A stretch of 64,000 nucleotides of DNA from Cliona cf. orientalis (lineage: Eukaryota; Porifera; Demospongiae; Clionaida; Clionaidae), in NCBI GenBank assembly GCA_963930775.1, contig OZ005698.1:1364001-1428000 (forward strand), written 5' to 3'. The notes under the pieces are model-generated. The model did no database searches. It was given only the letters and a program-made list of their open reading frames with translations, and was not told the DNA's origin. The translations under genes were made by a program, and so were the position numbers. Positions 1-64,000 of this stretch are shown one piece after another (position 1 is the first letter of the stretch; each line of letters begins with the position of its first letter).

Positions 1-982
1 ATAACTTTCCTTAATTATTTACATAATTCCCAAGCTAATTGTATCTACATGAGTAGGAAAGATCAATAACTTAGCTTCAATTCCATTCATTCTCCAAGAT
101 AAGAACAAGATGAGAACTGTGCTAAACTTGACAGAAAAAAAGATCCCTTTACTATTTATGGCTATGTTTAAAACACCTTAGCCCTATCACAGAGTTTTTT
201 TGCTCTTTGGTAGTAGCTGGTGTATTACATAATGCACAGGCTGTTGACCTCAGATCCACTCCTCTGTTGTGTACCAGGTACAGTGTGGGTGAGGTGTCAG
301 GTTTTGAGAGCTACATCCTAGGTAATTTCCTCTGGATCTGCTAATTACTCTACATTGGTCCTGTGGCTACATCACCTTGCATGTTTCCAGTGATGAGTTA
401 GGAAGATTAGATCACCAGAGACACACTGACCCATGCTGCATATGCTGCTAGCTATTTATTGGTTGTGTAGGGCTACATATATAATTAGATGAAAGTTACT
501 ACTACTTGTGCTTTTGCCAATGAGTATATAGCCCTAGCTAGAAGGGGGGGGGGGGGGGGGGGAAAGAAAGGCACCTGGCTATGTCACTAGATAAACTGAA
601 AGCCTTTGACCAGCTGAGCATAGTACCATACAGGTCAGGGCATCTCCCCCCACTAGTCACTGCATGGCCTGGATCAAGAGACCACTCCAAGTCCTTGTTC
701 AAGTTCAGTGATTATTTTATGCAGGCAGGCAGCTGGGAAAAGGAGATTTGTTTACTGTAGAGGCCCTGTTGTTCTAGTAGTGCCTGCTGGTTCTGCATGG
801 ATCATTGGTGACTTGGAAGGGTACCAGTGAATCACATGATGTTTTGTGTGGGAGCTGCTCAGCATAGTTAGTTGTCATTCCAAGAAATTGGACAAGGTCT
901 CTGGAATGCAAGGAAATGCTGGACAGCATGTGAATATCCTCCATGCATGCAATGATGTGTTGACCTTTAACTGATTTCTAGG

Positions 983-1101
<119 letters not shown>

Positions 1102-1373
1102 TCACCTGCACTACTGTAGCCCTTTGACCTTGTACTAATCTATGGTACTATCCAGTTTAGTGGTGGCCTTAGTTGCTAATTTGGCCACAGTGGGAGCCAA
1201 CCTGTCTGCCATCCACCAGGAAGTGAGGGTGGGGCATATGCATGTTTGCAACAGTATCCAATGTGGTGTGCATGTAATTCCCACTACTAGGCCCCATAGA
1301 CATCCAGTCTCTCTCCCTAGCCCTCCCACCATGCTGTGATGTATGCTGATTAGTATGCTAAAATTAATGTGCT

Positions 1374-1916
1374 GAAATTTTTAAGAGTATAAACAGGTGA
1401 TACCTCACAGTGCATCACAGTGTTGAATGATCTCTAGCTAGCTCTCAAGGCTGTGTATATGTGCAGCTGCCTCAGCTTTAGCATACTGGTGTGGGTGTGC
1501 TTGAGCAAGCCTTGGAATGATTTCCCTTATAGTAGATTAAGAAAAGAACTTTCATGTTGTCAAATTTTAAGAGAGTAAACAGGTGGTACTACCTCAGAGT
1601 GCATCACAGTGTCTAGCTCTAGCTCTCAAGGCTGTCTATGCAGCTGCCTCAACTTTAGCATACTGGTGTGGGTGTGCTTGAGCAAGCCTTGGAATGATTT
1701 CCCTTATAGTAGATTAAGAAAAGAACTTTCATGTTGTCAAATTTTAAGAGAGTAAACAGGTGGTACTACCTCAGAGTGCATCACAGTGTCTAGCTCTAGC
1801 TCTCAAGGCTGTCTATGCAGCTGCCTCAACTTTAGCATACTGGTGTGGGTGTGCTTGAGCAAGCCTTGGAATGATTTCCCTTATAGTAGATTAAGAAAAG
1901 AACTTTCATGTTGTCA
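1374..1916 (+). repeat. 177-bp tandem repeat, three copies
   Basis: The block ending AACTTTCATGTTGTCA recurs at exactly 177-bp spacing (1547, 1724, 1901). The last two units are almost identical; the first is diverged and slightly longer. Each contains CATACTGGTGTGGGTGTGCT and no open frame. Confidence 0.92.
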
Positions 1917-2655
1917 TAGTTCTCTAGGGTTCATGCAACCTCCACAGTAGTCAGTTGGTGATGATGAGCCTATAGTTGAGTATACTGCATGAAGTAGTTC
2001 TGTGTGTGTAGCTATAGCTTTGTCCAGTGCACAGTTGGTTTGTTTAAGAGACTAAAACGGTTTCAATTTTGAGGAAGCACAGCTAGTTTACTCTCTTAGC
2101 AGCAGCAGTGCATAGTGTACATATTATTCAACGACAGTTGATATAAGCCACTGCACTAATAACAATCAGCTCATGGTGAAACTGCTTAACTACCTTTGAG
2201 TGTGCGCTGTATGCGAGGGTGTGCGTATGTGTGTGTATGTGCATGTGTGTGTGTGTATGTGTGTGGGGGAGGGGTCCTAACGTAATGACCTGTGGAGTTT
2301 GTGTTATTCATTAGTGCATGAAGAGGTTGTGATTATTCATAAAGGAGGAAACCTGAATTGTAGAGCTGCCTCTACTCAATTTTCCTGGAAATGACTCACT
2401 CTGTAGTCTTTGTACTTACACTGTTTACCATACATATAATATTATATCTCAATTATGTGTATCAATATTTGACATAATATATACAATCTAAACATCAGTC
2501 ATCTTGCATCATAATAATATTTAAAGAGTATTAATTTGGTTGCATGTCCTTTGTTAAGCAACATGCAGAATATTTGCATTAGAGTAGCTGCTATTTATGA
2601 TGAAATTTTCCCGAATCAATACTTATAATAAAAATCCACAATTCATACTTTACAG

Positions 2656-5600
2656 TGGAACCACCTACCACTACTGATGCAGTGCCCACTACTACAGATC
2701 CATCATCAATAGCTACAACCATCAATCCAATGACTACAGCTGCTAATGTAGCTACCACTTCCACAGATACTAGTCCAAAAGCAACAGTGACCATTGCCCC
2801 CACGACAACCAATATTGTGAAGGATGCCACCACTATGCCTATGACTGCTGATGAAGCTACAGGTACTACTGTGCCAGGTAAGCTATTTATCATTACATGT
2901 ATATGACTTGATGGTTGTGCGTTAAATCTTAAAATTGCAATGAGTGAGTAAGTGAGTATAGCTGCTGTTAATGATGTAATTATTCTTTTCTCTCATTGGT
3001 CAATCCAAAACCTGTGAATGCCTATATATAGTGATCGTCAAACATTCGGTAATCAAATTCATGATGCAACCAAATTTAAGTTTGATCACGCTGGTCATGC
3101 GATCTTGAATTTGAATTCATGTTTGCAGTGGCGTACACGTAGCTTATGCTATTGATGGTGCCTTTTCAGTCATTCAATTTGTGACTGTTTACCATCAAAT
3201 GGCCTGCTTGCATGCATATCGAAGATGTCTTGCTATAGTTGTATGCCTTCAGTCAGTCAGTGAATGGCTGGAGTGCTGGCCGAGTGCGTGGCGTACTTTC
3301 ATTGTTTGTGGAAGCCTGTAGTCAAGTATGGGGTCATGTTACTCAATATTATGGGTGAGCTATAAGGATACCAGACATGCAGGTAATTACGTCCAAATAA
3401 CAGATCAATAGTCATGTGCCTAGAGACTGCATTCCTTTAATAGCAAGCAAGCAAGCAGCCAAGCAGCCTTGAGACTTGGTAGCCTCTTCCCCAGACCTGT
3501 TTCCAATGTTTCATTGTTGCGCAGAGAATGTGCTTGGAGACTAGGCTATGTATGGTAGATACTCTCTAGACCCATCCTGCGTGTAGTTTTGAGAGTAAGT
3601 ATAATATGCATCAATCATACTACCTCCAAATGTTGAAAATTGTGAGCCTCGAGAGGTATTATATATGCTACAATCGAGCCTAGCTGTGAATACTGGTCAC
3701 TGTAGCCACCTCCTTATTGCAGCCACTTAGTTCAAGCTCCAAGCGGAAAATAAACTCCATACACTAGACACGCAGCCTCCTCTCTGCTGCAGCCAATAAA
3801 TTGACAACCCATAGGTGACTGTTGTATTGCAATGTAGCTTTAAAATTCAAATTTTTTGGTTATGTGCATGCATGCATGTATATCAGCCTAGGAAGTAACT
3901 AGGTGCCTGTGACTTAATTGTTGACAGAGAAGAGTAGAGCTAGCAGAGTGAGTGAATGCCAAGTCTGTAAGGATACCTGGAATATCCAGGTTGCTAGGCA
4001 GTGAAAAAGCATGCTTGGGGAATAATTGGTTATTGCTATTCTGATTTCTTACCAGGTACGTCGTATGGGACATTTACAGATAAATGTTTGTGTCTATAGC
4101 CACCTCACCGTTAAGAAATTATGATGTTTGATATCCTTGATTAGCTTTGATCAAATAAGGTGAATGACGAATCAATGATCCTCATAATTAGAGACATGAG
4201 TGGCTGCGTACTACATAACGGGACGAATTTCATGATTTGATAGCTATCCAAGAAAGTTTTTTCCATGAAATTTTGTGCATGCCACACTCACCCTATATAG
4301 CATTCTGTGAAAACTTCCAGCTATAATATGGTAGCTGTGTCATTCATTCCCATAACAAACCTACCCCTACTCGTAGGAAAGAAATCACGAGTAAACCGTG
4401 ACTTAATTTTAAACTGGTAATTACTTGCATCAGTTAGCCATAGATTCAGAGATCCCTCCAAAATAGGCCCTTTGCAACATTACACCACGGCCGTATGAAA
4501 TCATCATTTAGAGCAGCTGACATAATTCAAACCTACTCTGAACCAAATTAGCCACATTAAGTATTTAGTACAATGTCATGCACATCCGTCCGCCTACATG
4601 ATGAATTATATACGTAGTTGCTTGTGTGTTTGAGTGTGTGTGTGTCCGGATGAAGGAAGTCATGCACACTGTAGTGGGAGGTGCCACTAGTACCGGTGCA
4701 TGGTCTGATTTGTGTTGCGTGATCAATGTACTGCACTCCTACCTAGTGCTTGGGCATTCTTGTCGTAACTACAATGATAATGGCTTTGTCTGCTATTATT
4801 ATAGTTGTCTGGCCCTTTGACTGTGGTCTATCTAGCATTACTGCTGTGAAATTATATCCAGTGCTGTGAATAATGTTAATGTCTCATCGTACTACTAGCT
4901 AATGGCATCTTCTCCCTAGGATTTGTCACGAGTAGATGATAATTTTTGAACTTTTGTGCATGTACATAATAATTATATTATTCACCATTAACCTTATGGA
5001 TCTTGCACGATAATTCCCAGTAGAAATTTACTTATGGGGGAATTATCTTTGTAATGTAAAAACATGCACAGTTTCCTTGCACATCCATCATACCTCATTT
5101 TAGTAAGTTTTTCTAGTCTAAGTGCTTGTTGCTGCGTCATACCCTTCCCCTTACCCTTTGCCCTATGGTACCAGGCAATGAATATTGTTTATGCTGTACT
5201 GCCAACATAATATTACATAGCTAATGTGTGTGGACCTGACATGAACTATTCTAGACAAACAGGAAGAAGCCCATTTAATTGAACACTGTTATCACTAGGG
5301 TGCAAGGCAGGGGTGTAGGAAGCAATTTAGAAGCAGTAAGGCTGACTGGCGAGGGGGCGTGGCAGTTCCATTGGTGTGCATGTATAGACTACGTCAGGAA
5401 CAGTTATTATTGGTAATGGTCATCACAGTAATTACTCGCACAACTGTAGCCTCATAACATAGATATCTATGCTCGTATATACCCACGCCTCAAAGGGCCT
5501 TCTGGGAACGAGGCTAGTACAACTGCAGATAGCTCGATCTATAGGTGAGCCATCAGAAAAGGTGGTACGGTGGTACGTATGGCCCGAGCCGTAGCAACTG

Positions 5601-8600
5601 TACCGCTTCTGACGTCACTGCAAGGAATGCATGAGGGGGAGAGGAAGGTCGGTGCATGTTGCTATGATGTGCAGTGTCATGCTACTTACCATTTCCCTGT
5701 ACGATGGCCAAGTATGGAGTAGACTACATGGGTCATTTAATTAGCAATACAACTGTGCCTATAATTTTTCCTGGAAAATGGTCTGAGACTGAAATTAGTG
5801 AAAAAATAACCATTTTCACCAGACCACACTGAAGTGCTCAGTTTTCACATTTTAAATTTAATGTCCTTCACACTTGAGCGTGAGGGATAATCAGTATGGC
5901 CTTATTAAATTACCCAATTTGGAGGTCTAGACCTAGATCTAACTATGCACCATATTACGCACTTGATAAGGGCCAAGAGCACTACCTTTTCTATTGGTGA
6001 CAGGTCACACCAACGTAGCTACATTGTAGTCACGTGTACTTCAGGTTGCATTATAGGTAAAGGTCGTCAAGTTAATAGATTACTGTATAGGTACACTTGG
6101 CCATGAAGCTCATTTTAGGTAATGGTCGTCATGTCATAAAACAGGTTATGGCACTTGTATATAAAGCCATGCTGTTTTTTCTCACATCTATGTTCTGGTC
6201 CACAGATTTGACTGCATAGCTAATTTGATTTTGAATTTCTGTGCTAATAGGTTCCATAACGGGTGGACTCCCACTGGCCCCAGACTCTACATGTATTGGT
6301 AAGTCTATGAGTGAGAGAAGGCGAGACCTTGATCGAGGGAGAGAGAGAGAGAGAGAGAGAGGGAAGGAGGGAAAGAGTGAGTGTTAGCATCGAGCGTGAA
6401 AGAGAATGAGAATATCTGCAAGATATACGTAGCAATTGTTATCATGATTCTTTTTTAATACACAGATGCTGATCATTTAGCTGCTGCTGTAGTGGTCTCC
6501 ATGGCAATTCCTATCATCATATTCATTGTTCTGGTTTGTATCTTCTGCCTCTTACGTGAGAAAAAGAGATATTCGGAGAAGAGTTACGAGGACAAAATAG
6601 AGACAAAAACTAGCAAAGAAAAAATGCCGCATTACCAAACTAATGGTTTTGGTGGTAAAGCTGCACTCCGCAATGGTTTATCCTTGCAAGTAAATTCCCC
6701 AGCCAACCTAGCCACTCAAAACAGTATCACACCAACTTCTTTGTTTGGAGAAACTCCTGCTGACGAGGGGACAATGTTGCTTCGCTCATCTTCCAAAAAT
6801 CATGCGGCCAATAGTCCAGCTGGAGTTGTGAACCCAGGCTACTCACGCCAAGATTCCAGTTTATGCAGTCCTCATGCACATGGACCTACCTTAGACAGGA
6901 TCTCCTCCAGAGATTCCAATTCACCAACTACACCTGGTGACACACTGCGACCTCTTTTAAAGAAAAATAATTCAAGCGATAGCGATGATCTATCTGCAGC
7001 TGCTGCAGCCTCAACTAAGGATAAAAGAACTGAGCCGTTGGAAACCAGTCTGAGAGATACTTCAGATGCTGGAGCTAGTTCCACCGGTGCTGGGGCTTAT
7101 GATCCGCACGGTCATACTGCTGTGGATAGTCTGGATGAGTCAAAGAACCATGTTTACGAAGAACTCAACAAGGATGGTGGACTTCGACATCTACCACCAT
7201 CTTTGAGACCTCTGCCACCTCCTCCCGGATCAGAGTCTGTACGGCAAAATACACATCCACCTTCTGCAACACATCATCCACCTCATCTGTGTAATCATCA
7301 CCAGCGTGGCTGGGATGATGGAGGACATCTACCCCCGGCCCCGTCACTTGAGATTCGTGTTAACTATCCACCCATGACCAATGAACGGTTGCTTTTAGGA
7401 GGAGAGGTATGATGAGATATTATAGTACAGTATGTCTACCTACCATATAGATTATAAAATATTTTCGTGCTAAGTAGAATTTCTGCTGTGTTTCAATTTC
7501 ATGGCTGACATTGTAGCCTTTCTGAGTGCCATTGCCAAAATTACCCACCATACTGTACATATAATGTACCTTTAATTTTTCATTGGTCAGAGATCGGCCA
7601 ATAGATTGTATCGGGCGAAGCACTGTTTTGAAATAATTTTTTTCTTTATCACAGAACTCGTCACAATGTCCAGCTCCTCTGACACATGATAGTTGTCCAC
7701 TTGACTCTTCTGTCAGTGCTGATTTGTACAGTCCACCTCTCAGACATGAGGGTGTAAATGTAAGCCTTTAATAATAATGTATCTGCATCCCTATACTTAT
7801 GCATGATTGACAGTATTATAGTTTTTCTTGGCTGTATTCACTTTCTGTCCTTTCCTTCTTTCCTGCCTTGTCTATGAATGCACGAACTGGCTATAATCAG
7901 CAGCATTCCCTTGATCCATCGTAAACAGTGACATTACAGTGTTGTCTTAGCAAGGTTCCTATAGTGTGCCCTGAAACTTTAACTCGGTGTTCTTAAAATG
8001 CAGAGTTTACCAGTAGCTTTAGGGAGAACGTATAGGACTATAATATGGTACCAGGAGCATATTTTCCTGATGGTACATAGGAATTAAGTTAAGTCCATGC
8101 AGGCTGATATGTGACCGTCCACGACAAAACCAACCATATTGCGCTGGATATCAATCTGAGATACAGGCCTATTTAGTTGCCCAAGGTGATAATTATCATT
8201 TTTCACTTTTTGGCATAGATCGATAAAGGAATCATTCCTCTACCCAAAAATTTGCTTCGTAGCTTCTAGAATGCTATACTTACTGAGTTATGGCTCGAAG
8301 AAGTCGGCCGTGTAGCTAACATTGGCCGTCCATGATACGGAGCCGTTGCCATAGTTGCAGGTAGGCAAGCACGGCAGCTGCACAGAAAAAACTCTCCAGA
8401 CACTTCTTTCTTCGATTTTGTGTACTAACGATCTATAGACACGCTTATCTTTTCGTTCTTTTCCATCGAAACGCCGGCTGCTGCTTTCTTTCCAATGTTT
8501 TGGCTGCCATCTGGCTCTTTGACTTAGTGGGCGTGGCCACGTACTTTGCATAAACGGCGAGTATACGGACTTCCGCGTGCAACATACGTAGCAATGGTTT

Positions 8601-9117
8601 CATTGAGCTTGCTGCACATTTTTATTACGGGCGATCCGGGTACATTTTGGCTCATATCTCCATGACTACACGGGTTAGAGACTTCAAATTTGCAGGAGCA
8701 ATAGTTCAAAGGTTGTACTTGGTAATGGTGACCTTAACTAAAAATCGGTTGTCAGCGCAATATGGTTGGTTTTGTCATGGAAGGTCACATATTGTAATGC
8801 CTTAGTTAATCGAATACAACGTATGATCCAATTTAACGTAAGCAATTAACATTTTAGGAATTCTCATAACGTGTAATGGTTGACGACCTTTACCAGAAAA
8901 TGTGCATTTTCAAATATGTTGTATTAAGTACGGTAATATCAGTAGTGAGTAAAGTGCATGGCATACTGTATAAAAATTTAATAAGAAATCCTTGTATGTA
9001 CAAAATTAATGCAGCCATGCTACTGCAATAAATTATTTGCCATATGCTACTCTTTCTTTCTTGCAGATGTTTCTTGCACCAGAGTTAAACAGTGCAGCAC
9101 CAAGTACTGCCGTCTAG
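2656..9117 (+). CDS. Type I membrane receptor-like protein with Thr-rich stalk (3' part)
   Basis: Five exons keep one open frame: 2656-2877, 6251-6298, 6466-7406, 7655-7759 and 9067-9117, about 454 residues plus stop. The first visible exon starts inside a codon, so the true 5' end is upstream and not identified. The first exon encodes a Thr/Pro-rich, mucin-like extracellular stalk. The third begins with a short linker and one hydrophobic helix (MAIPIIIFIVLVCIFCLL), followed by a basic stop-transfer run (REKKR). The roughly 300-residue cytoplasmic tail is Ser/Thr/Pro-rich, with a Tyr motif HVYEEL and a Pro run (LRPLPPPPG) that could bind SH2 and SH3 domains. The short last exon starts MFLAPEL. 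No enzyme domain is visible and the ligand is unknown. Exon structure and C-terminus match the next gene, so the two are probably tandem paralogues. Confidence is high for the gene and low for any function. Confidence 0.8.
2878..6250 (+). other. Large intron of the first receptor-like gene
   Basis: Bounded by a gtaagc donor and a gctaatag acceptor. No coding potential. It contains GGTAAAGGTCGTCA-like boxes at 5412, 6056 and 6118. Confidence 0.6.
8107..8792. mobile_element. MITE-like element with about 40-bp terminal inverted repeats
   Basis: The left end starts ATATGTGACCGTCCA and the right end, reverse-complemented, ATATGTGACCTTCCA. Both continue GACAAAACCAACCATATTG. About 686 bp with no transposase frame, inside the intron 7760-9066 of the first receptor-like gene. 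No clear target duplication. Confidence 0.8.
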
Positions 9118-9498
9118 CTTTAGTCTGGCACCAGTTTGAAACCTTCATTCACCATTATTCATACTAATTTTTATTGGCACTGTAGTTTTTTTTAAATGTA
9201 TTTGTGAAATTCACTAGGGTGTTCAAACGTGGCTATGATATTTGATGATGATGTCATTGTGATGCTATATAACTTTCTCTACTGCTCCTTCATAATATTT
9301 AATGTCCAATTTTTGACTCCAAGACTGTATACAATATTGATGACACAACATTGTTACCGTGCGCGCGCATGCATGTGGTTGGTAAAGGATCGTTAACCAA
9401 TAATTTGCACGCTACATGTAGCAATCGATCGCTTTCGTCTCGTCTCGCCTCAGTCTGAGTTTGAGCGATCGATAGAGGAGACTATATACTTTTAAACC
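9118..9498. other. Spacer between the two receptor-like genes
   Basis: 381 bp with no frame. It must contain the 3' end of the first gene and the promoter of the second. GCGCGCGCATGCATG near 9361 and paired GCGATCGAT-type sequences (9427, 9465) are the only notable strings. Confidence 0.5.
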
Positions 9499-22731
<13,233 letters not shown>

Positions 22732-23235
22732 TCGTCTGTGTTTCCTGTAGATTTGGAACGTACATCAACTTGACAGCTATCTTAATCATCCATCCATTCA
22801 TTGATTGTTGATTCATAATGTCAATCTCTCTCCCTCTCTTTCTCTTAATTTCTCTCTCCGTCTCACTAGCTCGACCACACACTCCCTAGCTCCCTTTCAT
22901 TCATAAGTAGCTATTTCATAATAGTAACGAATTGCTGGCCATGTTTGTGTCCCTTTTTTTTCTGATTTTATGTTTATTATTATATGTATGTCCCGGACCC
23001 TAGCTGGTTTATACTGTTCGATTGTCTATGCTTGAATTTTATGAGCTAGCACTTTCTAATAATATTATTTTTGTGTATCAGTGTGATATACCACAATAGA
23101 TATGTGGATATTTATTTATGATATCATCATGATATTCGATTGCCGTGGCATATGTACATGTACATGCAAACTCTTAGGTACAGGGTCGATTAGCGTTTGG
23201 TATTGGTCGTCACCCACCACACCCCCAAAGGCAAC
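22732..23235. other. Spacer between the second receptor-like gene and the VDE-like gene
   Basis: Contains a short CT-rich patch (22826-22865) and AT-rich sequence. No further gene seen. Confidence 0.5.
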
Positions 23236-25502
23236 ATGGTCATGATGGAGCTGAAGTCTGCTGCTGCTGTTAAGCTTCTTGTAAATCTGGCCCTACTGTT
23301 CACAGTGTGTGCAGTTCTGCAGCCAGCTCTCATCCTATGTCGAGTACCGCCATCATCCTTCCGATTCTCCACCGCCGCTAGTAGATCTACGCCAATAATA
23401 TCAGTGAGAGGTCAATCTACTACTGTTGGAGGATCAGGACCAGGGAGCTGCCTCGTGGCAAACTGCTCAAAGACGGTCCTGGAGTGCTTGGCTGATGGAC
23501 AGTGCCTCAAGGCTGGCATGTGCAACGCCGGGTGCTCCAAGAAGGCAAACGTGGAGGGCTGCGATCTTCTCTGTGAGCTAACGTACGGCTACAATAGCAG
23601 CAAGTATCGCGAGCTGCTGCAGTGTATGAGTGAGCACGGCTGCTTACCCGTGTCCCCTCCCGATGGCGTCTGTCTCGCAAACGATACAGATACCGTCAAA
23701 AATCTCACGGACATGGCTCAGGTTTGCAACTGCATCCTCTTTGATGATAACATTAAGTTTAATGACGTCTATTATAATTAATAAAGATTGAAAAGGTGGT
23801 TAGCAATAATTGCATAATTTATTTTAGCCATGCACTGTATTATCATGCAATACTGGCACTAAAATTTATCCGTCACTTTTGCTGGGGAGCACAAAAATGG
23901 ATGTTATTGCTGTAGTTTAATATAAAGATAATATTACCAAGTTAAGGTGTACTTAACACATTCATGATATTAATTGCCCACATAATGCAGGTAAAGGGTA
24001 AATGGTGGATAATCCGTGGACTGAACTGCGGCCAGTCAGGGTGGCCTGCTGCTTTTGACTACTTCCCCTGCCAAAGGGACGAGTTTGTCATGGAGAATGG
24101 GAACTGGATTGACCACATTGCCTACTGTGGGGGCAGGAACAATACGTGTCAGACTCCAATGTGCCATACCGTTGCCAACGTCTCAATAACAAGTCCAGGG
24201 GTCATGACCCACTGGTGAGTAGTTATAGCTGTACCGTAGGTTGCAGATAAATATTGTGCTAAATTTGATAGTCTTTGCTATAATAATATTATATAAGCCA
24301 ATGAAGAATTCAATTTCATGGTGTAGTTTTTTCTAAGGTTTACTTTTTAAGCAATCAATTTTTTTGTGGGCTGATTATTCTTTATAGATGCGGTTATTTT
24401 GCATGATAGTGAGTATACTACTGTTCATGCAGGTATTCCACTGCAAGATTATTGATTTATGTAAATTCAACAACCATTCATCGGGCGGCTTTCTCTCTCT
24501 TCTCTCTTCTCACATGTATGTATATAGGTACACGGATCCTCCTCTGAAGCCTCGGATAGAGAAATGGCGTGTTCTCTCCTGGCCACATCCCGATTGGATG
24601 CTCTATATCTACTGTGGCTTCACCCCCACTGGCCCTTATGCAGGTGAGCTGCTTAATCATGGGAATTAAAAATTACATAATACCGTAAAGCAACATTTTT
24701 CTGCGTGAGTTTTATTTATGTGAATTATGCGAGTCAAGAGGTGGTCGCATAAATTTGTATCTGCATAAATAATAATTGTGCCATATGTTTGTAATGCATG
24801 CAACGTTTAAACGCATACATAAAAATTGCGTAAATTTTTCAAGAGGCCCGTTTTGACCGATTCGCATAATTTTTTCACGCGCAGAAAAATGTACCTTTAT
24901 GGTAATAGGGTTTTTTTCTAAAAGTTTTCCTGGACCAAAGGGGGGGGGGAGATTGGCATGCTTTAGAGCTCACAAAATTATATTGGTGTGAGATTACTTT
25001 GGAAAATCATGGATGTTGGCCACTTGATTATACACTATGTAAGAAATTTTGAAGGGGAGGGGCCAGGGACCCCCTCTTTGCCCTATTTAGAAAAACCCTG
25101 ATGGTGCTATATATTCAGTTTGTATAGATACTATGACATTGTATAAAACCGTAAGTCTGGAAATTTTCGTTGTAAAAATATTTTCGTAGTCGATGGCGGC
25201 TACGAAAATTAGCTAGCATGCACTAATGCAGTAAGGGGTTGTTCCTACGAAAATTTATCATACGAAAGTTTCTGTACATGGAATTTTCCAGATCTACAGT
25301 ATTATGCATGTGTATCATGTGCCCCAATGTAATTCAAAGTATGAAAACTACAATTTCAGGGGGTAGTGTTGTTACTCGAAGTGGAAGGAGTACCAGAGAT
25401 ATCCCTGCCTACGTTGAAAAGGAATTCAGAGTCACTGCTGCTCAGTTTGGCTTCAAATATGACACCATGTGTGTCAGCAATGTAACCAATTGCTCCGATT
25501 AA
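23236..25502 (+). CDS. Secreted violaxanthin de-epoxidase-like protein (Cys-rich plus lipocalin)
   Basis: Four exons keep frame: 23236-23721, 23991-24214, 24528-24643 and 25360-25502, giving 322 aa. The ATG at 23236 starts a signal peptide (VKLLVNLALLFTVCAVL); the frame is open a little further upstream but has no other ATG. Exon 1 continues with about 11 cysteines spaced as in the N-terminal Cys-rich domain of plant violaxanthin de-epoxidase (VDE). Exon 2 opens the lipocalin part with GKWWIIRGLN and FDYFPCQRDEF, the counterparts of plant VDE GKWYITSGLN and FDAFDCQLHEF. Exon 3 has the aromatic strands (WRVLSW, YIYCGFTPTGPYAGG) and exon 4 the end of the barrel. Plant VDE acts on xanthophylls in the thylakoid lumen; here an extracellular or secretory-pathway role is inferred and the substrate is unknown. 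Two residues of the plant FDC...H motif differ. Resemblance is judged by eye, so family membership is strong but enzymatic activity is uncertain. Confidence 0.8.
24681..24904. mobile_element. MITE-like element in the VDE-like gene intron
   Basis: Left end TACCGTAAAGCAACATTTTT and reverse-complemented right end TACCATAAAGGTACATTTTT form terminal inverted repeats, continuing CTGCG. About 224 bp, TA at both ends, no frame. It lies wholly inside the intron 24644-25359. Confidence 0.8.
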
Positions 25503-26088
25503 TTACCGTACTTAATCTAATATAACGCATAGTATGATGCATGGAAAAAAAAAAATTTCAATATTGAAAAACAATAATTAATTTGTGTTACTAATACAGT
25601 ATTATTATAAGTCATTGATATCTTAATTTACCAGTGATAGTACTGATTTGGTGATTGAGCATTAAGGCACTCAGTTGCATGGTATTGGCGATATTTAAAC
25701 TTGGTGCTTGTGTACCATGATCATTTTTATGACCTTGGTGCAAAAACTGATTCAATATTGACATTATCGTATACAATAAGACATACGATTAATAGGCAAT
25801 CACAGGTTCGGCTTTGCCTTGTCCAATTTTAACTATTGCTAGTATAATATTATTATATAATAATAATTATTTCCCTAATTGGACTTGAATGTGTGTGATT
25901 ACCTATACTAATCACATCTTATAGGGGGGAATTTACATCAATAATAATATTTAATTTTATACTGAGGTGAACTGCAAAAGTATTCCATCACAAGTTGCTG
26001 GGGATGTAGTTTCTGTGATATATATACTATACAAACATACCCCAAAATAGTTAACACTAATCACTACATTACGCATGTACATGTCCAT
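25503..26088. other. Convergent spacer between the VDE-like gene and the five-gene array
   Basis: AT-rich with no gene. Both flanking genes end here, so it should hold two poly(A) sites; no convincing AATAAA was located. Confidence 0.5.
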
Positions 26089-27447
26089 CTAATTCTGATC
26101 ATTGTCCTCAGAGCGCACCTCGGCCAATTTATAATACTTGCGTTTATGACCAAGAACACTGCCGCTGTCCTTACCATCAATCTGGAACAAAATCGAACTA
26201 GTCTCTTCCTCCTCCTCCAGTATTTTAATTTGGTGTCCTAGCCACTTTGATATGGTGTTGGGCATGGCTTTGTTGGAGTCAAAATTGCAGTCAGATAACC
26301 TGATGTTCTTGAACTTCACACACGTTTGGTCTATAGTAGCTGGATCAAAATCCAAATTGGTGTCCTGACTAACAGTTATGGTATCTGAATCAGCATCTTG
26401 ATTCTCCTCTGTTACGACGACAATATTGGTAAAAGAAAACTGGACTAACTGAGAGTGATTTGTTGGAGCGGACAAGTAAGCTGTGATAAGCTGGTTCAAG
26501 CTGGCCCGTGAAACTGTGTACTTTTCAGGGGTATCTACGCCATAATCTTCTTCAAGGTTATCCATGATCCCAGGCAATACCTTGAGTATTCGGAATTTAG
26601 ACCAAAATTCCCGACAAGTTGGTAGTCGCTCACAAAAGGCATCTAGGTCTAAACAGAAATAGTCACTCGTCACATTACAGCCTTGAAGAATGACCACCTG
26701 GAGGTTGGAGGCATTGTTGACAAGCTTCACAAGCCACTCAATGCATCTATTTTCGAACGGCTCACACTGAATACCAACATATTCTATCTCGCTAAGCAAG
26801 GACAAGTCGGCATCACGTATTTCCCAGTCATGATGAGGTTCCGTCAGTACTTGAGCCTCTGGGAGCATTTTTGGACGCTCACCATTAAAGGCACTCACAA
26901 TGGCATCAATAATGTCTTGCTCCTGCTTTTTGGTCAAACGCCATGAAGGTAGTTTCTCTATTTGTTGATAGCGGGGAGGATAGGTGAGCTGAACCCATCC
27001 ATCTCTGTCAAGCATTCTAACACTGTAGAGAAAGGAAAGGGCATCACATGGTCTACTCTTGTTTTCAAGAAAACCAAACTCATGATCGTCACCAAGGCAT
27101 CTACTCTCGTAGGCAGCTACTCGTCCATAGAGCCAGGCCTTGGAGTACTCAACCTCGTCGGGCCAACGCTCTGCAACGTACTGTTTGATATCACTGTCCT
27201 CTGTATATTTTACCACTGAAGCAGGATTCTCACATGGAAGCTTCCAGTATGCTGCCATGTCCAAGCCCTTGATGAAGTCTGTGCTTTCCAGCCCGCGTAG
27301 GCACACGTCAGCTATGGGCAACCGCCATAGTAGATCCCTGCGTATCGAGAGGGGAAGGAGGGAGAGGTGACTGATGGGAAACTCTTCAAGGTGTTTCACG
27401 ATGTAGTTCTTACACAGAGCAGCAAGAGGCTCCATAAAACGGGTCAT
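26089..27447 (-). CDS. Array paralogue 1: F-box-like N-terminus protein, 452 aa
   Basis: Uninterrupted single-exon frame from an ATG read on the minus strand. The N-terminus (LCKNYIVKHLEEFPISHLSL followed by LLPLSIRRDLLWRLPIADVC) has the LLP..LRxxLLxxLPxxDVC pattern of F-box-like motifs, suggesting but not proving a role as an SCF-type adaptor. The middle (SLLSEIEYVGIQC, NNASNLQVVILQGCNV, FRILKVLPGI) has leucine-rich-repeat-like spacing without a clear repeat register. The C-terminus is acidic (ILEEEEETSS) then basic (GHKRKYYK). No signal peptide, membrane helix or catalytic motif is seen. This is the most 3' copy of a five-gene tandem array. It reads GLESTDF where copies 2-5 read one residue fewer (LEGTDF or LENTDF). 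Single-exon structure in an intron-rich region suggests an ancestral retrocopy later amplified by duplication. Confidence 0.85.
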   Translation of the reverse strand: MTRFMEPLAALCKNYIVKHLEEFPISHLSLLPLSIRRDLLWRLPIADVCLRGLESTDFIKGLDMAAYWKLPCENPASVVKYTEDSDIKQYVAERWPDEVEYSKAWLYGRVAAYESRCLGDDHEFGFLENKSRPCDALSFLYSVRMLDRDGWVQLTYPPRYQQIEKLPSWRLTKKQEQDIIDAIVSAFNGERPKMLPEAQVLTEPHHDWEIRDADLSLLSEIEYVGIQCEPFENRCIEWLVKLVNNASNLQVVILQGCNVTSDYFCLDLDAFCERLPTCREFWSKFRILKVLPGIMDNLEEDYGVDTPEKYTVSRASLNQLITAYLSAPTNHSQLVQFSFTNIVVVTEENQDADSDTITVSQDTNLDFDPATIDQTCVKFKNIRLSDCNFDSNKAMPNTISKWLGHQIKILEEEEETSSILFQIDGKDSGSVLGHKRKYYKLAEVRSEDNDQN

Positions 27448-27526
27448 CGTGGACCTCGTCTTGATCTAGCTGGTTTGTTGTACGGTAATGGTCGCTAAAA
27501 TCTGACACCATGAGACCTATAATTAA

Positions 27527-27538
27527 TGCGCATGCGCA
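27527..27538. promoter_or_regulatory. NRF1-type palindrome upstream of paralogue 1
   Basis: Perfect palindrome TGCGCATGCGCA, the consensus of NRF1-family factors, 80 bp upstream of the paralogue 1 ATG. The same 12-mer precedes paralogues 2, 3 and 4 at similar short distances. Binding in this organism is inferred. Confidence 0.6.
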
Positions 27539-27745
27539 ACAGAGACAGGATATCGATCTCTTCACACCTTCTAGATCTTCCTTTTCACACACCGTGTAAT
27601 ATTTTGGTGTGTGCAAGTGCAAATAAAAGTGATGAATCGATGATACCTGCAAAGGACCCAGCATCAATTATTTTATTCCATAAAGTACATTATACGCACT
27701 TCACTAAAATAACATTAATTGTGTATATAATACATACATGTCTGC

Positions 27746-29113
27746 CTAATTGATTGGACCCTTGTCCTCAGAGCACACCTCAGCTACTTCACAATACTTG
27801 CGTTTATGACCAAGAACACTGCAGCTATCCTTATGATCAATCTGGAACAAAACCAAGCTAGTCTCTTCCTCCTCCTCCAGTATTTTAATTTGGTATCCTA
27901 GCCACTTTGATATCGTGTCAGGCGTGGCTTTGTTGGAGTCAAAATCGCAATCAGATAACCTGATATTCTTAAACTGCACACACGTTTGGTCTATAGTAGC
28001 TGGATCAAAATCTGAATTGGTGTCCTGACTAACGGTTATGGTATCTGAATCAGCATCTTGACTCTCCTCTGTTACGACGACAATATCAGTAAAAGAAAAC
28101 TGGACTAACTGAGAGTGATTTGTTGGAGCGGACAAGTAAGCTGTGATAAGCTGGTTCAAGCTGGCCCGTGAAACTGTGTACTTTTCGGGGGTATCTACTC
28201 CATAGTCTTCTTCGAGGTTATCCATGATCCCGGGCAATACCTTGAGTATTCGGAATTTAGACCAAAACGGCTGACAAGTTGCTAGCTGCTCACAAAAGGC
28301 ATCTAGGTCTAAACAGAAATAGTCACTTGTCACATTACAGCCTTGAAGAATGACCACCTGGAGGTTAGAGGCATTGTTGACAAGCTTGACGAGCCACTCA
28401 ATGCTTCTATTATCGAAGGGTCGACACTGAATACCAACATATTCTATCTCGCTAAGCAAGGACAAGTCGGCATCACGTATTTTCCAGTCGTGATGAGGTT
28501 CCGTCAGTACCTGAGCCTCTGGAAGCATTTTTGGACGCTCACCATTAAAGGCACTCACAATGGCATCAATAATGTCTTGCTCCTGCTTTTTGGTCAAACG
28601 CCATGAAGGAGGCTCTAGCAGTTTCTCCACTTGTTGATAGCGGGGAGGAAAGGTAAGTCGGTCCCATCCATCCCCGTGAAGCATTCTAACACTGTAGAGG
28701 AAGGTAAGGGCATCACATGGTGCACTTTGGTTTTCAGGAAGAATAAATTCGTGACTGTCACCAAGGCATCCGATCTCACAGGCGGCTACTCGTCCATAGA
28801 GCCAGGCCTTGGCGTACTCAACCTTGTTGGGCCAACGCTCTGCGACGTACTGCTTGATATCACTGTCCTCTGTATAATCCACCTCTGCAGCAGGATTCTC
28901 ACATGGAAGCTTCCAGTATGCTGCCATGTCCAAGCCTTTGATGAAGTCTGTGCCTTCCAGCCGTAGGCACACGTCGGCTATGGGCAACCGCCATAGAAGA
29001 TCCCTGCGTATCGAGAGGGGAAGGAGGGAGAGGTGACTGATGGGAAACTCTTCAAGGTGTTCCACGATGTAATTCTTACACAGCGCAGCAAGAGGCTCCA
29101 CAAAAAGGCTCAT
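27746..29113 (-). CDS. Array paralogue 2: F-box-like N-terminus protein, 455 aa
   Basis: Intact single-exon paralogue, nearly identical in layout to its neighbours: F-box-like N-terminus, tryptophan/tyrosine-rich middle (AAYWKLPCENP, ERWPNKVEYAKAWLYGRVAA), LRR-like stretch and acidic tail. It shares the HEFILPENQSAPCDAL block with paralogue 5 rather than the HEF(S)FLENKS block of paralogues 1 and 3. That indicates gene conversion or a nested duplication history. A minus-strand AATAAA lies about 70 bp after the stop (27672-27677). An NRF1-type palindrome sits 43 bp upstream of the ATG. Molecular function unknown. Confidence 0.86.
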   Translation of the reverse strand: MSLFVEPLAALCKNYIVEHLEEFPISHLSLLPLSIRRDLLWRLPIADVCLRLEGTDFIKGLDMAAYWKLPCENPAAEVDYTEDSDIKQYVAERWPNKVEYAKAWLYGRVAACEIGCLGDSHEFILPENQSAPCDALTFLYSVRMLHGDGWDRLTFPPRYQQVEKLLEPPSWRLTKKQEQDIIDAIVSAFNGERPKMLPEAQVLTEPHHDWKIRDADLSLLSEIEYVGIQCRPFDNRSIEWLVKLVNNASNLQVVILQGCNVTSDYFCLDLDAFCEQLATCQPFWSKFRILKVLPGIMDNLEEDYGVDTPEKYTVSRASLNQLITAYLSAPTNHSQLVQFSFTDIVVVTEESQDADSDTITVSQDTNSDFDPATIDQTCVQFKNIRLSDCDFDSNKATPDTISKWLGYQIKILEEEEETSLVLFQIDHKDSCSVLGHKRKYCEVAEVCSEDKGPIN

Positions 29114-29155
29114 CGTGGACGGTTTGTTGTACGGTAATGGTCGCCACAGATCTGG

Positions 29156-29167
29156 TGCGCATGCGCA
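29156..29167. promoter_or_regulatory. NRF1-type palindrome upstream of paralogue 2
   Basis: TGCGCATGCGCA lies 43 bp upstream of the paralogue 2 start, just beyond the conserved GGTAATGGTCGCC element. Confidence 0.6.
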
Positions 29168-29353
29168 ATAGTGCTACACACGTGTACTTGGTCTTATGCC
29201 CAAAATAATTATTAATGGGCCTGCAAGACATGACATTTCCATTTCTATTTCCATACACTGGATCTCTTCACACCTTCTAGATCTTTCTTTTCATGCATAC
29301 CATGTAATATCGTGGTGTGTGCAAGTGCAAATAAAAATGATGAATCATTGATA

Positions 29354-29808
29354 GGGGTAGCTAATTTTTTGGCCTATAATGCTATTCTCCAATGCTCAAA
29401 AAAATTCCTAATAATGCTCCAGAAGTACACCTATAATTCCCAATACATTGCCCATCATGCTCAAGTTGAACTGACTATATTATTATAACAAAACTGATGT
29501 GAGACATGAGGAGATTCGGTTATACTATCATAGAGTTCAGCCATTTCAATTTTACAATATCATATTATTATTATGTTCAGATTCGAATGTGGGTACCAGT
29601 GATTGATCAACCCTTTACAAGTCCATAATATTTCGTCCAGACGTTGTGACAAAGGTCAATTAACAGCTAGTACTGGCAATTGTGTGCCCTAATTAATATT
29701 CTCAAAATTATGCCAGTTGATGCCTACAATGCTAGCATAATTCTCAAAATTAATGCTTACACACACCTATTATGCTCAAAATTATGCTGGCATAATTTAC
29801 TTATCCCT
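29354..29808. mobile_element. Insertion element between paralogues 2 and 3
   Basis: About 455 bp flanked by direct repeats AATCATTGATA (29343-29353 and 29809-29819). Ends are weak inverted repeats (GGGGTAGCTAA versus GGGATAAGTAA). It contains repeated ATTCTCAAAATTA/ATGCTCAAAATTATGC strings. The homologous spacers near 33085 and 34710 lack it. Confidence 0.82.
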
Positions 29809-29915
29809 AATCATTGATACCTGCAAAGGGCCCAGTATCAATTTTTTCTATAAAGTATTATAATAATTACTCCACTACAATTTTGTGCATAATAATTATA
29901 TACGTATATGTCTGA

Positions 29916-31283
29916 CTAATTGATTGGATCATTGTCCTCAGAGTGCACCTCAGCCACTTCACAATACTTGCGTTTATGACCAAGAACACTGCAGCTGTCC
30001 TTACGATCAATCTGGAACAAAATCGAACTAGTCTCTTCCTCCTCCTCCAGTATTTCAATTTGGTGACCTAGCCACTTTGATATCGTGTCAGATGTGGCTT
30101 TGTTGGAGTCAAAATCGCAATCGGATAACCTGATGTTCTTAAACTGCACACACGTTTGGTCTATAGTAGCTGGATCAAAATCCAAATTGGTGTCCCAACT
30201 AACAGTTATGGTATCTGAATCAGCATCTTGACTCTCCTTTGTTATGACAATATTGGTAAAAGAAAACTGGACTAACTGAGAGCGATTTGTTGGAGCAGAC
30301 AAGTAAGCTGTGATAAGCTGGTTCAAGCTGGCCCGTGAAACTGTATATTTTTCGGGGGTATCTACGCCATACTCTTCTTCGAGGTTATCCATGATCCCAG
30401 CCACTACCTTGAGTATTCGGAATTTAGACCAAAATGGCCGACAAGTTGCTAGCCGCTCACAAAAGGCATCTAGGTCTAGACAGAAATAGTCACTTTTCAC
30501 ATTACAGCCTTGAAGAACGACCACCTGGAGGTTAGAGGCATTGTTGACAAGCTTCACAAGCCACTCAATGCATCTATTTTGGAAGGGTTCACACTGAACA
30601 CCAACATATTCTATCTCGCTAAGCAAGGATAAGTCAGCATCACGTATTCTCCAGTTGCGATAAGGTTCTGCCAGTACCTGAGCCTCTGGGAGCATTTTTG
30701 GACGCTCACCATTAAAGGCACTCACAATGGCATCAATAAGATCTTGCTCCTGCTTTTTGGTCCGCGGACGCCATGAAGGAGGCTCCAGTAGTTTCTTCAC
30801 TTGTTGATAGCGGGGAGGATAGGTGAGTTGAACCCATCCATCTCTGTGAAGCATTCTAACACTGTAGAGAAAGGAAAGGGCATCACATGGTGCACTCTTG
30901 TTTTCAAGAAAACTAAACTCGTGACCAGTACCAAGGCATCCACTCTCATAGGCAGCTACTCGTCCATAGAGCCAGGCCTTGGAGTACTCAACCTTGTCGG
31001 GCCAACGCTCTGCAACGTACTGCTTGATATCACCGTCCTCTGTATAATCCACCTCTGAAACAGGAATCTCACATGGAAGCTTCCAGTATTCTACCATATC
31101 CAAGCCTTTGATGAAGTCTGTGCCTTCCAGCCGTAGGCACACGTCGGCTATGGGCAACCGCCATAGTAGACCCCTGCGCATCCAGAGTGGAAGGAGGGAG
31201 AGGTGGCTGATGGGAAACTCTTCAATGTGTTGCACGATGTAGTTCTTACACAGTGCAGCAAGAGGCTCCATAAAATGGCTCAT
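29916..31283 (-). CDS. Array paralogue 3: F-box-like N-terminus protein, 455 aa
   Basis: Intact single-exon paralogue. The frame is open for a further 41 codons upstream (to 31406), but the start is placed at 31283. There the sequence becomes MSHFMEPLAALCKNY, matching the starts of paralogues 1, 2 and 4, while the upstream extension is low-complexity (ARIIIEKKIIIIS) and not conserved. It carries RPRTKKQEQDLIDAIVSAFN where the others read RLTKKQEQDIID. A palindromic TGCGCATGCGCA lies 155 bp upstream. Its 3' flank is separated from paralogue 2 by an extra element of about 455 bp that the other intergenic spacers lack. Function unknown. Confidence 0.85.
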   Translation of the reverse strand: MSHFMEPLAALCKNYIVQHIEEFPISHLSLLPLWMRRGLLWRLPIADVCLRLEGTDFIKGLDMVEYWKLPCEIPVSEVDYTEDGDIKQYVAERWPDKVEYSKAWLYGRVAAYESGCLGTGHEFSFLENKSAPCDALSFLYSVRMLHRDGWVQLTYPPRYQQVKKLLEPPSWRPRTKKQEQDLIDAIVSAFNGERPKMLPEAQVLAEPYRNWRIRDADLSLLSEIEYVGVQCEPFQNRCIEWLVKLVNNASNLQVVVLQGCNVKSDYFCLDLDAFCERLATCRPFWSKFRILKVVAGIMDNLEEEYGVDTPEKYTVSRASLNQLITAYLSAPTNRSQLVQFSFTNIVITKESQDADSDTITVSWDTNLDFDPATIDQTCVQFKNIRLSDCDFDSNKATSDTISKWLGHQIEILEEEEETSSILFQIDRKDSCSVLGHKRKYCEVAEVHSEDNDPIN

Positions 31284-31437
31284 CGTGGACGTCGTGTAGC
31301 TGGTTTGTTGTACGTACGGTAATGGTCGCCTCTTGGTAAGACTTATTATTATTATTTTTTTCTCTATAATAATTCTTGCTTTTAGCAAAGCACACATGAA
31401 GAGCAAAACTGCTAAATCCTAGCATGCATATAATTAG

Positions 31438-31449
31438 TGCGCATGCGCA
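31438..31449. promoter_or_regulatory. NRF1-type palindrome upstream of paralogue 3
   Basis: TGCGCATGCGCA lies 155 bp upstream of the paralogue 3 start. The larger spacing comes from extra T/A-rich sequence around 31340-31430. Confidence 0.55.
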
Positions 31450-33090
31450 ACAGGGCTTTACACTGGATCACGCTTGGCTGATCTCATGGCTGACCTCTTC
31501 ACACTTACTTTTCATACATCATCGTTTTATGGAACCTCTTGCTGCGTGTGATTAGTCTTATTTACGAATGAGGATTCGCTATTGCACACCTGCGAGACTA
31601 TGCCCCCTGTCAAACTCTGATCATTATGGTGAATAAGAAGGTTTATAAACTCAGGTGCAAGACCAAGGGCCGAAAAATCTGGAGGTATATAATATTATGG
31701 TGATTGGGACAGTGCCTGTGAGGCTATTGATGAAACAGATTAATTGGGATTCGATAATAATTATGACTGAAAACATTGATGATGCTTGGGAAGCTTTGCT
31801 ACAGCAATTTATGCCAATTATGAAATCAATAATAATTATTGTTCTCTGCAAAAATTTAAATACGTGTAGATGCAACCTGCTATGGCTCACAAAGTCTCTT
31901 ATTAAATAACGAAATCTGCTTTATAAAAGAACAAAGAAATCAGCTTGTCCACAATAAGACTCTAGACTAGCAGACATATGATCAGCTAAACTTGCTGTTC
32001 AACCAATCAATAATTATTATTTGTGCCTGAATACCATCCCTATGGAAAAAATTATCGTTCATGTCCCAAAAACACTACACCAACCAATTATTTTTGTCCA
32101 ATCTCTATCATCGGCAAACTCCTGGAAAGGTGTATACATTTATTCACTAATTCTGCACCACCTGCAATCAAATGACAACCTCTAGCTCAATGGACATGGC
32201 CTCCTTAATTTCCCCAACGCTCAAATTAATTTTTGGAATCTGTTGGAACAATAATGCTGTAACAGCATCATCATACAATTAAGTCTTTTATGCAAACTGT
32301 TAGCAAGCAATTAATTATTTGACTTATTGCTCTCATTTTGTTACGCGTAACAGGGTTCTATCTAGAAATTTTGGTTTGGGGTGGAAGGGGGCGTGGCACT
32401 TTCACGCACAGTCCCCTCCTCCAAACCATTAAATATTAGTTAGACACTGGTTAGGAGGTTTCTGTGTCATTTAGAACACTGAAGGACTCCATAATATAGA
32501 ATCCCGAGCGAAGCGAGGGTTCTATGAGAGCCCTGAGGTCTTCTAAATCATATAAAAACCGACTAAACAGTGTCTAACAAGTTTAGATCATAATATATAG
32601 CTTTGTATTGCTAGAGCCAGAGGGCAAAACTTGTAGGTGACTATGAAAATATTGTAGGTGACTATGAGATATAGATACCTGTCAGTAGCCAATCAAATTG
32701 CAGTATTTGTACATGTTGCAGCTATGATCTAATTGGTATTTGTGGGTTTTAGGTATAACATGTATACTCTTTGACATAATTCAGAAGAATGCTATTTACA
32801 TATATCTCAAATAGTATACGTTCCCCACCTCCTCCCTCTCTCTCCCTCTCTCTTTTTTGTCTTGCTACTCTTCTTTGGGGGAGAAGCTGGGTGCTTTGGG
32901 GGGGAAGCTTCCCCCCTGCCCCCCCCCCCCCCCCTATGGATAGAACCCTGCGTAATATAACTGGGGTACGCACTTGCATTATAGCTCGAGTAGCTATTGC
33001 GTGTCCATTGCATAGAAAAATATCACCATATAATAATATTATTGTGGTGTGTGCGAGTGTAAATTAATTTTAATACAAGTGATGAATCAA
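31450..33090. other. Long spacer between paralogues 3 and 4
   Basis: About 1.6 kb more than in the other spacers and no supported gene. It holds a hairpin element, CT-rich and G/C homopolymer tracts (32831-32935) and AT-rich DNA. It ends where the conserved 3' flank of the array resumes. Confidence 0.5.
32439..32578. mobile_element. Hairpin-forming MITE-like element
   Basis: GTTAGACACTGG at the left pairs with CAGTGTCTAAC at the right. The centre has a near-palindrome (AGAATCCCGAGCG facing AAGCGAGGGTTCT). 140 bp, no frame. Confidence 0.6.
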
Positions 33091-33207
33091 TGATTCATTG
33101 ATACCTGCAAATTAAAGGGCCCAGCATCATCTATAATAATAATTATTGTTGTTATTATATGCACTTCACTAAAATAATGATATGTGTATACATAGCTACA
33201 TGTTCGA

Positions 33208-34578
33208 CTAATTGATTGGATCACTGTCCACCTCGGCCACTTCACAATGTTTGCGTTTATGACCAAGAACACTGCAGCTGTCCTTATGATCAATCTGGAA
33301 CAAAATCGAACTAGTCTCTTCCTCCTCCTCCAGTATTAAATTTTTAATTTGGTGTCCTAGCCACTTTGATATTGTGTCGGGCGTGGCTTTGTTGGAGTCG
33401 AAATCACAATCGGATAACCTGATGTTCTTAAACTGCACACACGTTTGGTCTATAGTATCAAAATCCAAATTGGTGTCCTGACTAACAGTTATGGTATCTG
33501 AATCAGCATCTTGACTCTCCTCTGTTATGACGACAATATCAGTAAAAGAAAACTGGACTAACTGAGAGTGATTTGTTGGAGCGGACAAGTAAGCTGTGAT
33601 AAGCTGGTTCAAGCTGGCCCGTGAAACTGTGTACTTTTTGGGAGTATCTACGCCGAAGTCTTTCTGTAGGTCATCGAAGATCCCGGGTACTACCTTGAGT
33701 ATTCGGAATCTGGACCAAAATTCCCGACAAGTTGGTAGTCGCTCACAAAAGGCATCTAAGTCTAAACAGTAATAGTTCTTTTTCATTATCACATTACAGC
33801 CTTGAAGAACGACCACCTGGAGGTTGGAGGCATTGTTGACAAGCTTCACAAGCCACTCAATGCTACTTTCATCGAAGGGATCACACAGAATACTAATATA
33901 TTCTATCTCACTAAGCAAGGACAAATAGTCATGATGAGGTTGTTTTAGTGCCCGAACCTCTGGGAGCATTTTTGGACGCTCACCATTAAAGGCACTCACA
34001 ATGGTATCAATAACGTCTTGCTTTTGCTTTTTGGTCAGACGCCATGAAACAGGCCGCTCCAGTAGTTTCTCCACTTGTTGATAGCGGGGAGGAAAGGTAT
34101 TAAGTTGAACCTGCCCATCTCTGTGAAGCATTCTATCACTGTAGAGAAAGGAAAGGGCATCACATAATACACCGGGGTTGTTTTCAAAATAACCAAACTC
34201 GTGAGTGTCACCAAGGCATCCACTCTCAGCGGCGTAGGCAGCTATCCGTCCATAGAGCCAGGCCTTGGCGTACTCAACCTCGTCGGGCCAACGCTCTGCG
34301 ACGTACTTTTTGAGATCACTATCCTCTCTATAGTCCACCTCTGAAACAGGAATCTCACGGCATGGAAGCTGCAAGTCCCAGTATGCTGTCATGTCCAAGC
34401 CTTTGATGAAGTCTGTGTTTTCCAGCCGTAGACACACGTCAGCTATGGCCAACCGCCATAGTAGATCCCTGCGCATCCAGAGTGGAAGGAGGGAGAGGTG
34501 GCTGATGGGAAACTCTTCAAGGTGTTCCACGATGTAGTTCTCACACAGCGCAGCAAGAGGCTCCACAAAACGGCTCAT
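33208..34578 (-). CDS. Array paralogue 4: F-box-like N-terminus protein, 456 aa, most divergent
   Basis: Intact single-exon copy but the most diverged of the five. It has several in-frame insertions and deletions against the others: extra residues in AYWDLQLPCREIP, AAYAAESG and NVIMKKNYYCLDL, and loss of the IRDADL segment before SLLSEIEYI. All indels are multiples of three, so the frame is under selection or the copy is young. The F-box-like N-terminus (RRDLLWRLAIADVC) and the acidic C-terminus are kept. An NRF1-type palindrome lies 70 bp upstream. Function unknown. Confidence 0.85.
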   Translation of the reverse strand: MSRFVEPLAALCENYIVEHLEEFPISHLSLLPLWMRRDLLWRLAIADVCLRLENTDFIKGLDMTAYWDLQLPCREIPVSEVDYREDSDLKKYVAERWPDEVEYAKAWLYGRIAAYAAESGCLGDTHEFGYFENNPGVLCDALSFLYSDRMLHRDGQVQLNTFPPRYQQVEKLLERPVSWRLTKKQKQDVIDTIVSAFNGERPKMLPEVRALKQPHHDYLSLLSEIEYISILCDPFDESSIEWLVKLVNNASNLQVVVLQGCNVIMKKNYYCLDLDAFCERLPTCREFWSRFRILKVVPGIFDDLQKDFGVDTPKKYTVSRASLNQLITAYLSAPTNHSQLVQFSFTDIVVITEESQDADSDTITVSQDTNLDFDTIDQTCVQFKNIRLSDCDFDSNKATPDTISKWLGHQIKNLILEEEEETSSILFQIDHKDSCSVLGHKRKHCEVAEVDSDPIN

Positions 34579-34647
34579 CGTGGACGTTGTGTAAGTTTTC
34601 GTATGGTAATGGTCGATACAGATCTGACACCTCTCAGTAAGACTTAG

Positions 34648-34659
34648 TGCGCATGCGCA
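34648..34659. promoter_or_regulatory. NRF1-type palindrome upstream of paralogue 4
   Basis: TGCGCATGCGCA lies 70 bp upstream of the paralogue 4 start. Confidence 0.6.
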
Positions 34660-34805
34660 ATAGTGCTATACATCACACCGCAGTGTGTGCAAGTGCAAAT
34701 AAAATTAATGAATCATTGACACCTGCAAAGGGCCCAGCATCAATTTTTCTATAAAGTACAATATAAATTTTACGTACTTCACTACATACATACATACATG
34801 CCTGA

Positions 34806-36176
34806 CTAATTATTGATTGGATCATTGTCCTCGGAGCGCACCTCGGCCACTTCACAATACTTGCGTTTATGCCCAAGAACACTGCAGCTGTCCTTATGAT
34901 CAATCTGGAACAAAATCGAACTAGTCTCTTCCTCCTCCTCCACTATTTTAATTTGGTGTCCTAGCCACTTTGATATTGTGTCGGGTGTGGCTTTGTTGGA
35001 GTCAAAATCGCAGTCGGATAACCTGATGTTCTTAAACTGCACACATGTTAACGTTTGGTATAATATTATAGTAGCTGGATCAAAATCCAAATTGGTGTCC
35101 TGACTAACAGTTATCCTATCTGAATCAACATCTTGACTCTCCTCTGTTACGATGACAATGTCGGTAAAAGAAAACTGGACTAACTGAGAGTGATTTGTCG
35201 GAGCGGACAAGTAAGCTGTGATAAGCTGGTTCAAGCTGGCCCGTGAAACTGCGTACTTTTCGGGAGTATCTACGCCATACTCTTCTTCGAGGTTATCCAT
35301 GATCCCAGGCACTACCTTGAGTATTCGGAATTTGGACCAAAATGGCCGACAAGTTGCTAGCCGCTCACAAAAGGCATCTAAGTCTAAACAGCTATACTCA
35401 CTCGTCACATTATAGCCTTGAAGAACGACCACCTGGAGGTTGGAGGCATTGTTGACAAGCTTCACAAGCCACTCAATGCTTCTATTATCAAAGGGTCGAC
35501 ACTGAATACCAACGTATTCTATCTCACTAAGCAAGGACAAGTCAGCATCACGTAACCCACACCCGTGATGAGGTTCCGTCAGTACCTGAGCCTCTGGGAG
35601 CATTTTTGGACGCTCACCATTAAAGGCACTCACAATGGCATCAATAATGTCTTGCTCCTGCTTTTTGGTCAAACGCCATCTAGGAGGCTCCAGCAGTTTC
35701 TCCACTTGTTGATAGCGGGGAGGAAAGATAAGTCGATCCCATCCATCCCCGTGAAGCATTCTAACACTGTAGAGGAAGGTAAGGGCATCACATGGTGCAC
35801 TTTGGTTTTCAGGAAGAATAAATTCGTGACCATCGCCAAGACATCCAATCTCGCAGGCAGCTACTCGTCCATAGAGCCAGGCCTTGGAGTACTCAACCCT
35901 GTTGGGCCAACGCTCTGCAACATACTGCTTGATATCACTGTCCTCTGTATATTCCACACCTGCAACAGGATTCTCACATGGAAGCTTCCAGTATGCTGCC
36001 ATGTCCAAGCCTTTGATGAAGTCTGTGCCTTCCAGCCGTAGGCACACGTCGGCTATGGGCAACCGCCATAGTAGACCCCTGCGCATCGAGAGGGGAAGGA
36101 GGGAGAGATGGCTGACGGGAAACTCTTCAAGGTGTTCCACGATGTAGTTTTCGCAAAGCTGAACAAGACACTCCAT
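34806..36176 (-). CDS. Array paralogue 5: F-box-like N-terminus protein, 456 aa
   Basis: Intact single-exon copy at the 5' edge of the array. It starts MECLVQLCENYIVEHLEE, lacking the RFMEPLAA-type first residues of its relatives. It has an in-frame insertion (PATIILYQTLTCVQF versus PATIDQTCVQF), apparently a small TA-rich insertion in the DNA. Unlike the other four it has no perfect NRF1-type palindrome near its start, so its promoter probably differs; the nearest similar site is a one-mismatch copy near 36716. It shares the ILPENQSAPCDAL block with paralogue 2. Function unknown. Confidence 0.84.
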   Translation of the reverse strand: MECLVQLCENYIVEHLEEFPVSHLSLLPLSMRRGLLWRLPIADVCLRLEGTDFIKGLDMAAYWKLPCENPVAGVEYTEDSDIKQYVAERWPNRVEYSKAWLYGRVAACEIGCLGDGHEFILPENQSAPCDALTFLYSVRMLHGDGWDRLIFPPRYQQVEKLLEPPRWRLTKKQEQDIIDAIVSAFNGERPKMLPEAQVLTEPHHGCGLRDADLSLLSEIEYVGIQCRPFDNRSIEWLVKLVNNASNLQVVVLQGYNVTSEYSCLDLDAFCERLATCRPFWSKFRILKVVPGIMDNLEEEYGVDTPEKYAVSRASLNQLITAYLSAPTNHSQLVQFSFTDIVIVTEESQDVDSDRITVSQDTNLDFDPATIILYQTLTCVQFKNIRLSDCDFDSNKATPDTISKWLGHQIKIVEEEEETSSILFQIDHKDSCSVLGHKRKYCEVAEVRSEDNDPINN

Positions 36177-37053
36177 ATCGTTGATTTTATGGTAATGGTA
36201 GTTTGTTGGGCTATATATAGGTCAAAGATCACCAATCAAATTACGCAATTGTGCATTCATCCGGACCCTTCTATTATTAAATTCTGTGGTAATGGAGGTG
36301 TTAAAATTAAATATTCAGGGCCTCGTTTTGTGATTTTATAGGATGGCTGGTCTCATAACATTATGAAACTAGAGCTCTGTAGAGCACATACCCCGTGCAC
36401 ATATTGCGCAATCTATAGAATTACTTTCGATGCATGGCTATAATTTTGTGAACTTGAGTGGAAATGCTGCTTAGTTGTCCCGGTGACACTTGAAACAACA
36501 CTCTCTGCACCCAGACCTAGCCCAGACTGGGAAGACATGAACCTCTACCTATATTTTATTGTAATAATAGTATAGCTATCTTACATAGTGATTGGTTCCA
36601 TAATAATTATTATGGTTCCATGGGCAGACTTCAGTCACTTGAGACGTCACGAGCATTATTTAGAACATCACCGGACGATCTTTACCAGTCATACACTTAG
36701 CCACTTAGTCAGTTGTGCGCATGAGCAGAAAGCACATTGGGCGGCGTTGGCTACGGTCCACTATTTGTCACATTCCATTCTGTATTGACATCTATTTATT
36801 GTATGCTCGAGCTTTCTATATTATATTAAATTTTTTATATTGTGGTCCGATCACGTGCGCTTTTAATACAAATTATATGGATATCATGCCAATATTTTTA
36901 TGGTCATGTAAAGTGTTGTACATGTAATGAGAGTATAAAACTTAATGCATGCATGCAAAAAAATAAATTGATAGCAGCTATGTTGACAGATCTAGATGCA
37001 AGTATAAATAATATTATTATTATTGAAGCGTTTACCGTTAATATAAACAGCTT
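36177..37053. other. Spacer between paralogue 5 and the PhyH-like gene
   Basis: AT-rich with no supported gene. It contains a one-mismatch NRF1-like site (TGCGCATGAGCA, 36716-36727) and a GGTAATGG box at 36191. Confidence 0.45.
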
Positions 37054-40000
37054 TCACCATGCTTTTTGAGTGAATAGCTTCTCCCCCAGTTCCGTCAGGT
37101 CCACTCCAGAATTAGCAATCTAAAAGAGAAACATTATCTGATTTACATGCAGCATCTATAATATAGGGACCCGGTTGGTGCCCCCCTTTTATCTTGCACT
37201 TCATGATCGGCTTCCGTACCATCGATATCTGACTTACTGATAATATGATGAGTGATGAGTTAATTAAGCCCTTGTCTATAACGAATGGACCCCCTTTATT
37301 ATTAGATGATCAAACCATACTATTATTATTCCTATGGGTCTGCACCTATTATTAAAAGTTATGATCATGCTTTGCTCTCCACATGTACACTTACTCGTTC
37401 CTTGATGGCTTCTTTTCTTCTCTGTCCTCTCGCAGTATCCAGAGGAACTGCCTTTTGGAACTTCAAAAATTGTGCATATCTATAAAATCCAACAGGAATT
37501 GTAGGTCATCAGTTCATGCTGGTAGCCCACTAGCCAGCTAGCTACATATATAGCTATATTATTGTGTACAATCATGCATGTGTACCATAGGATGATATTC
37601 ACGGTATACTGTATGTGTTACGAAGTTTGAGCCTGAGATCCCACTTATAGCTATAATATTATACCAGGAGCATAATAATACCTATGAATTATGCACTAAC
37701 AATTAACTGGTAGTTACTACTCTATGCACCGGCCGTGCTACCTTGGTCTGTGGCTGACGTTTGGGGCGCTGCCATGGGCCATGAGCTGGTTCCAAATGAA
37801 CAGACTTCCAGCTGGTGCTGTGATCCTCTGGGCCTGTTCGGTGACCGGATCTTCGCCAGGAAGCACAATAAATGTCTGAAAAGCAGCGATAATAATAATT
37901 GCTATAATGATTGTACTGTACACAGTGAGTAAGGTATTCTCCACGTGCACCTAGCTGTTATATAATAATAAAATAATGGACTATAGCTCATGATAGTGGT
38001 CAGGCTTATTGGTATATTATAATTATAATACATGAGTGCCTATAATATTAATAGCAATCCTAGCTTCATCCAGGCCACATGCATGCACACACCACTCTAG
38101 CTGTTTTATGTACTGTGATAACTGAGGAGGAGTGACCATAATATTATTATATTATAGGTGTGTGGTGGATCTATTATAGCTAAGCGATAATTAAAAGATT
38201 ATTCTAGTAGAGATTCTCACCATTTTTCCTGAGTATTCCTTCCCAAGTCGGTTGCGTGATCTTTCCGTCCACTCACTGAACACCTTGTGAAAGCCTGGCA
38301 CAATGTGGAATCCACCGTCCTCAGCTCTATTATCAGCCAAGTTGATCAACCCTTGCACATTAAGCTGCCAACATAATAATATCATCAGATATGTAAACTA
38401 GGGTTATTGTACTATTCATTGGGTATGGCATGCCGTAATTCAAATCACCCGTGAAAAAAATTAATCTTGCATTTTCCCTCCTAGACAACCATAAGCCACT
38501 ACGCGTTCGTATATACCTGACCATCTTCCATTCTTCCTGGGTGATTGTTCTCCTCAATGAAAGCATCGGGGACCTCATACTCCAGAGAATCGACATCAAA
38601 TTCATCCGATCCATCTGCGCGTGGAAGGGTGTACACCCAAGGATTCATCTGTTTGGTATATTGATTTTAACAATAATTTGTAATGTTAAATATAGCATAT
38701 ACTAGCCCGTACTAAGATATAGAGTCTATCGGTAGTACTCTATGATAGGTGCTATAGGCATGATATTCCATTATTGCTGTAATGAAGGGAAATCCCGATG
38801 TCTTTGGAGTAAGAATAACTCAATATGAATACTATTACACATGTGCAGAGACTGTAGTTATGATTCCTTGCATAAGTACCATACCATATTTGTTGTAATT
38901 ATATGGCGCCACCATAATGCAAACATTATACTTGATGCTAGCCTTATTTTCAATTTTCACTCTGCTAATAGGATATGCACAACAATGTATAAATTAAATT
39001 TGGGACTTTTTGTAATAATACGGTGTGAACATAGACTAGAGCTAGCTAGACTCACACTCTCTGAACTTACGTCCAGGTGGACATTTCTTATCGTGAGCCA
39101 CTCAGGGTGAATAACATCACCATCCTCGTTGGCGGTTGGTCGAAACAGACCAAATCTGTCATGGTTTACCATCAAAGCCTGCAGTTTTACAAAACATTAA
39201 TATCAGCTGTAGGACTTAATAATGGCCAAGGGGTGCCGGACTTAGTACTGGAGTAGTCTATCAATGGGTAGCTATACCTTTTCATCGAGGATATTTGCAA
39301 AGGCACTGTAAACCTTTGGATTCTGGCGATTGAGAAGAGCTTGCTTTGTAAACACAGGAGGGAGGCCCACTATCCTGTAGCATGAAATTGAATGCCAAAA
39401 TAATGTACGCTTCAACACTTATTAATACAATGTCATAATCCTGTCTGTTACCACCTCCCCACACATTTATAGCCCAAAGAAGCTACGTTCCACTTTGCAC
39501 TGAATGTATTTGCATAATGTACTGGTGATGCTATACACTCAGTGCAGTAGAAGGAGGTGGTATGGTTCTCGTGACTCCTGATTTGTGATACAAGCTTACC
39601 CTTCTTCTTTTAGTGAAGGCCATCCATCAGTCCATGTGCTGGGATTGTCGCGCTTTATGCCAACAGATGATGGTCTTCCTCTGAATGCTCCGGTCTCAAT
39701 GTAACTCCAGATTTCGTCGATGGTGGCTTCACACTCATCCTTGGAGAGGACATCCCGAATCACAACAAATCCATACTCTTTGAAGAACTATAAAGTAACA
39801 AAGCCGTCCAAATCAATGATAATTTTCCATGCTTTATGTCACAGTAAGAGTGGGAAGCACTATTAATTTCATTAAAACAGCTATGGAACTGTCTAGACTT
39901 GTTATCACTTTTCTTATCCCTGGTCCCCCATGTCATTATCTCACTATATCAAGAGAGCACTACATTGATAATTTTAAAAGTCAGAGCAAGCCTGAGGGGG

Positions 40001-40269
40001 TTTGTGCCCCGATCCATCAGGCTAATCTCTACTGAGACCCACCACTGGCATAGTGTTTTCAGAGGTAGATCTAACCCAAGTACTTTAGGAGTTTAATAGG
40101 GGAACTGAATTCTACTCACTTGCTGGTACTCGTCTACTTGGTCTGTGGTGAATGATTTCGTATACTCCGGTTGAGCTGGATCCATGGGCATTTGGACGAG
40201 GGGAGGGCGGTAGGGAGGCGACAGGATGCCCGATACATAGCTGTATGCTGCAGATATGATGCCTGCCAT
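37054..40269 (-). CDS. Phytanoyl-CoA dioxygenase (PhyH) family protein, 367 aa
   Basis: Nine exons in minus-strand order: 40120-40269, 39600-39787, 39278-39374, 39071-39178, 38517-38648, 38221-38364, 37742-37875, 37395-37479 and 37054-37119. All junctions are GT-AG and in phase, and the total is 368 codons including TGA. The family consists of Fe(II)/2-oxoglutarate-dependent oxygenases. The iron ligands are visible: HxD in NVHLD (about H179, D181) and the distal His in LMAHGSAPN (about H307). The 2-oxoglutarate-binding Arg is in SHRPR, with the family pattern HGSxxNxSxRPR. GGFHIVPGFHK is also typical. The N-terminus has no clear signal peptide and the C-terminus (TQKAW) is not a peroxisomal PTS1, so it need not be the peroxisomal phytanate enzyme. 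The substrate cannot be told. The gene is divergent from the talin-like gene, starts 793 bp apart. Confidence 0.9.
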
Positions 40270-40349
40270 GGTGTTGTTTAAAATTTCTTGATCAGTCTTA
40301 CAGTTGATTTTATACGCTGGAGTAGGTACTTGGAAAAGGGGACGTTGAT

Positions 40350-40440
40350 GGTTGCCTTTTATAGCGCGGCGCTATAGCTAGCCCCGCCCCTAAACGTGCA
40401 AACGTCATCAAATCGGCGTCATAAGCTGACGTAAACGGAG
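40350..40440. promoter_or_regulatory. Probable promoter of the PhyH-like gene
   Basis: This GC-rich patch 80-170 bp upstream of the dioxygenase ATG contains a GC box (CCCCGCCCC at 40382), ACGTCA near 40402 and a CRE-like TGACGTAA near 40427. The 793-bp gap to the talin-like start is otherwise AT-rich and may act as a shared divergent promoter. Confidence 0.4.
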
Positions 40441-40980
40441 ATCTAAATTTAGATTAATTTTGTCAACCAAGCAATATCTTTGTCAGCACTTCAATTTACA
40501 TGCTTGTATTTTCCTTCCTAATGCAGCTACAATATTAATTTGCTATTGTGGAATGAATCAGCACTCCAAATTAATAGAAAGGTATGCAGTGATAACTCTC
40601 TGATAGTACACTGTTGTGACTATTTGCAAAATTGAAAAGTATAGAGCATGTCACTAGTTACTAAAGCTGAATGGGTGCCAGGTTGTTGTGAGTCTTTGTA
40701 GTGTTATAAAAATTAATGATTCATAAGCAGTGATAATTATGTCCCCAGTAGCAATTTTATTCATTAAAAAGAACTCCTGAAATCAATGTCTCACAATTAA
40801 AAAATCCCAGGTCATTCGGAGCATGAATGAATAAATCTTCACGTCTTCTAGATGATTTCTGTGAGGTGTATATAGGCATCTGATTACAATTATTCAATTC
40901 CCTCTCAATTACTGTTTGTACAGAATAGTTTCTGCCAAAGCATGCAGCATACTCTGGGAAATGGTCGTCATCGGCAGTTA

Positions 40981-40992
40981 TGCGCATGCTCA
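40981..40992. promoter_or_regulatory. NRF1-like site upstream of the talin-like gene
   Basis: TGCGCATGCTCA, one mismatch from the palindrome found in the five-gene array, 70 bp upstream of the talin-like ATG. It is preceded at 40961 by ATGGTCGTCA, resembling the GGTAATGGTCGCC box of the array promoters. Confidence 0.4.
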
Positions 40993-41061
40993 ATGAATAC
41001 CGTTTCGCGATCTTAGCTGACGAGGCGCTACTGCAGCAAGAAACAAGTGGAAACAGAAAAG

Positions 41062-47714
<6,653 letters not shown>

Positions 47715-48479
47715 CTAGGATATAAAGTTTTTAGAACATTTTCCTACTTTGCAGTGTATGTATAATTTTTTTATTATGTATAAATACATGGCTAAAAATT
47801 AAGATATGTTAGCTATTATCCTAACGATGATATTTTTTTTTTACTCATTTCTCTGCTATAATGATTATCATATTTAGCATAAGGTTTGCAGTGTATAGCA
47901 TAGGCATAGGAAGATGACTTGGTCAATGGGTGCTCTGATGCCTATGTGTACACTAAATCGATAATAATAGTATAAAAAACAATTCTGAGCAAAGTGTGAC
48001 TTTGTGTATGTTCCACTCAGAAATTTCATGGGTGCACCAGCACCCGGCCTGGTGCACCCATGCTTCCTATGCCAGTGTATAGTGATTCACATGATAATAA
48101 TGACATTGTATCCATTGTTATTGTCAGACAACTTTATAGCCTTAGCCCCTTTCCCTTCTCAGCTGCCTTTTTTGGTTGTGGGTCAGTTACTGACATAGGA
48201 GCACAAGGCTAAGGCTATAGTGTAGGAATGACACATGTATAGGAAATGGAACTTCTGTAGGGATGCTCCCCTGCATTGCCATTCTTGATTTGTTATCAAA
48301 TTGGAATGTCAACTGTATTCCAAGAAGAAAAGCTAAATAGCTACTGGGAATTTCTTATAAGCATAAAATTAGTCATTGCATGTAGATATAGGCACTTGAA
48401 GTAACTGCAGGCATATTAGACAATCAGAACTTCCAGTTATTGATTATTATTATTAGTTAATTGACCCGAAACTATGTAC
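47715..48479. other. 3' flank of the talin-like gene
   Basis: AT-rich with no supported gene. It contains a small local palindrome around 48028-48062 (GGTGCACCAGCACC...GGTGCACCC). Confidence 0.45.
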
Positions 48480-49008
48480 AAATGTGTGGTTAATAACACA
48501 CCGGAAGCGGATGTCAACATCATAGCTAGCGAGCTAGCCACGTACCGCGCCTCCACAGTTAATATCGCGGCCCAAGCCAGCTCATAGATCCTCCAGCCGT
48601 CTCAGCACTCTTCATAAAGGCCCTCTGAGAGGCGCCTAGAGCCAGTCTGTAAGTTCTCACTCGACTATAAAACTTTAGCCTTTAATAGATATACTACGAG
48701 ACCGCCTATTAAACCGTCCTGAGGTGTGCGGTGGTGAAAGAAAGCCAGGCCACTTTCACACACACACTCTCTCTCTCTCTCTGGTTCTGTCATTGTATGT
48801 TGTTCCGTCTTCCTCTCTTTAGCTGCCAGCTGACACCAGGTGTGGCAACCTGATACGGCTAGCTACCTGGTCTGGCGTACTGGCTGCCGTATTCAAGGAC
48901 ACTTAGACTGAGTGGCTGTGAGCTTCTCTTCATTGTTTCAAGGACACACTAACTGGGCATCAGTTTGGAAACAGAAGGTACCCAGAACTTGGAAGCTGTG
49001 TTCAAAAG
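48480..49008 (+). promoter_or_regulatory. Likely promoter and 5' leader of the rabphilin-like gene
   Basis: An ETS-type CCGGAAGCGG occurs near 48501, followed by a GC-richer stretch and a short CT repeat (48770-48781). The sequence is then unique up to the ATG at 49009. No TATA box is convincing. An upstream non-coding exon cannot be excluded. Confidence 0.3.
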
Positions 49009-52000
49009 ATGGCAGCCACAGCAAAGAATAAGAACAAGAACAGCAACGTGGAAGTGTTTCCACCGAGTGACAGAGAGCTGGCACTGCGTGGAAAGTGAGT
49101 GGCTTATCGTGTTGTGTACATGTATTTTTGTTGTAGATTTTGTGTTGTATCGTAATAATATTATAATACATGTTTATTAGTTGTTAGGGTTGGGCACCTC
49201 AGCTTACTGGCTTTACCTTCAGCTTATAGCTTTACCCAGAGCAGGGTGTACAAATGGTTACTGTACATGTATACATATATAGCAGGAAACATTCGAGGGA
49301 GAAATTTTTTCACGAATCAGTAAGAAGTGAGAATTTTGTGGAGAAAACTTTCACAGAATGCTAAATCAATCGAATATAGGTACATGTAGGTGGGGCATGT
49401 CCAAATTTCATGGAGAAAACTTTTGTGGATGGCTCTGAAACCGTGAAGCTCGTGAACATTTTCTCCCTCGAAAGTTTCCCTCTATACGGCATGTGTACAT
49501 GTAGTTATTTCATGGGATTGATTGTGGATGACACAATTTAATCGCTAGTCTCCTTCCTGTGAACGTTGGTGTGAAACCCATCTAGCTTGTGACAGTTCTT
49601 GGCTCAGGTCGGAGGTACATGTAGGCTTTTGTGTATACACACACTTAGCTCTGTATGGCTATATAGCTGGAGCCATACATGCGTATCATGATAATAATAT
49701 ACACGTGTGTCATATCCTGCATTGGCTTTGAGAGCTAGTTAGCTAGAGGTACAGGTGCTGTTACAGAGTGACCAATGTAGCATTGGGATACCGTAAATTA
49801 GTATTCATGGACTGCTTTAATTAAAGTCAGCTGTCTTAAGTATATTATAAATCTATCATGAATCTTATCTAGATGGAGCATGTGTAGAAAATTATTTTTG
49901 TGTATACTATACTGATATTATAATACGTACATAATAATATTTAGGCTTATTATGAATCATTATTATGCTCGAATGCCCTTGCCCCTTGCATACTTGTGTT
50001 AGTGCTTTGGCTGTCTCTAATGGATGAATCAGTGATGCATGTGTTTTCATTTGTTTGTAATGTGGTTCGACATGACTCTCTGTCTCAGTGTGCACCCCAG
50101 GATCAAAGGAAGGGCTGGAGCTGCCTGCTATTTAATAGCTTTCTTATAACTTTTACACAATTCACGCAATGGATTATAATGTATGGCTCCATGGAACACT
50201 GCTGGTCTAGTCTCAAGTGTCATTCCCAGCTTGTTTTGCTGAAATTGAAATGCTGGGGGCCTTAATTATAATAAACAGTTGGGAAACGGGCCTGCATGGG
50301 GATGAGGCTACATGGTGTTATCGTAAATGCATGGCATTGTATATAATTACTTGTATGCAAGGCCCAGCTATAGTAATAATATTTTGGGAGGCAATTATAT
50401 AGGAAGATCCTATGATAAGTAGTACGTATACAGTGTTCTCCCCAAGCAAAATTCGAGACATGATAATACTATATAGGAGGGCATATTTTGCAAGGAACCT
50501 GTAGCCACAACAAAGTTTTTGGGTTATCCACATGCCCACATCAAAGGGGATTCTGTAATGAAGGCTAACGAAGGCCGATAAGCCTGAGGTATGCTGGGGA
50601 GAACACTGCCTATACATGTACATAGCTGGATAGTCCAATAGATAGATGATGCTGTATAGAGTTGACGTGTTATAGTTTCAGTAGCCTCTTACCCAGGGCA
50701 GGGGGATCTGCACACTAGTTGTTAAGTTGATTGCCCTAGGGTCAATTTTAACCCTGATCCACTTACGTTATATGTACATATTTACACGTAAGCATGACTT
50801 TAGAGCCAGAGCCAGACTAGCAGAGTTTCCATGGGAAGCTCTGGTTAGCTAAGCAACTACAAGTGACCCTACATGTACCTTTGTGATATCTCACATGCTT
50901 GTACATGTATATTATTATGCTTGAGCATGCACTGAAATGATGGTCTCCCCCTCCCCCCTCCCCGCCCCCGTTTAGATATTAAACCTCTGAACTTACACCC
51001 CGGGCCCCTATAAGTAAACATACACTATAAGGTGTAGTAAGAAAACATCGTATGTACGAATCTGTAAACTGTATGTGTTTACACATGCTTCATACATGTA
51101 CATGTACATGTGCATGTGCATGGCTCTGAGAACAAAGTGACTGTTACTAGCGAGAAGCTGTGAGAGGGAGTAGGTTTGTGTGTGCTGAGGGTTTCCTTCC
51201 TTATTGGAAACTTGTGGAGTAAATGTTGTCTTTGGCATTCTGTTCACCACTAGTCCGACCGTAAATGGTAGTAACTGGAAGTGTAATATTGTGTGTGTGA
51301 GAGAGAGAGAGTGAGAGGGAGGGAGGGGGGGAGAGAGAGGGAGAAAGAGAGAGAGGGAGGGGGGAGAGAGAGAGAGAGAGAGTGGGGGGGGGGGGGGGGG
51401 GGGAGGGAGAGAGTGAGATATGGAATCAGAGGGAGAAATACATGTAGTGAACATTGAGCACCTAATGAACTATGTAATTTCTTTGTAGGATCAAAAATCA
51501 AAATCTTACAGCCTTGCACATACATTCAGCGTAACATCTGCATAATTATACACATGCATGTGTACTTTTCCCCAGCCATGGGGGGGGGGGGGATAGCGAC
51601 TCTTGGCTCCTATAATTATAAACATCCGTAGTTAAGCTACATTTGCACACCGTAATCTGTGTGCAGGATTGATGGTGCAAATCAAGAAACAGTTGTTGAA
51701 ATTCGCTTAGCACCTTTCGTTATTCTGACACCCCTTACCAGATTATAGAAAAATAATTTCCAATTTTCGGCGTGCATGCTAGAATGTGTGTACAACTGCT
51801 GAACTGTTGTGTTGTAGAATACACGTAATTAACAATTTTAACGATACTAACTGTTGCTATTTGTACTGTCTTTGTAGCTAGCATTGACTTAAAATGTTAC
51901 CAATTTCCTCATTGCTAGGTTTTTATTGAAAGTTTAGCTACTTGTAGGTGTGTGTCATATAATGTCGTGTATAATATGTACAGTGTACATGTGCTACTGT

Positions 52001-55000
52001 TATGTTGTGTGTTTATTTCATGTTGCCATCTGATGCCCCAGATGTTAGCAACTGTTGGACCAATAATAATAATAATTTTATCGTAAGTGAAAACTAAAAC
52101 TTTGGCTCTAGTTTGGAGACTACCCTTAGTTCAGTGACAAAATCATAACAGAATGGGTGCACTTATAGTTTGACGTAGCAATTCCATCAGCCTGTGCTCT
52201 TGCTTGCTTAAAGATTAAAATTCATTTCATATGGTGTGCAGAATGTGGCTCCTTGTAGTACATGTACTTGAGTTGTCTGGTGGTATGCGGTACAGTCTAC
52301 TGGCGGAAGATTGTATAAGTACAGTGTTCTCTCCAAGCGAAACTTAAGGCATGATAGGAGGGCATGGTGTGGGTGGAGCCCTGAACCACATGAAGGCTTT
52401 TGGATTGTCCCCCATTCCCCACAGCAAAGGGAATTTTGTACTGAAGGCTTGTTGGGCCAACATGCCTTAGGTATGCTAGGGAGAACACTGAAGTACTTAC
52501 TAGGTGGATGTCATGGAAATATGATATGCTATAGTATATTGTATACTTGTGCTCGATTGAAAGGATTTCCTCTCTCTTTCCTCTTTCCCCCTATCCCTCC
52601 CTCCCTCCCTCCCTCCCTCCCTCCCTTCTCCGTTCCTCCCAGGATCAAGACTGGTTGGTCGACAGTTGCCTTGCACCAGAACCTGAAGAACCTTGGTCTG
52701 TCTCGCTTGGAGATCACAAAGATTGAGAAGGTGTTGGAGAGAGCAGAAGCTGTCGAGAGAGTCAACCAGCTCAGGATTGGGTAAGTGGAATTCAGATTCC
52801 ATAATAATATAATATTATGTGTTTGTGTAAGAGAGTTTCTCTAAAAAAATGTAGCGTTTTGAATTATTCAACACTCTTTACACTGTACTATGACAGCTTG
52901 AATGGTGGGAATTTGCTTCTAAACTTTTAGGCAAAGCGTGAGCATAATTATATATTTTGTGCTGAACGTTTTGAAGGAATGTGATATTATGTGAAACATT
53001 AATGTCAAAATACAGCACTTGGAAGCAGCCAATTATATTTAGCTGTTCATTCAATTTACTGGCTGATTTATTTGATATCAAGTACACGATTAGAAGTATG
53101 CCTGTACAGCAAGACATTGTTAGTAGTGAAGTGTGTAGCATAGTGTTAGTCTACATTAAATTTAGTATCGTTCAGCACCTACATGTACGTATGCATGCAT
53201 GTGTGCATGTATGGATCATGGAAAGTTGATTAAAGCGATAATTGATATTATGGGAATATCTTCGATGTGGGTATTAGTAATCACTAACATGGATGTGGGC
53301 TGCCACTGATGTATTGTCCATTTGTAGCATGTATGTGTGACGACCTTTACCAAAACGATTTGTTTGGGTTAATTATAGTATGCTATGTGTTGTACTGTTT
53401 TGTGTTTTCAGAGTTGAATTGATGAAGCATGAACAGAACAAGAAGAAGCATTTGGGGGATGGTCAGCGGACGTGTCTCATCTGTAACATTGACTTCAGTA
53501 GCCACCAGAGAGGGAGGAGACCTGTCTCCGTCCAATTCTGTGACCACTGTGGATCGGTAAGCCAAACTACATTGTAACCGTACATCTTTGTAATGCATGT
53601 GGATGATTGGAGCATTGTTTTGAGTGTTCTCCCCAGACCCTTTCAGTATAACGACTCCCTATGCCTTCTGTATCCATATTCCTTTGATGTGGCAACCAAG
53701 ATGATTGTTGTGGCCATAAAATCCGCCTATCTATTATTCTGTACATTTCTGAGATTACGTGTGTGTACATGTATGTTTGTATCCTGATCGTGGTGCACTA
53801 GCTGTTTTGACCACTGTGGGTGGTCGGTCGCCTTCCCTGTTGTGTTTTTTTCTTCTTAAATACACATCGTAGGTGGACATGTTTTGCAGTTGAGTAGTAT
53901 GAAACAGATGCTGTGCACAATCATTTTGATACTATAAAATAACTTCCACACTGAGTTCTCCTAGCCACAGAGAGAGAGAGAGAGAGAGAGAGAGATATAG
54001 AAAGAGACTGAGTCACTCTGTCAGCATGTTCATGATTACACGTGCATGGAGACTTGGTGTCTCTGCCTTTGTTTTCATATGCATATGTAGGTATGCAATA
54101 GCATGTGGCACTGGGATGGTTCCTCGGGTAGGTTTCAGGAATAGTAGTGGTTGGAGCAGCTTTGAACCTTTGTTAAGGTCTTATAAGGGTCGTGCACTCT
54201 CTCTTCCTCACTCTCTCCCCGTCCCTCCCCCGCACTCTCTCTCCTGGTGGATGTATTTTTATTAGCTACTGTATTTTTTTGTCTTGTTGTACAATCTTTG
54301 GTAATGCAAGTAAATTGATGTTGTGGCTAGCGACCCCACTGTGTCCCATACCTCCCTCTCATCCACTCACCCACTCTCTCATTTTGCACCATTTTGTAAC
54401 AATTTTACAGGCCGTGTGTTCATCTTGTATGTTGGCCGACAAGCAGCTGACTGGAACAAGCATGTCCCTTTGCCCCCTCTGCTACGAGGAGAGAGAGGTG
54501 AGGAAATGTGCTAATTTGACACTTGTAACTCGTGTGCATGTGTTATCTGTGTGTCCTTCCGTTTAGTGTACATGTACATGTACATGTATACAGGTGCATG
54601 CATGTACATGCATGTGCATGTAACAACGTGTGATATCAGTTCAACTGCAGCTATTTTCTTTTTGCTATCTAGTATGAATTTGAAACTGAGCTCATGTGTA
54701 CAATATTTGTAGTGAAATAGCTATTTTGCTTCCTCTCCTTTGCGTGTATGCTATGAGCAAGTATTATACTATATAGCCCAAGATGTTTTATTAGTGAAAC
54801 GTTTGTCTAGCCTAGCTACCTTTGTATACGTCAGACCAGCTGGACTATGAATGTACAACAAAAATATATTGTCCTTGTACTCGTAGCTTCCTTTCTAGTA
54901 TGAATGTGAAAGTTGAGCCAAAAGTGCATGTGTGTTCATAGTTGATTTGTAACCTTCTGGACTTAGTAGGTTAATATGTGCATGTCAAGGTACATATTAT

Positions 55001-58000
55001 AGAGCTGGGCTTGGTGGAATTTTTGTCCAGCGAATGTTTTTTTGTGCCTATACGGTACCTATGGAATCCCATCAATCCTCGGTAAGATCACCACACTAGA
55101 GTGTATCACTCTCCCTCTCTCTCTTTCTCCCTCTCTCCCTCCCTCCCTCCCTCTCTCTCTTTCTCCCTCTCCCTCTCCCTCTCTTCCTCCCTCTCTCTCT
55201 CTCTCCCTCCCTCCCTCCCTCCCTTCCTTCAGATCTGGAAGCGAAGTGGGGCCTGGTTCAACAACGCTCTGCCGGTCATTGATATCTCACAATCAGAACT
55301 GGAGAAATTTGAAGAACAGCAGAAGGTATATAGCAAATAACTCCTTGTATCATTCTCACATTAAGCACAGCTACAATTAAATTGAGTGTGCATGTGTACC
55401 TTAGGGTGACGGTTTTTGCATCTGTGGATTGGCCCCGTAAATGAATTATGTGTCACCAAAAATTTATATATGGGCAATATACTGATTGGCCAAAGCACTA
55501 ATTTTAGCAATGTGACACTTGGTTAGTGATACACTTGTGCCTATACAATAATATGGCAATAAAGGGTAAAAGTTTTGGACCTGGTGATTGTTGTGAAAAC
55601 AATTGGTCTTTGTCACACTGCACAACAGATGTGTTCGTTTGTAACTGCCAGCTGGGCCCCTGCCTACATGTACATGCAGTTACCTGTGGTGACAACTACA
55701 TGTAGCTTGTAATCACTTTGAGGTGGCAAAGAGGTGTCACTCAAACCAATAATCACTGGTTTTCCCATCTAAGATTGTGTAAACTAGATCAACCATACAA
55801 TGTAGCATACCATAGCATGCTATATGGCCTAGCATGCAGTACTATACTCCTAGTACATGTAGCATTAACTGATAGTGGATGATCTCAGCATAGATATACA
55901 CCATACATGTAGCCAGTTTTTAGGAAATTGATAATCATAGGTAGCTACATGTACCTAGCTGATGTGGTTGTATGATAATCTTGGAGTTTGGGCCTTTGAA
56001 GCTGCTAGAACAGTACCTCTCTGATAGTCTGTGGGTATTCCTAAAGTTGACTGTTGACAATGTGCCAATTTTCAGGAAATTTGTTAAGAGTTGGTCATGC
56101 TACTGTGTATACTTTGCTGTTGATCATCAATGATCTCAGCAGCACTATGGAAACTGTTTGGAAATTAATTTTGATAACAGTTGGTAGCTATGCACGAGTA
56201 TACTTTACTTTCTTCCCTGGGGTGCTCCAGACCAGTGGTGGTATGTGCAGATTAGCAACGACTTCACAAACAAAGGTTGACCAACAAGTTCCTTAGAGCT
56301 GCTATGTACATGTAGCTACTGGTGATATACATGTATCAATGATTGTTATATAGTGCTCCCATGTGATAATTATTACCGGTTGAGCATTATATGGCTCTCC
56401 ATTGGTATCAATTGGTGACGTTTAAAACTGGTAATCTGAATACTTACCGCCATAGATGCGCGTGCATGTCAATTGGCGAGTTTTTAATTGGTGATCATGA
56501 TCTATACCAAATTTGTCAAGTCGCCAAATTACCCTTGTCCCGCTATACGGTATTCATAGAGTGCTACAATCGTGCATTTGGGAGTTACAAAATAGTAACT
56601 ATGTTCTGCCAAGTCTCCTCATACATGATGTTTCAATAGCTAGTTAGTTGTCTTGCGTTACAATCGATGCAGATCTACAGAAAGTATGAAAGGAAATTCA
56701 TGTTGACTAACTTGAGATATTTCCCTATCCAATAGCTATCAAAATAAAATTATAGTTTATTATAGATCTAGTACTACATGTACAGCACTGGGGATAGAGC
56801 CCATTGAACACGACTTAGCTGAAATTTGTAGATTTTGCTCATGCTTGCACAATATCGTGTAGTTTTCTTAACCCCTTAACCCCACATGTCCATGCATGCA
56901 CCCCACATGTCCGCACATACATGTATGTGTATCTACATGTACATGTACATGTATGCATCGATGGCCTACGTGCAGTATCTATAGTTTGATATCCCTAGAT
57001 CCTCTGATCTGTGACTGTGATAGCTGCCGTGTAACTTCACTTGATTGTGTTCACATGACTTCTTGTGTACACTACACCATGCAAAGGTTCTTCGATGGCC
57101 GCCTGGCTGGCGCTCTTACTTCCCCCTCCCCCTCCCCCTCCCCCTCCTATTCTCTTCCGATGATTGTGTTTCTTCCTGCTTTTCTTGTTTATTTTTTGCC
57201 CACCTTCCTTGGCTGTGTACAGCTGGAGTTTTCTGGTGTTTGTAGGTCTCTTTCCTCCCCCTCTAACTGTTGTCTTTCGTTTCACAAACAAGAGCGCATG
57301 ATAACACATGGTACATGCACATGCAATGCACTCTTGTGAATTAATATGCATGTGCATGTATACATGTGTATAATACACCTATATTATATGCATCTACCTT
57401 ACCACCAAAGAATAACTGATTCCTGCAGACTACCTGTAACCCACCCTATGTTATTTTCCATCCCCTCTCCCTATGCACCTGGCCCCTTTCATCTTATGCC
57501 CTTATTAGTACATACGTATGTATCTATCCTACTAAACTCTCCTCTCACTGCCACCAATTCCCTTCTACTTTTGAAATCACTATGCACGAGCACAGTTATG
57601 TTTTCTCCACCCTGAAAGTGCAGTGTCGTCTAGTTAGGTAAACTATGATCACAATGCATGTTGTCATACACTTGGGTTCCCAGAACTTTACGCATTTTTC
57701 CGATAGTTTGTCCTTCGGTGTAGGTGTATGCTGAGGTTACTGCCAACCAGTGAATAGGATTATATACCCATATTATATGTAAAGGTGGCTTGGTTCCCTG
57801 GAGTTGGCCAAGGTTAACTGTCAGTGTGTGTGATCTCACCCCTTGGAGTTTGATGCATCCTGTTGTTTGTTGATTGTGATGTGTCTTTGTGGTTGAAGAC
57901 TTGTGAATGCACGAATACCTAAACTAGGCACACCCTGCAATAATGTGATTTGTTATCATTCTCTCTCCCCCACTCCCTCTTTCTTTCCTCCTCTCCTTCT

Positions 58001-61000
58001 GTTCTTTCTCTCTCTCTCCCTCTCTCTCTCTCCCCCTCCCTCCCTCTCCTCTTCTCCTTCTCTCCCTCTCCAGGTCTTGCAATCTCGTACATTCACTCTT
58101 GGAAAACGTAAGCCACCCTGCATCACCTGCACATGTGCACCACATACAGTCAGCATGCAGCTTCATAATATTTTAATCTGACATTTGAGCTTGCTTCTCC
58201 CATTGTTACTTGATATGGTTAGAAGGCAGCACCTCTAGGTCACAACAGATGCCTCATAGTCTGTAAACTTTTATCCATTTCTAATTAGATACACGATCCC
58301 AGTCACTTTCATGGTTACGGCTTAATTGAATACGTGATATTATGGTAACTCTAGCATCTAATATTTCCGTGTGTGTGAAATATATAGTATACTGTGTCGC
58401 ATGCATTACGTTGCTGACTGCATGTGGTGAGTATGTACATGTGTACGTACATGTACATGTATGTAGCTTTGCGTGACTTAATTATATAATACACCAACAG
58501 ATACCACATGCATGTACACATGCATGTCCATGTACATACATACATGCATACTTTCCTTGCAAACACTCACCTCCCTCCCCCTCCCCCTCCCCCCACACCC
58601 TCACATACCCACACACCACATCACACAGACACTGATGAGACAACCGCTCGAGAGTTTGTCAATCCCTACCAGCTCGAGGCGGAGTCGTCGTCGGACGAGG
58701 ATGAAGAGCTTAACTCCCTCCAGCTCTGCAACAAGACTCCCTCTCCGGATCCCCCTGCTGCCGCTGCAGCCTCTACGATCTTCCCTCCGCCCATCTCCTT
58801 TGTCGACAAGCCCCACCTACAGCAGGCCCTTCAGCGCCCCTCCGCGTACAAGCCGGCAGCTTCGAGTACGTTCCCACGTTCAATATCACCCTCGGATGCC
58901 ATGCAAGACTTTCGTGGACGCTCGGATTCGGATGAGCCGATTGGTCGGAAGCTGGAGCCTCTCGGAGATCGAGAGGACGGGAAGTCGAAGGGGTTTTTGC
59001 GTCGCGGTGCCATGTCGACGAAGGATAAGGACAGGTATGAGTCTTCACGGAGGAAGGTGATTGGTTCAGTTGAGAGTGCTCGCGGGAACAGTATAGATTC
59101 GACGTCGCCACCCTCGGCAGGAAGCCCCGCCCATCGAGGAGCACGAAACAACCCCCCAACAGCTTTTCATCCAACAAGCCAGCCATCATCCAGCGCTGGT
59201 GCTGCGTCTGGTGATATAGCAGAACAACTTCGTAGACAGCTTGCCAATCCACCTCCCACTCGCCCCCCTCCACAGCTAGTATCTGGAGAACCGCCTTTCG
59301 ATCAGAGCAGCACTGTTGAAGTTCATGTTGAACCACCGACTCCAAAGATTCAGAAAACAGCTGCTGTCGTTAGGAGGAGGAAGAAGGAAAAAGAGGAGAG
59401 GGTAAGGCCACTCGAGGATGAGTTCAAGAAGGTAGCTGTGGCTCCAACCTCCTCTCAGCAACCGCTCCCACCACCCAGCAAGAAGCCACCCGTTCTCTCG
59501 TCCTCTCCTGGTGATGAATTTAAGAAAGTCAACATCACGACTGAAAGTAGTGCTACTACGGGAGGAGCTGCTGCTAGTACTAGTACTAGTAAGCCTCCAC
59601 CTCCAAACAAACCGGCCCCCATTCCAGAATCTGATGAATTTCACAAAGTCACTCATAAGATTGGTGGTGTTGCAGGTGAAGGTGCTGCGGCTACAAGTGC
59701 TAAGCCTCCTCCACCCAGCAAACCAGCTCCCGTTCCAGAATCAGAAGAGTTCGCAAAGGTCACTGCTAAGGCTAAGCCTCCACCTCGAGTTGCTCCCTCA
59801 GAGGATGGTGAGTCACGTAAAGTCGATACCACACGCAGTAGTACGGACTCACCTTCAAGAAAGCTACCAGTGATCCCTCCTTCTGTGGGTGAATTCCGTA
59901 AGGTGCACCCAAAACCAGCCGAAGCCAAGAAGCCTTCTCCCCCACCTCCTGTTGCTGACGAATTTCGAAAAGTTCATCCCAAACCAGCCGAGAGTAAGAA
60001 AGTTTCTCCCCCACCACCCCCATTGGACGAATTTCGTAAAGTTCACCCTAAGCCAGTTGAGGTCAAGAAGGCTTCCCCACCCCCTCCTGCTTTGGATGAA
60101 TTCCGCAAGGTTCACCCCAAACCAGTCGAAACGAAGAAGGTGTCTCCCCCACCACCCTCTTTGGACGAATTCCGTAAGGTTCATCCCAAACCAGCCGAGG
60201 TCACAAAGGCTTCCCCACCGCCTCCTGCTTTGGACGAATTTCGTAAAGTTCACCCCAAACCTGAGAAGACCTCCCCCCTACCGCCTTCTCAGGTGGAAGG
60301 GGTCACTACTGCCAAGCCTGTCGATGTGAAAAAGCCCATACCCCGGCCCAGGGCAGACATTGATGAATTCCGAAAGGTGAGTGCCAAGCAGCAAACGCCT
60401 CCACCCTCTCTTCCTAGTAGCGAACCAGCCACTGTTTTTGAGCCCCCTGTCCAGGAAAGTCCAAGACGTGTGCCTGAGGTGACTCCAAGGTCTAAACTGC
60501 CAAGAAGTGACGATGACAATAAGAGTATTGTATCGACCAGCTCACTGGCTTCTCAGTCGAGCAGAAGCACAGCCCCGAGTGAGTCACCTTCTCACGATCA
60601 CTCTCCTGATCAATTAGACATCCGATCAAGAAGGGGCTTACCCACTCGTCAAGGAGAGATCGATGCCGACGACCAGCCGATGCAGCGTTTCCGTACCAGG
60701 TCTGGAGCGATGAAACCCAACGTCCAGAGACGACAGCGATCTGGTAGCCCTACTTCTGCTCATGCAGATACGATTCAACAACACCACACACCACCACCGT
60801 CACAGCCAGCAGAGTCGCGAGAGGCCTTCATTGAAGACGACTCGGAAGATTTTCAGCCGAGGGTTCGTACCAGGTCTGGAGCGGTCGATTCTCGCATGAC
60901 ACCGCGAGGAAAGAGCCCAGGTACCAGCAGTACCGATAGCATCAGTAGTAGAGGTGGGAGTATAGAGCCGAAAGATTCGCTGAAACAGCAGCGTCGGGCA

Positions 61001-63575
61001 GTCCTGGATCGCAGAAGCAGCCAGGAGGAGAGCACTGGATCGAGCGATGATATCTCACAGCCTCGGTCACGGACAAGGTCACGAGCTTTCCACGGGAGGC
61101 AACCGTCTAACCGAGGAAGACAACAGGAGAAGGAGGATCTTACTGCATCTGCTCCCCCACTTGCCTCTACTGCTGAGCTTGAGGAGGATGCCCCTTCTCA
61201 TCATCCCAGAATGCGTACGAGATCACGAGCTTTCCACGGTGACTCCCAACGTCCAAAGAAGTTCACCCGTACCCCTTCCCCTCGGGCCTTCGAAGCGTCA
61301 CAAAGTATGCCTGACCCCCAGGCCTCCCTCGAGTTACCTCACTCGCGTCCGAGGTCATCTTCCATTGGCCAGAGAAGCCTACAGCGTGATATAAGTTCAG
61401 GCCGTACTTCACCCGGCCCTAAGCCTGATGGTGAGCAATAGGCTGCTTCTATAAAGTTAATAGAGGCTGTCGATCAGTATTAAATTCTGTTTTGAAACAC
61501 ATGATGTCATGAATCAGTAAATTTTTATAACTTTGATATGCTGCACTGAATTTGAAATCCAATACACACAGTACAGGAAGAGAAGTATAATAATGTATAG
61601 GCTTTTGTGAGTGTGAATTTTATAATTTTTGTAAAATTTTGAGTGTGCAACTCTTTGTAAAAAGATCATGCAGATTCTCTACATGTCAAAGTTTGTGTGT
61701 GTGTGTGTGATAGTGTGTGGGTGTGGCTGTATGTGATATGCTGTACAGAAGCTGTAGCTAGCTTTTGATGCGGTGTCTGCATGCAGCCATTATGTACCAA
61801 CTTGTGCCACATTTGCGTGTGTCCAAACAGAAAGTTAGTTTGAATTTCTTTTTTCTTTAAGATCTCTATTGAATATATATTATTTAAAACGCGCTGAATA
61901 AACTCTGCCTGTATACACAGGGGCCTTTGGATCGGTGGAGCTGGAAATGGAGTACGCGGAGAGCGAGAATCTGCTGAAAGTGACCATTGCGAGGTGCAAG
62001 GTGAGCCGAGTTGCGCAACAGCGGCGCTAATAGTGCATATTGTATGCCGTGCGCGCTAACATAACTATAGCACTGGGCAGCGCAGGATGGTTGGGCGTAA
62101 GTTTTTGCGTCGATTAGCGAACCTGGCATGTGTCAACAATTCTTGATCAGTCACGCCCATTAATCGCTAATTAACACGCATGCGCAATAACAAAATTCCG
62201 CATGCAAAATCATTCATGTGGTAATCTGGTATGTATTGTATTGTATGTAGGGATTGCGAGCTATGGACGGTAATGGTTTCTCTGATCCTTATGTCAAGCT
62301 CTTCCTGCTACCCGGAAACAGAATAGTAAGTTGCTACAACCACTCTAATGAATGTTTAGATTACAGCCATGTAAATATTTAACTTGGTCTTTCGTTTGTT
62401 GTAGCACAAGTTCCAAACTAGAACTGTTTATAAGAACCTGGACCCAGTCTTTGATGAGACATTCAGCTTTTACAGCGTCTCCATGGAGGCAATGAAAACA
62501 AAACAACTCTGGTGAGTCATGCCTTAAAAAAAAAATGTGTTGACGACCCTTTACCTGTTCAAACCCTGCCTCCCACACTACCACATTACAGGAGTGTATA
62601 TAATTGAATAATATATTTTAATCACATCTGTTTCTGCATGAAAGAGCTACCCCATATCATACCACAATACTTTGCTCATAATTAACAACTCTCCTTCAAA
62701 ATCCAATACACGACTGAAATGCCCGGTCCTTGAAATTTAATATGCATGATCATTATCTTTTGTTCTAACTCTTCCTGTTCAGTTTGATAGTGATGGACTA
62801 CGATGAGTTCTCGGCTGATGATTTCATTGGAGGCACTCGAGTGAAGCTCTACGAGGTGCTCTACGCTCAGTCACACAAGATCAACATTAGAAGGCTATTG
62901 GACGATAATATCGTAAGCCCCCTATAATATGCCCTACCTTCTATATATAGCTCTGTATTAAATTCATGTCGTGTTTCCTGGAATTAGACATCTATTATCA
63001 AAATCCTTGGATTCCCCATTAAAATTCCAGAGTACTACGTTTAAAAACAATGCTAAAATGTCCTACCGTTCATACATTACTTCCCTTGGAGAAAGCATGC
63101 ATAGACTGATGTCCTATTAACCTTTCCAATGGGGTAATAATTATTATGCTCTGCAGTTGCTATGATACTCTTTTGTGCTGCTCAATGATTGGTCACGGAC
63201 ATGATCGTCATTAAAATTGCAATGCCAATAAGTGTGTTTAGCTTCAGTACAAACTATACCAATTCGTTCCAGTGTACATGTTTGTGGTTAACTTTGGCAA
63301 TTAAGTTTTAATCAGCATAATATTAAATACACCCTTATTGAGGAGATGTAATTACATCCGTAGGGGACTCTTTTGAACACTGGATATTAGAATATTATTA
63401 CTTTTGCTTGGCACAGGTGGCACACACTGCGATGGAGGACAAGACTAGAGGTAGAGTTCAACTGACCTTCTCCTACTCCATGGAGAAACAGATGTTCAGT
63501 GTCTACGTCGACAAGGCTGACCGCCTCGTACCAGACAGCACCAAGGGACACTGTGACCCTTACGTTAAATGGTAT

Positions 63576-63664
<89 letters not shown>

Positions 63665-63803
63665 GGAGGGGGAGAAACTCTAAAATTGCAATTATAGTTA
63701 TTTCAATCTCATGTACAGCTACTTTGAGTCTTCAAGTACTGGCAGCTGTATCAAAAAGAAGACCACGGTTTGCAAGAAAACCCTGTCTCCAGTCTTCAAC
63801 CAG
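49009..63803 (+). CDS. Rabphilin/Slp-like Rab effector: RabBD, FYVE-type finger, Pro-rich repeats, C2A, C2B (3' end outside window)
   Basis: Thirteen exons in phase: 49009-49094, 52643-52780, 53412-53556, 54411-54497, 55233-55325, 58074-58107, 58629-61430, 61921-62000, 62251-62325, 62405-62511, 62783-62912, 63417-63571 and 63719-63803, at least 1339 aa. Residues about 20-185 form a rabphilin-type Rab-binding helix and zinc finger: CLICNIDF, CDHCGSAVCSSC, CPLCYEERE and WKRSGAWF, the last diagnostic for rabphilin relatives. The 2.8-kb exon encodes a disordered Pro/Ser/Arg linker with repeated DEFRKV and RTRSGA motifs. C2A keeps acidic Ca2+ loops (MDGNGFSDPYVKL, MDYDEFSADDFIG). C2B starts VQLTFSYSMEK and is cut by the window edge. 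Known relatives tether Rab3/Rab27 vesicles at the plasma membrane; the same role is inferred. The linker, over 900 residues, is far longer than in vertebrate rabphilin. Confidence 0.88.
49278..49486. mobile_element. MITE-like element with GGAAACATTCGAGGGAGAAA ends
   Basis: Left TATAGCAGGAAACATTCGAG and the reverse complement of the right end (TATAGAGGGAAACTTTCGAG) match over about 35 bp. The interior repeats GAGAAAACTTT-type strings. About 209 bp, no frame. Confidence 0.8.
50431..50608. mobile_element. CAGTGTTCTCCCC-family MITE, copy A
   Basis: 178 bp bounded by CAGTGTTCTCCCC and its reverse complement GGGGAGAACACTG. The interior has AGGAGGGCAT and a CAAAGGGGATTCTGTA block shared with copy B. 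Confidence 0.85.
51298..51405. repeat. GA-rich and poly-G low-complexity tract
   Basis: GA/GGGA units followed by a run of about 18 G in the first intron of the rabphilin-like gene. Confidence 0.9.
52322..52490. mobile_element. CAGTGTTCTCCCC-family MITE, copy B
   Basis: 169 bp bounded by CAGTGTTCTCTCC and GGGAGAACACTG, interior homologous to copy A (GCATGATAGGAGGGCAT). Flanked by AAGTA on both sides, a possible target duplication. Confidence 0.85.
55110..55232. repeat. CT/CCCT repeat forming a splice acceptor tract
   Basis: Over 100 bp of nearly pure pyrimidine ending in the acceptor cttccttcag of the exon at 55233. Confidence 0.92.
55326..58073 (+). other. Intron of the rabphilin-like gene
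   Basis: 2.7 kb with no supported exon. It contains several ACATGTACATGTA palindromes, a (TCCCCC)n run near 57119-57147 and the acceptor-side CT tract. Confidence 0.55.
57958..58073. repeat. CT/CCCT repeat forming a splice acceptor tract
   Basis: Nearly pure pyrimidine run ending in the acceptor ctctccag of the 34-nt exon at 58074. Confidence 0.92.
59888..60250 (+). repeat. In-frame 69-bp tandem repeat (23 aa, DEFRKVHPKP unit)
   Basis: Six units start at 59888, 59957, 60026, 60095, 60164 and 60233, exactly 69 bp apart. Each encodes (D/G)EFRKVHPKP followed by a variable spacer and a Pro-rich stretch such as SPPPPALDEF. Codons vary at silent positions, so the array is not brand new. Looser single copies of the same motif occur upstream (59417, 59513, 59633, 59744, 59807) and downstream (60362). 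Confidence 0.93.
60682..61250 (+). repeat. In-frame RTRSGA/RTRSRAFHG repeats in the linker
   Basis: Four dispersed copies encode FRTRSGAM, VRTRSGAV, SRTRSRAFHG and MRTRSRAFHG at about 60688, 60861, 61066 and 61210, each after an acidic/Gln stretch. A looser one (SRPRSSSIG) follows. They may be basic-directed kinase sites or binding motifs; function unknown. Confidence 0.8.
63577..63661. repeat. GA dinucleotide microsatellite at a donor site
   Basis: The GA run begins within the donor itself (gtatgtagagagag) of the exon 63417-63571. Confidence 0.96.
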
Positions 63804-64000
63804 GTACGCTAAGTATTAGTCTGAACAGTGTAGCATTACCTCAGTTGGTAATGTACTCCAGATTTATTGTACTCCATTCACTCATAACATTGTAGTAACA
63901 ATTCTTGTACCTGTTCATCAAATTCAACAATCATCCCTAGTAGCTTTATTGTATATGGTAAAGGGTCACTATGAATGTAAGTAGCATCCTTAAGTTATGC

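Follow-up and report, generated by a model that had tools for sequence, protein, structure and literature searches.

Violaxanthin de-epoxidase (VDE) adjusts light-protecting pigments in plants and algae. The VDE family is described in photosynthetic eukaryotes, and a 2026 review calls its origin an open question (PMC13181403). According to a survey from 2008, a Cys-rich domain joined to a lipocalin is found only in chlorophyll b- or c-containing photosynthetic eukaryotes, Cys-rich domains are present in several protists, and VDE is taken as the ancestral form of the family (PMC2483416). In Arabidopsis VDE ten conserved Cys are numbered, with gaps of 4-6-5-5-3-8-3-14-6, and all ten are described as highly conserved in VDL and VDR, in which Glu replaces Asp-177 (PMC13181403). 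The same review portrays VDL1 and VDL2 of diatoms, Nannochloropsis and haptophytes as a Cys-rich domain with a VDE lipocalin, with Glu-177, W179 and Y198 and a reduced or absent Glu-rich domain; in the case of VDR, from plants and algae, Glu at 177 goes together with a kept Y198.

In the open-licence literature, mentions of VDE in animals are an oyster EST and the Manila clam, either doubted or passing. The first is a VDL of Crassostrea virginica, for which the authors themselves suspected contamination (PMC2483416). The second is a VDE gene family of Ruditapes philippinarum, known by description from one line of a genome paper, which gives the family for the Manila clam only among four molluscs (PMC5499747). 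No animal case is contained in the sections of PMC7539987 covered here, nor in the main text of the HGT compendium PMC13342648, where violaxanthin is not mentioned. Likewise, no title on VDE in sponges was found in the open-licence literature, a scope that leaves aside closed journals, preprints and database annotations (InterPro, UniProt).

The gene described here comes from a stretch of 64,000 nucleotides, hereafter the window, which corresponds to positions 1364001-1428000 of contig C10 in a sponge genome of 216.8 Mb and 149 contigs. The gene lies on the plus strand at 23236-25502, and its four exons splice into a single open frame of 322 aa. In the splice model, exon 1 (23236..23721, +) comprises the start codon, a hydrophobic N-terminus and an 11-Cys domain, i.e. 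the VDE N-terminal domain. Intron 1 (23722..23990, +; 269 bp, phase 0) lies close to where the Cys-rich domain gives way to the lipocalin domain. It is followed by exon 2 (23991..24214, +), in which the alignment locates lipocalin motif I (VKGKWWIIRGLN) and FDYFPCQ with the equivalents of D114 and Q119. After intron 2 (24215..24527, +; 313 bp, phase 2), exon 3 (24528..24643, +) carries a Glu at the position of D177 and the equivalents of W179 and Y198, a placement that was the same in several alignments. Intron 3 (24644..25359, +; 716 bp, phase 1) contains a MITE, and exon 4 (25360..25502, +) holds the end of the lipocalin domain, the last two Cys and the stop codon, without a Glu-rich tail. 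The three introns, as many as the initial annotation had proposed, are all of the GT-AG type, and their GC content is 0.31-0.36 (0.31 in intron 1) versus 0.52 in the coding sequence.

The initial annotation, made from the sequence of the window, had read this gene as VDE-like, with an 11-Cys domain followed by a lipocalin. This architecture was recovered in the spliced protein, where 11 Cys fall within the Cys-rich stretch at residues 72-146, and GKWWIIRGLN and FDYFPCQRDEF are located C-terminal to it in the proposed order, that of plant VDE. The proposed signal peptide stands in so far as residues 14-34 form a hydrophobic stretch; this stretch could also be an anchor.

The HMM search that had been suggested as a check of this reading placed the spliced protein in the VDE family. 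Among 24,736 Pfam models scanned with hmmscan, VDE (PF07137) was matched with an E-value of 1.1e-24 and 87.7 bits, at a curated cut-off of 25.7 bits, over positions 2-239 of the 242 of the profile, and the protein ends 8 residues past this match. No other Pfam family was matched at E<=1 and no NCBIfam family in a profile scan, and membership in a different lipocalin family was thus rejected. In a phmmer search of PDB sequences, Arabidopsis VDE (3CQN) came first with a weak E-value of 0.16 over the lipocalin. BLASTP against a partly approximate reference sequence of Arabidopsis VDE gave 1e-5 over the Cys-rich domain and motif I, so that direct similarity of the window protein to this enzyme is weak when taken alone. 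Because AlphaFold predictions for the intact protein and the two gene pieces from contig C11 described below reached a pLDDT of only 34, the lipocalin fold is here inferred from sequence. Altogether, we regard it as almost certain that the window gene truly belongs to the VDE lipocalin family, as a spliced animal gene with the fused Cys-rich and lipocalin architecture, and that it is one of three such loci.

The initial annotation treated the window gene alone and thereby missed two further copies. Searches of the host genome with the VDE profile and two protein queries revealed three VDE loci in all, namely the window gene and two on C11. The second locus (C11:5182200-5183102, minus strand) is an intact ORF in one exon, 301 aa long when counted from the chosen Met and 326 aa from the first Met. 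Its protein matched Pfam VDE with an E-value of 1.1e-34 (120.5 bits) and the crystal sequence of Arabidopsis VDE (PDB 3CQN) with 6.8e-10 over the lipocalin. The third locus (C11:8793908-8794793, plus strand) has no introns in its coding part and is interrupted by a single frame break at about position 8794525 of C11, where eight G follow one another between two open stretches. This break is either a sequencing error or the sign of a fresh pseudogene; it was left unrepaired and the two pieces were analyzed separately, with E-values of 3e-19 and 1.8e-10 against Pfam VDE.

The two C11 copies are about 50% identical to each other. At codon positions 1/2/3, identity between them was 58/72/34% over 196 codons and 58/78/43% over 90 codons, and because the third position is the least identical, these copies appear to be under selection on the protein. 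N-glycosylation sequons were found in the window protein (8), the intact C11 protein (7) and the long and short pieces of the third gene (6 and 1); together with the hydrophobic N-termini they fit secretion of the VDE-family proteins.

Next to the Pfam score, the spacing of the cysteines is the second line of evidence for the family. The gaps are 4-6-5-5-3-8-3-16-5 in the window protein, and 4-6-5-5-3-17-3-14-7 and 4-6-5-5-3-17-3-14-5 in the C11 proteins, so that each of the three agrees with Arabidopsis VDE in 7 of 9 gaps. In 200,000 shuffles per domain, not one reached 7/9; together with the Pfam score this excludes a chance likeness.

To describe the active site, the lipocalin domains were aligned to 3CQN, with the offset checked against residues named in PMC13181403. 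The equivalents of D114, Q119, W179, Y198 and G200 are kept in all proteins or pieces that cover them. All three proteins carry Glu at position 177, and in the case of the window protein two further alignments agree. F123 is kept in two of the three proteins and D98 in the C11 proteins only, while T112, D117, H121, R138, F155, H168, D206 and Y214 are not kept. Regarding the positions of the pH switch, H121 is Asp or Leu, D117 is Pro and Y214 is Val or Leu, with D114 kept. The window protein does not keep Q153 (two alignments); in the intact C11 protein the state of this position depends on the alignment, being Gln in two alignments and not Gln in a third. The Glu-rich C-terminal tail is absent, the last 60 aa of the window protein containing 2 Glu.

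Among animal proteins, crustacyanin and retinol-binding protein would share the lipocalin fold class with the proteins described here, in the sense that the VDE fold is known from 3CQN and is carried over to the latter by sequence. Crustacyanin and retinol-binding protein lack a Cys-rich domain, and no Pfam family except VDE was matched by the window protein at E<=1. In comparison with Arabidopsis VDE (PF07137; 3CQN/3CQR), the domain order, 7 of 9 Cys gaps, D114, Q119, W179 and Y198 are alike. In contrast to it, the animal proteins carry Glu for D177, do not keep H121, D117, H168, D206, Y214, R138 and F155, are uncertain at Q153, lack the Glu-rich tail and come from an organism without thylakoids. 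Because of Glu-177, the lost pH-switch residues and the missing tail, they are family members but not VDE proper; that they are of the Glu-177 type of VDL and VDR had escaped the initial annotation.

In their active site and tail, the animal proteins look most like VDL. They differ from it in their hydrophobic N-terminus, putatively secretory where VDL has a plastid targeting peptide, in their N-glycosylation sequons and in their origin from an animal genome without a plastid; furthermore, the lipocalin domains of diatom VDL are larger (PMC2483416). The combination of Glu-177 and Y198 is found in VDL and VDR alike and does not separate the two. The VDR first found has no Pfam VDE signature and diatom VDRs have other Cys positions (PMC2483416), whereas the animal proteins match the Pfam VDE profile and have the Cys spacing of VDE. 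The contrast in Cys is not firm, because the passages of PMC2483416 and PMC13181403 on the Cys of VDR disagree.

We read the animal proteins as candidate secreted lipocalin enzymes of the VDL type. In the best explanation that we can offer, to which we give about an even chance, such an enzyme would act on a dietary epoxy-carotenoid or a like epoxide, and the window protein is probably active. To our knowledge, a secreted animal reductase of carotenoid or lipid epoxides would be a new activity for animals. In detail, the protein would be routed into secretion, and on this route disulfides would lock its Cys-rich domain. A hydrophobic epoxide, most probably an epoxy-carotenoid that comes with algae or microbes in the diet, would then be bound in the lipocalin barrel. 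This epoxide would be protonated by the acidic side chain at position 177, here Glu, and a reductant, probably ascorbate, bound near the equivalents of D114, Q119 and Y198 would open it by reduction; alternatively, the epoxide may be rearranged, as in the action of algal VDL1 on violaxanthin. An acid and oxidising lumen, such as an endosome, a food vacuole or a secretory granule, would replace the thylakoid lumen. The absence of the pH-switch residues suggests an enzyme that, unlike thylakoid VDE, is ungated by pH. Since F155 is changed, and in the window protein Q153 too, the substrate may differ from violaxanthin.

Several gene families that touch on this chemistry were searched in the host genome. 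The ALO domain is a domain of ascorbate-synthesis oxidases, and nine matches to it, at the level of the domain and not of a particular enzyme, were found on C1 and C13. The squalene/phytoene synthase profile gave two partial matches only, one that we take, from its motif, to be squalene synthase, and another that is a fragment of 36 positions. Animals obtain carotenoids from food, and because of these two partial matches as the sole ones, the carotenoids would be dietary in this case as well. For sponges, uptake of carotenoids from food (PMC12654638) and the occurrence of GULO (PMC4396506) have been reported. Squalene epoxidase exons are present. Matches to RPE65/carotenoid oxygenase numbered 14 on C16, 13 of them over the cut-off, and RPE65 matches lie in three places of this contig (712174-719819, 772144-775288 and 3389183-3391569).

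C16 also harbors clusters of single-exon cathepsin-L-type peptidase genes (190354-197654 and 4848102-4863163), and an intron-split cluster is found on C19 (4508728-4535937). Silicatein, which would mark a sponge, was looked for among these genes. In the cathepsin-L loci examined, a subset of 116 matches, the active site residue was Cys and not Ser wherever the motif was found, many loci being without the pattern, and this subset speaks neither for nor against a sponge.

The sequences allow for other functions. Crustacyanin and retinol-binding proteins are animal lipocalins that act as carriers outside cells, and the proteins described here may likewise lack catalytic activity, whether it was lost or never present, and carry carotenoids or lipids extracellularly for color, light protection or defence. 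The changed F155 and the absent pH-switch residues are consistent with such a binding protein, as is the fact that most lipocalins are carriers (PMC13181403). However, the acidic residue at 177, W179, Y198, D114 and Q119 are kept across copies that are 24% identical, which a mere carrier need not do, and we therefore consider a binding function unlikely. Conservation of these catalytic residues, with F155, which contacts the carotenoid, changed (as is Q153 of the window protein), would also suit the same enzyme chemistry on an epoxide other than a carotenoid, i.e. a sterol, terpenoid or fatty acid from the animal or its symbionts. The squalene epoxidase exons and a P450 gene some 1 kb away from the intact C11 copy point in this direction, although such proximity is weak evidence. 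As the characterised family members named in PMC13181403 act on carotenoids, we hold this substrate to be unlikely. The secreted enzyme acting on dietary epoxy-carotenoids or like epoxides remains our preferred reading.

A question that precedes function is whether the genes belong to the animal at all, all the more as the oyster EST was regarded as a contaminant by the authors who found it (PMC2483416). The MITE in intron 3 (24680..24906, no strand assigned), which the initial annotation had described as local in type, is 227 bp long and has inverted ends. Among 40 scored of 257 candidates in the host genome, the query copy and 39 others are near full length with 88-93% identity, so that at least 39 other copies attest its dispersal; the scored copies are spread over 16 contigs, with four short end matches besides. 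The three VDE loci are separate and lie on contigs of 9.8 Mb (the window contig) and 9.5 Mb (C11). Exons of Vps41, Ras and the P450 already mentioned lie no more than 10 kb from the intact C11 gene, and within 10 kb of the third gene are two Death domains, a kinase-like end of 25 residues that scores below the Pfam cut-off, and an ORF of 1756 aa with Chlamydia-PMP-type repeats. A profile search for light-harvesting proteins found no match in the host genome, whereas the control search was positive in Synechococcus. The Wnt family is found in animals only, and Wnt matches at three loci of the host genome, with at least ten exon matches, agree with the animal-type genome that had been assumed. 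A set of three Wnt genes would fit a sponge; this and the character of the neighboring genes serve as pointers and not as tests.

In the window itself, the statement that the gene sits between animal genes is weakly supported. None of 15 ORFs scanned had a Pfam family above cut-off, and scans of the three plus-strand frames over 12.6-22.5 kb and 44.3-54.2 kb gave nothing above cut-off except a FERM central domain (44794..45243, +; PF00373, E 6.4e-11), which may span an intron. This match, about 19 kb downstream of the VDE gene, is the only scanned neighbor above a Pfam cut-off, and the animal setting is thus carried by the Wnt genes at the genome level. Taken together, the MITE within the intron, the Ras, P450 and Death-domain neighbors on C11 and the absence of light-harvesting matches uphold the assignment of the gene to the host and not to an alga. 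Contamination of the VDE loci is very unlikely and, to the extent that the assembly is reliable, refuted; an algal contaminant or an assembly chimera is hardly credible.

Within the host genome, the genes may have been kept from an ancient eukaryotic family or acquired by an old transfer; both are compatible with the data, and a transfer is compatible with every functional reading given above. One or two VDL-type genes could have come from an alga taken up as food or symbiont (diatom, haptophyte or dinoflagellate), since described relatives are nearly all algal or plant (PMC13181403, PMC2483416, PMC7539987), Glu-177 and the absent Glu-rich tail are VDL features, and both C11 copies are without coding introns, one with a frame break. 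Against it speak the three introns and the host MITE of the window gene. Lipocalin identity is 24% between the window and the intact C11 protein (157 columns), and versus Arabidopsis VDE it is 27% for the window protein (130 columns) and 25% for the C11 protein (131 columns). The window and C11 lineages have thus diverged from each other as much as each has from the plant, which disfavors a single recent transfer; an old family, two transfers or rapid change remain as explanations. Overall, an ancient transfer is plausible, and we put it somewhat below an even chance. A prokaryotic or viral origin was rejected, as no relative was found in phage and plasmid collections, nor in three scans of viral and two of prokaryote contigs, which work by short peptide patterns and would miss distant relatives.

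As Glu is found at position 177 in animals, VDL and VDR, Glu may be the older residue and the Asp of VDE the newer one. A more far-reaching and somewhat unlikely proposal is that VDE predates photosynthetic eukaryotes, having been a secreted Glu-177 enzyme of early heterotrophs that handled epoxides in acid digestive compartments, which animals keep for dietary algal carotenoids. If so, algae would have moved the enzyme into the plastid, the xanthophyll cycle would have arisen through the addition of Asp-177, a pH switch and a Glu-rich tail, and the oyster and clam sequences, despite the doubts, would be real. In any case, the finding of three loci on large contigs in an animal contradicts the claim, as worded in the 2008 survey, that the joined domains are limited to photosynthetic eukaryotes (PMC2483416). 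With these loci the origin of the family becomes testable, and photosynthesis may not account for its full age or for the breadth of its use.

Some further open frames were observed around the three genes. The 1756-aa ORF with Chlamydia-PMP-type repeats is a single ORF at L007:4212-9479 (+), upstream of the third VDE gene, and a 611-aa reverse-transcriptase-like ORF lies at L006:3647-5479 (+) near the intact C11 gene, with 26.7 bits for RVT_1 at a cut-off of 29.6. In the window, five similar tandem open frames of 458-500 aa, counted from stop to stop, occupy 26089-36221 on the minus strand and share a LEEFP.SHLSLLPL-like stretch or near variants of it; the one that was scanned has no Pfam family, and they look like a locally expanded gene family. 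A proline-rich open frame of 983 aa without a Pfam family (58490-61441, +) contains many DEFRKVHPKP-like repeats. Finally, long CT/GA simple repeats at about 15750-16120, 19640-20090 and 41590-41980 of the window read as runs of Ser-Leu or Arg-Glu.
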